A stretch of 64,000 nucleotides of DNA from Coriobacteriales bacterium (GTDB lineage Bacteria; Actinomycetota; Coriobacteriia; Coriobacteriales; Atopobiaceae). Position 1 is the first letter of the stretch; the number at the start of each line of letters is the position of its first letter. The notes beneath the pieces were generated by a model. That model worked only from the letters and a program-made list of their open reading frames with translations. It was not told the DNA's origin and did no database searches. Positions 1 through 64,000 of the stretch are shown here, piece by piece. The stretch is from the NCBI GenBank assembly GCA_030529625.1, contig JAUMWN010000004.1, positions 1 through 64,000 on the forward strand. The letters are read 5' to 3'. The translations under genes were made by a program, and so were the position numbers.

Positions 1-328
1 GCTTGGGGTTACGGTTGTTGGGCGGACGGCACTTGATCACGTTGCCAATGTACACATCCTCGCGCCGCAGGCCGGCAAGCGAGAGCAACGCGTCCAAGTT
101 CTTGCCGGCAGCTCCCACAAATGGCTCGCCCTGCAGGTCCTCGTTGCGGCCCGGGCCCTCACCTACAATCATCACGCGCGCGTTGGGATTGCCCACGCCA
201 AACACCATGTTGGTGCGCGTCTCCCACAGCGGGCACAGGTGGCAGTCGCCCATCACGGCAACGATCTCCTCCAGGCGCACCTCCTGAGGCTTTTGGTGAT
301 CGTGACCAGGAATGTGCATAACGGGCAT
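1..328 (-). CDS. Uracil-DNA glycosylase, family 4 (3' part lies beyond the window edge)
   Basis: Excises uracil from DNA to start base-excision repair. The first 109 residues are visible and the gene runs off the left edge. Seen: MPVMHIPGHD at the start, a CHLCPLW cysteine pair expected to ligate a 4Fe-4S cluster, the motif GEGPGRNED (family-4 motif A), FVGAAGKNLD, and NVIKCRPPNNRNP. These match the thermophile-type iron-sulfur UDG family; the C-terminal cysteines and HPS motif cannot be seen. The start has GAGGATGACAGC just upstream. It is the last visible gene of the minus-strand run acpS-nnr-alr, 61 bp after alr. Confidence 0.93.
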   Translation of the reverse strand, partial: MPVMHIPGHDHQKPQEVRLEEIVAVMGDCHLCPLWETRTNMVFGVGNPNARVMIVGEGPGRNEDLQGEPFVGAAGKNLDALLSLAGLRREDVYIGNVIKCRPPNNRNPK

Positions 329-389
329 GCTGTCATCCTCCCTCGTGAGGTACGTGCGCTCGACCCGGCGCCGTCCGCGACGCGCGACG

Positions 390-1553
390 CTACACATACA
401 CCTTGTCCAACCGCAGGCCAAAGTCGCACACGACCTCGTAGTTAATCGTGTTACGACGCGCAGCCATGTCGTCGGCCGAGATCATCTCGTTGCCGTCGGT
501 GCCCAGTATGGTAACCACGTCGCCCTGCTCCACCGCGCGCGTGGGCCGATACGCGCGCACGTTGTTGACGTCAACCGCAAACATAAACTGGTCCATGCAG
601 ATGCGTCCCACCTGACGGCAGCGCTCACCGTTTACCAGCACGTCCATGTTGCCCGAGAGCGTGCGGGACAGGCCGTCGGCATAGCCAATGGGCACGGTGC
701 ATATTTGGATGTTTGGCTTGGGCACCCGATAGGTGAGCCCGTAGCTCACGCCCGTGCCCACCTCGGGACGCTCCACGCGCGTGATGCGCCCGCGCACGCT
801 CATAACGGGACGCAGTCGCACCTTTCGCCGCGTCTCCACGGCCGGGTGCAGGCCGTACAGGCCAATGCCCACGCGGCACATGTCCTCATGCACCTTGGGA
901 TGCAGCACCGTGGCCGGCGTGTTGGCGCAGTGCACCAAGCCCGTGCCCAGGCCGGCGTCGGCAATGGAGCGCACGGCCTCGCCAAAGCGGCGGCGCTGCA
1001 TCTCGAAGTCCCAGTCGCCCATCACGTCGGCGGTCGCAAAGTGCGTGAACGTCCCCGCGCACTCGATGCCACGATGAAAGTCTATGCAACGGCGCAACTC
1101 CAGCGCATCGCGCCAGTTCACGCCAATGCGCGTCATGCCCGTGTCCACGGCCAAGTGGTAGTTAGCCACCTTGCCCGCGGCGGCCGCGCACTCTCCCAGG
1201 GCCAGGGCAAACTCCTGCGTGTACACGGCAGGTGCCAGATCGTGGTCCACGATGTCCTGGATGGCCTCCAGGGGAGGTTCCGAGAGAATCGCGATGGGCT
1301 CGCGCACCCCCGACTCGCGCAGGCTCACGCCCTCGCGCACCGTGGCCACGGCAAACTGGTCCGCGCCCGCACGGCTCATGGCCCTGGCGCACCGGTTGGC
1401 GCCATGGCCGTAGGCGTCAGCCTTCACCACGCACATCATCTGCACGTCGCGGGGAAGGAGCCGCTTGAGTGCGGCTGTGTTGTCGTGTACCGCGTCCAGG
1501 TCTATCTCCACCCATGCCCAGCGGTCCTGCGGGCATCGCATGCCACGTGCCAT
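390..1553 (-). CDS. alr: Alanine racemase
   Basis: PLP enzyme that interconverts L- and D-alanine for peptidoglycan. It has 387 residues, normal for the family. Seen: WVEIDLDAVHDN at the N-terminus, the PLP-lysine motif VVKADAYGHG (Lys44), a C-terminal beta-domain with SYGLTYR and VPIGYADGLSR, and CMDQFMFAVD. The start is preceded by a GGGGG-type ribosome site at 8 bp. It begins 12 bp after nnr stops, so it is probably cotranscribed with acpS and nnr. Confidence 0.96.
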   Translation of the reverse strand: MARGMRCPQDRWAWVEIDLDAVHDNTAALKRLLPRDVQMMCVVKADAYGHGANRCARAMSRAGADQFAVATVREGVSLRESGVREPIAILSEPPLEAIQDIVDHDLAPAVYTQEFALALGECAAAAGKVANYHLAVDTGMTRIGVNWRDALELRRCIDFHRGIECAGTFTHFATADVMGDWDFEMQRRRFGEAVRSIADAGLGTGLVHCANTPATVLHPKVHEDMCRVGIGLYGLHPAVETRRKVRLRPVMSVRGRITRVERPEVGTGVSYGLTYRVPKPNIQICTVPIGYADGLSRTLSGNMDVLVNGERCRQVGRICMDQFMFAVDVNNVRAYRPTRAVEQGDVVTILGTDGNEMISADDMAARRNTINYEVVCDFGLRLDKVYV

Positions 1554-1565
1554 CTAGCACACCCC

Positions 1566-3185
1566 CTATGCGTTATAGTCGCCGGTAAACGAGGCACGCT
1601 CCGCAATGGCGTCGCATGCCAGGCCAACCGCATCGGCCACATCGCCAGCCATCACGCCGCACGAGCCGTAGCGCTCAGCGGCGATGGCGCCGGCATAGCC
1701 GTGAATCTCGCAGGCCATGGCGCACAGCAGCGGCAGGCTGTCGCCCCCAAACTTGCCGGCGCTTCTTGCCAGAACGCCGCCCATAACGCCGGCGAGCACG
1801 TCGCCCGACCCGGCGGTGGCCAACGCGGCAGGTCCGGGCTTGGGCAACAGGGCGATGTCCACGCCCACACAGGCCGTGGCCGACCCCTTGGCCACCACGC
1901 ACACCTCGCTGCCGCCCTCGGCCCACACGATGCGGCGCGATGCCTCAAGCGCCGCGCTCAGCGTCTCGGGCGGCTCCTCGGCAAGACCCACCAAACGGCC
2001 CAGCTCCCGGTGATGCGGCGTGAGCACCAGCGGAGAATTGCGGCGGATGAGCTCGGGGAAGCTGTCCAGACGTCCCGTGGTGAGCTTGGCCAGGCAGTTG
2101 AGCGCGTCGGCGTCCAGCACCAGCGGCACGTCGCACTGCAAGAGGCCGGCCACCACGGCCATCGTGGACGCGTTCACCGTCATGCCAGGACCTGCCACCA
2201 CAGCAGAGCTCTTGTTTACCAGCTCCTCAATCTGCTCGCGCGCGTCGGCGGCAAACGAGCCGCGCTGCGGGTCAAAGGGCAGACCCACCACGGGTATCTC
2301 GGCCAGCTGCGACTGTGCAATGGACGCCACGGGCTCGGGCACGGCCAGAGTCACGTAGCCGGCGCCGGCACGTGCCGCCGCGCGGGCGGCCAGGATGGGC
2401 GCGCCCGCAAACCGCGTGGAGCCGCCCACGACGAGCACGGAACCGCGCGTGAACTTATCGACCGCCGACGAGGGCGGAATCATCACGTCCAGGTAGTCCT
2501 CCACCTCGGCGCGCCAGGCAACCGGGTCAGCCTCTATTACCAGGCGCTCGGTCTGCTCGGCAAGCGGCGCCACGGTAATGGCGCCCGTAACGTCGCGCCC
2601 CTCGTCGGTGAGAAGACCGGGCTTGAGGCACAGCATGGTTATGGTCTCGTCGGCCACCACGACTGCGCCGCTCGCACGGCCCGTTTGCGCCGAGAGGCCG
2701 CTGGGGACATCCACCGACACCACGCGCGCGCCCGACGCGTTGAGGCACTCAATCCAGATGTCAAACGGCGCGCGCGGCTCGCCGTGGAATCCCGTGCCCA
2801 GCATGGCGTCGAGCACCACGTCGGCCGTGCCCAGGATCTGGTCGAGCTGCTCGCGCGGAGGCGAGACCACAAAGGGCACGTTCGCGCGCTGGGCGGACAT
2901 GGCCACCACGTGCGCCAGGTCCGCGCGCACCTGCTCGGGCTCCACGGGAGTGACCACCTGCACCTCGTAGCCACGCGACTGCAGGCGTTCTGCCGCCACC
3001 CAGCCGTCGCCGCCGTTGTTGCCAAAGCCCGACAGCACGATTACACGCTTGACATCCTCTAGGTGCGCCACCTCCTGGGCGGCCGCGGCCCCGGCCCTTC
3101 TCATGAGCTCGGCCAGGCTCACGCCCTCTCGCGTGAGTGCCTGCTCCAGATGTCGAACGTCCTCAACGTTAAGCACGGGTTGCAT
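1566..3185 (-). CDS. nnr: Bifunctional NAD(P)H-hydrate epimerase / ADP-dependent NAD(P)H-hydrate dehydratase
   Basis: Repairs damaged (hydrated) NAD(P)H. N-terminal YjeF_N epimerase domain (about residues 5-215) with the GFGNNGGDGW nucleotide motif and VSVDVPSGL. C-terminal carbohydrate-kinase-like dehydratase (about 240-530) with VVAGPGMTVNAST, VLDADALN, LTPHHREL and TAGSGDVLAGVMGG. I chose ATG 3185 (MQPVLNV) because AAGGAGG ends 9 bp upstream; the in-frame GTG at 3194 directly abuts that site. The start lies 17 bp inside the 3' end of acpS, which suggests translational coupling. About 539 residues, typical for the fused form. Confidence 0.95.
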   Translation of the reverse strand: MQPVLNVEDVRHLEQALTREGVSLAELMRRAGAAAAQEVAHLEDVKRVIVLSGFGNNGGDGWVAAERLQSRGYEVQVVTPVEPEQVRADLAHVVAMSAQRANVPFVVSPPREQLDQILGTADVVLDAMLGTGFHGEPRAPFDIWIECLNASGARVVSVDVPSGLSAQTGRASGAVVVADETITMLCLKPGLLTDEGRDVTGAITVAPLAEQTERLVIEADPVAWRAEVEDYLDVMIPPSSAVDKFTRGSVLVVGGSTRFAGAPILAARAAARAGAGYVTLAVPEPVASIAQSQLAEIPVVGLPFDPQRGSFAADAREQIEELVNKSSAVVAGPGMTVNASTMAVVAGLLQCDVPLVLDADALNCLAKLTTGRLDSFPELIRRNSPLVLTPHHRELGRLVGLAEEPPETLSAALEASRRIVWAEGGSEVCVVAKGSATACVGVDIALLPKPGPAALATAGSGDVLAGVMGGVLARSAGKFGGDSLPLLCAMACEIHGYAGAIAAERYGSCGVMAGDVADAVGLACDAIAERASFTGDYNA

Positions 3186-3756
3186 CCGCGTCACCCTCCT
3201 TCATGTTTGTGTTGCCGCGATCGTCGCTTGCGGCGGACGGAACCGCCTGTTCTGCCAGGGTGTCTGTGCCCAGGTCCTCCACGCGCTCCAGTTCGTCGAG
3301 CACCGAGCGGGCGGCCCTAAACGACGCCTGCAGCTCCGCCTTGGGGTCGGGGCGCTCCTCCACCTTGGGGCGCACCTCGTCGGTCATGGCCACGGCGTTT
3401 GCCACCGCGACGTCATGTGTGTACGAGAGTGAGAGCGCCACCTCGCGCACGCCCTGCTCAAGCGCTACCTCCTGCGCGCGGCCGGCAAGCACGACCTCGG
3501 GCCGGCCCGCCTCGTTGCGTGCCACGCTCACGTCGGCAAGGCCAATCCCTTGCGAGAAGCCCGTGCCCAACGCCTTGAGCACCGCCTCGCGGGCGGCAAA
3601 CCGCGCGGCATAGTGCTTGGCCGGCCGAGCCATGCGATCGCAGTACGCGCGCTCCTCGGCCGTAAACACGCGACGCGCGAAGTTTGGCCTGCGCTCGAGG
3701 ACCTTCTCCATGCGCGCGATCTCCAGTATGTCCACACCAATGCCTGCGAGCGCCAT
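3169..3756 (-). CDS. acpS: Holo-[acyl-carrier-protein] synthase with an acidic C-terminal extension
   Basis: Transfers 4'-phosphopantetheine from CoA to apo-ACP. Seen: GIGVDILEIARM (Mg-binding Asp), FTAEERAYC, and KHYAARFAAREAVLKALGTG, then SLSYTHDVAVANAVA. The catalytic domain ends near residue 125, the usual family length, but the frame continues for about 70 more residues rich in E, D, A and R. The ATG is preceded by GGAGGGG. It is the first gene of the acpS-nnr-alr run, and the extension's coding sequence overlaps the nnr start. Function is firm; the role of the tail is unknown. Confidence 0.93.
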   Translation of the reverse strand: MALAGIGVDILEIARMEKVLERRPNFARRVFTAEERAYCDRMARPAKHYAARFAAREAVLKALGTGFSQGIGLADVSVARNEAGRPEVVLAGRAQEVALEQGVREVALSLSYTHDVAVANAVAMTDEVRPKVEERPDPKAELQASFRAARSVLDELERVEDLGTDTLAEQAVPSAASDDRGNTNMKEGDADATRA

Positions 3757-3883
3757 GCGCCCCTCCACCGTACGTCTTTTCTCATACGCACTCGATTCTA
3801 GCAGCAAAACGGGGCTAGGGGGACCGTCCCCTGATCCCCAGCAAGACATGAGCACGCGCGGACAACGACCAGGAAGGCCCAAA

Positions 3884-3956
3884 AGTGGACAATTTTTTTG
3901 CTAACGGCTCTCCGCCAAGTGGGAAAACGCCAGCATCTGCGAAAAAATTGTCCACT
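3884..3956. repeat. 73-bp element with 15-bp inverted ends, copy 1
   Basis: Starts with AGTGGACAATTTTTT and ends with its exact reverse complement. The interior contains GCCAAGTGGGAAAACGCC. Copy 2 (3970-4041) has the same ends and, on the opposite strand, a closely similar interior. Both lie in the divergent acpS/glmM spacer (3757-4211), which holds no gene. Confidence 0.85.
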
Positions 3957-3969
3957 CTATATTTTAGCT

Positions 3970-4041
3970 AGTGGACAATTTTTTAATGGGACGTGGCATT
4001 TTACCAGTTGGCGTTGTGACGCATGTAAAAAATTGTCCACT
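3970..4041. repeat. 73-bp element with 15-bp inverted ends, copy 2 (opposite orientation)
   Basis: Same 15-bp ends as copy 1. Read on the minus strand, its interior has GCCAACTGGTAAAATGCC, differing at only a few positions from copy 1. The two copies are therefore inverted relative to each other. A looser TGTCCAATTTGTAAA sits at about 4138-4152 upstream of glmM. Confidence 0.85.
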
Positions 4042-4211
4042 TTTCCTAGCCTGACGGCCGTCAAGGCGTCCCTATGGGACCCCAGCAGCAAACCCGGACG
4101 CAGGGAATCGACCTTTTGGCCCCAAGGCACGCCCCTCTGTCCAATTTGTAAATCGATGGGAACGCTGCCGCGCAATGCTTTAGAATTGTCCAGACGCGAG
4201 AGGAGCACATT

Positions 4212-5549
4212 ATGAAGTACTTTGGCACTGACGGATTCCGCGGCCAGGCCAACGAGGGCCTCAACGTGGACCACGCATTCAAGATCGGCCGCTTCGTGGG
4301 CTGGTACTACGGCCTGCGCCAGGAGCGCAAAGCCCGCATCGTTATTGGCAAGGACACCCGGCGCTCGAGCTACATGTTTGAGGCGGCACTTACGGCGGGC
4401 CTGGTGGCCAGCGGAGCCGACGTGTACATGCTGCACGTTATTCCCACGCCTGGCGTGAGCTACGAAGTGGTAGACGGCGCCTTCGACTGCGGCATCATGA
4501 TTACCGCGAGCCACAACCCCTACTACGACAACGGCATCAAGCTGGTCAATCGCGAGGGCTACAAGATGGACGAGGACGTCCTCGAGCAGATTGAGGACTA
4601 CATCGACGGCAAGTGCGACGTGCCGCTGGCCACCGGCGAGGACATTGGTCAGACCATCGACTACATGCAGGGCCGCAACCGCTACATCGCCCACCTCATC
4701 GCCAGCGCCAACTTTAGCCTGCAGGGCGTGCGCGTGGGCCTGGACTGCGCCAACGGCGCGGCCAGCTCGGTGGCCAAGCCCGTGTTCGACGCCCTGGGCG
4801 CCGACGTCCACGTTATAAACAACGCACCCAACGGCTTTAACATCAACGTGCACTGCGGCTCCACCCACATCGAGAACCTGCAGACCTTCGTGGTGCGCGA
4901 GGGCCTGGACGTGGGCTTTGCCTTCGACGGCGACGCCGACCGGTGCCTGGCCGTGGACGAGAACGGCCACGTGGTGGACGGCGACCTCATTATGTACCTG
5001 TGCGGACGCTTTATGCACAAGTACGGCCGTCTGGTAAAGGACACCGTCGTTCCCACCGTTATGAGCAACTTTGGTCTATACAAGGCCTTCGACGAGCTGG
5101 GCATCAACTACGAGAAGACCGACGTGGGCGACAAGTACGTGTACGCCTGCATGCGCGAGAACGGCTACGTGCTGGGCGGCGAGCAGTCCGGCCACATCAT
5201 CTTTGGCGAGCTCGAGCAAACGGGTGACGGCATTATGACCGCCCTGCGCGTGATGGAGGTCGTGCGTGCCGAGCGCGAGTCGCTCAGCGTGCTGTGCCGT
5301 CCCGTAAAGCTGTACGCGCAGCGCCTGGACAACGTGCACGTGTCCGACAAGACCGGCGCCATGGACTCGCCCCAGGTGAGGGCTGCCGTGGAGGAGGCCG
5401 AGAAGTTCCTGGAGGGCAACGGCCGCGTGCTGGTACGCGCCTCAGGCACCGAGCCCCTCGTGCGCGTGCTCTCTGAGACACCCGCCGACGACCTGTGCAA
5501 GCAGGCCAACGACATCGTGCTTGCCGCGCTGGAGCCGTACAAGGCGTAG
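4212..5549 (+). CDS. glmM: Phosphoglucosamine mutase (copy 1)
   Basis: Interconverts glucosamine-6-P and glucosamine-1-P on the way to UDP-GlcNAc. 445 residues. Seen: YFGTDGFRG at the N-terminus, the phosphoserine loop TASHNPYYDNGIK, the Mg-binding DGDADR, and the C-terminal phosphate-binding RASGTEP. GAGGAGCACATT precedes the ATG. It lies convergent to a second homologue at 5702-7048 that is roughly 60% identical by eye. Because it stands alone, it may be the housekeeping GlmM, but either copy could fill that role. Confidence 0.92.
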   Translation: MKYFGTDGFRGQANEGLNVDHAFKIGRFVGWYYGLRQERKARIVIGKDTRRSSYMFEAALTAGLVASGADVYMLHVIPTPGVSYEVVDGAFDCGIMITASHNPYYDNGIKLVNREGYKMDEDVLEQIEDYIDGKCDVPLATGEDIGQTIDYMQGRNRYIAHLIASANFSLQGVRVGLDCANGAASSVAKPVFDALGADVHVINNAPNGFNINVHCGSTHIENLQTFVVREGLDVGFAFDGDADRCLAVDENGHVVDGDLIMYLCGRFMHKYGRLVKDTVVPTVMSNFGLYKAFDELGINYEKTDVGDKYVYACMRENGYVLGGEQSGHIIFGELEQTGDGIMTALRVMEVVRAERESLSVLCRPVKLYAQRLDNVHVSDKTGAMDSPQVRAAVEEAEKFLEGNGRVLVRASGTEPLVRVLSETPADDLCKQANDIVLAALEPYKA

Positions 5550-5571
5550 GGGCCGGCGAACCATAGCATTG

Positions 5572-5620
5572 ACCGAACACGGGGGACACACCTCTTCGAG
5601 GTGTGTCCCCCGTGTTCGGT
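5572..5620. repeat. Perfect 23-bp-arm palindrome after glmM
   Basis: Arms of 23 bp around a 3-base loop (CCTC-TTC-GAGG at the apex). It sits between glmM and its terminator. A diverged copy occurs at 31333-31376 after the DUF4143 gene. Confidence 0.85.
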
Positions 5621-5629
5621 CTCGCACAT

Positions 5630-5670
5630 GGGCCGGACTCGGGGGGTTCCCCGAGTCCGGCCCTTTTTTT
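5630..5670 (+). terminator. Rho-independent terminator of glmM
   Basis: Stem of 15 bp (GGGCCGGACTCGGGG and its complement), GGTT loop, followed directly by seven T on the plus strand. It faces the 3' end of the convergent glmM paralogue. Confidence 0.93.
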
Positions 5671-5701
5671 CACGCGCAAGCGCGCCTTTGTCAACCCAAC
5701 G

Positions 5702-7048
5702 CTACGCCAGGTGTCCCTTGGCAGCGATCACGTCAATCACATCGTCCACGTAGCGCTCGCAGATCTCGTCGGTGCCAGCCTCAACCATCACGCGAATCAC
5801 GGGCTCAGTACCGCTCTCGCGCACCAGGATGCGCCCCTCATCGCCCAGCTCGGCGGCAACGCGCTTTACGGCGGCCTGCACGTCCGGGTCGTTTTGCGCC
5901 TCCGGTTTGCTCTTTACCCGCACGTTCTTGAGCACCTGCGGATAGAACACCACCGGAGCCGCAAGCTCGCTCATGGGCAGGCCCTTGGAGATCATGACCT
6001 CCATCAGCTTGAGGCTGGTGAGGATACCGTCGCCAGTGGTCTCATACTTGGAGAAGATGATGTGGCCGGACTGCTCGCCGCCAATGCAGTTGCCCGTCTC
6101 GACCATGTTCTCCCACACGTACTTGTCGCCCACGGCGGTCTTGTCATACTCGATGCCCACCGCGTCGAGCGCCTTGTACAGGCCGAAGTTGCTCATCACG
6201 GTGGTGACCACCTTGTTGTTGATGAGCTTGCCGCGCTCCTTCATGTACAGGCCGTAGATGTACAGCACGTGGTCGCCGGTGACGACGTTGCCCTTCTCGT
6301 CCACGCAGATGCAGCGGTCGGCGTCGCCGTCGTAGGCAAAGCCCACGTCCAGGCCGTTGTCCACCACGAACTTTTGCAGGTGCTCGATGTGGGTGGAGCC
6401 GCAGTCGGTGTTGATGTTGTAGCCGTTAGGCTCGTCGCTCATCACATACGTCTTTGCGCCTAGGGCGTCGAACACGCGGCCGGCAATCTGCCAGGCGGCG
6501 CCGTTGGCGAGGTCCAGACCCACCTTGATGCCCTTAAAGCTGAACTTGTTCATGGAGATGAGGTGGCCGATGTAGCGGTTGCGGCCGCTCACGAAGTCCA
6601 CCGTGCGGCCAATCTCGTCCCGCTCCGACACGGGAATCTCGATCTTGCCGTCGATGTAGTCCTCGACCTTGAGGATGGTCTCCTCGTCCATCTTCTCGCC
6701 ACCGGCGTTGAGCAACTTGATGCCGTTGTCCCAGTAGGGGTTGTGGCTCGCGCTTATCATGATGCCGCAGTCAAAGTCGTCGCGGCTGCAAATGTAGCTC
6801 ACCGACGGCGTGGTGGTTACGTGCATGATGTATGCGTCGGCGCCGCTGGCCATAAGGCCGGTGCACAGCGCGTACTCAAACATGTAGCTCGAACGGCGCG
6901 TGTCCTTGCCAATAACGACCTTGGCCTTCTTGCCCTGACGGGCACCGTAGTACCACCCGAGGAAGCGGCCGATCTTTATGGCGTGGTCAAAAGTGAGGTC
7001 GCAGTTGGCCTCACCACGAAAGCCGTCTGTGCCAAAGTACTTGCCCAT
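5702..7048 (-). CDS. Phosphoglucosamine/phosphohexose mutase (glmM paralogue)
   Basis: 448 residues, start chosen at MGKYFGTDGFRG with GGAGAAGGCGAC upstream. Seen: SASHNPYWDNGIK (phosphoserine loop), DGDADR (Mg site), RESGTEP. It is close to the first GlmM along the whole length but clearly diverged, so this is an old paralogue. It is the third gene of the run nagB - beta-helix protein - this gene, with 13-bp gaps, so its substrate is probably an amino-sugar phosphate. It may be a GlmM isozyme or have shifted to N-acetylglucosamine or mannose phosphates; sequence alone does not decide. Confidence 0.88.
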   Translation of the reverse strand: MGKYFGTDGFRGEANCDLTFDHAIKIGRFLGWYYGARQGKKAKVVIGKDTRRSSYMFEYALCTGLMASGADAYIMHVTTTPSVSYICSRDDFDCGIMISASHNPYWDNGIKLLNAGGEKMDEETILKVEDYIDGKIEIPVSERDEIGRTVDFVSGRNRYIGHLISMNKFSFKGIKVGLDLANGAAWQIAGRVFDALGAKTYVMSDEPNGYNINTDCGSTHIEHLQKFVVDNGLDVGFAYDGDADRCICVDEKGNVVTGDHVLYIYGLYMKERGKLINNKVVTTVMSNFGLYKALDAVGIEYDKTAVGDKYVWENMVETGNCIGGEQSGHIIFSKYETTGDGILTSLKLMEVMISKGLPMSELAAPVVFYPQVLKNVRVKSKPEAQNDPDVQAAVKRVAAELGDEGRILVRESGTEPVIRVMVEAGTDEICERYVDDVIDVIAAKGHLA

Positions 7049-7061
7049 GTCGCCTTCTCCT

Positions 7062-7724
7062 TTATGCCTCGCGCTTACGCACGACGTCGCCTGAGTTCTT
7101 CCAGATGCTGTGCTCGGGCACCACGCCACGCACGCACGACGTGGGATACACGTTGCTCCAGCGGCCAATCACGGTTCCAGGGTTGAGCACTGCGTTGCAG
7201 CCCACCTCAACGTGGTCACCCAGCATGGCGCCAAACTTCTTGATGCCGGTCTCGATCTGCTCGGTACCGTTGTGCACCACCACGAGCTGCTTGTCGGCCT
7301 TTACGTTGGAGGTGATGGAGCCTGCGCCCATGTGGCTAAACTGACCCAAGATGGAGTCGCCCACGTAGTTGTAGTGCGGCGTCTGCACGTTGTCGAACAG
7401 GATCACGTTCTTGAGCTCCACCGAGTTGCCCACCACGCAGTTGGCACCCACCAGAGCCGAGCCGCGCACGAAGGCGCATTGGCGCACCTCGGTGTTTGGG
7501 CCAATGATGCAGGGGGCACCCAGGTAGGCAGAGTCAAACACGGTCGCCGTCTTGTGCACCCACACCTCGGGCGCGCGCTCCTCGTAGTCGTCGCCCAGCG
7601 TGGGACCAAGGGTGCGGATAAGGTCCGTTATGCCTGCCAGAGCCTCCCAGGGATAGGTAAACTGACGCAGGTAATCAGCGGCCATCGTGTGGTCGAGGTC
7701 ATAGAGATCTTCAATTGTGTACAT
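7062..7724 (-). CDS. Left-handed beta-helix (hexapeptide-repeat) transferase, GlmU C-domain-like
   Basis: 220 residues. The N-terminal ~50 form a non-helix segment (YTIEDLYDLDHTMAADYL). The rest is hexapeptide repeats: AYLGAPCIIGPNTEVRQCAFVRGSALVGANCVVGNSVELKNVIL, then VQTPHYNYVGDSILGQFSHMGAG, a pattern typical of the acetyltransferase half of sugar-phosphate nucleotidyltransferases. There is no pyrophosphorylase domain. It lies between nagB and the second glmM, so it may acylate glucosamine-1-P or a related sugar. The substrate is inference. Confidence 0.8.
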   Translation of the reverse strand: MYTIEDLYDLDHTMAADYLRQFTYPWEALAGITDLIRTLGPTLGDDYEERAPEVWVHKTATVFDSAYLGAPCIIGPNTEVRQCAFVRGSALVGANCVVGNSVELKNVILFDNVQTPHYNYVGDSILGQFSHMGAGSITSNVKADKQLVVVHNGTEQIETGIKKFGAMLGDHVEVGCNAVLNPGTVIGRWSNVYPTSCVRGVVPEHSIWKNSGDVVRKREA

Positions 7725-7736
7725 GCGAGCTTCCCC

Positions 7737-8528
7737 CTAGAGCCTCTGGTCACGCTCGATGTCGAGGAAGTACTTGTAGGTGTCCACGGTCAGCTCGCCG
7801 CAGGCCTCCTCATCGCAGGCGATGATGGCGCCGTTATGCAGCTGCAGCGCGGAGCAGGTCCACTTGTGAGACACGTCACCCTCAACGGTCTTGGCAAGAG
7901 CGCGGGCCTTGTTGTGGCCGTTGATCAGGATCATGACCTCCTTGGCGTCGCACACCGTGCCAACGCCCACCGAAAGCGCCATCGCGGGAACCTTCTCGGG
8001 GTCGTTGCCAAAGAAGCGAGAGTTCACGATGCGGGTGTCGGTGGTGAGCTTGCGCAGACCCGTGCGGGAGTTGAGGCTGGTGTAGGGCTCGTTGAAGGCG
8101 ATGTGGCCGTCCACGCCAATGCCGCCCATAAACAGGTCGATGCCGCCGTAGGAGGCGATCTTCTCCTCGTAGGCTGCGCACTCGGCCTCGGGGTCGGTGG
8201 CCATGCCGTTGAGGATGTTGATGTTCTCAGGCTTCATGTCCACCAGGTGGTTAAAGAAGTTGTCGTGCATGAAGTACCAGTAGCTCTGGTCGTGGTCGTG
8301 GTCAAGGCCCACGTACTCGTCCATGTTAAAGGTCACCACGTTGGCAAACGAGAGCTCGCCGGCCTGGTTCTGGCGCACCAGCTCCTGGTACACGCCAATG
8401 GGGCTCGAACCGGTGGGAAGGCCAAGCACGAACGGGCGGTCCTCCTTATGGCTGCGAATCTTGTTGGCAATGTAGTCCGCAGCCCACTTGCTCATCTTCT
8501 CGTAGTTGTCCTGAATAACAACGCGCAT
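7737..8528 (-). CDS. nagB: Glucosamine-6-phosphate deaminase
   Basis: Converts glucosamine-6-P to fructose-6-P and ammonia. 263 residues, start at [13 protein letters not shown] with AAGGAGG 8 bp upstream. Seen: LGLPTGSSP (phosphate loop), FNMDEYVGL (catalytic Asp), and [15 protein letters not shown] (catalytic Asp/His). First gene of a three-gene operon with the beta-helix protein and the second glmM, which puts deamination and the 6-P to 1-P mutase step under one control. Confidence 0.95.
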
Positions 8529-8848
8529 GAAAAAAACCTCCTTGCGACGCATGGTCGCACCGATGTTGTTGCTCGTGGCGACAGAAGAGCCTCTGTTACG
8601 GTGTTGATTCCGCTTTTTACTCTCTTCCTCTCGACCCGCCTTTTGGCCGTGGCAGCACCCGCCGAGTCTTTCGATAACTGCCATCCTCGTCAACCATCTC
8701 TGGTCCAGGCGCTAACGACTTCCCTTGTTGTGATTGACCCTCCTTTCGCGGAAGCGTTTGGTCGGTATTAAACCACAGAGTCGCTCGCTTTGCGCAAATC
8801 ACACGGCACCACCATGGGGTCGGCCTCATAGACCGTAACAAACGCGCA
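8529..8848. other. Gene-free spacer upstream of nagB
   Basis: About 320 bp separate nagB from the lipoprotein terminator. I see no credible gene. A long nagB leader is likely. A TTGACG followed 17 bp later by AAGACT on the minus strand near 8700 is only a weak promoter candidate. Confidence 0.4.
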
Positions 8849-8881
8849 GGCCGAGCGCGGAGGCACCTCCCACGCTCGGCC
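8849..8881 (-). terminator. Stem-loop after the lipoprotein gene
   Basis: Nine-bp stem GGCCGAGCG/CGCTCGGCC with a further GGAGG/CCTCC inside the loop. It lies just beyond the stop of the 8909-9721 gene. The T tract is poor, so termination strength is uncertain. Confidence 0.55.
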
Positions 8882-8908
8882 CGCTCCTGCGCTTGGCAGG
8901 ACATGTGC

Positions 8909-9721
8909 CTATGAGCCGCCGCCAAAGGGATATTCCTCGGTAAAGACGCGCACCTCAACCGGCACGTCGGGCATCACGAACTCCCACGTAAGGCCGTGGC
9001 TGTTTGTAAGCCTCTGGCCGTTTACGGTAACTACCGTCTGGACATCGAGCACCGCCTTGGTGCTCACGCGCACGACCTCGCCGGCCATCGCTGAGGTGGG
9101 GCAGCTCTCGACTAGGTCATCCTCGTCCGCCACCACGATTGGATGCACGTGGTCATCGCCGGTAGTGGCACCCTGCAGCTCGCGGACCTTTGCCCACAGC
9201 ACCGCGTCGCCTTCCACGGCGTAGTTCGTGTCGGGCCGCACCAGGTTGCCCGCGCCCTCAAACCGCAGCCCCACCTTCGTGCCGTCCTGCAGCTCAAAGT
9301 ACACGTAGTGGTAGCTGTCCGTAATGCTCATGCCGCTTGCATCGAGCACGCGGATGTTGCTCACGTAGTCGTACATCTGCTTGATCTGGTCCTCGTCGGT
9401 GACGGCAACCGAGGGCAGGCCACCCATCTGGTCGAAGAGCGCCTCGCACTTCTTGGGCACCTTGCCTGCCGCCATGTCCTCCACGAGCCGCTTGTAGCCC
9501 TCGTCGTCGAAGTAGACGAGGACGGAGTTCTTCGGCAGCTCCTCGGCCGGGGCGGGCTGTTCCGTCTTGGACTCCTTGGTGTTCTTGTCGTCGGTCTGGG
9601 TCTGGGTCTCGGTCTTGGGCGCGTCGCTTGCGGTGGGTTGAGGCGCAGGCGCACCACAGCCAACAAGCAGGCCACACAGGCCCAGCGTGCACAGCACGGT
9701 AGCTACGATTCTCTTTTTCAT
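8909..9721 (-). CDS. Putative lipoprotein of unknown function
   Basis: 270 residues. Signal peptide MKKRIVATVLCTLGLCGLLVGC with a lipobox ending LLVGC, so it should be exported and lipid-anchored. A charged, low-complexity linker (T, Q, K, E, P; about residues 25-62) follows. The folded part starts with NSVLVYFDDEGYKRLVEDM and later contains EVVRVSTKAVLDVQTVVTVNG, perhaps a small beta domain. I do not recognise the family. It is monocistronic and divergent from the aldo/keto reductase. Confidence 0.75.
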   Translation of the reverse strand: MKKRIVATVLCTLGLCGLLVGCGAPAPQPTASDAPKTETQTQTDDKNTKESKTEQPAPAEELPKNSVLVYFDDEGYKRLVEDMAAGKVPKKCEALFDQMGGLPSVAVTDEDQIKQMYDYVSNIRVLDASGMSITDSYHYVYFELQDGTKVGLRFEGAGNLVRPDTNYAVEGDAVLWAKVRELQGATTGDDHVHPIVVADEDDLVESCPTSAMAGEVVRVSTKAVLDVQTVVTVNGQRLTNSHGLTWEFVMPDVPVEVRVFTEEYPFGGGS

Positions 9722-9839
9722 GGCGTTCCTCTCTTCTCCATGAACCGCAACCTATACATAACACGACGGGGCGTGGCAAAATGTCGCGAGTTTTTGGCAA
9801 GCGGCCAACGAACGGCGTGCCCAGATGGCGGCTGGCGGC

Positions 9840-9868
9840 TATACTGAGTATATGTCTTATAAACATAT
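9840..9868 (+). promoter_or_regulatory. AT-rich overlapping dyads in front of the aldo/keto reductase
   Basis: TATACTGAGTATA (9840-9852) overlaps the dyad ATATGTCTTATAAACATAT (9850-9868), which ends a few bases before the GAGAGGAG ribosome site. The first contains a TATACT -10-like hexamer. The second is placed like an operator. Confidence 0.5.
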
Positions 9869-9883
9869 CTGAGAGGAGCGACT

Positions 9884-10813
9884 ATGCGCTGCATTTCCTT
9901 TGGCCCCAGCAAAACCAAGGTGTCTGAGGTCGTGCTGGGCACCATGCGCATAGCCCAGAAGACCCCACAGCAGGTGGCCGAGCTCATTCAAACCGCGCTT
10001 GACTGCGGCATAAACGCCGTGGACACCGCACCCATCTACGGGCCGTCCGAGGGTATTATTGGCGACGCCTTTGCGGTGAGCCCTGGGCTGCGCGACCGAG
10101 TGTGGCTGCAAACCAAGCTGGGCATTCGCCCCCATCCGCGCGTGAAGTCCAACTACTTTGACTTCTCGTATGAGCACATTATTGAGTCTGTTGAGAACAG
10201 CCTCACGGCGCTGCGCACCGACCACATCGACTCCCTGCTCCTCCACCGACCCGACGCGCTCATGGAGCCCGATGAGATAGCGCGCGCTTTCCAAGTGCTA
10301 CACGACGCCGGCAAGGTGATTGACTTTGGCGTGTCCAACCAAAACCCCGCCATGATGCGTCGCCTGGCCAAGCACCTCACCGTGCCCATAACCGCCAACC
10401 AAGTGCAAATCTCAGCGGCGTTTACGCCTATGTTCGATGCCTTCTTTAACGCGAACATGCAAAACGACGCCGCGGTTATGCGCGACGGCGGCATCCTTGA
10501 GTACTGCGGCGAGCACGACATGGCCATCCAGGCCTGGAGCGTGCTGCAACACGGCTACTTTGGCGGCGTGTTCTTGGGTGATGCCAACTACGCCGAGCTC
10601 AATGCCGCGCTCGAACGCATAGCCGCCGAGCACGACAGCACACCCACCGCCGTCGCCATCAACTGGGTGCTGCGCTATCCCGCAAAGATGCAGGCCATCG
10701 TGGGAACCACGCGCCCCGAGCGCGTGCGCGCAAGCGCGGCCGCCTGCGACTGGCAGATGAGCCGCGAGGAGTGGTACGAGATCTACCTCTGCGCCGGCAA
10801 CATGCTGCCGTAA
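9884..10813 (+). CDS. Aldo/keto reductase
   Basis: NAD(P)H-dependent oxidoreductase, 309 residues, cytoplasmic. The catalytic tetrad is visible: Asp and Tyr in NAVDTAPIYG, Lys in LQTKLG, His in SLLLHRPD. FGVSNQNPAMM and the C-terminal IVGTTRPERVRAS nucleotide-phosphate motif fit the YdhF/AKR11-type group. GAGAGGAGCGACT precedes the ATG. The physiological substrate cannot be told. Confidence 0.9.
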   Translation: MRCISFGPSKTKVSEVVLGTMRIAQKTPQQVAELIQTALDCGINAVDTAPIYGPSEGIIGDAFAVSPGLRDRVWLQTKLGIRPHPRVKSNYFDFSYEHIIESVENSLTALRTDHIDSLLLHRPDALMEPDEIARAFQVLHDAGKVIDFGVSNQNPAMMRRLAKHLTVPITANQVQISAAFTPMFDAFFNANMQNDAAVMRDGGILEYCGEHDMAIQAWSVLQHGYFGGVFLGDANYAELNAALERIAAEHDSTPTAVAINWVLRYPAKMQAIVGTTRPERVRASAAACDWQMSREEWYEIYLCAGNMLP

Positions 10814-10930
10814 ACGCATTCAGTATTCGCCTGGCCACACGCCCACGAGCTCGCGTCTTCCTTTGGAAGCGTCAAATCTGTCTTTAAGCACCACTGACCT
10901 TCGTCCGGCCCGCGTCCAGTTGCTACGATT

Positions 10931-10975
10931 GGGGCGCGTGAACAGTTGCTTTGGTCCGCATCGTTCACGCGCCCC
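10931..10975. repeat. GGGGCGCGTGAAC palindrome, copy 1
   Basis: Perfect 13-bp arms GGGGCGCGTGAAC/GTTCACGCGCCCC around a 19-base loop. Confidence 0.8.
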
Positions 10976-11036
10976 ATAAATTATGGTCGTAAACGCAGCT
11001 CAACAGGCATTTTGTCACCAATCGTCCCCACTTTTT

Positions 11037-11080
11037 GGGGCGCGTGAATTGAAAGGGTGCGTCTCCAATTCACGTGCCCC
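11037..11080. repeat. GGGGCGCGTGAATT palindrome, copy 2
   Basis: Fourteen-bp arms with one G-T pair, flanked by TTTTT on the left and AAAAAA on the right, so it could act as a terminator in both directions. It shares its first 12 bases with copy 1. Confidence 0.8.
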
Positions 11081-11260
11081 AAAAAATAACGATTATACAT
11101 GTACGTCAACTGGGAATATATCGATTTGGCATACAAATACTGGGGCGCGTGCGTGCGCGTGGCCCATGCGCTCGCACCTAAGCATCGCGTACTCCCGCTT
11201 CGGTCGCGGGAGGACGCAAACTGTCCCACGCCCTCCGGCCTGTAATCCTCCGCGCAATCC

Positions 11261-11289
11261 AAAAAAGGCCCGCCGTGCTGGCGGGCCTT
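11261..11289 (-). terminator. Rho-independent terminator of rplM-rpsI
   Basis: Ten-bp stem AAGGCCCGCC/GGCGGGCCTT with a 5-base loop, followed on the minus strand by a run of T. It lies 28 bp after the rpsI stop. Confidence 0.92.
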
Positions 11290-11316
11290 GTACTTGGTAA
11301 CGCTGTGGGGTCGAGC

Positions 11317-11712
11317 TTAGCGCTTGGAGAATTGCGGACGCTTGCGGGCCTTCTTGAGACCGTACTTCTTGCGCTCCACGGCGCGGGCGTCACGGGTGAG
11401 GAAGCCGGCCTTCTTGAGCTCGGCGCGGTACTCGCCAGCCTCAAGCAGGGCGCGGGCAATGCCCAGACGCAGCGCGCCGGACTGACCGGTCACGCCGCCG
11501 CCCTTGCAGTTGGCAAGCACGTCAAAGCGATCGACGGTATCGGTTGCGCGGAAGGGGGCAGTTGCGTTGTCAACGAGCTGCTGACGGCCAAAGTACTCGG
11601 CAGCGTCGCGACCGTTAACGGTAACCTTGCCGGTGCCGGGGACGAGGCGCACGCGCGCGACGGCCTCCTTGCGACGACCGGTACCCGTGTAAACTGCGGT
11701 GTTATCAGCCAT
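11317..11712 (-). CDS. rpsI: 30S ribosomal protein S9
   Basis: 131 residues, normal length. Seen: [21 protein letters not shown] at the N-terminus and the basic tail [17 protein letters not shown] that reaches the P-site tRNA. It follows rplM by 3 bp, the standard L13-S9 operon. Confidence 0.98.
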
Positions 11713-11715
11713 CGT

Positions 11716-12156
11716 TTACGCCTCCAGATCAATCTTGACGGGATTCTGAGCTGCATGCGGATGCTCGGGGCCAGCGTAGACCTTGAGCTTCATGCCCTGC
11801 TTGCGGCCAAGCGTGTTGTGCGGGAGCATGCCCTTAACGGCGTGCTCAATCACGCGCTCGGGGTGCTTCTCCATGGCATCCTTAAAGGACTCGGTCTTAA
11901 GACCGCCCAGCCAGCCAGAGTAGCGCCAATAGGACTTGTGCTCGGCCTTGTTGCCCGTGAGCTTAACCTTGTCGGCGTTGATCACGATTACAAAGTCGCC
12001 CGTGTCGGTGTGCGGGGTGTACTGGGGCTTGTTCTTGCCACGAAGAATCATGGCCGCCTGGGTGGCGAGACGACCGAGCGTCGCGCCGTCGGCGTCGATG
12101 AGCACCCACTTGCGCTCTACCTCGCCGGGCTTGGCGTATTGAGTCGACTTCTTCAC
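11716..12156 (-). CDS. rplM: 50S ribosomal protein L13
   Basis: 146 residues from GTG 12156 ([17 protein letters not shown]), with GGAGGAG upstream. Seen: [32 protein letters not shown], and [15 protein letters not shown]. First gene of the L13-S9 pair; the 12157-12295 spacer should carry its promoter and any leader. Confidence 0.97.
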
Positions 12157-12295
12157 TTGACTCCTCCAACGTACTCTACGATATACGGCGACCCCTGGAC
12201 TGATCGTCGTTGCTTGCATGTTTTTGCCAGAGATTACGGGGCTCTGCAAAAGAAGCCTAAAAAGTATACAGCAGCGGCACTCCTGTCAAGCGGTG

Positions 12296-13192
12296 TTATT
12301 TAAGAAAATCGAGGATTTCATCGATTCTCTGCTCGGCGGTACGACGGCCCTTGAGGTACAAATCAAGCAGGGGCCACCCGTCGTGCTCGGTAGCAGAGAC
12401 CGTTACCGGCTCGCTGGGCAACAGCACCAGCGCGCGACCCTGACGCTCGAGCTCCCAAATGCGCTCGCGCTGCTCCATGTAGCGCTTGGCGCGCAGACCC
12501 AGCGCCTCCGTGTACAGCGGATACTCCCTGTACCGCCTGCTGAGCAAGGCCATGCGCTCCAGCTTTTGCCCCTTTACGTAGCCGCGCTCTCGCGTGAGCA
12601 CTACCAGCGCGCGTGACGCCGGCTCGTAGTCCGCTATCCTGGGGGCTCCCTCAAGGCCGAGCGCCACCTCCACCGGCACGGAGTCGGTGGTCCCGCCATC
12701 CAGATAGCGATTACCGTCGATCTCCACCGGCACGGAGACCAGCGGCAGCGAGGACGACGCGCGGATCTTCTCGACGTCATCGGGAAGGTTGCGAATCTGA
12801 AAATATCGCGGGGCGCCAAACACCACGTCGGTGGCAACCACAAACATGCGCATGTCGCTTGCGTTAAAGGTCTGCACGTCGCAGGGGTCAAGCTCCTCCT
12901 GGACCTTGTAATACAGGAAGTCCTCACCCGCGATGTTGCCCGTGGTTGCCAGCGAGAAAAACGACATAAGGCGCTTGTCGTCCCTAAACGCCAGCATAAT
13001 GCGTATGGTGCGCCCTATTTGCTGCGAGCGCAGGCTCGTGGCGGCCAGCGCGCCGGCCGAGACGCCCCACACGCTGGAAAACCCCGTTGCCCCACGCTCC
13101 ATGAGCACGTCGAGCACGCCAGCGGTAAACACGCCCCGGTAGCCGCCGCCCTCGAGTATGCAGGCAACGTCTTTTTGTGCACGCTGTTCCAT
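12296..13192 (-). CDS. Patatin-like phospholipase
   Basis: 298 residues, no signal peptide. The serine hydrolase dyad is visible: oxyanion loop EGGGYRGVFTAGVLD, nucleophile elbow GVSAGAL, and the DGGTTDSVP aspartate. This resembles the YjjU-type bacterial patatins, which hydrolyse acyl lipids. GGAGAAGAG precedes the ATG. Monocistronic, 73 bp upstream of which ends the elp3 gene. Confidence 0.9.
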   Translation of the reverse strand: MEQRAQKDVACILEGGGYRGVFTAGVLDVLMERGATGFSSVWGVSAGALAATSLRSQQIGRTIRIMLAFRDDKRLMSFFSLATTGNIAGEDFLYYKVQEELDPCDVQTFNASDMRMFVVATDVVFGAPRYFQIRNLPDDVEKIRASSSLPLVSVPVEIDGNRYLDGGTTDSVPVEVALGLEGAPRIADYEPASRALVVLTRERGYVKGQKLERMALLSRRYREYPLYTEALGLRAKRYMEQRERIWELERQGRALVLLPSEPVTVSATEHDGWPLLDLYLKGRRTAEQRIDEILDFLK

Positions 13193-13265
13193 CTCTTCTC
13201 CGTCCTTCCCTCGTGGCCCCTCGCCAAGGCAGGTTGGCCCCGAGCTGCTCGCCTACCGTGCCCTC

Positions 13266-15071
13266 CTACAGCACGCGACGCTGATACAGGTCGGCGTCAC
13301 CAAACCCCAGGGACCGGTAGTAGTTGCGCGTTCCCACCGAACTGATCACGTTTATGGCCGCATAGCCACGATCGCGCGCGTACGCGCAAGCCTCCTCCAC
13401 CATACGCCTGCCCAGCCCGGCGTGCTGCGCTCCCCCATGCTCGGTCTGGTGTATGCGCGCCACGCGCCCATACACGTGCACCTCTCGAATCATGGCCTCG
13501 TCCCCATGCGCGGGAAGCGACAGTCGCAGGAACCCGGCGATTTTGCCCGACTCCGTCGTCCACTGATAAAACCGCTCGTCGCTCACCGTCGTGGCGTAGT
13601 CCATGTGCTCCAGGCGCAGGTCGCCAGGAGAGACGTTTGCCGTGGACACCTCGCGCTGACGGATCTCGTCCACCCGGCGCCCACCTTGGGCGACGCGCGC
13701 CTCCACCAGCTGGCGCAGGTTGGTCTTCTTGTTGCCCACCACGATGTCAGTAGCCGAGATGTCGCGGATCATCCTGGAGATGCGCACGTACGCAGGGGTT
13801 GCCAGCAGGTCGTCGGCAAGCAGGTCGATGAGCTCCTCCTCGGTGTAGGGTCGCCATGTCCCGCGCTCGTACTCAGCGCTCAGGCGTGCGCTTTGCACCA
13901 GGCAGCAGGGATAGAGCTTTATCTCGTCGGGCAGGAACCGGGGGTCGCGCACGAGCCTGAGGTAGTCCTGCCTGTCGTCGTCGGGCGTCATGCCCAAAAG
14001 GTTGGCCATCATGTGCGCCTGGATCTTGAACCCGCACAGCCGCAGCGCCTCGAAGGCCCGCGCGATCTGTTCGATGGACACGTTGCGACCGTTGGCGCGC
14101 AGCGTGTCCTGGTCCAGGCTCTGGATGCCCATTTGAATCTTGGTGCAGCCCAACCGCCGCATGGCGCGCGCCTGGTCCAAGTCCATCAGGTCGGGGCGCG
14201 TCTCTATGGTAAGACCCACCACGCGATGGGCGGCCGTCTCGTTTACGCGATGCAGCTGCTCCAAGTCGGTGAGTGTTGCGGACTGCAGGGTGGCGACTGA
14301 GGACCATCCCTGCCGCTCAAGCTCGCACACGGCCTGGTTGTACGTGCACAGGCCGGCGTCCACGCGCTCCTGCAGGTCGCTCGTGCGCCGCACCAGCTCG
14401 TCCCTGTTGTATGTGAGCCCATGCGAGCGGTAGAACCGGTCGCGCTCCTCTGCCGCGGCGCCCATCGCACGCGCGTACGCAGGCGCCTGGTCGCTCACGC
14501 CCGTCGTCCCCTCGTTGAGGGCGCGGAACAGCTCGCACACGTACCACACCTGATAGGCCTGCGGATAGTCGTTCCACGTGCCGCCCAAGACGATGAGCTC
14601 GACCTTGTCGGTTACGTGTCCCATCTCCTTGAGGGCGGCCAGGCGCGAGCGCACCTGCAGGTAGGGGTCGAAGTAGTTGCGCTCCGCGCGCTGGCATGCG
14701 GGCTCGTCGGCAAGGTAGCTCTTGGGCATGCGCACGTCGTTGGGGCAATACAAGCAGTCGCTCGAGCAGGGCCAGGGCTTGGTGATAACGGTGATCGTGG
14801 CCACGCCCGAGGCGGTGCGGCGGGGCTTCATCTTGAGAAGCCGCAGCAGGGTCTCCTCCGTGGCCGGGTCCACGTTCCACGAGGCCCAGCGCTCGGGATC
14901 GTTTGCCTTCACGCCCAGGTAATAGGGCAAGAGGCGCCGCTTGGCGACCGTGCGCCTGCCGTCGTGCGTGGCACGGTTGTGCCTGCGCACGAGCTTGTCG
15001 AGCCACCGCGCGTCGAGCGTCCGGTCGCCTGCCCGTATGGCGTCCAGTATTTCTTGTATTGCCGCTTCCAT
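13266..15071 (-). CDS. elp3: Bacterial Elp3: radical-SAM/GNAT tRNA wobble-uridine-modifying enzyme
   Basis: Elp3 catalyses carboxymethylation of U34 in tRNA from acetyl-CoA by radical SAM chemistry. 601 residues. Seen: basic N-terminal tRNA-binding segment, the long-spaced cysteine motif CSSDCLYCPND, KVELIVLGGTWNDYP, a central GLTIETRPDLMD, QMGIQSLDQD, and a C-terminal GNAT domain with GLGRRMVEEA acetyl-CoA loop and NYYRSLGF. Start at MEAAIQEILDAIR; only AAGG lies nearby and TATACT ends 7 bp upstream, so the mRNA may be leaderless. It is divergent from a Trm9-like methyltransferase. Confidence 0.93.
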   Translation of the reverse strand: MEAAIQEILDAIRAGDRTLDARWLDKLVRRHNRATHDGRRTVAKRRLLPYYLGVKANDPERWASWNVDPATEETLLRLLKMKPRRTASGVATITVITKPWPCSSDCLYCPNDVRMPKSYLADEPACQRAERNYFDPYLQVRSRLAALKEMGHVTDKVELIVLGGTWNDYPQAYQVWYVCELFRALNEGTTGVSDQAPAYARAMGAAAEERDRFYRSHGLTYNRDELVRRTSDLQERVDAGLCTYNQAVCELERQGWSSVATLQSATLTDLEQLHRVNETAAHRVVGLTIETRPDLMDLDQARAMRRLGCTKIQMGIQSLDQDTLRANGRNVSIEQIARAFEALRLCGFKIQAHMMANLLGMTPDDDRQDYLRLVRDPRFLPDEIKLYPCCLVQSARLSAEYERGTWRPYTEEELIDLLADDLLATPAYVRISRMIRDISATDIVVGNKKTNLRQLVEARVAQGGRRVDEIRQREVSTANVSPGDLRLEHMDYATTVSDERFYQWTTESGKIAGFLRLSLPAHGDEAMIREVHVYGRVARIHQTEHGGAQHAGLGRRMVEEACAYARDRGYAAINVISSVGTRNYYRSLGFGDADLYQRRVL

Positions 15072-15078
15072 AACCTTG

Positions 15079-15084
15079 AGTATA
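15079..15084 (-). promoter_or_regulatory. -10 element (TATACT) of elp3
   Basis: Minus-strand TATACT ends 7 bp before the elp3 ATG, which places the expected transcription start at or within a base or two of the start codon. No clear -35. Confidence 0.6.
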
Positions 15085-15170
15085 CACATCTGTTGCGGGC
15101 GACGACTGTCCGCGGCGTGCAGGGCGAGGTTGTCTTCTGCGCCAAACTGCCCGTCTCCTGCCCAACCCTC

Positions 15171-15176
15171 TATACT
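15171..15176 (+). promoter_or_regulatory. -10 element (TATACT) of the methyltransferase gene
   Basis: TATACT followed by exactly 7 bases and then ATG 15184, the mirror image of the elp3 arrangement. No good -35 is visible. Confidence 0.6.
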
Positions 15177-15183
15177 CATGGAT

Positions 15184-15882
15184 ATGGACACGCAAACCGC
15201 ACGTCGCCTGAGCGACCTCACCACCACGTTCTATGCACACTCGGCTGCGTCCTTCTCGGCCACGCGCCAGGCGCCGTGGGCCGGGTGGGAGCAGGTGCTG
15301 GATTTGTGCGGCATTACGCAGTCGGCCAACCTGCGCGTTTTGGACCTTGCGTGCGGCAACCTGCGGTTCGAGCGGTTCTTGGCGGAGCGCGTGTGCGGCG
15401 TGCAGGCATGGGCATGCGACAACTGCGACGACCTCGTGGGCAATCCCCCGTGCCCAACCACCTATCAGCACGTGGACCTCGCCACGCGGCCCTGCGACGT
15501 GGTGGCGCCTCTGTGCGATCTGTCCGTGTCGTTTGGCTTTATGCATCACCTGCCCACCGTGCACCAGCGCGAGGAGCTGCTCAAGACGCTGGTTGCGCAC
15601 ACACGCCCGGGGGGATGGGTGGCCGTCTCGTTTTGGCAGTTCGCCGAGGACCCACGCCTTCGTGCGAAGGCGCAGCCCGTGGAGGGCGGCGATCCCGGGG
15701 ACTACATCCTTGGCTGGCAGAACGACCCTGAGGCCCAGCGCTATTGTCACAGCTTCGATGATGCCGAAATCGACGCTCTGGCGGCCCACGTTGCCAGCGA
15801 CGCGTGTGAGACGGCCCGCTTTCTTGCCGACGGTAAGTCGGGAAAGCTCAACCAGTACCTGGTTTTGCGACGTCGCGCTTAG
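15184..15882 (+). CDS. Class I SAM methyltransferase, Trm9/ALKBH8-like
   Basis: 232 residues. The N-terminal FYAHSAASFSATRQAPWAGW corresponds to the Trm9/ALKBH8 signature F..IA..FS.TR..PW. Motif I is LRVLDLACGNLRFERFL. SFGFMHHLPTVHQREELL with RPGGWVAVSFWQF matches the HH-containing motif of that family, and RYCHSFDDAEIDALA its C-terminal RYYHVF..GELE segment. Trm9 enzymes methylate 5-carboxymethyluridine at tRNA U34, the product of Elp3, whose gene lies divergently 112 bp away. An upstream in-frame ATG at 15178 is possible. The pathway role is inference. Confidence 0.82.
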   Translation: MDTQTARRLSDLTTTFYAHSAASFSATRQAPWAGWEQVLDLCGITQSANLRVLDLACGNLRFERFLAERVCGVQAWACDNCDDLVGNPPCPTTYQHVDLATRPCDVVAPLCDLSVSFGFMHHLPTVHQREELLKTLVAHTRPGGWVAVSFWQFAEDPRLRAKAQPVEGGDPGDYILGWQNDPEAQRYCHSFDDAEIDALAAHVASDACETARFLADGKSGKLNQYLVLRRRA

Positions 15883-15945
15883 CGCAAGAGTGGTACACCA
15901 CTTTTGCTGGACCTTCCGCCCCGGCTTACACCAGCCCGCGAAGCC

Positions 15946-16002
15946 CTATCCTTCTCAAACTGCTACCAACATTGGCGAACGGTAGCTTTTTGAGAAGGAT
16001 AG
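15946..16002. repeat. CTATCCTTCTCAAA palindrome, copy 1
   Basis: Outer arms CTATCCTTCTCAAA pair with TTTGAGAAGGATAG, and inner GCTACC with GGTAGC. Copy 2 follows 72 bp downstream. Both lie between convergent genes and may terminate both. Confidence 0.8.
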
Positions 16003-16017
16003 GAGCAAAAATGGGGG

Positions 16018-16074
16018 CTATCCTTCTCAAATCACTACCAACGTCCGTAAGTGGTAGCTGTTTGAGAAGGATAG
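16018..16074. repeat. CTATCCTTCTCAAA palindrome, copy 2
   Basis: Same outer arms as copy 1, with inner CACTACC/GGTAGTG-type arms that differ from copy 1 in a compensatory way. The stem is kept while its sequence drifts. Confidence 0.8.
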
Positions 16075-16095
16075 AGGGTCGGCAGGCCAACACAC

Positions 16096-17523
16096 CTATC
16101 GAGTGTAGGTGTTCGTCTTGCCTAGCAGATACTTTGCGTACGACTCGCTTATGGGGCGAGGAGAGAAGTAGCCGTAGATGGCCAGGTTGCCGTCCAGGTC
16201 GTAGTACTGGCCGTCGAACTTGCTCACCACCGTGCGGTGCTGGGAGCCGTAGAACAAGCCGCCGCCGCTTGCAGGACGGCCCGGCACGCACAGCGACGAG
16301 TTGGTGAGCCCAACCTTGCGTGCAAAGCACATTACGAGGTCCGAGAACGCGAAGCAGGTGCCGTTGCCGCGGTCTATCATCGACTCCGCGCTGTACGAGC
16401 CGTCCGCATACCTATAGTGCGTGCCCACGTACGCCAGGATGGCGTAGGCCTTGTGGTAGTTGGGGGTTCCCTTGGCGTTAACGTCTATGCCGCGGACGGC
16501 GCACCACCTGGTAAGGGCGTTGAGTGCCTTGTCCACCTTTGCGTTCGTGCCCGCGCCGTAGTCGATGCCCAGCTGCTGCAGCGTGCGGTACTTCTTGCTG
16601 GTGTGGGTGCAGAAGGGCTGATCGGTGGCCTGGCCCAAACCGCCCAGGTCGGCAGCCGGCGCGCCGGCGTCCTTGGGCGTAAGCACTATCTGGATTCCCT
16701 CAAGGCGCCACGAGAATCCGGCCGTACCCGACTGCTCGCCGTTCTTGGCCCAGCCCATCCAGCCAATCTGCTGCGCGTGCACGCGATACCACACGTCGTA
16801 GTTGTTGGCCATGTCTCCATAGAGCTGTATTTGGATGGCCTCCAGACGCAACGACTTGCCGGAGGTGCCGCTCATCTGGCCATCTTTGCGCCAGCCCTGC
16901 CAGCCAATGCGCTGCACGTGCGTGCGATACTGGATGCCACCCGAGACGGGCATGTCGCCAAGCTTGATGTTGATGCCCTCCAGACGTCGGCTCTTGCCGG
17001 AGGTGCCGCTCATCTCACCGTTGCTCCTCCAGCCCTGCCAGCCAATGCGCTGCACGTGCGTGCGATACGTGACGGAAGGCGTCGCGGCATCGGACTGGGT
17101 CGTAAGCGCGGCGCCGGGCGCAGCGTCCGTGCCCGCATCCTTGGGCGCGCCCTGCTCCTGGGCCTCGATTGACTGCGCGTCGAGCACCACCACCGAGTCC
17201 TGTTCTGCGGCCTCCTCGACGACGGGGGCAGCCTCTTCGGCGGGCTCGTCCACCACGGTTGTCTCAACGGTCTCGCCGGTGCCATTCGCGCCGTCCGCGC
17301 CTGGCCCATCGGCCTGGACCTGGGCAGGGCTGGCCGGGTTCGTCTGGGCCAAGTCGCTGCCTTGCGGGTTGGCAGGCGATTCCTCTGTGGTCTCAACCAC
17401 CGCCTCACCGGCAGGCACGGCCTCCTGTCCCAAGGCGACTGCCGGGGTTCCCAAAAAAGCCATCAGCAAGCTCAGTGCGACCGCGATGCCCGTGCAAGAA
17501 GTGCCATAACTGCGCCGTGTCAT
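16096..17523 (-). CDS. Secreted ChW-repeat protein with a transglutaminase-like domain
   Basis: 475 residues. Signal peptide MTRRSYGTSCTGIAVALSLLM..., then an acidic E/A/P/T-rich linker to about residue 150. Three ChW repeats (YRTHVQRIGWQGWRSNGEMSGTSG and two more, about 155-290) probably bind the wall or glycans. The C-terminal third is transglutaminase/protease-like: Cys in RGNGTCFAFSDL, His in GSQHRTVV, Asp in QYYDLDGN form a plausible triad. AAGGAGACTCAC precedes the ATG. It shares ChW repeats with the giant protein at 57199-64000. Confidence 0.88.
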   Translation of the reverse strand: MTRRSYGTSCTGIAVALSLLMAFLGTPAVALGQEAVPAGEAVVETTEESPANPQGSDLAQTNPASPAQVQADGPGADGANGTGETVETTVVDEPAEEAAPVVEEAAEQDSVVVLDAQSIEAQEQGAPKDAGTDAAPGAALTTQSDAATPSVTYRTHVQRIGWQGWRSNGEMSGTSGKSRRLEGINIKLGDMPVSGGIQYRTHVQRIGWQGWRKDGQMSGTSGKSLRLEAIQIQLYGDMANNYDVWYRVHAQQIGWMGWAKNGEQSGTAGFSWRLEGIQIVLTPKDAGAPAADLGGLGQATDQPFCTHTSKKYRTLQQLGIDYGAGTNAKVDKALNALTRWCAVRGIDVNAKGTPNYHKAYAILAYVGTHYRYADGSYSAESMIDRGNGTCFAFSDLVMCFARKVGLTNSSLCVPGRPASGGGLFYGSQHRTVVSKFDGQYYDLDGNLAIYGYFSPRPISESYAKYLLGKTNTYTR

Positions 17524-17570
17524 GTGAGTCTCCTTTTGTTGTGGGATACACCAACGAGTATAGCATCGAC

Positions 17571-17599
17571 TGAGAAAAGGGGTCTGACCCCTTTTCTCA
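17571..17599 (-). terminator. TGAGAAAAGGGG palindrome overlapping the rhomboid stop codon
   Basis: Perfect 12-bp arms TGAGAAAAGGGG/CCCCTTTTCTCA with loop TCTGA. The right end supplies the TGA stop of the rhomboid gene. An otherwise identical copy with loop TCTGG ends the VanY gene at 35827-35855. Confidence 0.8.
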
Positions 17600-18187
17600 C
17601 TTGCCGCGGCCGTTGAGGGCAAAGCCCAGGCTGGCGCCCACCACGCCGCCCACGATGTGGCCAAACTGGCTGACGTTGTCCTGCACAAAGATCCCGTCGA
17701 TTACTTGCTGGCCCAGGAACAGCACCGCGACCAGCACAAACGTGAGGGGAATCTCGCCCTCGCGCAGGCTTGTTATGGACGAGAGCAGGATAAACGCAAA
17801 GCACACGCCGCTGGCGCCGCACAGCCCCGTGCCAAACAGCACGTTGTTGAGAATACCGGTGACGCCCGCGGTAACGAGGATGACCTCCACCATGGTGCGC
17901 GAGCCGTACTTCTCCTCCAGCAGGGGCCCCAGCAGCAGGATGTAGCTCATGTTGCCAATGAGGTGTTCCCAGCCGGCATGGCCAAGCACGTGGGTGAACA
18001 GGCGCACGTACATGAGCGGATCCAGCAAAGACGATCGGTAGGTCATAAACAGCAGGTGCGTGGCCGCGCCGTTCGTTGCCACGCCCAGCACCGTGGCACA
18101 CACGCACAGCGCGGCAAACGTAAGGGTAACCGGCGCGTTAAAGCTCACGCGCAGGCGGCGTGACGTGGCAGGCGGGTCTCCGTACAT
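17597..18187 (-). CDS. Rhomboid-family intramembrane serine protease
   Basis: 196 residues with about six membrane segments. The catalytic pair is visible: Ser in GLCGASGVCFAF and His in NVSQFGHIVGGVVGA; HVLGHAGWEHLIGNM supplies the conserved histidine/asparagine region of TM2. It cleaves membrane substrates that are unknown here. Start at MYGDPPATSRR with GGGAGGAGCTGCC upstream. Divergent from the GTPase gene. Confidence 0.93.
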   Translation of the reverse strand: MYGDPPATSRRLRVSFNAPVTLTFAALCVCATVLGVATNGAATHLLFMTYRSSLLDPLMYVRLFTHVLGHAGWEHLIGNMSYILLLGPLLEEKYGSRTMVEVILVTAGVTGILNNVLFGTGLCGASGVCFAFILLSSITSLREGEIPLTFVLVAVLFLGQQVIDGIFVQDNVSQFGHIVGGVVGASLGFALNGRGK

Positions 18188-18325
18188 GGCAGCTCCTCCC
18201 GGGACGACGGCTCGCTGTTCTCGTCTCATTCTAACCGCTAACCACAGAGGGGGTTTTGTCTCTTCTGCGGGGCGTCTTGCGACTATTATTAAATCGTCGT
18301 ATTGCGAGCGCCAAGGGAGGTCACC

Positions 18326-19495
18326 GTGTGTGATTTTGGAAACGTACTGGTAATTGGCAGCGAAGGCGTGGGAAAGTCCACGCTCATACACGCCGTGCTT
18401 GGATCGGACGCCCAAGCCACGCATGAGGGCACGGGCAACCAACTGCGCATATACGATGATCCGTCACAGCCCTTTAGGGTGTTCGACGCAGGCGACCTGG
18501 GCGGGAACCTCATTGCGCGCCAGCACACCATTGGGGCCATACGGCGCTGGAGCAAGCAGCGCGCCCTGGACGGCAACGACGACAACGACGTAAACGCCAT
18601 ATGGTTTTGCGTGGAGGGCAAGTCTCGCAAGCTCATTCGCCAGCAGATCGCGCAACTCTCCTGGGCAACCGACCTGTGGCGTACCGTGCCCATCGTGGTG
18701 GTGCTCACCAAGTCGTACGCCGAGCTGGAGCGAGAGCAAAACGTGGAGCTGGTGCGGCAAACGTGCGCACGCCGAAGGCGCCTCAAGCGCTGCCTGGCCG
18801 CCGTGATTCCCGTGGTGGCAACCACCTACAACCTGGACGAGGCAACCTTCGTGCCGCCGGTTGGCATCCCCGAGCTCATCGAGGTCACCATGCAGCTCCT
18901 GCCCCAGGGCATGCAGGCCGCGCAGGGCGACATCGCCGAGTTCCAGCTCCGGCGCAAGCGCTCCATGGCGCGCGGGATCGTGGCCGCCTCCGCAGCGGCA
19001 GGCACCGCCGTGGGCGCCGTGCCCCTTCCCATCTCCGACGCCATGATCCTCACGCCGGTCGAGACCAGCATGATAGGCGCACTCGCCAAGCTCTACGAGA
19101 TTGGGTCTAACAGCGCCTCAAGGCAGCTCTTGGCAACCATCCTGGAGGCAGGCACCGTGAGCATGGCCGCCAAGACGGCGATTGGCGCCCTCAAGGCGGT
19201 GCCTGGCATCAACCTTGCCGCAAGCGTGCTCAACGCAGCCATCGCCGGCAGCGTGGTGGCCATTATTGGCGAGGGGTCCGCCCACGTGTTCGAGAAGATC
19301 CATCGCGGCGAGAAGACCATCGACGACACCGAGTGGGCCAGGCAGTTTATGGAGTCCAAGGTCTCCAAGGACCTCATAACGCAGGGCACCAAGCTGTTGG
19401 GCAAGGTCTCGGGAACGGGCAGCACCAGCTCGCAACGCGCGGCCATCACAGGTATGCTCAAGGACCACATCCTCCAGAAGAAGGCCGCCGAGTAG
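18326..19495 (+). CDS. P-loop GTPase with DUF697-like membrane-associating C-terminus
   Basis: 389 residues from GTG 18326 with AGGGAGG 5 bp upstream. Walker A is VIGSEGVGKSTLIHA, a switch-like FDAGDLGGN follows, and VVVLTKSY may be the guanine-specificity motif. The C-terminal half has Ala/Gly-rich hydrophobic stretches (GIVAASAAAGTAVGAVPLPISDAM..., KAVPGINLAASVLNAAIAGSVV) as in DUF697 proteins that accompany YcjX/YcjF-type GTPases. It precedes the signalling island but has its own spacer. Biological role unknown. Confidence 0.78.
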   Translation: MCDFGNVLVIGSEGVGKSTLIHAVLGSDAQATHEGTGNQLRIYDDPSQPFRVFDAGDLGGNLIARQHTIGAIRRWSKQRALDGNDDNDVNAIWFCVEGKSRKLIRQQIAQLSWATDLWRTVPIVVVLTKSYAELEREQNVELVRQTCARRRRLKRCLAAVIPVVATTYNLDEATFVPPVGIPELIEVTMQLLPQGMQAAQGDIAEFQLRRKRSMARGIVAASAAAGTAVGAVPLPISDAMILTPVETSMIGALAKLYEIGSNSASRQLLATILEAGTVSMAAKTAIGALKAVPGINLAASVLNAAIAGSVVAIIGEGSAHVFEKIHRGEKTIDDTEWARQFMESKVSKDLITQGTKLLGKVSGTGSTSSQRAAITGMLKDHILQKKAAE

Positions 19496-19507
19496 CCCAC
19501 CCGTGCT

Positions 19508-19569
19508 GGGGGGGACTGTCCCCCGAATATGGAGGCGTGTCCCCCGAACACAGGGGACAGTCCCCTCAG
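19508..19569. repeat. Palindrome with two GGGGAC(A/T)GTCCCC cores
   Basis: Exact cores at 19511-19523 and 19553-19565 flank a short GTGTCCCCC segment. Located between the GTPase stop and the HD-GYP gene. Confidence 0.85.
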
Positions 19570-19668
19570 TACGAATGCGGCAGCAATCCCTCGTGTACAT
19601 AAGCGCCCGTGAGGGCTATTATTAAGCTTGTGTCATTATGCAAAGACCTACAAGGACTAAGGGGCGTT

Positions 19669-21948
19669 ATGGGTACGAGCCAACGCTTTAAACGCATTCC
19701 CCCAAGATACCTGCGCACGCTCGCCTTTTGCGTAGTGTGCGTTATCGTTAACGTCGCGGGCGCGTCCTTTGCCTCCGCGTTTCGCCTTCCCATCTACCTG
19801 GACAGTCTGGGGACCATCCTCGTGTCCATCTTGGGCGGATACGTCCCGGGCATAGCGGTTGGCTATGCGACCAACCTGCTCAACAGCATCGCCGACGGCA
19901 ACTACATGTCCTACGGCATCGTCAACGTCGTAATAGCCCTCCTTACCGCGAACCTCGCGCAGCGCGGGTGGTTCAAGCGCCTGTCGCGCACCATCTACGC
20001 CATCTTTATCCTGGGCGCGGTGTGCGGCGCGTTGGGCCTACTGCTCACCTTCCTACTGCACGACGGCAGCCTGGGCAACGAGATATCGGCGCCGTTTGCC
20101 CAGCAGCTCCAGCAAACCGGACTGCTCGACCTCACGTCTGCGCAGGTAATCGCCGAGTTCGCGGTAGGCTTTGTGGACAAGGCGCTCGTCGTCCTCTTGG
20201 CCACGCTCCTATACCACATGGCCCCCGAGGACTTCCTCGCGAGCCTCGACTTCGTTCCCTGGCAGCAAAACCCCCTCTCCGACCAAGAGCTCAACGACAC
20301 CATGAACGCCAAGCCGCGAAGCATGTCGCTGGGTACCAAGTTCGTTATTATGGTTGCGACGATCGTCTCCATCGTCTCGGTGGCGACCACGGCCTTTAGC
20401 TACATAACCTTCCACCAGTCCACCATCGAGCTGGAGAGCGCCAAGGCCAAGGGCATCACCGCGTTGATGGCCAATGCGGTGGACCCCGAAATGGTGTCGG
20501 AGTACCTCACCAAGGGCGATGATGCCCCAGGCTATGCCGAGGTCGAGGAGAAGCTCGCCGCCATTCGCGACTCGTTTGAGAACGTCCAATACGTGTACGT
20601 GTACCAAATACGGCCTGACGGCTGTCATGTGGTGCTCGACCCCGACACGGCAGACGAGCCCGGCTCGGACCCCGGCGCCGTGGTGGAGTTTGACGAGTCC
20701 TTCTCGAGCTATCTGCCCACGCTGCTTGCGGGCGGCGAGATTGATCCCGTAATCTCCAACGAGACATACGGCTGGCTGCTCACCATCTACACGCCCCTCA
20801 AGAACGATGCGGGCGAGACCGTGTGCTATTTGGCGGCCGACCTCTCCATGGAGCGCCTGGTAAGCAACGAGCACTCCTTCGTGGCGGGCATCATCTCGCT
20901 GTTCGCGGCATTCTTCGTCCTGGTGTGCGCCATAGTCCTGTGGCTCGCGCGCTACGGCATCATCGTGCCCGTAAACTCCATCGCACGTGTGTCGAGCCTG
21001 TTCGTGAGCACCAAGACCGGCATTCGCCGAGAGAACCTGGAGGCCATAGAGGCGCTCAACATACACACGGGAGACGAGATCGAGAACCTCTACGGCGCCG
21101 TCAACCAAATGTCGCAGGCGGTAGTGAGCCACGTTGCCGAGGCCGAGGAAAAGAGCGAGGCCATAAACCGCATGCAGAGCAACCTCATTATGGTCCTTGC
21201 CGACCTCGTGGAGAGTCGCGACAAGTACACCGGCGACCACGTGCGCAACACGGCAAACTACGCGCGCATCATTATGAACCAGATGCGCCGCGAGGGCATT
21301 TGTCCGGACGTGCTTACCAACGAGTTTATCTCCAACGTGTACCAGTCGGCGCCCCTGCACGACATTGGCAAGATCGCCGTCTCGGACGCCATTCTCAACA
21401 AGCCCGGCCGCCTGACCGATGAGGAATTCGAGATTATGAAGAGCCACACCCTGGCGGGCCAGGAGATCCTGGAGAACGCCAAGGGTGCCGTCTCGGAGGC
21501 GTCCTACCTGGACGAGGCGCAGCGCCTGGCGGCCTACCATCACGAGAAGTGGAACGGCACGGGGTATCCGTATGGCCTGGCGGGCGAGGAGATTCCGCTC
21601 TCGGCCCGCATTATGGCCGTTGCCGACGTCTTTGACGCGCTGGTCTCCAAGCGCAGCTACAAGGCGGGCTTCCCCGTGGAGAAGGCCTTCGCGATTATTG
21701 AGGAGGGCATTGGCACGCACTTCGACCCGCAGGTGGCACGCGCCTTCCTCCACGCCAAGGACAAGGCGAGCGCCGTCGTCGCCGAGACCAAGAAGCGCCA
21801 GGAAGCAGAAGAGGCGGCAAAGCTCGAGGCCCAGGCCCAGGAGGAAGCCCAAAAACAGGCGGAGGCCCAGGCAGAGGCGCAGCCCAGCGGTTCCGCGCCG
21901 GCCAACAAGCCAAACAAACCCGAGAAGCCCAGCGAAGACGCAAAGTAA
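19669..21948 (+). CDS. Membrane-bound HD-GYP domain protein (probable cyclic-di-GMP phosphodiesterase)
   Basis: About 759 residues from ATG 19669 (MGTSQRFKRIPPRYL). Domains in order: an N-terminal multi-pass region (LGTILVSILGGYVPGIAVGYATNLLNS...) resembling ECF substrate-binding subunits; a cytoplasmic link; a second TM pair around an extracytoplasmic sensor; a HAMP-like linker; and an HD-GYP domain with DKYTGDHVRNTANYA, PLHDIGKIAVSDAIL and HHEKWNGTGYPYGL. The last ~60 residues are an E/A/Q/K-rich helix. It is followed after 16 bp by a GGDEF gene, so the two are probably one operon. Confidence 0.9.
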   Translation: MGTSQRFKRIPPRYLRTLAFCVVCVIVNVAGASFASAFRLPIYLDSLGTILVSILGGYVPGIAVGYATNLLNSIADGNYMSYGIVNVVIALLTANLAQRGWFKRLSRTIYAIFILGAVCGALGLLLTFLLHDGSLGNEISAPFAQQLQQTGLLDLTSAQVIAEFAVGFVDKALVVLLATLLYHMAPEDFLASLDFVPWQQNPLSDQELNDTMNAKPRSMSLGTKFVIMVATIVSIVSVATTAFSYITFHQSTIELESAKAKGITALMANAVDPEMVSEYLTKGDDAPGYAEVEEKLAAIRDSFENVQYVYVYQIRPDGCHVVLDPDTADEPGSDPGAVVEFDESFSSYLPTLLAGGEIDPVISNETYGWLLTIYTPLKNDAGETVCYLAADLSMERLVSNEHSFVAGIISLFAAFFVLVCAIVLWLARYGIIVPVNSIARVSSLFVSTKTGIRRENLEAIEALNIHTGDEIENLYGAVNQMSQAVVSHVAEAEEKSEAINRMQSNLIMVLADLVESRDKYTGDHVRNTANYARIIMNQMRREGICPDVLTNEFISNVYQSAPLHDIGKIAVSDAILNKPGRLTDEEFEIMKSHTLAGQEILENAKGAVSEASYLDEAQRLAAYHHEKWNGTGYPYGLAGEEIPLSARIMAVADVFDALVSKRSYKAGFPVEKAFAIIEEGIGTHFDPQVARAFLHAKDKASAVVAETKKRQEAEEAAKLEAQAQEEAQKQAEAQAEAQPSGSAPANKPNKPEKPSEDAK

Positions 21949-21964
21949 CGAAACGGTGAGTACT

Positions 21965-23350
21965 ATGAACGAGAAACAGAAGCAGCTCGCAAAGCAAAAC
22001 GGTGGTGTGAGCATTCGTGTTGTTGGCATCATCACCACGGTGATCGCCATTGGCCTGTCGTTCTACGCGTTTGCGCTGTCGGGCTACATCGCAGAGACCG
22101 AAATATCCCTAGCCGCCGAGGAGGCCCGCTACGTGGAGTGCAGCAACGCCGTGGACGAGCTGCAGGCAGCCTCCGACTACCTTACCAGCGAGTCACGCAT
22201 GTATGTGGTAACAGGACGCAGGGAGCACCTGGACAACTACGTAAACGAGTATGCCGTCTCCAGCAGGCGCGAGAAGGCAGTTGACGTAATGAGGTCCAAC
22301 GTCGCCGAGAACCAGGAGGCCATCAACGAGTTGGAGATGGCGCTCGACTCGTCCAACGGACTTGCCAAGAGCGAGCTTGCGGCCATGCGCCTTGCCGCCG
22401 ACTACTACGAGCTGGAAGATCTGCCCGAGGAGATCGCGACGGTGAGCACGGACCTCTTTAGGTCGACGCCCGACAAGGACTCCAAGCTCAACGCCGCACG
22501 GGGCCTCGTGCTGAGCGACAACTACGACAGTGCCAAGAAGAGCATCGTGGAGCGCGTGCAGGCAAGCTCGATGGCGCTTCTTGAGGACCTCAACGCGGAC
22601 CTCCAAACGAGCAGTGACGCGATGAAGTCGCTCCTGTTCCAGCTGCGCATTGCGGTTGCCCTGCTGCTGTGCGTGATCCTGCTGTTTGTCCTGGCGCTCT
22701 TTATGTACGTGCTCAAGCCGCTCGGCCGATATGTGGAGCGCCTGAGCGGAGACGAGCCCCTGGAGCCCGACGGGGCCTACGAGCTGCACTATCTCGCCAA
22801 CGCCTACAACACCATCTACGAGGACAATACCAAGCGCATCGAACAGCTGCGCAAGTACGCCGAGCAGGACCCCCTTACGGGCATCAGCAACCGTGGAGGC
22901 TACGACAACTTCCTCGCCACCCACACCCGCAACATCGCGCTTCTGCTCATTGACGTGGACAACTTTATGGACTTCAACGCGGTGTATGGCCACGACACCG
23001 GCGACGCCGTCCTCATAAAGCTGGCCGAGGCGCTGGTTACGGCCTTTAGGTCCACCGACTTCCCCTGCCGCATCGAGGGCGACCGGTTTGCCGTGATCAT
23101 GACCAACATGAACACCGAGCTGCGCTACGCCATTCTTTCAAAGATTGAGCTGGTGCATTCCATCCTGGATGACGACTCGTCCAACCTGCCAGCCGTCACC
23201 CTCTCGGTAGGTGCCGCTTTTAGCACCGAGGGCATGAACGACAAGGACATCTACCGCGCCGCAAGCACCGCTCTGTCGCAGGCAAAGCAGGCAGAGCCCA
23301 ACAGCGTCGTGTTCTACGGCGAGGGCGTCGTAACCGCAGACGAGGAGTAA
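21965..23350 (+). CDS. Membrane GGDEF-domain protein with degenerate active site (EGDRF)
   Basis: 461 residues. TM1 (VVGIITTVIAIGLSFYAFAL), a ~200-residue helical sensor region rich in E and A, TM2 (LRIAVALLLCVILLFVLALFMYVL), then a GGDEF domain starting AEQDPLTGISNRGGYDNF. The catalytic loop reads CRIEGDRFAVI rather than GG(D/E)EF, so cyclase activity is doubtful; it may bind nucleotide or act as a regulator. Start at MNEKQKQLAKQN, 16 bp after the HD-GYP gene, with only a weak ribosome site. Confidence 0.9.
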   Translation: MNEKQKQLAKQNGGVSIRVVGIITTVIAIGLSFYAFALSGYIAETEISLAAEEARYVECSNAVDELQAASDYLTSESRMYVVTGRREHLDNYVNEYAVSSRREKAVDVMRSNVAENQEAINELEMALDSSNGLAKSELAAMRLAADYYELEDLPEEIATVSTDLFRSTPDKDSKLNAARGLVLSDNYDSAKKSIVERVQASSMALLEDLNADLQTSSDAMKSLLFQLRIAVALLLCVILLFVLALFMYVLKPLGRYVERLSGDEPLEPDGAYELHYLANAYNTIYEDNTKRIEQLRKYAEQDPLTGISNRGGYDNFLATHTRNIALLLIDVDNFMDFNAVYGHDTGDAVLIKLAEALVTAFRSTDFPCRIEGDRFAVIMTNMNTELRYAILSKIELVHSILDDDSSNLPAVTLSVGAAFSTEGMNDKDIYRAASTALSQAKQAEPNSVVFYGEGVVTADEE

Positions 23351-23351
23351 T

Positions 23352-23432
23352 AAGGTAGACCAAAGGGGACTGTCCCCCCAGTTTGGCCTCGCCAGAGGCT
23401 GAACTGGGGGGACAGTCCCCTTTGTCTACCTT
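23352..23432. repeat. 81-bp near-perfect palindrome with two GGGGAC(A/T)GTCCCC cores
   Basis: Arms of about 38 bp (AAGGTAGACCAAAGGGGAC... and its complement) around GCCTC-GCCA-GAGGC. Exact cores at 23365-23377 and 23408-23420. It fills the space between the convergent GGDEF and permease-fusion genes and may terminate both. Confidence 0.9.
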
Positions 23433-23435
23433 CCG

Positions 23436-26400
23436 TTACTCCGGGCGCACGCCAATCACGATGTGGTGGTCGTCGCTGCTGCGGGTCCTAATGGTTTGCA
23501 GGATGTAGGGCTCGGGCACGCCATTCTTGAGGCGCCTAAAGGCAATCTCGCTCGTCTCCTCCTGGCTCACCCAGCGAATGAGGCTCGCCTTGCTCAGCAC
23601 CTCGCGTAAGCGGTCCACGTCCTCCTCGTACACGTAGGACAGCAGCCGCTCGCGGGCCTCGCCAAAGAAGTCCGTGCCGCCAGGCCTAATCTGCAGGTCA
23701 CCATCCTGGCCGCTATAGAACTCCAGGAAGTGCGCCGTAACCACGTCCACGTAGAAGATGCTCTCAAAGTCGCTGGTAAGTGCGTTGGAGATGCTCATGT
23801 ACATGCGCCTCACGGCCGGTGCGATCTCCACGCCCTGCTCGCCGCGCTCGGTGAGGAAGCGATCGAACTCCTCGGCCGGCACGGGCCTGGAGAAGTAGTA
23901 GCCCTGGACGTAGTCGCACCCCATGGCCTTGAGCACGAGGTACTGCTCCTCGGTCTCCACGCCCTCGGCCACCACGGGCACGTGCAGGTAGTCCGCGATG
24001 TCTATGATGAGCTCGATCATGCGCACGTCGCGCGTCTCGCCAAAGGCGCTGCGCACGAAGCTCATGTCCAGCTTGAGCACATCGATGGGCAGGTGCGTCA
24101 ACATGCCCAGCGACGAGTAGCCCGTGCCAAAGTCGTCCATCTCGATGCGGAAGCCCATGCCCATGCCACGCAGCTCCCGCGCCGTGGAGATTACCTGCTC
24201 GGCGTCCTCGGTATAGGCCGACTCCGTGACCTCCAGCATGAGGTCCTCGGGATTCAGGTCGTATTCGTCCAGTATCTCCGTAAAGATGCTCTTGAGGTTG
24301 GGCATGAGCATGTCGATGCGGGAGACGTTAACCGAGACGGGCACCGAGTAGCCAAAGCGGTCCTTCCAGTCCCGTATGCGGGCCGCGGCCTCACGCCACA
24401 CAAACATGTCGAGGTCCAGGATGAGGCCGTTGTCCTCCAGCAGCGGGATAAAGACGCCAGGGTTGATCATGCCCAGCTCGGGATGGTTCCAGCGCACCAG
24501 CGCCTCGGCGCTCGAGAGCACGGGCTTGTCCGGCCGGATGTCGTACTTGGGTTGGAAGTGCACGGCAAAGTGGTTGTTCTCCAGGGACGGCTTAAAGTCG
24601 TCGAGCAGGCGCTCGCGGTACAGCTCGGCATCGTGCATCTCGGCGTCGTAGATGCCAACCGCCCTTCCAAATCCGCCCCTCACGGTATTGCTCGCGGTCT
24701 TGGCGTAGTCAAAGCGGCGCTCGATCTCGAGGTCCTTCTCCGCGTTGGAGTACACACCCATGCGCAGGCGCACCCTGGTCGTCGTGGACTCGTCCTGCCC
24801 AAGCCCCGCGGTAACCTTTGCCAGCATGTCGTCGTAGTCGTCGCGATGCGGACAGTACACAAAGAAGGTGTCTCCGCTGTGGCGGCAGCTCACGCCACCC
24901 ACCTCGCGGGAGAGCGTTCGAACGCTGTCGCCAATGTGGGCGAGTACGCTGTCGCCATACTGGTTGCCAAAGCGCTCGTTGAGCATGTGGAAGTTGTTAA
25001 CGTCCAGCACGATGGCGTCCATGGGCATGTCGGTGTAGTGCCGGTCGTACATCCTCACGTAGTTCATAAAGTAGCTGAGGTTGTACAGCCCGGTAAGGGG
25101 ATCGCGCTCGGTGGACTCGATGATGCTGCGCTTTTGCGAGAGCTCGATGCAGCGGTTGACCCTGGCACGCACGATCTCCCAGGTGGGATAGGGCTTGGGG
25201 ATAAAGTCCATCGCGCCAATCTCCAGGCACTCCACCTCGGCGCTTTGGTCGGCCGTCATCACAATAACGGGGACGTCGGCAAGCTCGGCCTCCTCCTTCA
25301 TCACCTTGAGCACCTCTATGCCACTCATGCGCGGCATGAGCAGGTCCAAGAGCACGATGGCAATCTCGCCCATGTGCTTGCGAATCTCCTCGAGCGCCTC
25401 AATGCCATCCGTCGCATACAGCAGCTCGTAGTCCGTCTCCTCAAGCATCTGGCCCAAGATCATGAGGTTTACGTCCTCGTCCTCCACAATGAGGATGTGC
25501 CGCTTGCTGGCAAAGCCCTGCTCGTCGTTGAGCACAGGCATTATGTCCGCCGCCTCCTCGGCATCCTCCCTCGTAAAGGAGCCAAGGCCCTTGAGCAGCT
25601 TCTTCTCCTCGTACATACGGCCATCCGCCCGCTCAAAGACGCTGTGCAGGTTGGGGTCCTCGGCCGGATCGAACTCCGCAAGACCACCCGACACCACGAC
25701 CTCGTCCGAGCCGATGTGCTCAATTGAACGGTCGTGCAGGGCCAGGACGAGCTCCTTGCGAATAATGTAGTCGCGTCCCGTGAGAATGACCACGAACTCG
25801 TCTCCGCCAATGCGGAACACCGGGCTGTGCTGGAAGATGTCGCAGATCATGAGGAACGCCTGGCGAATGTACTCGTCGCCGGCCTTGTGCCCCAGCGTGT
25901 CGTTTATTACCTTAAGGCCGTTTACGTCGCACACCACGACGGCAAAGTCTTTTGCCTCGCCCTTGTCAATCGCGTCATTGAGCCCCTGCTCCTTGAGGAG
26001 ATAGGCGTGTTTGCTCTTTGCGCCGGTAAGCGAATCCCTGTACGCGGTCGCCTTTGCCGCATCGCGCTCCGCCTCCGCCTTCTTTTCCCATTTTTCCATG
26101 GACAGGTGGTTAATGAGCATCGCACCGAGTGCGAGTGCGAACAGAACCGAGATGAGCAGCGTGTTTGTGGTGTCCACGCTATGGATGTGCTCGAGCTGTC
26201 CCTGAATAAAGGCATCCTCGCTCAGGGTTTGGAAGACCGCTTCCGCCTGACCGTGGAAGTACTGCTGGACGGTAAAGATCGCCTCGTTCGTGGATTGCTC
26301 GTCCACGCGGCCCGACCAGATCATTGCCATAAAGACGACCAGGGCCAAAAGCGAAATCCACACGATGATCGCCTTGCCAAAGCGTCTTGCCTCGTCGTAC

Positions 26401-27785
26401 TTAAGGATCCACCTAAAGTAGAAGAAGCCTATAACGGTCCACACCATAAAGAGGATGTACGTCTCGGTCTCCAGCGTGTAGTCCGAGAACAGGTTGGGGA
26501 AGAGCAGGTAGATAACAAAGAGCAGCATTACCACAAAGCCAACGACGCCCGTGATCATTTCTCGGGTGTTCTTGAGCTTCTTCGCCATCTTAAAGGTCGC
26601 CGCCGACACGAAGCCGTACAGCATGGTGGCACCAAGCGTGGTTACGTCCACGTTCCAGCCGATTGCCGTGCGGCCCACGAAGGCTATGGGGATGCTTATT
26701 ACGGCAATCAGGAGCATGGCGTTCGCGGGAACGTCTATGTCGTTGAGATGGGCAAAGGGGCTGGGCAGGATATCGTCGCGCGCGGCGGCGTAGCATAGCC
26801 TGCTCAAGGCGCGCAGGTTGCCAATCAGGCTGGTAAGGACCAGCGACAGTAGCGAGGCCATGAGTATGCCTACGCCAACGTCGCCCAGGTAGTAATGCGC
26901 GGCGTAGAAGGCGGGCAGGCCCTCGATGCCGGAGTAGTTCCCCAGGTTTTGGATGTAGTCCAGCCAGTTGGCGCAGCCCGCCGGGAAGGCGGTAACGCTC
27001 AGCAGCGTCACAAAGACGTACAGGGCCGTGGAGACGAGTACGGATAGCACAAGGATGCGATAGAGCCTGTCTTTTTTAAAATTGAACTCCTCCGCAGAAT
27101 GGGTGATGCCCTCAAAGCCAATAAGCGCCCAGGGCGAGATAAACGTAATGCGAATCACTTGCGACAGCACGTTCTTGTCGGGCACGAACGCAGGGGCCAT
27201 GCTGCCCTTATGGCCAAAGATTGCGACGCCAAAGCAGATGGTAATTCCTATTAAGAATATAAAGACCATAACGGTAGCCGCGTGGGCCACAATTTTCTTG
27301 CTGCGCATGCACAAGGCGGTTATCGCAAAGATGGCCACCAGCGTGAGCAGCGCCTCGCCCAGGTAGATCTCGTAGCCAAACACGTTGAACAGGTGCACGA
27401 ACCTAAACATGTCCCCAATAAAGAACTTGGAGAACAGCGGCAGACTCGTCGCGTTCGCCCAGAATATGGAGATGTAGGTAAGGCTGAGGTACCAAAACAC
27501 CAGGAACGCGCGGTCGTAGCCAAAGATCTCCTTAATGTAGGTGTAGGCACCACCTGCGCGGGGGTAATGTTTGGACAGGTAGAAGAAGTTGCGGCACATG
27601 AGCAGCATGAGGACCGTGCCAACGAGTAGTCCGATTGTGGTGCCCGCAGGCCCGGCCTGCTTGAGGTAGGTGCTGCTGGTAACGACCAGGGACCCCCAGC
27701 CAACGGCCGCGCCCACCGACAACGCCCATGCCGCGACCGGAGAGAGATACGACTTTAAACCAACTTCTGGCTTGTTCTTGGTCAT
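23436..27785 (-). CDS. Amino-acid-permease / GGDEF / REC / GGDEF-like / EAL fusion protein
   Basis: 1449 residues from ATG 27785 (AGGG 5 bp upstream). Order, numbered from an ATG four codons earlier: APC-superfamily permease with about 12 membrane segments (15-495; VAAWALSVGAAVGWGSLV, YPRAGGAYTYIKE, GFEGITHSAEE); extracytoplasmic loop (497-545) and a further TM; GGDEF with an intact RIGGDEF (585-740) but no RxxD inhibitory site; response-regulator receiver with LLDLLMP phospho-Asp (767-885); a second GGDEF with SGDTF (~895-1060); EAL with EALVRW, VNVS, VTES, DDFG, KLD, AEGVE and QGYYF, all catalytic residues kept (~1065-1310); a PAS-like tail. Probably couples solute sensing to cyclic-di-GMP turnover. 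Confidence 0.93.
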   Translation of the reverse strand: MTKNKPEVGLKSYLSPVAAWALSVGAAVGWGSLVVTSSTYLKQAGPAGTTIGLLVGTVLMLLMCRNFFYLSKHYPRAGGAYTYIKEIFGYDRAFLVFWYLSLTYISIFWANATSLPLFSKFFIGDMFRFVHLFNVFGYEIYLGEALLTLVAIFAITALCMRSKKIVAHAATVMVFIFLIGITICFGVAIFGHKGSMAPAFVPDKNVLSQVIRITFISPWALIGFEGITHSAEEFNFKKDRLYRILVLSVLVSTALYVFVTLLSVTAFPAGCANWLDYIQNLGNYSGIEGLPAFYAAHYYLGDVGVGILMASLLSLVLTSLIGNLRALSRLCYAAARDDILPSPFAHLNDIDVPANAMLLIAVISIPIAFVGRTAIGWNVDVTTLGATMLYGFVSAATFKMAKKLKNTREMITGVVGFVVMLLFVIYLLFPNLFSDYTLETETYILFMVWTVIGFFYFRWILKYDEARRFGKAIIVWISLLALVVFMAMIWSGRVDEQSTNEAIFTVQQYFHGQAEAVFQTLSEDAFIQGQLEHIHSVDTTNTLLISVLFALALGAMLINHLSMEKWEKKAEAERDAAKATAYRDSLTGAKSKHAYLLKEQGLNDAIDKGEAKDFAVVVCDVNGLKVINDTLGHKAGDEYIRQAFLMICDIFQHSPVFRIGGDEFVVILTGRDYIIRKELVLALHDRSIEHIGSDEVVVSGGLAEFDPAEDPNLHSVFERADGRMYEEKKLLKGLGSFTREDAEEAADIMPVLNDEQGFASKRHILIVEDEDVNLMILGQMLEETDYELLYATDGIEALEEIRKHMGEIAIVLLDLLMPRMSGIEVLKVMKEEAELADVPVIVMTADQSAEVECLEIGAMDFIPKPYPTWEIVRARVNRCIELSQKRSIIESTERDPLTGLYNLSYFMNYVRMYDRHYTDMPMDAIVLDVNNFHMLNERFGNQYGDSVLAHIGDSVRTLSREVGGVSCRHSGDTFFVYCPHRDDYDDMLAKVTAGLGQDESTTTRVRLRMGVYSNAEKDLEIERRFDYAKTASNTVRGGFGRAVGIYDAEMHDAELYRERLLDDFKPSLENNHFAVHFQPKYDIRPDKPVLSSAEALVRWNHPELGMINPGVFIPLLEDNGLILDLDMFVWREAAARIRDWKDRFGYSVPVSVNVSRIDMLMPNLKSIFTEILDEYDLNPEDLMLEVTESAYTEDAEQVISTARELRGMGMGFRIEMDDFGTGYSSLGMLTHLPIDVLKLDMSFVRSAFGETRDVRMIELIIDIADYLHVPVVAEGVETEEQYLVLKAMGCDYVQGYYFSRPVPAEEFDRFLTERGEQGVEIAPAVRRMYMSISNALTSDFESIFYVDVVTAHFLEFYSGQDGDLQIRPGGTDFFGEARERLLSYVYEEDVDRLREVLSKASLIRWVSQEETSEIAFRRLKNGVPEPYILQTIRTRSSDDHHIVIGVRPE

Positions 27786-27913
27786 CCGGTCCCTCATTCA
27801 TACTGTATTTAATCGCGAGATGCCTATTAACTTATCAGTATATCGGTTTAGCCACGCCGGCCCTGCGGCAGTTTGCCTCACATGGCTGTACGGTAGCTAG
27901 GCTGGAGGTGATG

Positions 27914-27965
27914 CCGCGCTCGGGGGACAGTCCCCTGCGCACAGGGGACTGTCCCCCGAGCGCGG
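27914..27965. repeat. Perfect 24-bp-arm palindrome in a divergent promoter region
   Basis: Arms CCGCGCTCGGGGGACAGTCC... with a CGCA loop. Exact cores GGGGACAGTCCCC (27923-27935) and GGGGACTGTCCCC (27944-27956). It lies 50 bp upstream of the MATE gene and about 130 bp from the divergent permease fusion, so terminator function is not obvious here. Confidence 0.9.
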
Positions 27966-28014
27966 GCAGTGCTATGATTTCCACTGGATTTGGCCGCACA
28001 GGTGATGAGACAGC

Positions 28015-29784
28015 ATGAGCACAAAGACAGAGCATCCAAGCGACGGGGTATCCCGCAACCCCATGCTCATTCGAAGAGAGACGGGCAAGATGGCCCTCAC
28101 CTACGTGGGTGGCTCGGTGTGCGCGTCTTTGGTGACCATCATCGACACGCTCATAGCGGGCGTAAGCATTGGGTCGGAGGCCCTTGCGGCAATCTCGGTC
28201 GCGGCTCCCCTGCTCATGATCGCGCAGATCCTGCACTGCCTGCTGGGCTATGGCATCGACAAGCTCATGATTCGCTCAATTGGCGAAGGAAAGCGGGAGG
28301 AGGCCAACCGAATCTTTGCCGCAATCCTTGCGGCGGTGGTGGTCGTCTTTGTGGTCGTGTATGCCGCACTGCTCCTGTTCGAGCGTCCGCTGCTCCAACT
28401 CATCCTGAGCGACCAGTCACTGACGGACACGGTGATCGACTACACCTGGCCCCTCTTTCTTGCGTCGCCTGCCATCGAGACGTTCCTGTGCATCGAGCGG
28501 GCCTTTCGCGTTGACGGAAGGGCGAGGCTGTTCTCGGCACGCGGCATCGTTACCAACATCGCAAACATCGCGTTTGACGTGTTGCTGGTAACCATCTTGG
28601 GCCTGGGCGTGAACGGTCTGGCCTGGGCATCGGTAATCAGCACCGTGATTGGGTACATGGTCACGCTCAGCCACTTCTTTAGCAAGAAGCGGACGGTCTC
28701 GCCGGACTTCTCGGTGCTCTCGTGCAAAGAGGAGCTGCTGTCCTACGTAAAACGCGACATACGCCTGGGAAGCACCGCGACGCTTGACGAGGTGCTCAGC
28801 ACTGTGGCGCTGAGCGTGCAGACGGCAGCCATTGGCCTCATTGGCGGGACGGGCGGTCTTGCCATGTGGACGGTGTACAAGTCGCTAAAGGGAGTCGCGC
28901 AGTCCGTGGGCGAGGGGGCCTCGGCAAGCGTGAGCGTGCACGCGGGCCTGCTGTACGGTCAGGAGGACTACGATGGCGTGAGGTTTTGCATTAAAGAAGG
29001 TCTAGCCATTGCCATGGTCCTTTCTGCGGTGGAGTCGGTAATCGTCCTTATCTTTGCCCAGCAGATCGCCTCCTTGTATGGCGTTGACTCCCAGTACCTC
29101 GTATCCTGTGCCGTGAGCCTGCGCATTGGCTGCGCGGCCTTTATAGTCGTCTCAACCATTACGGTCTTTAATGCATACCTGTCGTCTGTGGGCAAGGTAG
29201 ATCTTGCAAACCGCCTGGTAATGCTGGAGTACGGCCTTATTGTCGTGGCCGTCGCCGTTGGGTACTCCATGGGCCTGTGGGGCTTTCTTGCCTGCTACGT
29301 GGTTGCGATTTGGATCGTGACGCTGGTCTATGCCGTTGTGACCATACGCGACCGGTATTGGTTCGTCCCAGAGCAGAGCCCGGAGTCAATCGCAACCTAC
29401 TCGATCCGGCTGACACCAGACCAGATTACCGCCCTAACCACGAGCATAGACAGCGACCTTGCAGCCATTGGCGAGACGGCGTCCTTTGCCTCTAGGGTTG
29501 CGTTGGTCGTGGAGGACAGCACGTGCCTGACCCTGCGATACAACGCGGAGGCGGACGTTCGCATGGACTTGGAGATAAAGCGCCATGAGGACGGGGTGTG
29601 CCTGCTGGCCCTCGACGACGGAAAGCCCTACAACGCGCTCGCCCAGATAGTCCAGCAAAGCGAGGACCGGTTGGATATGCTGGAGGTGTCTGTGGTGAGG
29701 GCCTTTACCAGCAACATGAGCTACAACCGGGCACTGGACATCAATCAGTCGTCGCTGGTCGTGAGGCGGCCGGCAAAGGCGTGA
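28015..29784 (+). CDS. MATE-family transporter with a C-terminal RsbW-like ATPase-fold domain
   Basis: 589 residues. Residues ~20-450 are the 12-helix MATE exporter fold (TGKMALTYVGGSVCASLVTIIDTLIAG at the start). The C-terminal ~130 residues begin YSIRLTPDQITALTTSIDSDL and contain VALVVEDSTCLTLRYN and LALDDGKPYNAL, which line up with the N-box and G-box of RsbW-type HATPase domains, but the ATP-binding residues look weakened. The transported substrate is unknown. Divergent from the permease fusion and possibly in the same signalling context. Confidence 0.82.
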   Translation: MSTKTEHPSDGVSRNPMLIRRETGKMALTYVGGSVCASLVTIIDTLIAGVSIGSEALAAISVAAPLLMIAQILHCLLGYGIDKLMIRSIGEGKREEANRIFAAILAAVVVVFVVVYAALLLFERPLLQLILSDQSLTDTVIDYTWPLFLASPAIETFLCIERAFRVDGRARLFSARGIVTNIANIAFDVLLVTILGLGVNGLAWASVISTVIGYMVTLSHFFSKKRTVSPDFSVLSCKEELLSYVKRDIRLGSTATLDEVLSTVALSVQTAAIGLIGGTGGLAMWTVYKSLKGVAQSVGEGASASVSVHAGLLYGQEDYDGVRFCIKEGLAIAMVLSAVESVIVLIFAQQIASLYGVDSQYLVSCAVSLRIGCAAFIVVSTITVFNAYLSSVGKVDLANRLVMLEYGLIVVAVAVGYSMGLWGFLACYVVAIWIVTLVYAVVTIRDRYWFVPEQSPESIATYSIRLTPDQITALTTSIDSDLAAIGETASFASRVALVVEDSTCLTLRYNAEADVRMDLEIKRHEDGVCLLALDDGKPYNALAQIVQQSEDRLDMLEVSVVRAFTSNMSYNRALDINQSSLVVRRPAKA

Positions 29785-29943
29785 GGGTGCATTGGGGCTG
29801 GGGCTGTCCGCAAGGGGCCTCTTCTCGGCAAACGCACGGCGCAGATGTGCTGTATGCAAGGTCCATGCTGCTGTGTCCAACTCAAAGGATTGCCAGTCTC
29901 ACAATACTATCTATTCTGTGGCATGTTCGTCAGAAATATCATG

Positions 29944-29963
29944 GTATTATGTGTGCATAATAC
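29944..29963 (+). promoter_or_regulatory. Dyad operator-like site before the DUF4143 ATPase
   Basis: GTATTATGTGTGCATAATAC: perfect 8-bp arms, 4-base spacer, 26 bp before the start codon. It overlaps AT-rich -10-like sequence, so it may be a repressor site. Confidence 0.5.
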
Positions 29964-29989
29964 ACATAAATGGAAGTTTTGGAGACGCA

Positions 29990-31330
29990 ATGCACCGGGA
30001 CATTCTGAATGACCTAGAAGAATGGAAGGCGTCATCCCATCGCAAGCCGCTCATGCTCAAGGGCGCTCGACAGGTGGGAAAGACATGGTCGCTCAAGGAG
30101 TTCGGCGCTCGGTCTTACCAGAACGTGGCATATTTCTCGCTCGAGCGCATCGACCGAGACACGCCGAGCGAATGGGCCGAGTTCTTCCAGACGACGAGGG
30201 ATCCCCATCGCATCGTGGCCAACCTTTCCTTGGCAAGCGGCTTTGTTATACGACCAAAGACGACACTCCTCATTCTCGACGAGATACAGGACTGTCCCGC
30301 AGCCATTGGCGCACTCAAGGCGTTTTGCGAAGATGCACCAGAGTATCACGTGGCAACTGCGGGCTCCCTTTTGGGGGTCGCCCTTTCACGCGACAAGGGT
30401 TCGTTTCCCGTGGGCAAGGTAACCTTTATGGACATGCAGCCACTCACCTTCTCTGAGTTCCTGCGGGCAGACGGAGCAAGCAACCTTGCCGACTGGTGCC
30501 AAGACGTGCATGCTAGCGAAGGCGTGCCCTCAATGATTTCCGCACGGCTCGCCGAAGAGCTACAACGCTACTTCGTGGTGGGCGGCATGCCCGAGGCGGT
30601 CAAGCGCTGGAGCGAGACGAGTGACGTTGGGCAGGTAGACCGCGTGCTGGCCGACCTGCTTGACTCCTACGATCGTGACTTTGCGAAGCACGGGGGAGTC
30701 GCGATGTACGCGAAGCTCTCGCGCGTGTGGCGCTCGCTTCCCACGCACTTGGCACGCGAGAACAAGAAGTTCGTCTACGGGCAGGTTCGGGAGGGAGCTC
30801 GCGCACGAGAATACGAGGATGCCATAGAATGGCTCGCGAGCGCCGGACTCGTGCGCAAGGTGGTGCGCAGCAAGGCACCATCTATACCCCTCTCGTCAAA
30901 CGACGATGAAGCCGCCTTCAAGCTCTACTGTCTTGACGTGGGCCTCCTGCGTGCGATGGCCCACTTGCCCGCAACTGCCTTTGGACGCACCGACGAGCTG
31001 TTCTCGCAGTTTAAGGGAGGCTTCGCGGAGAGCTACGTCGCGCAGACTCTGGCGGGGCAGTTCGCAGCGCCTGTTCGCTATTGGACCAACGCCAAGCCCA
31101 GGCACGAGGTGGACTTTATTGTACAGGCGGGCGAACAAGTGGTGCCCATCGAGGTCAAGTCGGGAGAGAATGTGCGTGCATCCTCGCTTCGCTACTATGG
31201 ACGCAAGTACCCAGAGGCAACGCCGCTTCGCGTACGCTGCTCGCTCTTGGGCCTTCGGCAAGATAACGATATGCTCAACGTCCCCTTGTACCTTGCCGAC
31301 CATATGGCAAGGCTCATTGGGGAGAGGTGA
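29990..31330 (+). CDS. AAA_14/DUF4143 family ATPase
   Basis: 446 residues from MHRDILNDLEEWKASSHRKP, with GGAG 6 bp upstream. Walker A LKGARQVGKTWSLKEFG, Walker B LLILDEIQDCP, sensor-like TAGSLLGVALS, then the winged-helix middle and a C-terminal nuclease-like DUF4143 domain with the RHEVDFIVQ...VVPIEVKSGENV motif (D...E.K). These are common accessory-region ATPases of unknown role, often placed near toxin-antitoxin or phase-variable loci. Confidence 0.93.
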   Translation: MHRDILNDLEEWKASSHRKPLMLKGARQVGKTWSLKEFGARSYQNVAYFSLERIDRDTPSEWAEFFQTTRDPHRIVANLSLASGFVIRPKTTLLILDEIQDCPAAIGALKAFCEDAPEYHVATAGSLLGVALSRDKGSFPVGKVTFMDMQPLTFSEFLRADGASNLADWCQDVHASEGVPSMISARLAEELQRYFVVGGMPEAVKRWSETSDVGQVDRVLADLLDSYDRDFAKHGGVAMYAKLSRVWRSLPTHLARENKKFVYGQVREGARAREYEDAIEWLASAGLVRKVVRSKAPSIPLSSNDDEAAFKLYCLDVGLLRAMAHLPATAFGRTDELFSQFKGGFAESYVAQTLAGQFAAPVRYWTNAKPRHEVDFIVQAGEQVVPIEVKSGENVRASSLRYYGRKYPEATPLRVRCSLLGLRQDNDMLNVPLYLADHMARLIGER

Positions 31331-31332
31331 GC

Positions 31333-31376
31333 GGAACACGGGAGACATACCTCGAAGAGGTGTGTTCCCGTGTCCC
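31333..31376. repeat. Diverged copy of the 5572-5620 palindrome
   Basis: GGAACACGGGAGACATACCTC pairs imperfectly with GAGGTGTGTTCCCGTGTCCC. Its sequence parallels the palindrome after glmM, but the apex differs (CGAAGAGG). Confidence 0.7.
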
Positions 31377-31390
31377 GTCATCCTAGAGGA

Positions 31391-31614
31391 TCTGCTGCAA
31401 AGTGCAGCGGTGCACAGGCGGGACGCGGGCGTTTGCCGTAATCTGCACTGGTGCATAGATGAGAAGACCAAATCTGCTGCAAAGTGCATCGGTGCACAGA
31501 TTTTGCTATGCACCGCTGCACATTACAGCAGATTTGGGGGCACGACCCATGCACCAGTGCACTTCTCAGCAAACGCAAGGGCAAGACCTATGCACCGGTG
31601 CATTTCTCAGCAAG
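31391..31614. repeat. Array of six TGCA-N4-TGCA units with 41-bp period and a central inversion
   Basis: The 12-mers start at 31403, 31444, 31485, 31509, 31550 and 31591, so spacing is 41, 41, 24, 41, 41. The first three read TGCA(G/C/T)(C/T)GGTGCA and the last three are reverse-oriented. Each unit carries a related flank (TCTGCTGCAAAG or TTGCTGAGAA). The central two form a 30-bp imperfect stem (31470-31499 with 31506-31535) around ATTTTG. The array lies between convergent genes. Function unknown. Confidence 0.9.
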
Positions 31615-31667
31615 TCCTATGCGGACACCCCCGCGCGGACACGGGGGAACCGTCCCCCCAAACGCGG

Positions 31668-34605
31668 CTACCACTGCTTGCGGGTAACGAAGTAGAGCGT
31701 CGCCGCGCACACAAGGCAGAACGCACCGATCACGATGATTGCCAGCCTACCCCCCACCAAGATCAGGCCAGTGAGGATAAAGGGCTTGGCAATGCGCGCG
31801 ACGCTGCGCACCACAAACATGGCACCCGTCGCCCAGCCCAGGGGCACGTTTGCCTTACCCGCCGAGGTTATCCACAGGGGCTTCCATGCGTTGGCGATCT
31901 TTACCAAGAGGCCCACGAGCGCGATGACCACCACGCCCCACACGATCGTGGTATTGAGTGAGAAACACAGGAAGACGACGCCCAACCCCGCGATGGAGTA
32001 GTCGCCTGCACGCCAGTTGCCAATCCGCTTGCTGAGCCGCTCAATCCAGCCAATGCTCACATATACGATGAGCTGGCCAAACAGATACATGTTGTTGATG
32101 TCGGCCTTGGCAAAGCCCAGGTCGGCCGAGAAGAGCGGGAACAGCGTGGACGCATAGCCCGTGACCACCACGCTGGGCAGGATGATGCACAAGGCGATGG
32201 CGAGCGCCACAGGGCTGAGCACGAACTTGCGTATGCGGCGGCGCTCATCGGCAGAGAAGTCGCGGTCGTCCTCGGGCGGCAGTGTGCCTTTGGGAAGCAG
32301 AATGATTGCCATCGTGATTACGGCGAGGCTCACCAGCGCAATCATGATGTAGACGCCCACGTTGCCGAGCCCCTGAGCGGCATAGCCGCCCAACGCCGTG
32401 CCCAGTGCGGCGCTCGAGGTATTGGAGCGCTTGACGCCCGCCTTCGCCAGGTGCTGCTGCTCAGGCGTCACCGCATGGCGGCGCAGCGAGTAGGCGGCAG
32501 TGTAGAGCAGGCCAAAGGGGACGGCAAGCACGAACTTGGCAGCGCAGTACGCCCAAAAGCTGCCAGAGACAACGGAGGCGGCCACCAGGATTGCGCACGC
32601 AAGCATTGCGGTGGCACCACGTGCCATGAGCTTGCGCAGTCCCACTTTGGAGCCGAGCAGGCCATACACGCCTTGTCCCAAAGCTTGGCCAACGCCCAAC
32701 ATGACGGCGGGCACGGTTACGAGTGCGGTCACGTCTCCCATGCCGGCCGCCACGAGCATCTCCCTGGCAATGAGGGTACTCATAACGGCGTCGATGCCCG
32801 CAAGCATCATGGTCGTAAGCGCAAAGGGCCGTGCCAACGCCGAAACCGCGCCCTTCTCGGCCGTCTGCTGGATGTGACGGTAGCGCAGCACGCACTTGCC
32901 GCACGCCTGCAACTCGGCATAGGTCATGTATATTACGAGGGCGAGTACGAGCAACGCGAGGGTGTTACGCACGAGGTTGGATGCCACCGACGAGGTAAAC
33001 GACTTCATCTTGCTGCCTACCTCAATAACGAAGTCGTTGGAGCCCTCTCCCGTGGCCGGAATGTAGACCGTACGGTACATCGTGTCCTCGTGGCGTGACG
33101 AGCCACGATGCATCTCTTTGCTCGATTCCTCCTTGTTTGCAAAGACCTCCCGCACGTTGGCAATACGATTGGACTCGCTCACCGACTCGCCCCACATGTA
33201 TTCGCCCAGGCCGTCGTCCATGCAGTAGATGCCCTTGTCATCTCTGCCGTACAGGACGTAGTACATGCCAATGCCGTTGTCTTCTGCCGTATCGATGAGG
33301 CCCGAAATCTGGAGGCAGGTAAACTACAAAGTTGGTAGTCTGCTGTGTGGTGAGATCTACCGAATCCCTAAAGACGGTCCTGCTTCCAACGGGCGAAAGG
33401 GCCTCCGAAAACGTCTGCGCGTTGTTCGCAAAATAGTCCGCATAGGCGCCAACCTCTTTGGAGCGTGTCTCGACTTGCGCGCGGTACGTATAGAACGCCG
33501 TATGGCCCAAGGTAAGACCCACCGTAAGCACCACCGCAAACGAGGCCACGGGGCCCGCAACCTGCGAGATGGTGCCCGTCGCAAGCAGTCTCCTCACATG
33601 ACGCACAGCAAGCACGAACAAAAAGACGACGAGGTACGCCGCACACACCCACAGCGACACCACCCTCAGCGATACGCCCACCCGCGGCGTGACCGACCCA
33701 AGGCGGGCGTGGATGTTGCCCGTCGTGTAGTAGACAAGGGCCTCGTTGGCATCGGCATCGAGCAACGTGATGGTATTACCCACAATGCGTATACGCGTGC
33801 AGGAGAGGCCATCAACGATCTTGGTCACCGTGCCGTCATCGGCCACCTCGCACAGGGCATGCGTCGCATCGTCGGTCGCAACGATTTGCCCCGCGTCCGA
33901 TAGCGCCAGCGAGGTAAACAGGTTGTCGCCCTTGTCTGTGACCACAGCCGCACCATCGTCGTTTATCACACCACGCTGGCTCAAAGTCACGATCTTGTTG
34001 AGGGATGGTATATAGGAAGCCGATGCCAAGATGTTGTGGTTGACGGTAGTCGATGTCAACTCGCGTGGCTCTGCGCCATCGGCAAGGAACAGGAACCGAA
34101 CGTCGGTGTGACCGTCGTCCTTCTTGTTCGGACTAGTAACTCACGCCCGCACCCCGCCATCCTGGTCGTCGAGCGAGAGGATGCCCGGCTTTGTACCTTG
34201 GCCTTTTTGCTCGTACACGATGCCCTGCTGTGCGCCGTTCATGCCATAGGCGACCACACGCTCGAGCGCAATCACGTTGCTGTCGGGCTTGTAGCGCATG
34301 CCGGCAACGTACACGCGACCATTGGACACGCACACGTCCGTAACGATCTCGAGCGGTGCCTCAAAGGTCTCGTAGTCTATGCAGGCGTACAATTCGTTGT
34401 TGCCGTCCACAATGAGTACCTTGCGCGCCTGGTCGGTGGCGACGGCCGTGTAGGTACCGTCGGACGAGGCTGCCGTGGGGTGGTCGAGGGCAACCTCGGC
34501 AAAGGGAATCCAAGGCAGCGGTGCGCCAAACGACGCGATGATGGCCACGAGCGAGACGATCGCAAGCAGGTAGAAGGGACCCGGCACGCGTATGCCCTTA
34601 CTCAC
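31668..34605 (-). pseudogene. Broken gene for a membrane sensor fused to an MFS-type transporter
   Basis: From GTG 34605 (VSKGIRVPGPFYLL, GGAGG upstream) the frame encodes a TM and a beta-rich repeat region, then meets an in-frame TGA at 34141-34143. The same frame resumes at once (VTSPNKKDDGHTDVRFLF...) through more sensor, several TMs and an extracytoplasmic domain to VVYLP near 33315. A one-base shift in CCTCCAG then moves the protein to the next frame (QISGLIDTAEDNGIGMYYVLYG), which continues through a TM and a ~12-helix MFS domain (LARPFALTTMMLAGIDAVMSTL...) to 31668. Two independent lesions suggest decay. The MFS half (33266-31668) is intact but lacks a convincing start of its own. Confidence 0.85.
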
Positions 34606-34651
34606 CTTGCACCTCCCCGCCGGCTCCACATGTGCCACCATGGTAGCACGT

Positions 34652-34723
34652 GGGACAAAGGTGACGGGGACGTTTGTCCCGCTTGACGGGATGCAGGACA
34701 AATGTCCCCGTCACCTTTGTCCC
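34652..34723. repeat. 28-bp-arm palindrome with a GTGACGGGGAC core
   Basis: Arms of 28 bp with one G-T pair around a 16-base loop. 27 bases of the left arm recur exactly, as a single arm, at 39239-39265. Confidence 0.9.
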
Positions 34724-34741
34724 GAGACTGGTTCCGCCGCG

Positions 34742-34975
34742 TCACTCGCCCGACTGACGTTGCATACACTCGAGCAGATAATCATCCACAATGGTCGAGG
34801 GCCCGTCGCACCAGAGCTTCGTACTTTCGTCAAACAACCGAGCCGCAGTCTTCGAAGCGAGAAACTCCGCAGCCGCCACGCCAATCTCCACGTTCTCGAT
34901 TAGCGCGATCTCGCGAATGACCATGGAGGCAACGCTGTTCATCGCGGCGCCTATCGTCCCCTCGTTCACATCCAT
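34742..34975 (-). CDS. Small protein of unknown function, DUF3791-like
   Basis: 77 residues starting MDVNEGTIGAAMNSVASMVIREIALIENVEIG, ending SGE. It overlaps the end of the DUF3990 gene by 10 bp, so it should be translated from the same mRNA. The helical pattern and length resemble the DUF3791 protein at the start of the cassette, but similarity is too weak to be certain. Confidence 0.6.
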   Translation of the reverse strand: MDVNEGTIGAAMNSVASMVIREIALIENVEIGVAAAEFLASKTAARLFDESTKLWCDGPSTIVDDYLLECMQRQSGE

Positions 34976-35532
34976 ACGGTCTCGCTTCCCGCAAATCTCA
35001 GGCACTTGAGCGCGCGCTCGGAGCGGAAGCAGTATTGGTCTCTCAGACGATTGGGAAGCAGCTGTGTCACGCATGCGCGTTCTGCCTCGGCAGACCCCAC
35101 CGCTCCAAATACGCCATCCATATACAGGGCCAACGTAATGTTTGTCTGGTCATTCGCAATCTTTCCCACAATCACATCAAATGGCGCCAGCTGCTCGACC
35201 AGCTCTGGGAAAGACCTCCGGCGGCGATGGGCCACGACGCATCGAAGCCACGCAGTATCGGCGTCTTCAAACTCAAGAACGCGCAGCTGTTTAAAATCAG
35301 TGCCTTCAACAACAAAGCGGGACACGAATGCCTTATGTGAATCGGCGTCTGGGACCCTACGATCCACCGCCTTCCTTGCGGAGAGCTTGGAGAAGCTTCG
35401 GGCCTGTTCAAGCGATGTCGTTAGGTAGAACCCTCTCCCGAAGTCCTTGAAGCGGGCGCATTTGCCCAGGTCGGGATTCGGCACCTTCGTGTAGCTCCCG
35501 TGATAGAGTTCGAGCCCCTCACGCAGTTGCAT
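34966..35532 (-). CDS. DUF3990 family protein (ADP-ribosyltransferase-like)
   Basis: 188 residues. Seen: LELYHGSYTKVPNPDLGKCARFKDFGRGFYLTTSLEQARSF near the start, the hallmark of DUF3990, which I recall as placed in the ADP-ribosyltransferase fold group, and later FDVIVGKIANDQ. Its start overlaps the 3' end of a DUF3791 gene by 14 bp, a pairing commonly seen. The pair looks like an accessory toxin-antitoxin-type module, but activity is not demonstrated. Confidence 0.85.
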   Translation of the reverse strand: MQLREGLELYHGSYTKVPNPDLGKCARFKDFGRGFYLTTSLEQARSFSKLSARKAVDRRVPDADSHKAFVSRFVVEGTDFKQLRVLEFEDADTAWLRCVVAHRRRRSFPELVEQLAPFDVIVGKIANDQTNITLALYMDGVFGAVGSAEAERACVTQLLPNRLRDQYCFRSERALKCLRFAGSETVWM

Positions 35533-35755
35533 GCGGACTCACCCCCCTTGCCGCAAGATACTCCTCCACGTCGTCGAGCACTGCGTCGTCACCCTCCATA
35601 TGGAGGAGGGCGAAGTTACGCGCGACATACCCCAAGGCATCCGTCGGAGCAAACACCTGCATGACCTGCTCCAACGTAAGGCCCCAGCGCGCTGCGGCCA
35701 GACGAGAAATTCTCACCAGCATGTTGACGACTTGGGCTTCTTCCGACAACTTCAC
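35519..35755 (-). CDS. DUF3791 family protein
   Basis: 78 residues from GTG 35755 (VKLSEEAQVVNMLVRISRLAAARWGLTLEQVMQVF), ending SPHATA. A TTG at 35749 sits 7 bp after GGGGGAGG and may be the true start. It overlaps the DUF3990 gene, the usual order for this pair, and could be its antitoxin or partner. The LEQVMQVFAPTDALGYVARNF segment fits the family. Confidence 0.75.
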   Translation of the reverse strand: MKLSEEAQVVNMLVRISRLAAARWGLTLEQVMQVFAPTDALGYVARNFALLHMEGDDAVLDDVEEYLAARGVSPHATA

Positions 35756-35826
35756 ACCTCCCCCACGTTGGCTCAACTATACCTCTTCCCAAAGAGACAA
35801 GCACGACCGCCCTTGTAAACCGTCCC

Positions 35827-35855
35827 TGAGAAAAGGGGTCTGGCCCCTTTTCTCA
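35827..35855 (-). terminator. TGAGAAAAGGGG palindrome overlapping the VanY stop codon
   Basis: Perfect 12-bp arms with loop TCTGG. Its right end forms the TGA stop of the VanY gene. Same stem as 17571-17599. Confidence 0.8.
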
Positions 35856-36401
35856 TCGGCCCTCGCGGTGCGCTTCGCGCCATTCTTCGAGCACCCAGCC
35901 ACGCTGGCGCATCTCCCCTGCGACGTCGCGCCCAACATATCGCAGGTGCCACGGCTCGTACGGTATGCCGGTAACGCCCTGGCGGCCCTGCGGGTAGCGG
36001 ATAACGAAGCCATGCTCCCAGCAGTTCTCGGCGAGCCAGGCCTTGCGCTCGTCGTCGAGGTTCATGCCCCGCCTAAACTGGGCGACGTCCATGGCAAGCC
36101 CCGTTTGGTGCTCGCTGCACCCGGGGTAGGCCACGTAGCCGTTGGGGCTGTCCTCAAACAGCTTCGCCTGATAGTCACCGTCGCGATAGGCGCTCGCTAG
36201 TATAAAGTCTTTGATTCCCTCGCGCTCGGCCTGCCCAAACAACGCATTGGCCGCCTTGGCGGCACAGGCGCAAAGCTGCAAACTACGCGAGCGCAAGAGG
36301 CAGTGATGCGGCCGGATGTCCCACAGGTTCACCAGGTCGTCGGGCTCCCAGCCAAGCGGCAGCGGGTGCGACGAGTTCACGAGCATGGTCGTTGCGGTCA
36401 T
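35853..36401 (-). CDS. VanY-type D-alanyl-D-alanine carboxypeptidase without a signal peptide
   Basis: 182 residues from MTATTMLVNSSHPLPLGWEP with GGGAG upstream. Zinc-peptidase motifs are present: SEHQTGLAMDVA (His, Asp) and EPWHLRYVG (Glu, His). LASAYRDGDYQAKLFEDSPN fits VanY. There is no secretion signal or membrane anchor, so the enzyme would act on cytoplasmic peptides unless exported in another way; earlier in-frame starts add no signal. Confidence 0.85.
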   Translation of the reverse strand: MTATTMLVNSSHPLPLGWEPDDLVNLWDIRPHHCLLRSRSLQLCACAAKAANALFGQAEREGIKDFILASAYRDGDYQAKLFEDSPNGYVAYPGCSEHQTGLAMDVAQFRRGMNLDDERKAWLAENCWEHGFVIRYPQGRQGVTGIPYEPWHLRYVGRDVAGEMRQRGWVLEEWREAHREGR

Positions 36402-36596
36402 GAGCGGCTCCCAAGGCGCATCGTTACGGTAAGGCCCCACAAAGACGCAAGACAAGGGGGCTTTCGCACGGGCAAGTATAGCACCGAGGGAAACCCGTCA
36501 CGTGGCCGGGATGGACGCGAACGGGCCATCAAAACAAACCCAGTCGGATGCCTGTGCAATGAGCGGTATGAACAGGCTCGTCAAAAAGGAGACGCC

Positions 36597-36866
36597 ATGG
36601 ACCTCAAGAACCCAACGCCTGAGCAGTAGTCAAAAGTCGATGCCGCCAAGACGCCGGAGGAAATCCTTGCCATAGTCCAGGAGGAGGGGTACGAGCTCAG
36701 CCGCGAGGAACTCGACAGCATCTCAGGAGGCGACTCGTGGTACGAAGACACACAAGTCACCTGCATTAACTGCGGCTACACGTTTTTAAAGAACCTGCCA
36801 GATCACGGTACCATGACGGTGTCGTGCCCATATTGCGGCAGCACGATGGACATCATCGTAACCTAA
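36597..36866 (+). pseudogene. Nif11-type leader RiPP precursor with a zinc-ribbon-like core, interrupted by TAG
   Basis: Strong AAGGAG site, then MDLKNPTPEQ, an in-frame TAG at 36627-36629, and the same frame continues SKVDAAKTPEEILAIVQEEGY, ELSREELDSISGG, then a C-terminal part with CINCGY...CPYCG. The leader matches the Nif11-like family (helical acidic leader ending in a double glycine). The two CxxC pairs suggest a metal-binding core. No ATG, GTG or TTG lies between the TAG and the leader in frame. No modification enzyme is nearby. Likely a recently inactivated orphan precursor. Confidence 0.75.
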
Positions 36867-36920
36867 CCGACCGCCCAATGTGGGATGCGCGGCAAGGCAG
36901 GGATACGGACGCGCACGTAG

Positions 36921-36962
36921 GTGACAAGGGCAGGCCCCCTGTCACCTACTGGCCCTTGTCAC
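36921..36962 (-). terminator. GTGACAAGGGC palindrome overlapping a stop codon
   Basis: Perfect 11-bp arms GTGACAAGGGC/GCCCTTGTCAC. The right end carries the TGA stop (36959-36961) of the hydrolase. An alternative inner pairing AGGTGACA/TGTCACCT also exists. Confidence 0.75.
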
Positions 36963-38029
36963 TTGCCGGCAGCCTGATTCACCGCGTCGATAAAGGCATC
37001 CGGGTGCTCGGAGTGGATATCGTGGCCCGACTCGATCTCGATGGTCTGGCAGTGCGGAATGGTCTGCTGCACGCGCTGCGCATCCTCGTCGCTCGTGGCC
37101 GCATAGAGCACTCCGTCCTTCCCATAGGCTGTCTTGGCCTTTAAAAAGACGACGGGGCACTCTATCTGCTTGAGCATGCCTTCCTGGTCGATGCCAGCCA
37201 TCCAACTGCCGTCATAGAACGACTCGCCAAAGCGCGGGTCCCAGTCGTCCATAAAATACATGCCGCGGGTCCAGGCTCGCGGAACCCAGGCATTGGTCAC
37301 ATGCTCGTTGGGATGTTCCGCACAGAACGTGGCCGTTTGCTCTGCCAACATCTTCTGCAGTCCGCCAAACAGGCTGAAGAGGTAGCTATGGGAGGCATAC
37401 CATGCCGGATAGGCGGTGACCTCGTTTTGCTGCAGGAACGAGTGCGCGACGATGTAGCCGTCATGCCAGGCAAACGTGCCCGCATTCTCCTGCGCCTCTT
37501 CGGGCGTTACGCGGAACAGCGGCGGATCCTCCAGCATGCACGCGGATACGTGCTCACGGTCGTTGGAGGCCACGTAGGCGGCCAAAATACCGCCTGAGGA
37601 ATGGCCCGAAACGACGTACTTGTCGCCGATGACCTTATCTGCAAACGCGATGAGCTCATCACCATTTTTTGCGCATGAGTACAGCGCAGGATCGTGTGCG
37701 GACTCACCGTGACCAAAGCAGTCGACTGCGAACACGTGGTAGCGTTTTGCCAGTTCGGGCAAGACGCTCGCGTAGTCCTCCCACTCCACGCCCTGTCCGT
37801 GGATGAGCAAAAGTGCCGGACCGTTGTTTGGCCCCTCCGCGTAGTTTATGGTTGCGCCATCTACCTGGGCCTGCTTCTCGACAAAGCCTGCCTCGTACGC
37901 CTTGGCAATCAGGCGCTCCTCGGTGTGCAGGTTGTTGTCGCGATAAACCAGAATCGCGCCAGCCGCAACAACGGCGACTGCAGCAAGGGCTATGCCTGCG
38001 ATTTTGAGTACTTTGTGTCCACGAGCCAT
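36959..38029 (-). CDS. Membrane-anchored alpha/beta hydrolase
   Basis: 356 residues. N-terminal signal anchor VLKIAGIALAAVAVVAAGAILVY. Hydrolase motifs: oxyanion LLLIHGQGVEWEDY, nucleophile VVSGHSSGGILA, acid in VFLKAKTAYGKDG region, and terminal ESGHDIHSEHP for the catalytic His. Likely acts outside the membrane on a small ester or similar substrate. It follows the DHH phosphoesterase gene by 25 bp in the same direction, probably as one operon. Confidence 0.87.
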   Translation of the reverse strand: MARGHKVLKIAGIALAAVAVVAAGAILVYRDNNLHTEERLIAKAYEAGFVEKQAQVDGATINYAEGPNNGPALLLIHGQGVEWEDYASVLPELAKRYHVFAVDCFGHGESAHDPALYSCAKNGDELIAFADKVIGDKYVVSGHSSGGILAAYVASNDREHVSACMLEDPPLFRVTPEEAQENAGTFAWHDGYIVAHSFLQQNEVTAYPAWYASHSYLFSLFGGLQKMLAEQTATFCAEHPNEHVTNAWVPRAWTRGMYFMDDWDPRFGESFYDGSWMAGIDQEGMLKQIECPVVFLKAKTAYGKDGVLYAATSDEDAQRVQQTIPHCQTIEIESGHDIHSEHPDAFIDAVNQAAGK

Positions 38030-38054
38030 AGTCTCTTTCTCCTTTCCAAAACAG

Positions 38055-39182
38055 TTACTCGTGCGGATGGGCGTTGAGGAACTTCGTCAACCCCGGCACG
38101 AACTTGGTCTTTCTTCCCAGCCCGGTCCTAAAGACGAACGACGTGCCGTCATACTCGTCGCACTTGGGAAATGCCGCCTCAAAGACCTCCTTGGAGTGCT
38201 CGTTGGCCGGAATGATGCGGTCGATCTTCTGGCCGTTCTCGCGGATGCCCACGCTGGCGTACAAGAGGTCCACGTTCTTTGACTTAAGACCTGCGGGCAT
38301 TGCCTCCTTCACTTGTTCTGCAAGCTTCTTTGCGGCGTCCTCGTCGATGGCGTTCACAAGACCAATGCCAAACGTCGTACCGCCGACCTCGTATTCCTTG
38401 TAGTCGGAGAACAGAATCTCCTCGTTGGTCATGCCCTCGTAGGAGAGCTTCTCCACGTGCAGGTCGTGATAGAAGCCATCCACGTCGTTCACGCCGGCGA
38501 TGCTCGCGAGCTCGCGCACGGCTTGCTGGTCGGCATCCGTCACAGTCGTTGCGGTTAGGTTGTCGGTATCCGAAAGCACAGCTCCCAGCATGATACGCGC
38601 GGTCGGCTGATCGATTTCGAGTCCGTAGTTGAGGTAGTCGAGCCAAACGATGGTGGTCGTCGCTCCAATGGGCTTGGCTTCGTACAGCAGCGACTGCCCC
38701 GTGGTGACGTTGCCTACCCCATGGTGGTCAAGGACGCCCACGATGTGCGCGTCAATCATTCCCTCGGCAGACTGTGCGTACTCACTGTGGTCAACGAGGA
38801 AGATGTTCTTGCCCGACGCATCCTCCAGCACGGGAGGAGTCTCGACGCCCGCCTGGCGCAGGATAAAGGCGGTCTCGTGGTTAACCGGTTCGGTGATCGC
38901 CGCCTGCGCGTCGTAGCCCAGCATCGTGAGGAAGCGTGCGTAGGCGATGGCACTGCACACGGTGTCGGAGTCGGGACTGCGGTGGCCAATGACGTAGATG
39001 GGCCCGTCGTTCTCGACGTTGAGTTTCTCGATGCTGCTCCGGTTGAGGGCGTAGAGGTGCTCGCGCTCCTGCTGGGCGGCATTGTGCTCGATGGTCTTGC
39101 CAACGAAGAAGCCAGCAACGGCAAGGCACACAGCCAGAGCTACCAGAAGCAGCGTTTTTATCTTGGCGGTCTTTTCCTGCAT
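38055..39182 (-). CDS. Membrane-anchored DHH/DHHA2 phosphoesterase (family II inorganic pyrophosphatase-like)
   Basis: 375 residues. Residues ~8-28 form a single membrane anchor. The rest matches family II (Mn-dependent) pyrophosphatase: GHRSPDSDTVCSAIAYA, IFLVDHSEYAQSA, GVLDHHGVGNVTT, LGAVLSDTDNLT, and the basic GRKTKFVP motif near the end. Family members are normally soluble cytoplasmic enzymes, so the anchor implies an extracytoplasmic role, perhaps pyrophosphate or nucleotide scavenging. Cotranscribed with a similarly anchored hydrolase. Confidence 0.85.
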   Translation of the reverse strand: MQEKTAKIKTLLLVALAVCLAVAGFFVGKTIEHNAAQQEREHLYALNRSSIEKLNVENDGPIYVIGHRSPDSDTVCSAIAYARFLTMLGYDAQAAITEPVNHETAFILRQAGVETPPVLEDASGKNIFLVDHSEYAQSAEGMIDAHIVGVLDHHGVGNVTTGQSLLYEAKPIGATTTIVWLDYLNYGLEIDQPTARIMLGAVLSDTDNLTATTVTDADQQAVRELASIAGVNDVDGFYHDLHVEKLSYEGMTNEEILFSDYKEYEVGGTTFGIGLVNAIDEDAAKKLAEQVKEAMPAGLKSKNVDLLYASVGIRENGQKIDRIIPANEHSKEVFEAAFPKCDEYDGTSFVFRTGLGRKTKFVPGLTKFLNAHPHE

Positions 39183-39238
39183 GTTCGATCCTCTGTTAGT
39201 CGGAAGAGGCTATCCCCGTAATCATATCGTATGGGCGC

Positions 39239-39265
39239 GGACAAAGGTGACGGGGACGTTTGTCC
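39239..39265. repeat. Single arm of the 34652-34723 palindrome
   Basis: 27 bases identical to the left arm of that palindrome. Here the arm itself (GGACAAA...TTTGTCC) has short self-complementary ends. Confidence 0.85.
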
Positions 39266-39285
39266 GAGGGCACCCGCAGCCCTTC

Positions 39286-39301
39286 GAGTTCGATTCTCCG
39301 C
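39286..39301 (+). other. T-arm-like fragment identical to the tmRNA 3' end
   Basis: GAGTTCGATTCTCCGC is a 16-base exact match to the tmRNA T-arm but on the plus strand, opposite to ssrA. A terminator follows at 39338. It looks like a remnant of another RNA gene's 3' end or an inverted fragment of ssrA. Confidence 0.5.
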
Positions 39302-39334
39302 TCACGCGAAGGATCGCTATAAAAGGTTCGACCC

Positions 39335-39375
39335 AAGACCCGTGGGAAAGCGGCTTAGCCTACCCACGGGTTTTG
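39335..39375 (+). terminator. Terminator hairpin in the ssrA-distal spacer
   Basis: Stem ACCCGTGGG/CCCACGGGT extended by A/T pairs, followed by TTTT on the plus strand. Confidence 0.65.
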
Positions 39376-39390
39376 GGACTGAGTCTAAAA

Positions 39391-39649
39391 ACATGCACCC
39401 CTTTCGGAGTGCATGGTCATGCGCGGTGGAGGTGCGGAGAATCGAACTCAATCAGCGCCTCGAGCACGCTCGCGTCACGCTCAGCCGCCCATGAACAGGG
39501 GACGGGTTTTTCGTTCACGCGAGTGTGCCGTGAACAGGGGACGGGTTTTTCGTTCATGCTCGCGTGAACGAAAAACCCGTCCCCTGTTCCACGTGCACCC
39601 CTCACGAGGCGCACGGTTATCTTTGGTGGAGGTGCGGAGAATCGAACTC
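39391..39649. repeat. Direct duplication of the ssrA 3' end and hairpin, 200 bp apart (att-like)
   Basis: 39391-39449 and 39591-39649 align without gaps, with 25 identical bases at 39425-39449 and 39625-39649 (the tmRNA T-arm/acceptor end) and a weaker hairpin half. Only the right copy encodes CCA. The left hairpin (TGCACTCC-GAAA-GGGGTGCA) is followed by TTTTT on the minus strand, a good terminator. This is what a deleted integrative element at ssrA would leave. Confidence 0.75.
39493..39589. repeat. 31-bp inverted arms plus a direct 25-bp copy
   Basis: 39493-39523 is exactly complementary to 39559-39589. A direct copy of the first 25 bases lies at 39532-39556. The unit contains GGGGACGGGTTTTTCG. 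It sits between the two ssrA-end copies. Confidence 0.85.
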
Positions 39650-39987
39650 CGGTCCAAAGCACATCCCTAACGGCTTTCTCCAAGCTCAGTTGCCAGTTGG
39701 CATTCGGTTGCGTTGCGCCTGGCAACCAGCGCGCGGCTTCCTAGCTGGTTCGATCTTTTCGTACGGCATACCAGCTACGTCCGTACGAGCATCTCCCTCA
39801 ATGACGTCGCACCGCAAGCGGGAGCAACCCGCGGATTGACGGCTGCACAGTTAGTTAGGCAGCGAGGGCATAGCCCTCAAAAGAATCAGTCTTGTCAATT
39901 CATTTGACGATACCCCTGTTTAACGTGGCGAGGAGACCACGGCTTGCTTACCGTCTCAGACATACCCTGTCGAAACCAGTCACCCCC
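39624..39987 (-). ncRNA. ssrA: Transfer-messenger RNA
   Basis: Rescues stalled ribosomes with SmpB. The 5' end GGGGGTGACTGGTTTCGACA and 3' end GGAGTTCGATTCTCCGCAC...CCA are diagnostic; GGGGGTG pairs with CACCTCC as the 7-bp acceptor. The encoded tag ends with DKTDSFEGYALAA and a TAA (about 39896-39855). Length about 364 nt. A TTGACA lies 31-36 bp upstream of the mature 5' end, but no -10 is clear. smpB and rnr are nearby on the same strand. Confidence 0.95.
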
Positions 39988-40093
39988 AAATTCGCGGGGC
40001 CTGGGCCACCATGCGATTGTCAACGCTTCCAGTTTACCCCAACCGCGCGGGTTGCATACACACAAAGGTACCTCTTCCCCAACGGACATGCGT

Positions 40094-40147
40094 TTGACCA
40101 ATTGCCGAAGACATCCTAGAATGAATGGAGTGTTGACAAAATGTCAA
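40094..40147 (+). promoter_or_regulatory. Promoter and probable autorepression operator of the TetR gene
   Basis: TTGACC (40094-40099), 17-bp spacer, TAGAAT (40117-40122): a good sigma-70-type promoter. The dyad TTGACAAAATGTCAA (40133-40147) lies just after the expected start site and fits a TetR-type operator. Confidence 0.7.
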
Positions 40148-40170
40148 TCCATTGCCAACGGGGGAGCGCC

Positions 40171-40734
40171 ATGGAGACAGACAAGCGTCGCGAGCAATTT
40201 ATAATGGCCGCACTGGAGCTGTTTGCCCAAAAGGGCATCGCACGCACGTCCATTGGCGACATAAGCGCCAAGGTTGGCGTGGCCCGCAGCCTGTTTTACC
40301 ACTACTTCCCCAACAAGGTCGCCATCGTTGAGGCCGTGGTGGACAATCGCGTGGACGACTTCGTGGACCAGTTTGAGGACTGGGACAAGGACTACGACCC
40401 CAATCACACCACCCAGTCCCTGGGCGACATTATTGCTCGCCTTCGCTCGTACATCGCCGATCCCGACTCGTTTTCTGGCATCGTGACCCGCGAGAACGAC
40501 GTGATACTACGCAACCAGTTCTCCATACGAAGCGCCAAGCGGCTTTCGGAAAACTACGCGCAAAGGAAGGCCAACACGCCACTGGAGGAAGGCCACGCAC
40601 GCATAAGCCACCCGCGCGAAAGCCTCTATATGCTGGTCGTGGGTCTTATCAGTCTTATGATACAGTTTCCCGAGGTGACCGACGAAACGCTGGTTGACGT
40701 CGTGGCCGAGACGATGCACATCCACCTGCACTAG
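40171..40734 (+). CDS. TetR/AcrR family transcriptional regulator
   Basis: 187 residues from METDKRREQFIMAALELFAQKG, with GGGGGAG 4 bp upstream. The helix-turn-helix reads TSIGDISAKVGVARSLFYHYFPNK. The C-terminal ligand domain is not recognisable. It stands alone downstream of its own operator-like dyad. The neighbouring genes do not tell what it regulates. Confidence 0.93.
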   Translation: METDKRREQFIMAALELFAQKGIARTSIGDISAKVGVARSLFYHYFPNKVAIVEAVVDNRVDDFVDQFEDWDKDYDPNHTTQSLGDIIARLRSYIADPDSFSGIVTRENDVILRNQFSIRSAKRLSENYAQRKANTPLEEGHARISHPRESLYMLVVGLISLMIQFPEVTDETLVDVVAETMHIHLH

Positions 40735-40753
40735 CCTAGTCAACGCCCAAACC

Positions 40754-40801
40754 GAACGCGGGGGACCCTTTCCTGGGCACAGGAAAGGGTCCCCCGCGTT
40801 C
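40754..40801. terminator. Perfect 22-bp palindrome after the TetR gene
   Basis: Arms GAACGCGGGGGACCCTTTCC... with a GGCA loop. It lies between the convergent TetR and rubredoxin genes, so it may terminate both. There is no T tract. Confidence 0.75.
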
Positions 40802-40848
40802 ATCCTTGCCACGACGGCAGGGAAAGCGCGTAATGGTCGCGTGAGCCG

Positions 40849-40986
40849 TTACTCCTCGACGGCCTCGAACATGTCGGCGCCAACGCCGCACACTTCGCAC
40901 ACGAAGTCCTCGGGCAGCTCGGGGGTGTCGACCTCAACCTCAAAGCCACATACGGTGCATACGAACTTATACGTCTTGTCTGCCAT
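40849..40986 (-). CDS. Rubredoxin
   Basis: 45 residues, a minimal rubredoxin. Seen: [40 protein letters not shown], with the two CxxCG iron-ligand pairs. One-electron carrier, cytoplasmic. It follows a flavin-reductase gene by 75 bp; in many anaerobes the two domains are fused as high-molecular-weight rubredoxin, a donor for oxygen or NO reduction. Confidence 0.92.
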
Positions 40987-41061
40987 GCCTATCCCCTCTC
41001 GTCCTTGCGGAACACTTTTCCGCACCCTACAAGCAGCTTACCACCTTGCCTGCGCAAAAAG

Positions 41062-41571
41062 CTATGCCTCGCCGATGAACGAGGAGGCTTTGGGCGGTGT
41101 CTTGCCCTTGAGCACCGTGTGATAGTAGCTGTATGTCATGGACGGGTCGCCAGAGAGCACCTGAGCATCCTTTACCTCGCCCACAAAGATGGTGTGCGTG
41201 CCCACGTCGAGCGTCTTTACCACGTCGCAGGCAAGCACGCAGGCGGCGTTCTCCGGCGTGTAGGGATCGCCCAGAATCGTCTGGCACGTCTCGATGCCGT
41301 CGAACTTGTCGTAGTCCTTGGAGGTCCTAAACCCGAAGCGACCCACGTACATCATGTTGGCCGACTCGGTGACCACCGTAAGCGCAAAGTGACCCGCGCG
41401 CGCAATAACGCCCTCGGTGTAGTTTTGCTTGTTTACCACAACCTCAACCTGAATGGGGCTGCTGGTGAGCTGCAGGCCCGTGTTGATGATGCATGCGGCG
41501 CGCTCCTCGCCGTCGCTTGCCGAAACCACATAGAGTCCGGACTGGAAGCTGAACAGTGCGGTTGCGTCCAA
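41062..41571 (-). CDS. Flavin reductase-like FMN-binding protein
   Basis: 169 residues from TTG 41571, 8 bp after AGGAGG. LFSFQSGLYVVSASDGEERAACIINTGLQLTSSPIQVEVVVNK is the flavin-reductase/HpaC-type split-barrel start, and HTIFVGEVKDAQVLSGDPSMTYSYYH its C-terminal part. It resembles the N-terminal half of high-molecular-weight rubredoxin and lies next to a free rubredoxin, so it may pass electrons from NAD(P)H to it. Confidence 0.9.
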   Translation of the reverse strand: MDATALFSFQSGLYVVSASDGEERAACIINTGLQLTSSPIQVEVVVNKQNYTEGVIARAGHFALTVVTESANMMYVGRFGFRTSKDYDKFDGIETCQTILGDPYTPENAACVLACDVVKTLDVGTHTIFVGEVKDAQVLSGDPSMTYSYYHTVLKGKTPPKASSFIGEA

Positions 41572-41618
41572 AATGCCTACCTCCTCGTATCTTGTCAGCC
41601 GCTTGGGCGGCTGGTTCC

Positions 41619-42095
41619 CTACCCGCGACTCCGCTCCTTGAGCGCCCGCTGAATCTCGCGGTCCGAATCGCGCCGTGCCAAGTCGGCACGCTTGTCGTAC
41701 AGCTTCTTGCCGCGTCCCAGGCCAATAGTGAGCTTTACCCGATTGTACTCGTCAAAGTAGAGCTCCAGGGGCACAAGCGCCAGGCCTTTGGTTCGCAGCT
41801 TGCCGTCCAAATAGTCAATCTGCCTGCGGTGCAGCAGCAGCTTGCGTCGGCGGTCGGGGTCGACGTTCCACACGCCACCGTGCGAGTAGGGGCGAATGTG
41901 CACGCCCATAAGCCACGCCTCGCCACCGCGAATGAGGCAGAATGCGTCGGTGATGTTGCAGTTGCGCTCACGCAGGCTACGCACCTCGGTACCCGTGAGC
42001 ACCAGGCCCGCCTCCAGCGTCTCGTCAATAAAGTAGGCATGGCGCGCGGCTTTGTTGCGCGCGATCGTCTTGCGCGTCTTTGCGTTATGCGCCAT
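41619..42095 (-). CDS. smpB: SsrA-binding protein
   Basis: 158 residues from MAHNAKTRKTIARNKAARH; GGGAG lies 9 bp upstream, better than the two earlier ATGs. Seen: IDETLEAGLVLTGTEVRSLRE, GEAWLMGVHIRPY, and the basic tail GLGRGKKLYDKRADLARRDSDREIQRALKERSRG that enters the mRNA channel. Overlaps the end of the TPR gene. Works with ssrA 1.6 kb downstream. Confidence 0.97.
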   Translation of the reverse strand: MAHNAKTRKTIARNKAARHAYFIDETLEAGLVLTGTEVRSLRERNCNITDAFCLIRGGEAWLMGVHIRPYSHGGVWNVDPDRRRKLLLHRRQIDYLDGKLRTKGLALVPLELYFDEYNRVKLTIGLGRGKKLYDKRADLARRDSDREIQRALKERSRG

Positions 42096-42948
42096 CGCCA
42101 TCATCTCCCTGTGACGACCCATCGTCCTGCTCGTGAATCAGGCGCATGAGGGCCATGGCGGCCGGCTCACCCACCAGGTCGCGCGCGCGAACCGTGAGGT
42201 TGGTTGCCAAGGCACGGTCTCCCGCTGCCGCCGCGTCGGTAGCGCACATGAGCAGGCAGATGGCCACCTCCGCGTTCGCTCCCGTGGGAAGCCCTTCGGC
42301 GGCCAGCGCCTCGTTGGCCTCCTCGTCGGTAAGAGTGGCCGGGTCACGGTCCGTCTGGGCCGCCTGGTCAAGCGCCACGTCGAGTCGGGAGTCGCGCACG
42401 TCCAGTCTGCACGCCGCACGCAGGGCCGCTGCCGACGCGCGGTCGTTGCCACCACGGGCAAACCAATCCGAAAAGATCACGTAGGCGCGCACCAGGTGCC
42501 TGGCCTCGCTCGCGCGCTCGAACACGCTGTAGGCAAGACCCAACGCCTCGCGCACGTTACCGTCCACCAGAAAGAGGTCGGCAAGGTCCAGCCTATACCC
42601 ACACTCCATGGGATTCCACCGTACCGCGCCCTTGAGCGCCTCGGCCGCAAGGTCGTACTCACCCAGACGAACGTTTGCGAGAGCGAGGTCGGCATACAGA
42701 CGGTCGAGCGGCTCGCCCACGTCGCGCAGCTCGCGCGGGTCCTTTTCCACCCTGCGGTAGCACAGGCGCTCGAACAGCGTGGGGAAGCTAAACCACTGCA
42801 GCTCGTCGGTGGTTGGGCAGTTCTTGTCCACGTATTCCTCGGCGTCCTCGGCCAACGCCGCCAAAAGATCGCGGGCGGCCTCGTCCTGCTCGTTCAGCAT
42901 TAGACTCTCGGCCCGCAGCAGCTCCTCGGCAAGCATGGTATGGTCCAA
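42085..42948 (-). CDS. TPR-like repeat protein of unknown function
   Basis: 287 residues from TTG 42948 with AAGGAG 6 bp upstream. Helical repeats: RLYADLALANVRLGEYDLAAEALKGAVRWNPMECGYRLDLADLFLVDGNVREALGLAYSVF fits TPR pairs. The C-terminus is rich in D and G. It lies between rnr and smpB in the same direction and overlaps smpB, so it is coexpressed with trans-translation genes. Possibly a scaffold; no function can be assigned. Confidence 0.75.
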   Translation of the reverse strand: MDHTMLAEELLRAESLMLNEQDEAARDLLAALAEDAEEYVDKNCPTTDELQWFSFPTLFERLCYRRVEKDPRELRDVGEPLDRLYADLALANVRLGEYDLAAEALKGAVRWNPMECGYRLDLADLFLVDGNVREALGLAYSVFERASEARHLVRAYVIFSDWFARGGNDRASAAALRAACRLDVRDSRLDVALDQAAQTDRDPATLTDEEANEALAAEGLPTGANAEVAICLLMCATDAAAAGDRALATNLTVRARDLVGEPAAMALMRLIHEQDDGSSQGDDGDGA

Positions 42949-43001
42949 AACGTTCTCCTTGGCTCGTTGTTCCTGCTATTTTACCGTACGCGCCCGCAAA
43001 A

Positions 43002-43030
43002 TGTACTGGGGGGACTGTCCCCCCAGTACA
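43002..43030. repeat. Perfect 29-bp palindrome with GGGGACTGTCCCC core
   Basis: 14-bp arms around a single central T. The one-base centre makes a hairpin less likely than a cruciform or protein site. It lies between rnr and the TPR gene. Confidence 0.9.
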
Positions 43031-43040
43031 TCTTCGGCGG

Positions 43041-45068
43041 TTAGTGGCGGTTGAGAAGCGCCAGGTCTATGCGGCCCTTGGGCACATCCACGTCGCGCAC
43101 CTCCACGGCCACGCGTTGGCCCAGACGCCAGGTGCGCCCGGTGGCCGAACCCGTGAGCGTCATGCGGTCGGCGTCGTAGGCAAACCATTCGTCGCCAAGC
43201 GAGCGTACCGAGACCAGCCCCTCCACGCCCATCTCATCGAGCATCACGAACAGGCCAAAGCGCTCGCAGCCCACCACAATGCCGCCATAGCGCTCCCCGA
43301 TCCTCTTTGAGAACAGCTCCGCGACCTTGATGTTGACCGAGGCCCGCGAGGCGGCGTCGGCCACGCGCTCGCGCTCCGAGCAGGTGCGGCAGATTTGCGG
43401 CAGCAGCTTGGCCACCTCACGCTGCTCGGGCGTCTGCATCGTGCCTGCGGCCAGCCACTTGAGCGCACGATGCACCAACACGTCGGGGTATCGGCGGATG
43501 GGCGAGGTGAAGTGACAGTACGCTGGTGCCCCCAGCGCGTAATGGCCCTGATTGTGCGGCGCATAGACCGCCTTGCGCTGTGCCCGCAGCAGCAGTGCGT
43601 TTGCCAGATACGCCCCGTCCTTGCCCTCGCACGCCTCAAGCACCTGCCGTATGGCATGCGCATCGCCCGTGGCGATGCGTGCCGCGTCCTCACCTTCCGC
43701 AAGTCCCAGCTCGCGCAGAACGGGCAAGCAGGCCGCCAGGTCCTCGGGCAGGGGCGGCTCGTGCACGCGATACGCGCAGGGTACGTCCCGCTTCGCGAGC
43801 AGGTGTGCCACGAACTCATTGGCCATGAGCATGGCCTCTTCCACCAGACTCGTGGCACGCGTTCTCTTGCGCATCACCACGTCTACCGGCTCGCCCGCCT
43901 CATCGAGCACTACCTTGGATTCCACCGTGGCAAAGTCTATGGCCCCGCGCTCGGCACGACGCCTCAGGCGCAGCTGCGCCACCTCGTCCAGCACCTTCAG
44001 CATGGCCACGATGCGGTCACGCTCGTCTGCGGGACACGACAGGGCGTCGGCAAGGCCCGCGTCCAGTACCCGGTCCACCTCGTCGTAGCTCAACCGGGCA
44101 TCCGAGCGTATGGCGCTGGTGCACACGACACCGTCCGTCACCTGTCCCCGTTCGTCGAGCGTCAGACGCACCGACATCGCCAGGCGATCCTCACCAGGAC
44201 GCAGCGAACACACGTCGTTGCACAGGCGCTCGGGCAGCATGGGCACCACCCTGTCGGCAAGGTACACAGAGCAGGTGCGCGCCCGCGCCTCAAGGTCCAG
44301 CGAGCTGTCCCACCTCACGTAATGCGACACGTCGGCAATGTGGACGTCCACCTCATAGCCCCCGTCAACGCAACGCGCGCCAACTGCGTCGTCGAAGTCG
44401 CGCGCATCAGCTGGGTCGATGGTCACGCACGGCACTTCGCGCAGATCCTTGCGGCCGGCGTCATCACGCAGCGCCTCGGCCACGCGAGCGCTCACCTCCT
44501 GCGCCTCGCGCAGAGCCGCGTCCGGGAACTGCGTCGCGATGTCGTAGGACGCCAGCACGGCCTCCATGTTGAGGTCCAGCTCAGTGGTCGATCCCACCCT
44601 GCGCTCGATGGTTACCACACCGGCACTCGAGCGCGTTGGGTACTCCAGAATGCGTACGGCCACCACGTCATGCTCGCGCACACCAAGGCGCTCGGCGCTC
44701 GTGTCCTGGGGCAGCACGAAGAAGTCGTGTGCCATGCGTGCGTCGAGCGGTGCGACCACGCCCAGCGGGTCGGCCAGCGAATAGGTCCCCAAGAACGTTT
44801 GGTGGGCACGCTGGAGCACATGCTGCACGTAGGCCACGGGCTCGGCGCCCTTGCCGTGCATGGGCACGAGGCTCACCTGCACCTCGTCCCCGTTCATGCC
44901 CTCGCGCACGCCCCTGCGGGCCACCGCAAAGGTCCCCTCCGCGGTCTCCACCTGCGCCAGGCCAGGCCGCACCACGCGCAGGGTGCCCGTAAGCAACGTG
45001 CGCGCCCGCTTTGGCCGCGAGCCGGACCCGCGTCTTCTATTTCCATGGTGCGGTCGTTTGCGCGACAT
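43041..45068 (-). CDS. rnr: Ribonuclease R
   Basis: 3'-5' exoribonuclease that degrades structured RNA and tmRNA-released messages. 675 residues. N-terminal basic segment and cold-shock domains, then the RNB domain with TIDPADARDFDDAV (metal-binding Asp residues) and AYRVHEPP, YCHFTSPIRRYPDVLVHR, and a C-terminal S1 domain ending RTWRLGQRVAVEVRDVDVPKGRIDLALLNRH. It lies upstream of smpB and ssrA, a common arrangement. Confidence 0.96.
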   Translation of the reverse strand: MSRKRPHHGNRRRGSGSRPKRARTLLTGTLRVVRPGLAQVETAEGTFAVARRGVREGMNGDEVQVSLVPMHGKGAEPVAYVQHVLQRAHQTFLGTYSLADPLGVVAPLDARMAHDFFVLPQDTSAERLGVREHDVVAVRILEYPTRSSAGVVTIERRVGSTTELDLNMEAVLASYDIATQFPDAALREAQEVSARVAEALRDDAGRKDLREVPCVTIDPADARDFDDAVGARCVDGGYEVDVHIADVSHYVRWDSSLDLEARARTCSVYLADRVVPMLPERLCNDVCSLRPGEDRLAMSVRLTLDERGQVTDGVVCTSAIRSDARLSYDEVDRVLDAGLADALSCPADERDRIVAMLKVLDEVAQLRLRRRAERGAIDFATVESKVVLDEAGEPVDVVMRKRTRATSLVEEAMLMANEFVAHLLAKRDVPCAYRVHEPPLPEDLAACLPVLRELGLAEGEDAARIATGDAHAIRQVLEACEGKDGAYLANALLLRAQRKAVYAPHNQGHYALGAPAYCHFTSPIRRYPDVLVHRALKWLAAGTMQTPEQREVAKLLPQICRTCSERERVADAASRASVNIKVAELFSKRIGERYGGIVVGCERFGLFVMLDEMGVEGLVSVRSLGDEWFAYDADRMTLTGSATGRTWRLGQRVAVEVRDVDVPKGRIDLALLNRH

Positions 45069-45098
45069 GGCATGCTCCTCTCACTTTGCACGTAACGA

Positions 45099-45156
45099 AA
45101 TTTGGGGATACTCCCATCGTTTCAACTCGTGAAACCAGAGGGAGTATCCCCAAATT
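45099..45156. repeat. Palindrome between ftsX and rnr
   Basis: 17-bp arms AATTTGGGGATACTCCC and complement, with an inner GTTTCA-ACTCG-TGAAAC stem. It may end ftsX transcription. Confidence 0.8.
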
Positions 45157-45184
45157 GTCGCTCTTTCTCTGCGAGCGCTGAGCG

Positions 45185-46111
45185 CTAGACCTTGAGGTAG
45201 CGCCTCATGGCGATGGCCGAACCCAAAAGGCCAATAATCACGCCGGCCACGACCAGCGACACGTACACGCTAACCACCACGGTGGGCGACAGCTCAAACG
45301 AGAGGAACTGCAGGCTGTTGGAGAGCTGCGGCTTGAGGAAGCCCCAGCCAACCTGCAACGCGATGATGGCCAAGATGGCGCCCAGCAGCGCCTCGATGGC
45401 ACCCTCGGCCACGAACGGCCCACGAATAAAGCTGTTTGAGGCGCCTACCAAACGCATGATGGCGATCTCGCGACGCCTTGCCGAGATGGCCAGGCGGATG
45501 GTGTTGTTAATGAACACGAAGGCCACGAAGATGAGCAGCACAATGAGCACCGCAGCACCAATGCGGATGTAGTTGGTTACGCTAAACAAGCGGTCGACGG
45601 TCTCCTTGCCGTACTGGACCGAGGAACCGGGGTTCTCGGGACGGTCGGCGATGGGCGCGAACTCCGCGTCCTCAATAATCTTGTTGGCCGTGGCCTCAAC
45701 CCGCTTGGGGTCGTCGAGCTTGATTACCAGCGACGCGGGCACGGGGTTCTCGCCGTCCAGCGCTGCGACGGCGTCCTCGGCGTTGCGACTGGACATCGTC
45801 TCGCGGTACTCCTTGAGCGCCTCGTCCTTGCTCTTGTACGACACGCTCTCCACGTTCTCCCAGCCAGAGATCTTTTGCTGGTAGGCGTCGACCGCTTCCT
45901 GGTCAGCCTCGTCGGCAAGGAACGCCTGGATGGTCACGCGGTCCTCCACGCTGCCCACCAGGTTGCCCACCAGGTTGGAGCCCAGCGCAAAGACGCCAAT
46001 AACAAACAGCGAAAGGAATATGGTTACCACGGCACCCAGACACGTGGACCAGTTCCTGTGAATGTGCGCACCCGCCTCGCGGATGGAATAGCCAAGGTTA
46101 GAGGGCATCAT
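45185..46111 (-). CDS. ftsX: Cell-division ABC-transporter permease FtsX
   Basis: 308 residues from ATG 46111 (MMPSNLGYSIREAGAHIHRN), 14 bp inside the end of ftsE. Four membrane segments with a large extracytoplasmic loop (about residues 50-170), ending RREIAIMRLVGASNSFIRGPF and LGSAIAMRRYLKV. It transmits FtsE ATPase activity to peptidoglycan hydrolases outside. The overlap shows tight coupling to ftsE. Confidence 0.95.
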   Translation of the reverse strand: MMPSNLGYSIREAGAHIHRNWSTCLGAVVTIFLSLFVIGVFALGSNLVGNLVGSVEDRVTIQAFLADEADQEAVDAYQQKISGWENVESVSYKSKDEALKEYRETMSSRNAEDAVAALDGENPVPASLVIKLDDPKRVEATANKIIEDAEFAPIADRPENPGSSVQYGKETVDRLFSVTNYIRIGAAVLIVLLIFVAFVFINNTIRLAISARRREIAIMRLVGASNSFIRGPFVAEGAIEALLGAILAIIALQVGWGFLKPQLSNSLQFLSFELSPTVVVSVYVSLVVAGVIIGLLGSAIAMRRYLKV

Positions 46112-47063
46112 AGAAACCGTAGCCTCCCCTCTCCTGATCGCGAACCACATGGCCGGCCTCGAGCGCCACCACGCGACGGCGCATGGAGTCCACCATCTCG
46201 CGGTCGTGCGTGGCCATAACCACCGTGGTTCCCTCGCGGTTAATGCGGTCGAGCAGCTTCATGATGCCCAGCGAGATTGCCGGGTCCAGGTTACCGGTGG
46301 GCTCGTCGCACACCAAAAGCGGCGGGCGGTTTACCATGGCGCGGGCAACCGAGACACGCTGCTGCTCGCCACCGGAGAGCTGGTCGGGATAGTGGTCCAT
46401 CTTCTCGGCAAGGCCAACCAGACGCAGCACCTCGGGCACCTGCGCCTTTACCACCGAGCGCGGCTTGCCAATGCACTCCAGGGCAAAGGCCACGTTGCCG
46501 TACACGGTCTTGTCGGGCAGCAGCTTGAAGTCCTGATACACCGTGCCGATTTGGCGACGGAGGTAGGGCACCTTCCAGTTGCGCATCTTGGTGAGGTTTT
46601 GCCCCGCGATGATCACGTTGCCCTTGGTGGCACGCAGCTCGCGGGTGAGCAGTCGCAGGAACGTGGATTTGCCCGAGCCGGAGTGGCCCACGACAAACAC
46701 GAACTCGCCAGGATAGATGTCCAGGCTCACGTCGTCGAGTGCGGGCTTGTTGGGCTGGGCCGGATAGATCATGGTTACGTTTTGGAGCGATATGGTGGGA
46801 GTTCCCGTGTGGGGAATCGCAACGCCACCCTCGCCCAGCGGCGCATAGAGGCTGGACGATTGCGAACCGGCGGCCGCATTGGCTGCCGGCACCTCGGTTG
46901 GTGCCAGATCGGTGCTCGCGGTTACCACGCGCACGGCATCCGGTGCCCCCTGGGCCTGCGGGTTGGGTACGCGCATGTTCTGCGTCGTGGCAGCAGGCTG
47001 CGGGTTCGTCGGTTGCGGACTCGTTGGCTCCTGTCGCTCGGTGCTACGAAAGTGGTTGGGCAC
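46098..47063 (-). CDS. ftsE: Cell-division ATP-binding protein FtsE with an N-terminal extension
   Basis: 321 residues from GTG 47063 (GGAG upstream). Residues ~1-85 are a P/A/Q/T-rich, apparently disordered extension (PTSPQPTNPQPAATTQ...), absent from typical FtsE (~230 residues). The ABC domain starts TISLQNVTMIY with Walker A GHSGSGKST, signature LSGGEQQRVSVARAM and Walker B LLVCDEPTGNLD. If translation began later, the extension would be shorter; no better start is visible inside it. Confidence 0.93.
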   Translation of the reverse strand: MPNHFRSTERQEPTSPQPTNPQPAATTQNMRVPNPQAQGAPDAVRVVTASTDLAPTEVPAANAAAGSQSSSLYAPLGEGGVAIPHTGTPTISLQNVTMIYPAQPNKPALDDVSLDIYPGEFVFVVGHSGSGKSTFLRLLTRELRATKGNVIIAGQNLTKMRNWKVPYLRRQIGTVYQDFKLLPDKTVYGNVAFALECIGKPRSVVKAQVPEVLRLVGLAEKMDHYPDQLSGGEQQRVSVARAMVNRPPLLVCDEPTGNLDPAISLGIMKLLDRINREGTTVVMATHDREMVDSMRRRVVALEAGHVVRDQERGGYGFYDAL

Positions 47064-47177
47064 AACAGCTCCTTTGCTTTCATGTGCAGTTCCAGACAGA
47101 TAGGAGCATGGTAGCAGAGCAGGCTTTGTATGCCACCAACTGCACGTATTTCCTACACAGACGGCACAAGCGCGGTG

Positions 47178-47230
47178 AGACTGGGTGGATGAACGGAGGG
47201 GACAGTCCCCTCCGTTCATCCACCCAGTCT
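47178..47230. repeat. Perfect 26-bp-arm palindrome with GGGGACAGTCCCC core, touching the prfB stop
   Basis: Arms of 26 bp around a central A. The core is 47198-47210. The right end reaches the TAA of prfB (47230-47232). It may end prfB transcription. Confidence 0.92.
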
Positions 47231-48333
47231 TACTGCGCTACGCGCCAGCGATGGTAGGCGACCACAAACGGGTCGAGGTCGCCGCCCTTGAGCACGGCGT
47301 CCACGTTGCCGGTCTCGTAGTTGGTGCGCAGGTCCTTTACCATCTGATACGGGTACAGCACGTAGTTGCGCACCTGGTTGCCCCAGGAGATGTCGTGCTT
47401 GGGGCCGCGCAGCTCGTCGAGCTCGGCCTCACGCCGCTCGCGCTCGAGCTCGTAGAGCTTGGAGCGCAGCACGCTCATGGCAAATGCCTTGTTCTGCAGC
47501 TGGCTTCTCTCGTTTTGGCACGTCACCACGATGCCCGTGGGCAGGTGGGTCAGGCGGACCGCGGAGTCGGTGGTATTCACGCCCTGGCCGCCATGGCCGG
47601 AGGAGTGGTACACGTCCACGCGCAGGTCCTCGGGGTTGATCTGCACCTCTATGCTGTCGGGCAGCACGGGCAGCACCTCCACGCCCCCAAAGGTCGTCTG
47701 GCGACGCTTCTTCGCGTCGGTGGGAGAGATGCGCACCAGGCGATGCACACCCTGCTCGGAGCGCAGCATGCCGTAGGCGTTCTTGCCCGACACCGTAAAG
47801 GTGGCGCGGTCGATGCCAATCGCCTCGGCGGCCGGCGCGTCGGCGACCTCAACCTTCCAGCCGCGACGGGCGCAGTAGGCCAGGTACATCTTAAACAGCA
47901 TCTCGCACCAGTCCTGCGCTTCCAGGCCGCCCTGACCTGGGGTGACGGTTACGATGGCGTCACCATGGTCCAGGTCGTCGGCAAACCAGCTCGAGAGCTC
48001 AAGCTCCGTGAGGTCATGCTCAAGCGACTGGGCGAGCTCTGCGGCCTCGGCGAGCAGGTCCTCGTCTCCGGTCTCCTGTCCCAGCTCCACCGCGGTACGC
48101 GCGTCATCCAGCTTTTGCCTGGCCTCCTCCATGCCGGACACGTCGTCTCGTGCCCGGGCCAGCTCCTCCATCGTGGCACGCGCGGCGTCGGCGTCGTCCC
48201 AAAAGCCCGGCTGGGACGACAGCTCCTCAAGGCGCTCCACGTCGCGCTGGCGCTCGTCCACCTTGAGGTAGCCAAACACGTCCTCAAGGCGGGCGGCCAG
48301 CGCGTTCAGGTCTAGGGATTCGGCCTCTGCCAT
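47230..48333 (-). CDS. prfB: Peptide chain release factor 2 (no programmed frameshift)
   Basis: Terminates translation at UGA and UAA. 367 residues, one continuous frame (VFGYLKVDERQ where frameshifted prfB genes have the internal stop). GHGGQGVNTTDSAVRLTH carries the GGQ that triggers hydrolysis. The stop-recognition tripeptide region reads VRISPTDAKKRR, so the usual SPF is SPT here. GGAG lies upstream in the secA end; the start is 1 bp after the secA stop. Confidence 0.94.
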   Translation of the reverse strand: MAEAESLDLNALAARLEDVFGYLKVDERQRDVERLEELSSQPGFWDDADAARATMEELARARDDVSGMEEARQKLDDARTAVELGQETGDEDLLAEAAELAQSLEHDLTELELSSWFADDLDHGDAIVTVTPGQGGLEAQDWCEMLFKMYLAYCARRGWKVEVADAPAAEAIGIDRATFTVSGKNAYGMLRSEQGVHRLVRISPTDAKKRRQTTFGGVEVLPVLPDSIEVQINPEDLRVDVYHSSGHGGQGVNTTDSAVRLTHLPTGIVVTCQNERSQLQNKAFAMSVLRSKLYELERERREAELDELRGPKHDISWGNQVRNYVLYPYQMVKDLRTNYETGNVDAVLKGGDLDPFVVAYHRWRVAQ

Positions 48334-48334
48334 C

Positions 48335-51136
48335 CTAGCGTCTCCGCCCGTGGCAGTTCTTAAACTTCTTGCCGCTGCCGCAGGGGCACGGGTCGTTGCG
48401 GCCCACGTTGGCAAAGGGGTCCTCGCTCTCGGCCTTGCGGTACGGCTTGCGCTTTGCCTGGTCGGGCGCCTGCTCGACCTCCGAGAAGCTGCGCATGGGA
48501 GCCTGCGCGACGGGCGCGCTCTTGTAGTTCTTGGCCATGCTCTGGTCGCCGTCGACCTCGGCGGGACCGGAGTAGCGGGCGCCTTTGAGCTCCTCGGGCT
48601 CCTCGTCCACCTGCTGCTCCTTCTCGGAAGCCGCAGCAGCGGCACGACGCATGGGCGCGCCCTGTACCTCAATGCGCAGGATGGTGCGCAGGAAGTCCTC
48701 GTACATGGTGTTTACCAGCTCCGAGAAGGCCAGGTACGCCTCGCTCTTGTACTCCACCAGCGGGTCGCGCTGGCCAAAGCCGCGCAGGCCAATGCCGGTC
48801 TTGAGGTAGTCCATCTCCTGCAGGTAGGCCATCCAGCGCGTATCGATAACGCGCAGCATAACCTGGGTGGACAGCTCGTGCATGATGTTGTCGCCCAGGT
48901 TCTCGGTCTTCTCCTGGTAGCAGGCGTGCACGAAGTCCTCCACGGCCTGGGAGATGTCGGCGGGCTCGTCCTCCCAGCTAAACTCCGGCAGGCCCTCCTT
49001 CTTGCCCGTGAGCTCGATGAGCCACTTCTTGAGGCCCTCGAGGTCCCACTCCTCCGGCGCCACCGTGTCGGGGCAGAAGCCCGAGACCCTGTGCCACACC
49101 GTGTCGGCGGTTACCTCGTTTACGTGCTCGGTGAGGTCCTTGCCATCCAGAATCTTGTTGCGCTCCTCGTAGATTACGCGACGCTGCTTGTTCATAACGT
49201 CGTCGTACTCAAGGACGTTCTTACGCATGGCAAAGTTGATCTCCTCAACCTTGCGCTGCGCGCCCTCAACCGCCTTGGTAACCATCTTGGCCTGGATGGG
49301 CATGTCGTCGGGCATGTCGTAGCGCTGCATCATGGCCGAGATGCGGTCCATGCGGTCGCCGCCAAACAGACGCATGAGGTCGTCCTCAAGCGAGAGGTAG
49401 AACTGGGTCTCGCCGGGGTCGCCCTGACGGCCGGAACGGCCACGCAGCTGGTTGTCGATGCGTCGACTCTCGTGGCGCTCGGTGCCAATAACGCACAGGC
49501 CACCCGCCGCCAGCACGTGCTTGCGCTCCTCCTCGCAGATGGCGTCGGCCCTGGCGCGCGCCGCGGCACGCTGCTGCTCGGTTACCTCGTCGGCAGAGAT
49601 GCCCTCGGCCGCCAGCAGGTCGGTGGCCATAACCTGGGCGTTGCCGCCCAGCAGGATGTCGGTACCACGACCGGCCATGTTGGTTGCGATGGTGACGGCA
49701 CCCTCGCGTCCGGCCTGCGCCACGATTTGCGCCTCGCGCTCGTGGTACTTGGCGTTGAGCACGCTGTGGGGAATGCCGCGCCTGTTGAGAATACCCGAGA
49801 GCTTCTCGGAGTTCTCGATGGACACCGTGCCCACCAGGCAGGGCTGGCCCTTTGCGTGACGCTCGGCAATGCTGTCGGCGACGGCCTCGAACTTGGCGTC
49901 GATGGTGCGGTACACCAGGTCGTCGTTGTCCTTGCGGATGACCTCGCGGTTGGGGGGAATCACCTGCACGGGCAGGTTGTAGATCTCGCGGAACTCGGCG
50001 TCCTCGGTCATGGCGGTACCCGTCATGCCACTGAGCTTCTCGTACAGGCGGAAGTAGTTTTGCAGGGTGATGGTGGCAAGGGTCTGGTTCTCCTCGCGCA
50101 CGTACACGCCTTCCTTGGCCTCGATGGCCTGGTGCAGGCCCTCGGAGTAGCGCCTGCCCTCCATAATACGGCCGGTAAACTCGTCGACGATCTTTACCTC
50201 GCCGTCGATCACGGCGTACTGCTGGTCGCGGTGGAACATGTACTCGGCCTTGAGCGCCTGTTGCAGGTGGTTTACCAGCTCGCCCGACATGTCGCCGTAG
50301 ATGTCGTCGATGCCCAGCGCACGCTCGATCTTTTCCAGGCCCTTCTCGGTGGCGGCAATGGTGTGCTTGGCCTCGTCCATCTCGTAGTCCTCGTCGGCCA
50401 CGAGTCCGCGCACCGCGGCGGCAAAGTCCTGATAGGTGCTAGCCGACTTGGTGCCCGCACCACTGATGATAAGGGGCGTACGTGCCTCGTCGATGAGGAT
50501 GGAGTCCACCTCGTCCACGATGGCGTAGTGGTGGCCGCGCTGCACGCGCATGTTGGCGCGCGTAACCATGTTGTCGCGCAGGTAGTCGAAGCCAAACTCC
50601 GAGTTCGTGCCGTAGGTGACGTCTGCGGCGTAGGCGGGACGCTTGAGGCCCAGCTTCATGCCATTTTGCAGCAGACCCACCGACATGCCCATAAAGTTGT
50701 AGATGCGGCCCATCCACTCGCTGTCTCGCTTGGCCAGGTAGTCGTTAACGGTAACGATATGCACGCCCTCGCCCGAGATGGCGTTGAGGTAGCCGGACAG
50801 CGTGGAGACCAGCGTTTTGCCCTCACCGGTCTTCATCTCGGCGATGGTGCCCTTGTGCAGGGCGATGCCGCCCACCAGCTGCACGTCAAAGTGCCGCTGG
50901 CCAATGGTGCGCTGTGAGGCCTCGCGCACGGAGGCGAACGCCTCGGGCAGCAGGCTGTCCAGGCTCTCGCCGTTTTGGTGACGCTCCTTAAACAGGGCCG
51001 TCTGGTGCTTGAGCTCCGCGTCGCCCATCTTTTGGAACTGCGGCTCCAGCTCGTTTACGCGAGCCGCGATCTTCCTAAACTCCTTGAGCTGCTTGTCGGA
51101 ACCCATGGAGAGGATTCTTGAGAATAGACCAGGCAT
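48335..51136 (-). CDS. secA: Preprotein translocase ATPase SecA
   Basis: Drives secretory proteins through SecYEG. 933 residues from MPGLFSRILSMGSDKQLKEFRK. Seen: Walker A AEMKTGEGKTLVS, the HFDVQLVGGIALHKG segment, TNSEFGFDYLRDN, MAGRGTDILLGG, HESRRIDNQLRGRSGRQGDPG, and the C-terminal zinc motif DPCPCGSGKKFKNCHG for SecB/ribosome contact. prfB starts 1 bp after it, so both are cotranscribed. Confidence 0.98.
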   Translation of the reverse strand: MPGLFSRILSMGSDKQLKEFRKIAARVNELEPQFQKMGDAELKHQTALFKERHQNGESLDSLLPEAFASVREASQRTIGQRHFDVQLVGGIALHKGTIAEMKTGEGKTLVSTLSGYLNAISGEGVHIVTVNDYLAKRDSEWMGRIYNFMGMSVGLLQNGMKLGLKRPAYAADVTYGTNSEFGFDYLRDNMVTRANMRVQRGHHYAIVDEVDSILIDEARTPLIISGAGTKSASTYQDFAAAVRGLVADEDYEMDEAKHTIAATEKGLEKIERALGIDDIYGDMSGELVNHLQQALKAEYMFHRDQQYAVIDGEVKIVDEFTGRIMEGRRYSEGLHQAIEAKEGVYVREENQTLATITLQNYFRLYEKLSGMTGTAMTEDAEFREIYNLPVQVIPPNREVIRKDNDDLVYRTIDAKFEAVADSIAERHAKGQPCLVGTVSIENSEKLSGILNRRGIPHSVLNAKYHEREAQIVAQAGREGAVTIATNMAGRGTDILLGGNAQVMATDLLAAEGISADEVTEQQRAAARARADAICEEERKHVLAAGGLCVIGTERHESRRIDNQLRGRSGRQGDPGETQFYLSLEDDLMRLFGGDRMDRISAMMQRYDMPDDMPIQAKMVTKAVEGAQRKVEEINFAMRKNVLEYDDVMNKQRRVIYEERNKILDGKDLTEHVNEVTADTVWHRVSGFCPDTVAPEEWDLEGLKKWLIELTGKKEGLPEFSWEDEPADISQAVEDFVHACYQEKTENLGDNIMHELSTQVMLRVIDTRWMAYLQEMDYLKTGIGLRGFGQRDPLVEYKSEAYLAFSELVNTMYEDFLRTILRIEVQGAPMRRAAAAASEKEQQVDEEPEELKGARYSGPAEVDGDQSMAKNYKSAPVAQAPMRSFSEVEQAPDQAKRKPYRKAESEDPFANVGRNDPCPCGSGKKFKNCHGRRR

Positions 51137-51263
51137 TGTCGTCCCTTCGCTTGGCGGGTCCGTTCTGTGCAAAGTTATAGCGTTCCTACTTTATCAGGTT
51201 CTACACCGCAACGGCACCTCTCATGCATTTTCCACGCGTTGCCTATGCGGGGGCACAAGAGAT

Positions 51264-51361
51264 GGTAGACAGAGGGGACAGTCCCCCGCGTCTACCCACC
51301 ACGGCACAGCCGCAGACCTTCGCATAGCGGTAGACTCGGGGAACTGTCCCCTCTGTCTACC
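51264..51361. repeat. Long inverted repeat with GGGGAC core, ending at the regulator stop codon
   Basis: 19-bp arms (GGTAGACAGAGGGGACAGT and complement, 51264-51282 and 51343-51361). The left arm holds an exact GGGGACAGTCCCC core (51274-51286), the right a one-base-longer GGGGAACTGTCCCC. It directly abuts the TAG of the 51362-54508 gene. Confidence 0.88.
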
Positions 51362-54300
51362 CTATACGTCGTCCAGGTCCAGGGAGAGCTGTCCGCCGGA
51401 GGTAACCGCACGCGAGCCCACGACCTCCACCGAGGCCTTCCTGCCGCTCAGTCGCATGCGCGCCCGGTCTCCCAGCTCGAGCTGGTCGGGGTGGCTCACC
51501 AGGTCCTCCACCGTCTTGCGTAGCCGCCGTGACGGTGGGCGCCTGGTGGTGTTTATCACCTTGCTCGCATAGCTCTCGTAACAGCGTTGGGCCTCCAGCT
51601 GCCTTCCCGCCGCGCAGAACGAAGTGACCAGGGCACGCACGGCATCCTCGCGCATCGCGTCCGCCACGTGGGCCCTGCGGGCAAAGCGGCATGCCAGCAT
51701 CTTCATGCCCAGGTTCGTGGCCGCATCGGCACCCGCTATCATGGCGTCGGCGTACAGCTCCCGCAGCTCGCGGGCCCTTCTCTCCATAAGGCCCATGCCG
51801 TCGGTGGACGGGATGGTGAGGTCACCCTTGTACAGCTCCTCTATCTCGCGACACAGCGACACCACGTAGCGGTCGCCCTCATCGCTGTCCAAGACCTTTC
51901 TGGCACGCTCCTCGAACGCGTCCACGTCGCTCACCACGTATGCCGGGTTGAGTAGAATCGTTGCCTGGGCCTTGTTGGTCACCACGATGTTGGCGGACTG
52001 GGCGTCTGCGTCGCGCGGACGCAACTCCGCACGCAATACGCTGGTGGCCGAGTAGAGACACTTCTTTGCCGACTGGTAATCATATTCAGGCCATATACTT
52101 TCCATTAGTGTAAAGCGTTTAGCCACATGGCCTGGCATCGCCGCAAGAAGAATGAGCATAGCCTTGGCGCGGCGCTGCTCGATTCGCTTACCCACGATGG
52201 GCACACCCTCCACGCGAACCTCAAAGCCGCCCAAAAGCGTTATCTCCACCTCCTGGCCCGCGACCGCCAGCCCACCTCCCACTGCCAGTCGCGTTCCCAC
52301 GGCCGTGTCTTGAATCTGCGCGATGGAGTGCTCCAGGGCCTCCCCCTGCTTTTGGGGCCCCAACAGGGTGCCGTCAAGCTCCAAGAGCGAGGCGTCCACG
52401 GCGTCCTTCCAGCTGTCGGGCATGCGCTCCCGCATCTTTTTTGAGAGGTCCGCGTAGTCTCGGCTCAGCACGTTGGCAATCCACAGCACGTCCTTGGGGC
52501 ACCCGTGGGCGTGCCTGCGCCCCAAACCGCGCCGGTGGTCCCTGCCAACGGGTACGCATGCCGCGCACACGAGGTCTATTACGAGGTCCAGCGGCTCATA
52601 GACCCCCTTGCATGCCAGCAGCTCCCGACGCGCCGGACACGGTCCCATCAGCGCCTGTAAGGCGATATGCAGCACCTTTGCAACGGCACCAAGATAGTCG
52701 GCTCCCACGCCCACAAACGCGTCGCGCGCTCGCTCCAAGCGCACGTGACCCCGCACGAAGGCGCCCATGCGTATGTCGGTTATTGCGCAGGCAAGCAGGA
52801 AGGTGCCGCGAAGCACCACGCTGCCGCTGCGCATGGCGCGCTGCACCTGCGTCTCCAGCAGCGGTTCGTGCATGCGCCGGCCCGCCAACGCACCCGCAAG
52901 GGGAACAATCGCGTGATGCAGGTCGCACAGCGCCTTGAGGCCCACGCGCTCCAGGAACTGCCCGCTTCGCTCGAACGCCTCCATCTCGGGACGGCTCAGC
53001 CGTACGCCCGTGACGAGCGCGCACAGCACGTAGTCGCATTGCAGCAAGGCACCAGCGACCGTGTCCTCGCCACACCTGCCCACCACCTCCAAGGCACCCA
53101 GGTACGCCTCCTCCAGCTTGCCCTGCATGGCCAACTGCACGGTGTTGCCATGCGCCACCAGGGCATCGGCCAGCGGGTCGTCTCCGCCCACAGGCACCTC
53201 GAGCCTTCCCTGGTCGTAGCCAGCCAGCATGTCCCTGCACCAGCACGCAAGGCTTGCCACACGAGACATTGGCGCGTCGTCGTAGGCAAGCGGAGGCTGC
53301 GGACGCTTGCTCAGGTGCTCGCCAGAGAGGGCCCAGAGCATACAGCGGGCCGCCTCAAGCTCTGGGTTGGCAATGGCGTCCACATCTTCTGCCTGCTGCA
53401 CTGCATCGTGCACGATACCAATCTCGCCCACGTTGAGAAACTCACTCGCGTGCGCAATCGCCATCTCCCTGCGCAGGCTCTTGTCGGAGCACAGGAACGC
53501 CACCGTAGCCGCACGCACCATCCGACTCTGGCCCACGAGCACGCAGACGGCGCGATGAACGAGGTGCGGCCACGGCCCCGTCTTGCTCGCGAGCGTGGAA
53601 AGCAGCACGTCCAGCGACTCGCGCATGCCCGAGCACACGCAGTCGAATCTCTGACCCACAACATCCACGCCAAAGAACGGCGCGTCTCGTGGCAAGGTAC
53701 GCCACAGCGAGTCGTCCACCTTTCCCGCCACGTCCCTCAGCTGTTCAATCGTCCCGCTGCCAAGCAGCATCATGGCGCAGCGCAGCTGCAGCTCCTCGTG
53801 TATAAGCCCGTCTCTCAGAGCACCCTCGGCTATGGCGCAAAACGCCTCCTGGTAGTGGGGATCCAGCATGGGGGTATCGCGCGTTGCCGGAGACATGACT
53901 TTGCACGCATGCTCCAAAAGCGCTATGCCATGCGTAAGGCTCGCGTCCACATCACGTGTCGCGCCTTCTCCTGCGACACAAAAGTCGCACGACCAAAAGC
54001 AGGCCGCCTCGCCAAAGGCCTCTGCCAGAGGTTCGCAGTCAGGTAGGCCCGCCACCACCAACATGGCGCCCATCGAGACGATCTTGCGCAGCACGCGCAC
54101 CTGAGCCTCCACGTCGGCTTCGTCCCCAGGCGACACGTGCGTGCACATTACCAGTAGCTTGTTGTCGGACGCGTTGTTACGGCACCATCGCAAAGACTCC
54201 CCCAGCGCATGCAGCTGCTCCTCAACCGAAAGGCTGGCATAATCGTCCACGCGTACCTTGGTGCCCAAAGAGGCCTCGTCTGCCGCAAGCGTGGCCAAAA

Positions 54301-54508
54301 CGCCTTCACCGTCCATGCCAGGCTCCACGCATACCACGATCGGCCTGTTGTGCAGCTCCTCCCGCAATCGTTGTGTGATTGCGACGTGGGACAATGGCTG
54401 ACTTGCGTCACCCTGGTTTCGCCCGCCATCCCACAGACTCACGACATCGTCGTCGTCCACAAACGTGTTACCCAAGGAAGAAAGATACGAGTCGCTTGCG
54501 TTGATCAT
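51362..54508 (-). CDS. Giant SARP-like regulator: degenerate P-loop region, helical repeats, winged helix and BTAD domain
   Basis: 1048 residues from ATG 54508. Residues ~50-200 look like a STAND-type NTPase core, but the loop reads CVEPGMDGEGVL and lacks the Walker A lysine; LLVMCTHVSP could be the Walker B strand. The middle ~550 residues are helical. The C-terminus has an OmpR/SARP-like winged helix (ITLLGGFEVRVEGVPIVGKRIEQRRAKAMLILLAAMPG, FTLMESIWPEYDYQSAKKCLYSATSVLRAEL) and a BTAD domain (DVDAFEERARKVLDSDEG... to SRRLRKTVEDLVSHP). Probably a transcription activator; ligand and targets unknown. Confidence 0.85.
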   Translation of the reverse strand: MINASDSYLSSLGNTFVDDDDVVSLWDGGRNQGDASQPLSHVAITQRLREELHNRPIVVCVEPGMDGEGVLATLAADEASLGTKVRVDDYASLSVEEQLHALGESLRWCRNNASDNKLLVMCTHVSPGDEADVEAQVRVLRKIVSMGAMLVVAGLPDCEPLAEAFGEAACFWSCDFCVAGEGATRDVDASLTHGIALLEHACKVMSPATRDTPMLDPHYQEAFCAIAEGALRDGLIHEELQLRCAMMLLGSGTIEQLRDVAGKVDDSLWRTLPRDAPFFGVDVVGQRFDCVCSGMRESLDVLLSTLASKTGPWPHLVHRAVCVLVGQSRMVRAATVAFLCSDKSLRREMAIAHASEFLNVGEIGIVHDAVQQAEDVDAIANPELEAARCMLWALSGEHLSKRPQPPLAYDDAPMSRVASLACWCRDMLAGYDQGRLEVPVGGDDPLADALVAHGNTVQLAMQGKLEEAYLGALEVVGRCGEDTVAGALLQCDYVLCALVTGVRLSRPEMEAFERSGQFLERVGLKALCDLHHAIVPLAGALAGRRMHEPLLETQVQRAMRSGSVVLRGTFLLACAITDIRMGAFVRGHVRLERARDAFVGVGADYLGAVAKVLHIALQALMGPCPARRELLACKGVYEPLDLVIDLVCAACVPVGRDHRRGLGRRHAHGCPKDVLWIANVLSRDYADLSKKMRERMPDSWKDAVDASLLELDGTLLGPQKQGEALEHSIAQIQDTAVGTRLAVGGGLAVAGQEVEITLLGGFEVRVEGVPIVGKRIEQRRAKAMLILLAAMPGHVAKRFTLMESIWPEYDYQSAKKCLYSATSVLRAELRPRDADAQSANIVVTNKAQATILLNPAYVVSDVDAFEERARKVLDSDEGDRYVVSLCREIEELYKGDLTIPSTDGMGLMERRARELRELYADAMIAGADAATNLGMKMLACRFARRAHVADAMREDAVRALVTSFCAAGRQLEAQRCYESYASKVINTTRRPPSRRLRKTVEDLVSHPDQLELGDRARMRLSGRKASVEVVGSRAVTSGGQLSLDLDDV

Positions 54509-54947
54509 GCTCATCACCTCGCGCGCTTGTATGCCAACAGTGCAGTGCGCCCCACCTTAGTAATGTGTCGCCAAAAGGTCGTTTCATTTCTATGCATATT
54601 TCCTTAAATGGCTGGGGAAAGTGTGAGCATTTGCACGCTCTACCTGACGCAGTGCGGTCTACCTGTGCTTTTATGGCTGAAGTCTATCCGATACGCGTGC
54701 AGTTACGCTCAACAATGGTATGACCATGCGTAATGCGCCCTCGAAATACCTAGCTTCCTGTATATTTTGGCCCTGCTTTTGCATGTGATTCGATGTTGAA
54801 AACTTCCTATACACATGTGCGGTTACGTCCGTGATGGCCGCCCCTCCAAAGAAGGTCCAAATGTGGGTAAACTCGGGAGACGGCCCCCTGTATCCACGCA
54901 TTCACCCGCCGACACCCCACGTAGGCGGCGCTGGGAATACTCCCTCT
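54509..54947. other. Gene-free divergent spacer
   Basis: About 440 bp between the giant regulator and the lipoprotein promoter. More AT-rich than its surroundings around 54580-54800. I see no gene, RNA or clear repeat. It should contain the regulator promoter. Confidence 0.5.
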
Positions 54948-54975
54948 TTGTTACGTCGGGCACATGTCCCATAAT
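54948..54975 (+). promoter_or_regulatory. Probable promoter of the repeat-linker lipoprotein
   Basis: TTGTTA (54948-54953), 16-bp spacer, CATAAT (54970-54975). Expected leader of about 40 nt before the ATG at 55021. Confidence 0.55.
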
Positions 54976-55020
54976 GGGTTTAGGCACGACACTCATTGGT
55001 CACCAACGAAAGGACGTCCC

Positions 55021-55728
55021 ATGTTGCTCTCTTCCAAGCGTTTTGTTGTCGCCGCTGGACTCACCAGCATTCTGGCACTTGGCTGCTTTGGGTGCTCAAC
55101 CAAGACGACGGTCACCACGGACGACGGCAAGACCGAGACTACCACGACCACCACGACCGACGACGGCAAGACCGAGTCCACCACAACGACCACCACGACC
55201 GACGATGGCAAGACCGAGACCACCACGACCGACGACACCACCGATCTGGCTTCCATGACCTACTACGAGATTGCGGCAGTCGGCTTCCGCTACGACCTTC
55301 CCGAGGGCTTTACGTTTAGCAAGGCGGAGACCGACCTAGCCAGCAACAAGGACGGCGTCACCGCCTTTATGGCAGTCAACGATAAGAAGGACAACTTTAA
55401 CCTGATTGTCTCGCAATCCGAGGATACGCTCGACGTGTCGTCCAAGGAGTTTCTCGATGCTGCCATAGAGGCCGGCACCTCCGCCCTCGAAGGCAAGGGT
55501 GGCAAGGTCAACAAGGCCACCTCGGGCACCATTCAGGTAAAGGGCAAGACCCTTCCCGAAATTACCTACGAGGCCGAACTGGACGGGGGCACCTCCGTTG
55601 TGGTTAAGCAGGCCTTCTACGTGGGCAAGATAGATGACTCCACGTACGTAAACCTCACGTTTACGGCCACTGGCCATGACGCGGCCATTGACGACACGAT
55701 GTTCGAGGGCGTATCGTTTACCAGCTAG
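55021..55728 (+). CDS. Putative lipoprotein with a TTTDDGKTE repeat linker
   Basis: 235 residues from MLLSSKRFVVAAGL with GAAAGGAC upstream. Signal peptide with lipobox near ALGCFGC. Then three tandem copies of a TTDDGKTE(T/S)TTTT unit (about residues 27-70), a Thr/Asp-rich spacer. The C-terminal ~155 residues start MTYYEIAAVGFRYDLPEGF and fold as an unknown beta domain (FNLIVSQSEDTLDVSS, TYVNLTFTATGHDAAIDD). It may sit at the outer membrane face and reach across the wall. No family recognised. Confidence 0.75.
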   Translation: MLLSSKRFVVAAGLTSILALGCFGCSTKTTVTTDDGKTETTTTTTTDDGKTESTTTTTTTDDGKTETTTTDDTTDLASMTYYEIAAVGFRYDLPEGFTFSKAETDLASNKDGVTAFMAVNDKKDNFNLIVSQSEDTLDVSSKEFLDAAIEAGTSALEGKGGKVNKATSGTIQVKGKTLPEITYEAELDGGTSVVVKQAFYVGKIDDSTYVNLTFTATGHDAAIDDTMFEGVSFTS

Positions 55729-55783
55729 AAAAGAATTCCGTGGGCCGCTCGCAATCGCGGCATCGGCGACGTGCAAACAGAGG

Positions 55784-55828
55784 GGCCTGTCCCCCGAGTT
55801 CAAACGCGGGGGACAGTCCCCTTCGTCT
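55784..55828. repeat. Palindrome with GGGGAC core after the lipoprotein
   Basis: Exact core GGGGACAGTCCCC at 55809-55821 and a variant GGGGCCTGTCCCC near 55785, joined by CGAGTTCAAACGCG. Confidence 0.8.
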
Positions 55829-55878
55829 ACCTGTCGCTGTCCACAGACACAGTCCACAGGCTTTGGGCTGAGCTCTTT

Positions 55879-55955
55879 CCGCCGGGATCCCGAGTCGTGC
55901 CACGATTTCTGCCGAGATTGCGAATGGTGCCTGGCACGACTCGAGATCCCGGCGG
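55879..55955. repeat. 24-bp inverted repeat
   Basis: CCGCCGGGATCCCGAGTCGT... (55879-55902) pairs with 55932-55955, one G-T pair, around a 29-base loop. Confidence 0.88.
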
Positions 55956-56031
55956 ACAAACGCGGCGGATTAGCGAGGCGCTCGCAAAGCTTCCATGCGA
56001 TTAGTGTACAGTCGTCGGACCGGTTCTCTCC

Positions 56032-56130
56032 GAATCCTGCGGTTATATGACATTGAACCATTCGATTGGTCACTAGTTATTTTAGCTAGTGACCAATCGA
56101 ATGGTTCAATGTCATATAACCGCAGGATTC
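56032..56130. repeat. Perfect 45-bp inverted repeat, 9-base loop
   Basis: 56032-56076 is exactly complementary to 56086-56130. Beyond it, CGATTAGTGTACAGTCG on the left matches CGATTGTACACTAAT on the right imperfectly, so the arms once extended further. AT-rich for this genome. The rest of the 55729-56315 spacer has no gene. Confidence 0.92.
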
Positions 56131-56315
56131 CGTCGCCTTAGCGCAATCGATTGTACACTAATTGCGTCCTCCCTCTCCAGATCCATGGGCCGCAATCCCC
56201 CGATGCGTGCCGCAGCACGGGAGCTGCGACGGACAACACGCCACAAAGCGGGACAGTCCGGGATTCTGTGGGCCGAAGGCTGACCTCTTGGCTTTGAGCC
56301 AGAGCAAATGTTTCC

Positions 56316-56855
56316 CTAGGCTTTACCAGCAGCACGAGTTCTTAGTGTGTTCGCCAACGCTTCGAGCTTTGTAAAGTCGCAGCATCGCTTTACAAGACCA
56401 CGAGAACGCTCGGGATGCTCAGTGACAAGCTTGTAAAGCCGATTTGCCTTGCGGACTATGACTTCAACGTTTGCATTGCACCAGTCGAGCTGATCGTTGA
56501 GCAGCTCCTTGTACTTGCGCGTCTCCACGCTGTCATGTGCGCCGGGCGTCATGTTAACGGGTCTAATCACATCCCCATTTACCGGAATCATGTTGTTGAG
56601 GTTGAGAACCCCAATGAGCTTTCCCCGCCTGTCTGTTATGCGCAGGAAATCTACCGCGTTCTTCATCGTCGCGTGTTTTGGCTTGGGTGACGACAGCGGT
56701 ATGCAGTAATCCTTGCTTTCGCAAACGACCACAATGCCCACGAAAGGGCGATTCTGCTTACCGAGTTGAGGGGAGATGGACATAACCCTGTCATCTGCTT
56801 TGGCGAGCTCGCGAACATACTTCATGTTGAGCGTATACAGCTTGAGCTTCTTCAC
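56316..56855 (-). CDS. toxN: ToxN/AbiQ-family endoribonuclease toxin (type III toxin-antitoxin)
   Basis: 179 residues, close to ToxN (~170). Start GTG 56855, with GGAGG 5 bp upstream, gives VKKLKLYTLNMKYVRELAKADDRV, aligned to the ToxN start. Family motifs: RPFVGIVVVCESKDYCIPLSSPKPKH (the SSPK active-site loop), LIGVLNLNNMIPV, and YKELLNDQLDWCNANVEVIVRKAN. Upstream on the same strand are a 35-bp tandem repeat and a terminator, the order of type III systems. The toxin cuts RNA and is held inactive by the repeat RNA; phage defence is a known role of the family. Confidence 0.88.
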   Translation of the reverse strand: MKKLKLYTLNMKYVRELAKADDRVMSISPQLGKQNRPFVGIVVVCESKDYCIPLSSPKPKHATMKNAVDFLRITDRRGKLIGVLNLNNMIPVNGDVIRPVNMTPGAHDSVETRKYKELLNDQLDWCNANVEVIVRKANRLYKLVTEHPERSRGLVKRCCDFTKLEALANTLRTRAAGKA

Positions 56856-56873
56856 CCATGCCTCCCAACTAGT

Positions 56874-56899
56874 GCGGGCCATGCATGCGCATGGCCCGC
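56874..56899 (-). terminator. Terminator between antitoxin repeats and toxN
   Basis: Perfect stem GCGGGCCATGC/GCATGGCCCGC with ATGC loop. In type III systems such a hairpin lets most transcripts stop after the antitoxin RNA and some read through into the toxin. It lacks a T tract. Confidence 0.8.
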
Positions 56900-57004
56900 G
56901 AACAACTCCCACTTGACGGTAGGGTCCACCTCTTTTACCACTCCCACTTGACGGTAGGGTCCACCTCTTTTTGGCGATGTGTCGCCACGCGAATCGCTTC
57001 GCTT
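56900..57004 (-). ncRNA. toxI: ToxI-like antitoxin RNA with two 35-nt repeats
   Basis: Two direct repeats, period 35, identical over 32 bases at 56905-56936 and 56940-56971. In RNA sense each starts AAAAGAGGUGGACCCUACCG. The A-rich junction matches the kind of site ToxN cuts. Only two copies are present, fewer than in the classical ToxI. The 5' end is estimated from the -10 element. Confidence 0.75.
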
Positions 57005-57010
57005 GGCTAT

Positions 57011-57016
57011 ATGATA
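57011..57016 (-). promoter_or_regulatory. Extended -10 of the toxI-toxN locus
   Basis: Minus-strand TGCTATCAT (TG extended, TATCAT -10). It would start transcription near 57004. No good -35. Confidence 0.55.
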
Positions 57017-57111
57017 GCACATTACGGATGGAGACGTTCGCCTGGCACGGAAGGCGTCGACTTGTGTGTGCGTGTCCGCGCGGCCTCCAGTCCCCCTACC
57101 TCCAACACCAA

Positions 57112-57164
57112 ATGCGTCCCCAAACGCCCCCTTCCCAAGGGGTTGGTGGCGTTTGGGGACGCAT
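57112..57164 (-). terminator. Stem-loop after the giant surface protein gene
   Basis: Perfect 17-bp arms ATGCGTCCCCAAACGCC and complement, with CCCCTT/AAGGGG in the loop. It lies 35 bp after the stop of the surface protein. Confidence 0.8.
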
Positions 57165-57198
57165 CATGCAGCTATGTGGGCCTCAGGGCCCCTCGCCG

Positions 57199-60100
57199 CT
57201 ATCGCGAACGCAGGGCGTTCTCGGTGGAGCCGGGGGCAGCGGCGTCCTTGGAGAGCACCACCACCTCTATGGACTCCACGCGTTTGCTGTAGCCGGCGGT
57301 ACCCGCGTCCTGGCCATCGCGCGCCCAACCGCTCCAGCCAAAGGTCTGGCTGTGCACGCGGTACCATATGGAGAGGTTCTTCGCGGCCTCGCCGGTAAGG
57401 CGGATGCGCACGGCCTCCACCCTACGCCTCTTGCCCATGGTACCCGAGATGTCGCCGTTCGCGTGCCAGTCGGTTTCCCAACCCTGACGCTGGACGTGGG
57501 ACTGATACTCCACGCCGCAGTCGGGCACGCCGTCGGGCTTGAGCCAGAAGGCCTCCATGCGCTTGGACTTGCCCGTGGTGCCAAACTTGCCAGCGCTCTT
57601 GTAGCCCAGCCAGCCGTAGGTTTGCACGTGAGCGTTCGCGCTTACGCGACCGTTGAACGACGTCTTGGACGCGTCGTAGCCTTCGGGCTTCGCGTCGCCC
57701 TTGAGCACCACCATCTCGATGGCCTCCAGGCGCTTGGACTGGCCGCTCGTACCGGCGGGCGCGCCGTCGCAGGCCCATCCCAGCCAGCCGTAGTTCTGCG
57801 CGTGCACGCGGTACCACACATGGTAACCGGCCTCGGTCTGACGATCGGAGAGCCTCACCTGGATGGCCTCCACGCGCTTGGACTGGCCCGTGGTGCCGCA
57901 AAGCTCGCCGTCGCGCTTCCAGTCCTCGTCCCAGCCCTGACGCTGGACGTGGGCACGGTACTCAACGCTTGCACCCGTAACCGTTGCCGTAAAGGACTCG
58001 ATGCGCTTGGACTGGCCAACCGTGCCCAGCGTGGCGCCGTTTTGCACCGCGGGGATGTCGCCGTAGGTCTGCACGTGCCCGGCGTAGGTGATGGCAAGGC
58101 TGTCGCCACCGTCCACCATAAACTCGCGTGTGACGCTGTCCTTGAGGTTGCCCTTGCCGGTTATGATTACGCGCGCCTTGCCCACGGTTACGTTGTTCTC
58201 GTAGGTTAGGGTGTAGTCGCGACCCTCAACGGCCACGTAGTCGCCCAGCTTAATCACAGGCTTGGGCGTGACGGCGCTCCCCGTGTAGGGTGCGGACGCC
58301 GGCATTTCTATGGTGCAGTTGTTGATTGAGTTGGGAACGATCCTAAAGGTGATGGTTTGGTCATTGGTCGAGGCGGTGGGGTTATCCGCATCGTCGTCCC
58401 ACCCAACGTACCAGGAGCGATTCTTGTCGACCTTGGCCACGACGGTATAGGTGCCCACGTTGGTGGCACAGGCGCTGCCGCCCTCGTCAATGCTTGCGCC
58501 GGAGCTGGGTTTGGTCAGCGTGTAGCCGTCCATGCCCCACACGCCAACCTGCTCGGTGCCGTCAAACAGGAGCTCGTCGCCCTCGGGTATGGCCACGGTG
58601 TTGTTGAGCTCGTACACGAAGGTTGCCACGTCACTTTGCTCCTTGTTGGGAGCGACGGTGTAGGCCTCTATGCACAGAATGCCGGTCTCGCTTACGGTCT
58701 CGTTCTCGAGGTAGATGGGATAGCCAGTGAACTCGGCAAACTCGGTGGTGGGATAATCAGTGCTCGTGATGTCGCTTACGATGCGATAGTAGACCACACC
58801 GTCGGGCTCGTCGGTAGCCAGGATGATGTCCTTCTCGAAGTCGAACACGTCGTCCTCGGGCAACGCATAGGGCATCTCTGCCTTGTTGTCGATTTCGTCG
58901 GGCAGGTCAACATATATGTCCATGGTTACGGCAAGGGATACGTTATTTGGATTCACCACGCTTTCGTCTGCTGGCAGCGTAACGGTACCAGTGGCGGTCC
59001 ACTTGGCGCTGTAGCGGAAGTTACCCTCGGCGTCGACGCACTCCACCTTGGTCCAGGTGATGTCGCCCGTAGTGATTACGCCCTCCTCAAGGATGAGGTC
59101 GGTCTGCGTGGGCAGTTGGTCGCGCACCGTCGCCTCGTCGGCACCGGCCTGCAGGCCACAGATGTCGGCGGGTTGGTCCACGTGGACCAGGTTCAGGGTA
59201 GTAGCAGGAGCTACGTAGACGGTTACGTAGGCATAGAGATTCGCATACTCATCTGCAGGGTCGGACCCAGCTGCGGGGACGACCGACCCAATCTTGCCAC
59301 GGGCGTGCCAGACGGCGCCCTCCAGCTTTCCACCGTCCACGTCACACACGGGCTTCTCCCACGTGATGCTGCGATTTTCTTCGCTGTTGTCTGTCTTCAC
59401 GACAGTGGCTGTCATACGCTGCGCATCCAACAATTCCTTGATGTCAGTCGCGTTGTTTTTGTCGTAGGTCGTCCTAACGTTCTCCACAGGATTGACGGAG
59501 AGCACCTGGGTGGGTGAGCTCTCGTCGAAGTACAGGTAGGCCTTACTGACAGCCGCATCGAAGGTGATGTAGGCAGGCCACGCCGTCGAGGCGTTGACAT
59601 CAGGCGAGTAGACATACTGCCAGTCTTCCCCACCGACATCCTTCGTGTACCCAAGACCGACGGTGGCCTCGTACTCCTTGGCTTCGTCGACTGAGGTATC
59701 AGGGGGATTCCAGAGAAGCACGTTTGACACCACGCTACCCGGCTTTTCAAACGCCGTATTCGCACACGTTGCGCTTGCCGTGTCCGTAGATGTTGCAAGA
59801 GACGCCTCGTGCGCGGGCGTCGCAACAACAACCCGCACGCTATTCACGACGGGTTTGTACAGGGCGTGAACAACAGCATCAACCTCACCGCTGGCAGGCG
59901 CGCTGCTCTTGAACGTAACAACGTTGTTTGCAACCGACTGTATCGCAGAGCTTTCGCCGTTGTCGGCCACAAAGTTGCTAAAGACGCCGCCGGACACCTG
60001 ATATGGCACCAGCTTTGCCGAGCCGCCCGTCACCAGAACCTCGTAACTCCTGTTGTAGAGCAGCGCCTCAAGCGGATCGGTCGACACAGGTAACGGCTCG

Positions 60101-63100
60101 CCATCGTTAACATCGTACGCGATCATCTTTACGGTACGGAACTGGGCGTCATCGTCCGACGACTCCTTCGTGAAGGTGGTGGTAACCGTGAGGTTGCCCT
60201 CGGCGTCCCATGCCGTCGTCGCTGTCTGGCTCGCATTGCCGTTTACGGTGATTGCCAAGTCGTTGTGACACATCCCCTGAGCCTTGTTGGCATCCAACCG
60301 CATGGTCGCCGTATACACATAGGTGTCATCTTTGCTGTCACGCGTCCACATGACGTCCACAACCGGCGCGGAATAGGTGCTCGTGCCGTCGCTCCATTGC
60401 CAGTTGGACGTCGTGTTGGCTGCCGTATTCGTGGGAACGGCAAGCCCAGTGATGTTCAGCTTATTCGCCTTGTTCATGTAGTTTGCCGTGATGGTAAGCG
60501 AGTAGTCCGAAGTGAGGGATGCAGCTACCGATCCCTTTGGCAGTAGAAGCTCGATGACCTTGTCATCAACATGCTCGTTCTGGAGTAGCCGCCTGGTGAC
60601 ATCGGTTCCGTTTTGGTCCTTGATGGTCCAGTGCGAGAAGAGCTTGTCCTCGCTGGTCTTCGCCACTACGTGCTTAGTGGATGTCTCCTGCCAGAGGTAT
60701 GTGGTGGGCAGACCATATGCGTTGTCGATGAGAGTTACCTTATGGTTGTTTCGCAGCTCGGTGGCATCGAACTCCACGTACACCAGATGCTGATCGTCTT
60801 CGCCGATTGCGAAGTCAGCCAGGTCTTGTCCATACGCTCCCACCAGGTCATCGGCAAGCGCGTATTGGGTTCCTTCGTTGGGGGTGCAAGTAACGGTGGC
60901 CCTATACTCCTCACCGAAGTCTGCTTCCGTGTGTTTGGGAGCCCACGCAAGAGCGGATACGGATGCCTCTATGGGTGCAAACGCCTCGTTGGCCAGCTCG
61001 TAGGCAACCGTCGCATCATCCTTGGTCGCGAGTTTCTCGCCCGCCTCAGGAGCCGCGAAGTCTACACACACCGCCTGCACAACCGGCTTGTAGAGCGCCC
61101 GTAGGGTGTAAGTCTCACCGACTGCGGCATCCTGCTTGAAGGTAAAGGTCACAGCCGTCTCGTCGCCCTCCGTAACGGGAGTCTTTTCGAGGGCGTTCTT
61201 GTCGAACTCCCAGCCTGTAAACATGCCACCATCAACGTCGGGTGCCCAAAGTGTGACGCCGTCCTCATCGTCCTCGTAGACGATGAACTCCTCGTCATCT
61301 ACATCGTCCAGCTCGGTGTGACCCTCGACGTTCACGTCACATAGCTGCAGGACCACGGTTCGTGCCTCATACTCCTCTTCGGTGGACACAAAGGGCACAA
61401 TAATCACGAGGCCGTCTGTGGCACGCTCGCACGAAACCTCGCCGTAGTCAATCTGGGGCCCGTCCTCGGTCGAGCCGTCCGCAAGCTTGGCCACAACGCT
61501 TGGGTCATCCGCAAACGTCGCAGATTCCTCCGGCGTCAATTCCAGATGCAGAGTAGCCTCGTATGCAGTACGCGTAATCTTGTTTCCGGTAGAGGTGTCC
61601 TCGGTATACGAGATGGACCAATCTATGGGAACGTTATTCCTCGTTGTGGTCGCGTCACCAAAGACCCACGACGCACTGCCAGGCTCACCAAACTCAATAG
61701 ACTCACTCTTGGGCTGCGGAACGGTGATGGAGAGTTCGCTCACCTTGGGCTTGTAGTTGGCGACTACCGTAAGGGCATAGCCCTCGGGGAAGTCCTGGGC
61801 GTCCTCTGGGGGCACCCTAATGGCGATTGCAACGTCAGTGCTCTGGGCACCGGGAAGAAGCACGTTAGTTGTTACGTCCGTGGGTTGCGTGTTCTCCGCG
61901 ACGCGCGTGATCGTCCAGCCAGTGAAGAGCATGTCATCGTACTGCTTGGCGACGAGGTACTTGGTCTCGCCCTCGTACCAGGTCTCCTGCTTGGGCTCGC
62001 CCTCCTCTTCGTCGCCCTCAGCGAAGTCGCGAATTGATGCCTGGTGGCGATCATCACGTGGCGTGCCCGGGAAGAACACATAGGCGGCAGCGCTACTCAC
62101 GTCGAACCACGTCGAAGACGCACCGTCGCACGCCACCTCCACATCGTCGGCGTAGCCGCAAAGCCACGGAGCTTCGGTTACTTGTTCGACTCCTTGATCG
62201 TCAACGGTCTTTATCTTGTACGCAAGTGTAGTCGCCGCGGCGTACTCGGTGTCGTATGCTGCGCTCGTGCCGTCAGGCGTCCACACAAAGCTATCTACGG
62301 CAACGCTCGGGGTGACGTTAACGAACGCATCCGTATTTGCGATCTCGATAGCGGCCGTTGCCTCGTTAACAAGCGGCTGCTCCGCCACGGGTGCAGTAAT
62401 ACCCAGCGTCACCTTGCGGACGATGGGCTTGTAGAGGGCGCGGACCAAAATCGCATCCTGCGCGGTGGCGTTATCGGTAAACGCGAACTTGTTTCTGACC
62501 TGCGCCCCTACGCGCTGAATCTTGGCGCCAGCAGGAATCTCCCAACCCACGAACTCGGCGCCATCGATTACAGGTGCCGCAAGCGTAAATCCGTCCGTAT
62601 CACCCGTCTCATTGACGACAACCTGCGACACGTCGGACATCTCCACGAGAGAATCGCCTTCGCCCTTGATCCTGAGCTTGCTGGTGGGGCTGTTTGCGTC
62701 ATATGCGCCGATGGTCACCTGGTACGCGGGCAGCGGTATGCTCATGGGTCCATAGCTCACCACCACAGTAAGGCTGCCATCGGCATTCCACGTGGCGTTG
62801 CCTTGCCTGTAGAGGTCGTTGCTCTCCTGTGCCCAGACCTCCGGCAGCGTCTCCTCACGCATAAGCTGACGTGCATATTGCGCATCCAGACGCATGGTTG
62901 CCGTATAGGTGTGCGTACCGGTGGTCTCGGTGTATGCGGCCTCCGCCGTCCATGCAACGTCCACGGTAGCGGTTCCGGTTTGTTCCGCTTCGCCTTCCAT
63001 CCAGTGCCACTTTAGGCTAGCAGTATCTGCAAGGTTGTCGGTAACGGCTGTCGGCTCGATGTTGAAAACATAGAGCTTGTCGGCCTTGCCGTGATAGGTA

Positions 63101-64000
63101 GCCGTAAAGCTCAGGGCATAGCCCTCAGGGAACAAGTCTCCCACGGCAGGCATGGTGAAGGCGAGCTTTGGCTGCTTGAGCTTGTCTTCGTCTTCGGTAA
63201 AGCCCATGGCCGCAAGCTGTTCAGGCGTCGCATCAGCGTCGCCGAACTTTACCGTCCAGCCGCTAAACACCTTGTCCGCATAGTCGTCCTTGGCCGTTAC
63301 GGTCTTGACCTCACCCTCCTTCCACGTATGCGTGGCGGGGTCACCCTCATCCGCGTTGTCCTTTACCGTCACAGTGTGATCGGTGCTGCGCTCGGTGTGC
63401 TCAAAGGTGAGGTACAGCGTGCCCTTGCTGGCGTCGCTCGCGTCGCGCACGAACTTGGCGGATTTTGCGCCGTCAATGCTCGTGCTAGCAGACGTGTCGG
63501 CCGCAAAACAAATCTGGGCGTTGGCAAATGCGAGCCTGATGGCGCAGGTGTACTGCGTGTTACCTTCCGCCTTGCCATTCGCAGGAGCTGCCGGAATCCA
63601 GCGCATGCTCTCGCTCTCAATCTGTGGCGTGTACACATTGTTCTTGAACACGCTCTCCGCAGACGTGCTGTACGCCACTTGGATGTTATCGGTCGTCGTT
63701 GCAAGCTCCTCGCCCATCTTTGGCACGGGGAAGGCAGTGGCCTTAACATTGCTAACAACGGGCTTGATTCCCGCGAGAAGGGTAAGGGGAGCGGTAGAGC
63801 CATCCCTAAGCCTAAACGTTCCGCCTTCCTGTTTCACCAGACCCGAGTCGTCCGGAGCGCAGAATTCACCCGTCTCCCGTCCGCCGGGCACGCCAGGCGT
63901 CCAGGTGGGCTTGAACGGGAAATCTTCCTCTCCGCCTACACTCGTTCTCACAATCTCTTCCCCGTCAAGGTCCTTGAGGGGCTTCTTCTCGGTATCGTTG
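57199..64000 (-). CDS. Giant repeat-rich surface protein with six C-terminal ChW repeats (N-terminus beyond the window)
   Basis: The frame is open to the right edge, so at least ~2266 residues are C-terminal part. The visible N-terminal ~1500 residues hold about four modules of roughly 445 residues, each opened by a K-P-(V/I)-V strand (KPVVSNVKATAFPVP, KPIVRKVTLGITAP, KPVVQAVCVDFAAP, KPVVNSVRVVVATP) and containing InlB-B-like (F)SGWT segments. Then a chitobiase-like domain (DEPDGVVYYRI) and MBG/Ig-like domains (GNLKDSVTREF). The last ~240 residues are six ChW repeats (for example YRAHVQRQGWDEDWKRDGEL), expected to hold it on the cell wall. Adhesion is likely; the ligand is unknown. Confidence 0.88.
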   Translation of the reverse strand, partial: NDTEKKPLKDLDGEEIVRTSVGGEEDFPFKPTWTPGVPGGRETGEFCAPDDSGLVKQEGGTFRLRDGSTAPLTLLAGIKPVVSNVKATAFPVPKMGEELATTTDNIQVAYSTSAESVFKNNVYTPQIESESMRWIPAAPANGKAEGNTQYTCAIRLAFANAQICFAADTSASTSIDGAKSAKFVRDASDASKGTLYLTFEHTERSTDHTVTVKDNADEGDPATHTWKEGEVKTVTAKDDYADKVFSGWTVKFGDADATPEQLAAMGFTEDEDKLKQPKLAFTMPAVGDLFPEGYALSFTATYHGKADKLYVFNIEPTAVTDNLADTASLKWHWMEGEAEQTGTATVDVAWTAEAAYTETTGTHTYTATMRLDAQYARQLMREETLPEVWAQESNDLYRQGNATWNADGSLTVVVSYGPMSIPLPAYQVTIGAYDANSPTSKLRIKGEGDSLVEMSDVSQVVVNETGDTDGFTLAAPVIDGAEFVGWEIPAGAKIQRVGAQVRNKFAFTDNATAQDAILVRALYKPIVRKVTLGITAPVAEQPLVNEATAAIEIANTDAFVNVTPSVAVDSFVWTPDGTSAAYDTEYAAATTLAYKIKTVDDQGVEQVTEAPWLCGYADDVEVACDGASSTWFDVSSAAAYVFFPGTPRDDRHQASIRDFAEGDEEEGEPKQETWYEGETKYLVAKQYDDMLFTGWTITRVAENTQPTDVTTNVLLPGAQSTDVAIAIRVPPEDAQDFPEGYALTVVANYKPKVSELSITVPQPKSESIEFGEPGSASWVFGDATTTRNNVPIDWSISYTEDTSTGNKITRTAYEATLHLELTPEESATFADDPSVVAKLADGSTEDGPQIDYGEVSCERATDGLVIIVPFVSTEEEYEARTVVLQLCDVNVEGHTELDDVDDEEFIVYEDDEDGVTLWAPDVDGGMFTGWEFDKNALEKTPVTEGDETAVTFTFKQDAAVGETYTLRALYKPVVQAVCVDFAAPEAGEKLATKDDATVAYELANEAFAPIEASVSALAWAPKHTEADFGEEYRATVTCTPNEGTQYALADDLVGAYGQDLADFAIGEDDQHLVYVEFDATELRNNHKVTLIDNAYGLPTTYLWQETSTKHVVAKTSEDKLFSHWTIKDQNGTDVTRRLLQNEHVDDKVIELLLPKGSVAASLTSDYSLTITANYMNKANKLNITGLAVPTNTAANTTSNWQWSDGTSTYSAPVVDVMWTRDSKDDTYVYTATMRLDANKAQGMCHNDLAITVNGNASQTATTAWDAEGNLTVTTTFTKESSDDDAQFRTVKMIAYDVNDGEPLPVSTDPLEALLYNRSYEVLVTGGSAKLVPYQVSGGVFSNFVADNGESSAIQSVANNVVTFKSSAPASGEVDAVVHALYKPVVNSVRVVVATPAHEASLATSTDTASATCANTAFEKPGSVVSNVLLWNPPDTSVDEAKEYEATVGLGYTKDVGGEDWQYVYSPDVNASTAWPAYITFDAAVSKAYLYFDESSPTQVLSVNPVENVRTTYDKNNATDIKELLDAQRMTATVVKTDNSEENRSITWEKPVCDVDGGKLEGAVWHARGKIGSVVPAAGSDPADEYANLYAYVTVYVAPATTLNLVHVDQPADICGLQAGADEATVRDQLPTQTDLILEEGVITTGDITWTKVECVDAEGNFRYSAKWTATGTVTLPADESVVNPNNVSLAVTMDIYVDLPDEIDNKAEMPYALPEDDVFDFEKDIILATDEPDGVVYYRIVSDITSTDYPTTEFAEFTGYPIYLENETVSETGILCIEAYTVAPNKEQSDVATFVYELNNTVAIPEGDELLFDGTEQVGVWGMDGYTLTKPSSGASIDEGGSACATNVGTYTVVAKVDKNRSWYVGWDDDADNPTASTNDQTITFRIVPNSINNCTIEMPASAPYTGSAVTPKPVIKLGDYVAVEGRDYTLTYENNVTVGKARVIITGKGNLKDSVTREFMVDGGDSLAITYAGHVQTYGDIPAVQNGATLGTVGQSKRIESFTATVTGASVEYRAHVQRQGWDEDWKRDGELCGTTGQSKRVEAIQVRLSDRQTEAGYHVWYRVHAQNYGWLGWACDGAPAGTSGQSKRLEAIEMVVLKGDAKPEGYDASKTSFNGRVSANAHVQTYGWLGYKSAGKFGTTGKSKRMEAFWLKPDGVPDCGVEYQSHVQRQGWETDWHANGDISGTMGKRRRVEAVRIRLTGEAAKNLSIWYRVHSQTFGWSGWARDGQDAGTAGYSKRVESIEVVVLSKDAAAPGSTENALRSR

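Follow-up and report, generated by a model that had tools for sequence, protein, structure and literature searches.

The window, a 64,000-nucleotide stretch of DNA from a Coriobacteriales bacterium, carries on its minus strand (23436 to 27797) a single unbroken ORF of 1453 codons counted from its first ATG. The ATG at 27785, which yields the 1449-residue protein of the original prediction, appears to be the better supported start, because a GAGGG motif (27795 to 27791) sits 5 nt upstream of it. Residue numbers used here follow the 1453-aa frame, and those of the original prediction are lower by 4. The encoded chain opens with an APC permease of the CAT/ApcT-like type and a membrane hairpin of two helices, followed in order by a GGDEF domain, a receiver, a degenerate GGDEF domain, an EAL domain, and a PAS-like domain; the features are located as follows.

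23436..27797, minus strand: whole fusion ORF, 1453 aa from the first ATG; likely start at 27785 (1449 aa)
27791..27795, minus strand: putative Shine-Dalgarno sequence GAGGG for the ATG at 27785, judged from the sequence
26388..27755, minus strand: APC-type permease domain, residues 15-470, 12 TM helices (Pfam, AlphaFold, fold and profile matches)
26100..26372, minus strand: TM13, short variable extracytoplasmic helical hairpin, and TM14, residues 476-566 (model; least conserved segment)
26046..26099, minus strand: cytoplasmic helical stalk, residues 567-584 (model)
25599..26045, minus strand: GGDEF1, an intact GGDEF domain in which the RxxD I-site is not present, residues 585-733 (Pfam)
25170..25496, minus strand: receiver, residues 768-876, with the phospho-acceptor D818 at 25344-25346 (Pfam Response_reg)
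24648..25115, minus strand: degenerate GGDEF2 (SGDTF), residues about 895-1050 (alignment of 76 sequences; fold match)
23883..24596, minus strand: EAL phosphodiesterase domain with the full catalytic set, residues 1068-1305 (Pfam, 5e-61)
23439..23825, minus strand: C-terminal PAS-like domain, residues about 1325-1453, absent in some relatives (sequence comparison)

The original prediction had placed all of these domains on one chain apart from the C-terminal PAS-like domain, which it overlooked; tandem copies of the latter occur at other sites of the same genome, and a PDB profile search with it gave no significant match.

The fusion is not a chance event, because 76 distinct sequences, including that in the window, can be aligned over more than 1250 residues within a single frame. 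The other 75 have the identical domain order, so the permease and signaling halves are not always separate in relatives, and dN/dS among the fusion relatives is low across the join, indicating purifying selection. The window belongs to a fragmented MAG (194 contigs, ~7.5% contamination), and, in one relative (G006), the gene is broken at residues 530-564 by a deletion with a shift of frame, both of which would suit an assembly or annotation artefact that fuses a separate permease gene and signaling gene. However, the 75 other one-frame sequences come from many independent assemblies, and the frame is uninterrupted near a join that is under selection. We therefore give such an artefact virtually no weight, and the reading of the ORF as an assembly join is ruled out by the one-frame relatives and the low dN/dS.

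The N-terminal domain is a complete APC-type permease, as had been proposed: Pfam AA_permease_2 matches residues 18-433 (2.2e-27), and the 12-TM model aligns with y+LAT1, AdiC, and CAT4 at a VIA Z of ~37 and an rmsd of 2.4-3.0 across 380-425 residues. Its nearest sequence profiles in searches of PDB sequences are CAT1, CAT4, and GkApcT, and both profile and fold place it among the amino-acid permeases of the APC superfamily. Proton-coupled transporters of the ApcT/CAT type have a TM5 lysine, Lys-158 in ApcT and Lys-191 in GkApcT. In a profile alignment to 5oqt and the A1 columns, this lysine is absent from the permease domain, which has a lysine only at the cytoplasmic edge of TM5 and thus does not display the hallmark of the proton-coupled type. 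Because this lysine is missing, the domain may be a transceptor that reports solute flux, as the original prediction suggested, or, equally well, a non-transporting receptor. The most conserved membrane parts are TM1, TM3, TM6, and TM10, and the GxG motif of TM1 and the GFE..EE motif of TM6, known from APC transporters, are strongly conserved. This conservation, together with the presence among the fold matches of KimA, an APC-fold transporter with bound c-di-AMP, could indicate reverse wiring, in which a working transporter has its uptake gated by cytoplasmic c-di-GMP and phospho-receiver domains, although the absence of the TM5 lysine speaks against it. The extracytoplasmic loop of the original prediction is modeled as a helical hairpin between TM13 and TM14; it is unlikely to be the ligand site and shows the lowest conservation in the protein. 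In the AlphaFold model, one continuous helix spans residues 527-585; the interdomain geometry is left unfixed by AlphaFold (pTM 0.45). The poor conservation of the hairpin joining the permease to GGDEF1 would also be compatible with a fusion for localization or coexpression, in which the permease serves only as a membrane anchor with no conformational coupling, and the true signals are receiver phosphorylation and the PAS-like domain; the kinase of the SLC5-kinase CbrA has been reported to function independently of its transporter domain (PMC7096432).

The signaling domains bear out the original prediction in each case. In GGDEF1, the residues expected of a diguanylate cyclase (GGDEF and DVNGLKxxND..GHKAGD, with the metal and GTP residues) are conserved in the 76 sequences, at least 99% for the catalytic residues and 99-100% for the signature. 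The receiver has Asp-773, Asp-818, Thr-848, and Lys-868 conserved at 100%, as expected for a phospho-receiver. GGDEF2 lacks the signature of an active cyclase throughout the family (consensus GADTF; SGDTF in the window). The EAL domain has its complete set (Glu-1098, Asn-1157, Glu-1189, Asp-1221, Asp-1222, Lys-1242, Glu-1278, and Gln-1298), again 100% conserved. Hence GGDEF1 and the EAL domain are supported as keeping motifs of the active type; catalytic residues tend to be lost in pure binding-type regulators, and their full retention here argues against the c-di-GMP domains merely gating uptake. RmcA (PA0575), an amino-acid-responsive PAS-GGDEF-EAL protein of Pseudomonas, is reported to respond to L-arginine and has a sensor of the periplasmic binding-protein type. 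Its GTP-bound GGDEF-EAL structure (5m3c) is the nearest fold to GGDEF2 and the best structural match of the degenerate GGDEF-EAL half, but RmcA has neither permease nor receiver. RocR, also among the fold matches, and PvrR likewise link a receiver to an EAL domain; those response regulators, however, are stand-alone and soluble, whereas the fusion has a degenerate GGDEF between the two and carries them behind a permease-GGDEF.

The same type of permease also occurs with GGDEF as its sole fusion partner, with HisKA-HATPase-REC(-REC), or with PAS-like-GGDEF, so that, with the fusion itself, it is paired with four kinds of output; conversely, in one protein (L109), three PAS-like repeats stand in for the permease ahead of the same output cassette. 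Among 16 genomes of the window's genus, 37 of the 42 APC permease genes are long signaling frames, only 1 of 42 is a free APC permease (a distant relative), and none is a free permease of the fusion's own subfamily; elsewhere in the family, by contrast, APC permease frames are mostly 450-560 aa. The four outputs, the PAS-like input of L109, and the genus without free subfamily permeases lend comparative backing to a transceptor role. The near absence of free APC permeases could also mean that the fused copies are the transporters of the genus, which would fit reverse wiring; yet the same permease is found linked to histidine kinases, normally an output, and PAS-like repeats can take its place, and we regard reverse wiring as improbable. 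As for the permease being only an anchor, the invariant residues of TM1, TM6, and TM10 across differing outputs would be needless for a 12-TM anchor, and the fused state is maintained within the genus and across phyla; we consider this explanation unlikely.

A separate REC-degenerate GGDEF-EAL gene usually adjoins a permease-kinase gene, as seen in two further genomes of Coriobacteriia and in that of the window itself, whose assembly has an interrupted permease-kinase frame. Further, at five Clostridial loci, the REC-degenerate GGDEF-EAL gene, a permease-HK-REC-REC gene, and the fusion are all adjacent. Kinases are enriched among adjacent same-strand neighbors (15/73 versus 15/336, p 2.7e-5), in counts that are not independent, the five complete Clostridial operons being one clade. 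Within the window, no kinase gene was seen next to the fusion; the neighboring gene at 19609-21948 is of the S-component-fold (5TMR) kind with HD-GYP. A search of the window's genome for PilZ effectors, in which the controls were detected, yielded none, and a c-di-GMP-I riboswitch search was uninformative, as neither the query nor its control matched anywhere.

The fusion recurs in dozens of herbivore-gut bacteria, and its tree is at odds with the host phylogeny, which implies that the gene has moved between Coriobacteriia and Clostridia. Two records were not relied on: one from Succinivibrionaceae (UBA3769, L039), in which a flank GC of 0.456 versus 0.55 for the gene and the rpoB locus makes a binning error possible, and one from Chloroflexota (L061), whose source MAG has two rpoB sets.

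Overall, we find it reasonably probable that the permease is the signal input of a membrane receptor, as a transceptor or in transport-dead form, that drives c-di-GMP synthesis, with a phosphorelay to the receiver tuning hydrolysis. Binding of a ligand, likely to be an amino acid or an amine, or conformations of the transport cycle would be relayed through TM13-TM14 and the helical stalk to GGDEF1, whose diguanylate cyclase output would be set accordingly. The receiver would be phosphorylated in trans by a hybrid kinase, for which the sister permease-histidine kinase is a plausible candidate, and would govern the attached degenerate GGDEF-EAL phosphodiesterase, placing synthesis and breakdown of c-di-GMP under two inputs within one chain.

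In yeast, the APC-superfamily permeases Gap1 and Ssy1 act as amino-acid sensors; unlike the fusion, they are eukaryotic, signal via PKA or SPS, and have no fused enzymes. Gap1 is cited in PMC11109136, which describes S-component-fold (5TMR) receptors, differing in fold from the fusion, as the first prokaryotic transceptor fold, with soluble partners including GGDEF, EAL, and HK. The SLC5-STAC kinases (CbrA, CrbS, and RpuS) and SLC5-STAC-GGDEF proteins resemble the fusion in having an N-terminal transporter domain and a kinase or GGDEF output (PMC5715377, PMC7096432). Their family is marked by an SLC5 membrane domain of 13 TM and a STAC domain. The membrane part of the fusion, however, agrees with APC/CAT in Pfam and with CAT-type transporters in PDB sequence searches, not with SLC5, and has a 2-TM hairpin behind it, with GGDEF, REC, degenerate GGDEF, and EAL on one chain; no STAC domain was identified, in libraries not known to include a STAC profile. 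The ammonium transporter-histidine kinase Ks-Amt5, which lost transport, likewise repurposes a transporter fold (PMC5764959), but combines an Amt fold with a kinase output, rather than an APC fold with a c-di-GMP output. Transporter-signaling fusions are thus already known (SLC5-STAC, Amt-kinase), and we found no published APC-permease-GGDEF or APC-permease-kinase protein in a literature search that had subscription papers and domain databases outside its scope and does not prove priority.

On balance, we lean toward the view that a whole subfamily of APC permeases has been turned into receptors of prokaryotes whose outputs can be exchanged (a kinase, a cyclase, or a receiver together with a bifunctional c-di-GMP enzyme), and that it has nearly displaced the free APC permeases of one genus of Coriobacteriia and spreads between phyla in the herbivore gut, with the chain in the window combining direct ligand control of synthesis and phosphorelay control of degradation. 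Prokaryotic receptors with a transporter fold are few (SLC5-STAC, Amt5, and the S-component fold). If true, this would add an APC/CAT-type receptor with c-di-GMP output, in which amino-acid-to-c-di-GMP sensing is directly testable in one gene, and an example of genus-wide conversion of a transporter fold to sensing, whose matched split and fused forms would reveal how such wiring evolves. The recurrence of the same fusion in dozens of herbivore-gut bacteria suggests that a former transporter probably acts there as a nutrient sensor, which would bear on how bacteria sense nutrients and switch lifestyles in a habitat where c-di-GMP has been little studied.

The fusion gene is read as one uninterrupted frame of 1453 codons (23436-27797, minus strand), in which GAGGG precedes the second ATG (27785); the latter is the likely start and gives the 1449 aa originally predicted. 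Numbered in the 1453-aa frame, the protein contains the following:

residues 18-433, AA_permease_2 (Pfam)
residues 585-733, GGDEF1, the first, intact GGDEF (Pfam)
residues 768-876, receiver (Pfam)
between receiver and EAL, second, degenerate GGDEF (SGDTF)
residues 1068-1305, EAL (Pfam)
residues ~1325-1453, PAS-like C-terminal domain (tandem copies elsewhere in the genome)

The original prediction named the first five domains correctly and overlooked the sixth. We class the latter as PAS-like because it recurs in tandem in the genome and because L109, a relative with such repeats in place of the permease, has a Pfam PAS_3 match in its N-terminal part, where the repeats lie. The profile of this domain matched no solved structure, and it is missing from some relatives of the fusion.

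A search of the genome collection for fusion relatives returned 80 loci and, together with genus-mates and the window, 76 distinct sequences aligned in one frame over >1250 residues. In every domain dN was far below dS, and at the permease-signalling junction (residues 545-620) dN was 0.14-0.48 with dS about 1 or more. We therefore reject an assembly or annotation artefact, and the predicted single chain stands. In one genus-mate (G006, locus L103), the gene is broken at residues 530-564 by a deletion with a change of frame.

Across the 76 sequences, the catalytic states predicted from the window alone recur throughout. The GGDEF1 signature is 99-100% conserved, DVNGLKxxND is nearly invariant, and the RxxD inhibitory site is absent. 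Because its guanine-specifying residues look normal by the standard of PleD and Hypr GGDEF studies, c-di-GMP is presumably the product. Receiver residues D773, D818, T848, and K868, which include the phospho-Asp, and all EAL catalytic residues are 100% conserved; the second GGDEF is degenerate in all (consensus GADTF), retaining D976 and F978. The best fold match of the C-terminal half was the GTP-bound GGDEF-EAL of PA0575, followed by MorA, DosP, and RocR, with domain packing in the predicted model unreliable (pTM 0.45).

The AlphaFold model of residues 1-600 (pLDDT 84) has the anticipated APC fold, in which residues 11-477 match y+LAT1, AdiC, and CAT4 at Z about 37; by sequence profile, CAT1, CAT4, and GkApcT are nearest, and the TM5 lysine of ApcT/GkApcT is missing. 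Among the membrane segments, conservation is highest in TM1, TM3, TM6, and TM10, and it falls to its lowest in the extracytoplasmic hairpin (499-545); the ligand site, if any, is therefore probably the transporter's own. We consider it unlikely that the permease is a passive anchor without an input role. The model also shows one helix, residues 527-585, that leads from the outer hairpin across the membrane as TM14 and on into the cytoplasm; it could plausibly act as a signal stalk.

The permease type occurs in four architectures:

form (i), the fusion
form (ii), permease-GGDEF, about 770-830 aa
form (iii), permease-HisKA-HATPase-REC(-REC), about 990-1130 aa
form (iv), permease-PAS-like-GGDEF

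A separate REC-dGGDEF-EAL gene (dGGDEF, degenerate GGDEF) usually adjoins form (iii), as in two other Coriobacteriia genomes and on contig C102 of the window's own genome, where the kinase frame is broken. The permease-GGDEF paralogue on contig C49 is likewise broken; sequencing error or decay may account for both. In five Clostridial loci (L041, L042, L069, L070, and L114), whose fusions belong to the sister clade of the window's clade, REC-dGGDEF-EAL, permease-HK-REC-REC (HK, histidine kinase), and the fusion lie side by side, with permease-GGDEF next in two. Kinases are enriched among adjacent same-strand neighbours of the fusion (15/73 versus 15/336, p 2.7e-5; the loci are related, not independent). 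Further, L109 (2596-6903) carries the entire GGDEF-REC-dGGDEF-EAL-PAS-like cassette behind three PAS-like repeats, with no permease. Judged from these sequences, the modular forms and this swap argue that the permease occupies the position of an input domain and that the fusion is permease-GGDEF plus REC-dGGDEF-EAL on one chain. Reverse control, in which the signalling domains would act on the permease, seems quite improbable. We also note that in L090 (10483-14073) a permease-HisKA-HATPase-REC frame continues into an alpha/beta-hydrolase domain.

Among 42 AA_permease_2 genes in 16 genomes of the genus, 37 are long frames (723-1532 aa), and all those inspected are signalling fusions; the remainder are two broken fusions, two fragments, and one free permease (463 aa, only 23% identical). 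Matches in other genera of the family are mostly 450-560-aa frames. Of 199 genomes sampled across the class, only 5 hold a close relative of the permease; two lie outside the genus, and both carry the kinase form.

For SecA from the window's contig, identity is 86-91% with genus-mates and 52-56% with Clostridial MAGs. The fusion has the opposite pattern, sharing about 64% identity with most genus-mates and 76% with Lachnospiraceae MAG RUG12864. Coriobacteriia, Clostridia, Erysipelotrichia, and Chloroflexota records intermix in the fusion tree and separate in the rpoB tree; taxon names are those of the depositors, and individual records may be misbinned. The fusion thus appears to have been exchanged between Coriobacteriia and Clostridia, on the evidence of more than one record. 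Its GC tracks host GC (0.43 to 0.65), which suggests that copies are mostly long established. Named sources are mostly herbivore gut.

Other features of the window are as follows:

4212-5549, plus strand, and 5702-7168, minus strand, adjoining phosphoglucomutase/phosphomannomutase-like genes
8573-8724, glmS ribozyme, near this pair
19609-21948, plus strand, ECF S-component-like membrane domain fused to HD-GYP
22016-23350, GGDEF gene adjoining the latter
19511-19565, 23365-23420, 27923-27956, 43010, 47198, 51274, and 55809, copies of GGGGACWGTCCCC

GGGGACWGTCCCC occurs ten times versus 0.01 expected; several copies are long GC-rich intergenic inverted repeats, predicted to be REP- or terminator-like, and two flank the fusion gene. 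The S-component-HD-GYP protein is predicted to be another c-di-GMP-related sensor with a transporter fold, and its relatives lie near the fusion in two loci (L039 and L100). The genome has dozens of GGDEF/EAL matches; no PilZ domain was detected across it.

Transporter-signalling fusions are already known: SLC5-STAC proteins, which carry a kinase or GGDEF (PMC5715377) and include the histidine transporter CbrA (PMC7096432), and Ks-Amt5, in which transport is lost (PMC5764959). A 2024 study presented the S-component fold as the first example of a transceptor in prokaryotes (PMC11109136). The present fusion shares this joining and differs in its APC permease; since we found no such member reported in the open-access literature searched, we regard it as an apparently new form of a known class, with priority unproven.

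Beside the architecture, conservation, modularity, and genomic association that we observe, we set a model, which seems to us reasonably probable, in which c-di-GMP control takes its input from the permease. The permease would sense an amino acid or amine, and its ligand state would pass through TM13-14 and the stalk to set GGDEF1 activity; a partner kinase would phosphorylate the receiver and so set EAL activity, such that putative synthesis and degradation of c-di-GMP would be governed within one chain.

Follow-up and report, generated by a model that had tools for sequence, protein, structure and literature searches.

Between two convergent genes of a Coriobacteriales genome lie six TGCA-N4-TGCA 12-mers at a strictly repeated spacing, and the question is what kind of object such an array is: a site for a host protein, a folded RNA or something that moves. 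A sequence-only reading of the region had offered an iteron or centromere-like site, a recombination site or a highly structured RNA. We find that the array is real and was under-read: it belongs to a dispersed, foldback-like element that carries no gene, is restricted to one lineage and has phase-locked units.

Architecture of the array

In the window (the whole 64-kb stretch of DNA that was analysed), the pattern TGCANNNNTGCA has exactly six matches, the cores listed in Table 1, and no others; 1.88 are expected per window, and six were reached in 1 of 100 shuffles. The TGCA-N4-TGCA sites follow each other at 41, 41, 24, 41 and 41 bp. The four pairs exactly 41 bp apart compare with 300 first-order Markov sequences of the window's length, none of which contained even one. 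Unit direction, which was read from a conserved upstream TTTGCTG and a GG ahead of the second TGCA, gives three forward and three reverse units. Positions, spacings and orientations are borne out as first described. At the centre of the array, two 32-nt arms (31468-31499 and 31506-31537), 88% complementary, form an inverted repeat around a 6-nt loop. This agrees with the imperfect stem of 30 bp proposed earlier, but the symmetry is that of an inverted repeat (dyad) and the description as a "mirror" falls away.

Three features had been overlooked, namely the longer repeat unit, the palindromy of the whole block and the dispersed family described below. The repeat unit exceeds 12 bp, with about 28 of 41 positions conserved. 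The 41-bp direct repeats stand three on each side, with conserved parts of 28 nt and 25 nt, and form inverted arms (70 nt, 71% complementary); imperfect palindromy extends over the whole 232 bp. The GC content of the element is 0.547 against 0.613 for the window, so that it is not strongly AT-rich. Its left neighbour encodes an AAA_14/DUF4143 protein (+ strand, ending at 31330) and its right neighbour an MFS protein (31668-33266, - strand), which confirms the location between convergent genes. Elsewhere in the window, Rfam identifies a tmRNA (39624-39987, - strand) that ARAGORN missed and a glmS ribozyme (8573-8724, - strand).

Table 1. Parts of the element and adjoining palindrome, in window coordinates
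Feature	Position	Strand	Remark
Whole element, inverted repeat with three 41-bp units per arm	31387..31618	.	232 bp
Unit 1	31388..31426	+	12-mer core 31403-31414
Unit 2	31429..31467	+	core 31444-31455
Unit 3	31470..31508	+	core 31485-31496
Unit 4	31497..31535	-	core 31509-31520
Unit 5	31538..31576	-	core 31550-31561
Unit 6	31579..31617	-	core 31591-31602
Separate dispersed palindrome of the "H" family, outside the 41-bp array	31332..31377	.	abuts 7 of 14 copies

A dispersed family restricted to one lineage

A search with the 232-bp block, in which each place was read, revealed 14 copies in the genome of the window (G000): ten complete six-unit copies (contigs 70, 103, 152, 194, 87, 114, 24, 17, 50 and 95), two cut by contig ends (contigs 58 and 134) and two rearranged (contigs 139 and 14). 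The block matched in both orientations because it is palindromic. Modelled from sequence alone on 59 units (score of at least 34, without N), the 39-nt unit gave 75 matches in this genome at E<=0.5 and 64 at E<=1e-3. All of these 64 units sit inside the 14 places and none is solitary; therefore the whole block is dispersed, and not single units. Lone 12-mers at three further loci (L053, L054, L055) were discarded as chance matches, no unit being present there at E<=0.5. The assembly itself is a fragmented MAG with 89.86% completeness and 7.51% contamination. All 14 copies (about 230 bp) lie between predicted genes and none overlaps one. Their gene contexts are mixed (convergent, tandem and divergent), and the nearby genes are unrelated (ruvB, holA-like, ilvB-like, leuA and others), with no shared neighbour type.

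Three of the 16 genomes of the genus, this one included, carry the element: G008 has one complete copy and G015 one fragment. Among 395 genomes of the order it was found in these three only, and in none of the 379 outside the genus. A pattern scan of the genomes of 84,980 species, of which the present genome is possibly not a member, returned contigs of two relatives only ("Coriobacteriales bacterium isolate S14M_St_23" and "uncultured Coriobacteriaceae bacterium isolate RUG12554"). The 41-bp pair pattern occurs in 3 of 396 genomes of the class: 18 times in the present genome, once in G008 and once in G354, where it was taken as chance because the flanks differ. The element was not found in plasmid records, phage records or viral contigs, and a plasmid iteron or phage element was rejected on this ground.

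This distribution does not fit a single iteron, centromere-like or locus-specific recombination site: there are 14 copies in mixed contexts, and most genomes of the genus lack the element, as do the syntenic sites in G015. A single regulatory or centromere-like site was likewise rejected in view of the dispersed family. The suggested association with a DUF4143 ATPase proved weak, since only 2 of 14 copies (in the window and on contig 24) adjoin such a gene, and a DUF4143-linked site was discarded.

Boxes and pitch are conserved, linkers drift

Conservation was measured on 11 complete copies, ten in G000 and one in G008. Copies at contig ends (L048, L050) and rearranged copies or fragments (L051, L052, L057) were left out of the spacing and arm statistics; in L042, counts passed over the masked Ns, which were set to A for folding only. 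All 11 copies have 3+3 units. Their outer spacing is 41 in 41 of 44 cases, 40 in two and 43 in one (beside the masked Ns), and the centre spacing is 24 in eight copies and 23 in three. Rearranged copies (L051, L052) do exist, and copies with lost units persist. The check proposed with the sequence-only reading, whether close relatives retain spacing and symmetry, has a mixed outcome: the site is not kept there, but both properties are kept between the dispersed copies.

Eight copies form a main subfamily. They are 7.5-17% off their consensus and hold about 215 substitutions, together with one internal indel, or two if the masked place is counted; yardstick indel-to-substitution ratios are 0.05 and 0.1. 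The complete copies outside the main subfamily (L046, L047 and L049) keep boxes and spacing, and their identity to the main subfamily is 0.92/0.87 in the TGCA boxes versus 0.53/0.49 in the linkers. In the main subfamily, departures from the consensus affect 23 of 384 box cells (6.0%) and 73 of 528 linker cells (13.8%; Fisher p=1.2e-4), and private changes alone number 13 in boxes versus 35 in linkers (p=0.035). Boxes change less than linkers and the 41-bp pitch is steady, which leaves boxes and pitch as the conserved features. The idea that the regular spacing presents sites to a protein is supported to this extent: the copies share the spacing, and it is the TGCA boxes, not the linkers, that are conserved, a pattern to be expected of boxes read by a protein.

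Presence and absence at orthologous sites

The comparison with G015 covered about 2.01 of about 3.2 Mb, and copies with both flanks on one G015 contig were considered testable. The element is missing in G015 at all five such copies (L041, L043, L046, L047 and L049). The L043 site, 250 bp long in G015 versus 645 bp, is the only simple short gap, with flank lengths that differ by more than the element; the element is missing there in G006 too. At the L041 site, G015 has a different 2.3-kb gene segment between the same flanking palindromes. At the L046 site, it has neither the element nor the extra leuA end found beside it in G000, and at the L047 and L049 sites it lacks larger segments, element included. 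The flanks of L040 fall on two separate G015 contigs. A gain of copies in the lineage of G000 is the simpler reading, although loss in G015 is possible too.

No consistent target-site duplication was found in 12 copies: same-position repeats of at least 5 nt occur in 5 of the 12, with differing lengths and places. At L046 a second leuA end lies across the element from the first (L046:5700-5800 and 6260-6330), possibly a long target duplication. Neither a transposase-bearing copy nor a unit outside the arrays was found in this assembly of 89.86% completeness.

Neighbouring palindromes and RAYT-like genes

Two dispersed palindrome families, H (GACGGGAC...GTCCCGTC) and T (AAAAGGGG...CCCCTTTT), accompany many copies. 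Of the 14 copies, 10 have H or T within 60 bp (H at seven, T at six), versus 10 occurrences elsewhere in the 222 kb of own sequence examined, and TCCCGTC, the end of H, often closes the left outer flanks of copies. Three Y1_Tnp genes are present in the genome; two of them are RAYT-like and flanked by their own GGGGGAC-type palindromes, so RAYTs may move H-like repeats. The element may target H/T-type palindromes or ride with them.

These data could be read as those of a BIME-like passenger, in which the block would travel with H and T palindromes moved by RAYT (REP-associated tyrosine transposases) and the array would have no transposition-site function of its own. We regard this as unlikely, even though the proximity of H and T, the TCCCGTC ends and the Y1_Tnp genes with their palindromes all speak for it. 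Neither H nor T is present at 4 of the 14 copies, no copy of the element accompanies the two RAYT-like genes that were examined, where H matches are short and weak, and the conservation of boxes and spacing amid linker drift is left without account. The element as the flanking repeat of RAYT itself was rejected on its absence beside these two genes.

Members of the H family are about 45-60 bp long and CGTC-ended; besides the one in Table 1 the window has another at 5570-5622, and further species of the genus also have H-like sequences. The T family (AAAAGGGGTTTGGCCCCTTTTC) occurs in the window at 17571-17599 and 35827-35855, and in G015 also just after ruvB. Two more short palindromic repeats (window about 27910-27966 and 34651-34724) recur in several other loci of the genome and also in G008 or G015.

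DNA sites versus a folded RNA

The predicted RNA folds of the complete copies are long hairpins of about -107 to -161 kcal/mol, which follow from the inverted arms. A structured RNA, that is, a transcribed block whose long imperfect hairpin acts as RNA, for instance at gene 3' ends, would be consistent with such very stable folds. It would also be consistent with the main-subfamily consensus, in which mismatches comprise 13 A-C versus 3 G-T on the window strand (two-sided binomial p=0.021), an excess that hints at G-U pairing on the opposite strand. However, no consistent strand bias of G-U pairs is seen in the three remaining complete copies, and the arms do not co-vary copy by copy: their complementarity is 0.681 within a copy versus 0.674 between copies (permutation p=0.17). 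Pairing selected in each copy would give a better arm match within copies; none was seen. Our reading of the array is chiefly one of sites on DNA, and RNA is kept as a rival. Linker complementarity is 0.45-0.47 and alike in both copy groups, and pairing does not explain the likeness among units 1, 2 and 3 of one arm. Contexts vary, no promoter-like site was found, and there is one weak terminator-like site versus 0.4 expected. No Rfam covariance model matched the element at its gathering score, and a known Rfam RNA was thereby rejected. The structured RNA suggested at the outset is thus possible but, in our judgement, improbable.

Slightly less credible still is a dispersed array of protein-binding sites (nucleoid, segregation or regulatory) that benefits the host and is selected in place: the scarcity of indels (1-2 versus about 215 substitutions in the main subfamily) and the conserved boxes of standing copies would suit it, but the element is absent from 13 of 16 genomes of the genus and from all other genomes of the order searched, damaged copies that have lost units survive, syntenic sites do not keep the element and no gene type is common to its neighbourhoods.

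Comparison with known elements

The closest likeness is with three groups. (i) The eukaryotic foldback transposons FB, Tetris and Galileo have long inverted arms built from direct sub-repeats inside them, a middle that is small or missing, and non-autonomous copies; in Galileo, the sub-repeats of the arms are described as additional transposase sites (PMC4079207). The present element shares the direct sub-repeats (3 x 41 bp per arm) and has a 6-nt loop in the window. It differs in being bacterial, only 232 bp long and fixed at three sub-repeats per arm, and in that neither a transposase copy nor a consistent target duplication was found for it. (ii) Prokaryotic MITEs, including BrickBuilt of Porphyromonas gingivalis, are similarly short, intergenic, dispersed, species-restricted and folding. 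BrickBuilt is described as a MITE with an internal tandem repeat, present in 19 copies (PMC4596501, PMC10969869), whose 23-nt repeats run head-to-tail with small inverted ends, whereas our element has two opposed arms at a fixed 41-bp pitch. The element shows the MITE traits of being short, dispersed, intergenic and non-coding, with terminal inverted repeats and presence/absence at orthologous sites. (iii) REP/BIME sequences (GTAG and CGTC superfamilies; PMC3733652) are likewise intergenic palindromes; such palindromes are found beside the block, and RAYT-like genes are present in the genome. A REP, however, is a single 20-40 bp palindrome beside a RAYT gene, and the element is a 232-bp six-unit array that does not lie beside the two RAYT-like genes examined. 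No bacterial element with such an architecture was found in the open-access literature searched.

A foldback-like element with putative protein sites

We therefore propose, as the probable explanation, a non-autonomous foldback-like or MITE-like mobile element with putative protein sites in its arms. Points against it are that neither a consistent target duplication nor a transposase-bearing copy was found, that only one of the five G015 sites is a simple short gap, that loss in G015 could account for the absences, that the element is not strongly AT-rich and that the assembly is fragmented and contaminated. Briefly, the element is non-coding and consists of two inverted arms around a 6-nt loop; three direct 41-bp sub-repeats form each arm, and every sub-repeat contains a near-palindromic TGCA-N4-TGCA box and a conserved upstream TTTGCTG segment. 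The six boxes would be the sites of a protein acting in trans, in the simplest case a transposase or an accessory factor of a recombinase, which may assemble on both arms in fixed helical phase; movement of the element would require this protein to be provided in trans. It "works like" a MITE or foldback element and is not a certified member: MITE membership is unproven because no consistent target duplication and no autonomous partner were found.

More tentatively, the element may represent a new class of bacterial foldback transposon, gene-less and built of two opposed arrays of three phase-locked putative sites, on which a possibly host-encoded protein would assemble a six-site complex for movement, with genus-wide palindromes as preferred targets. 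If the main proposal is right, foldback elements have a counterpart in bacteria, with a site geometry fixed at 2 x 3, and the conserved 41-bp pitch would point to a protein assembly within reach of a pull-down. The presence/absence pattern between sister species makes the movement of the element testable.
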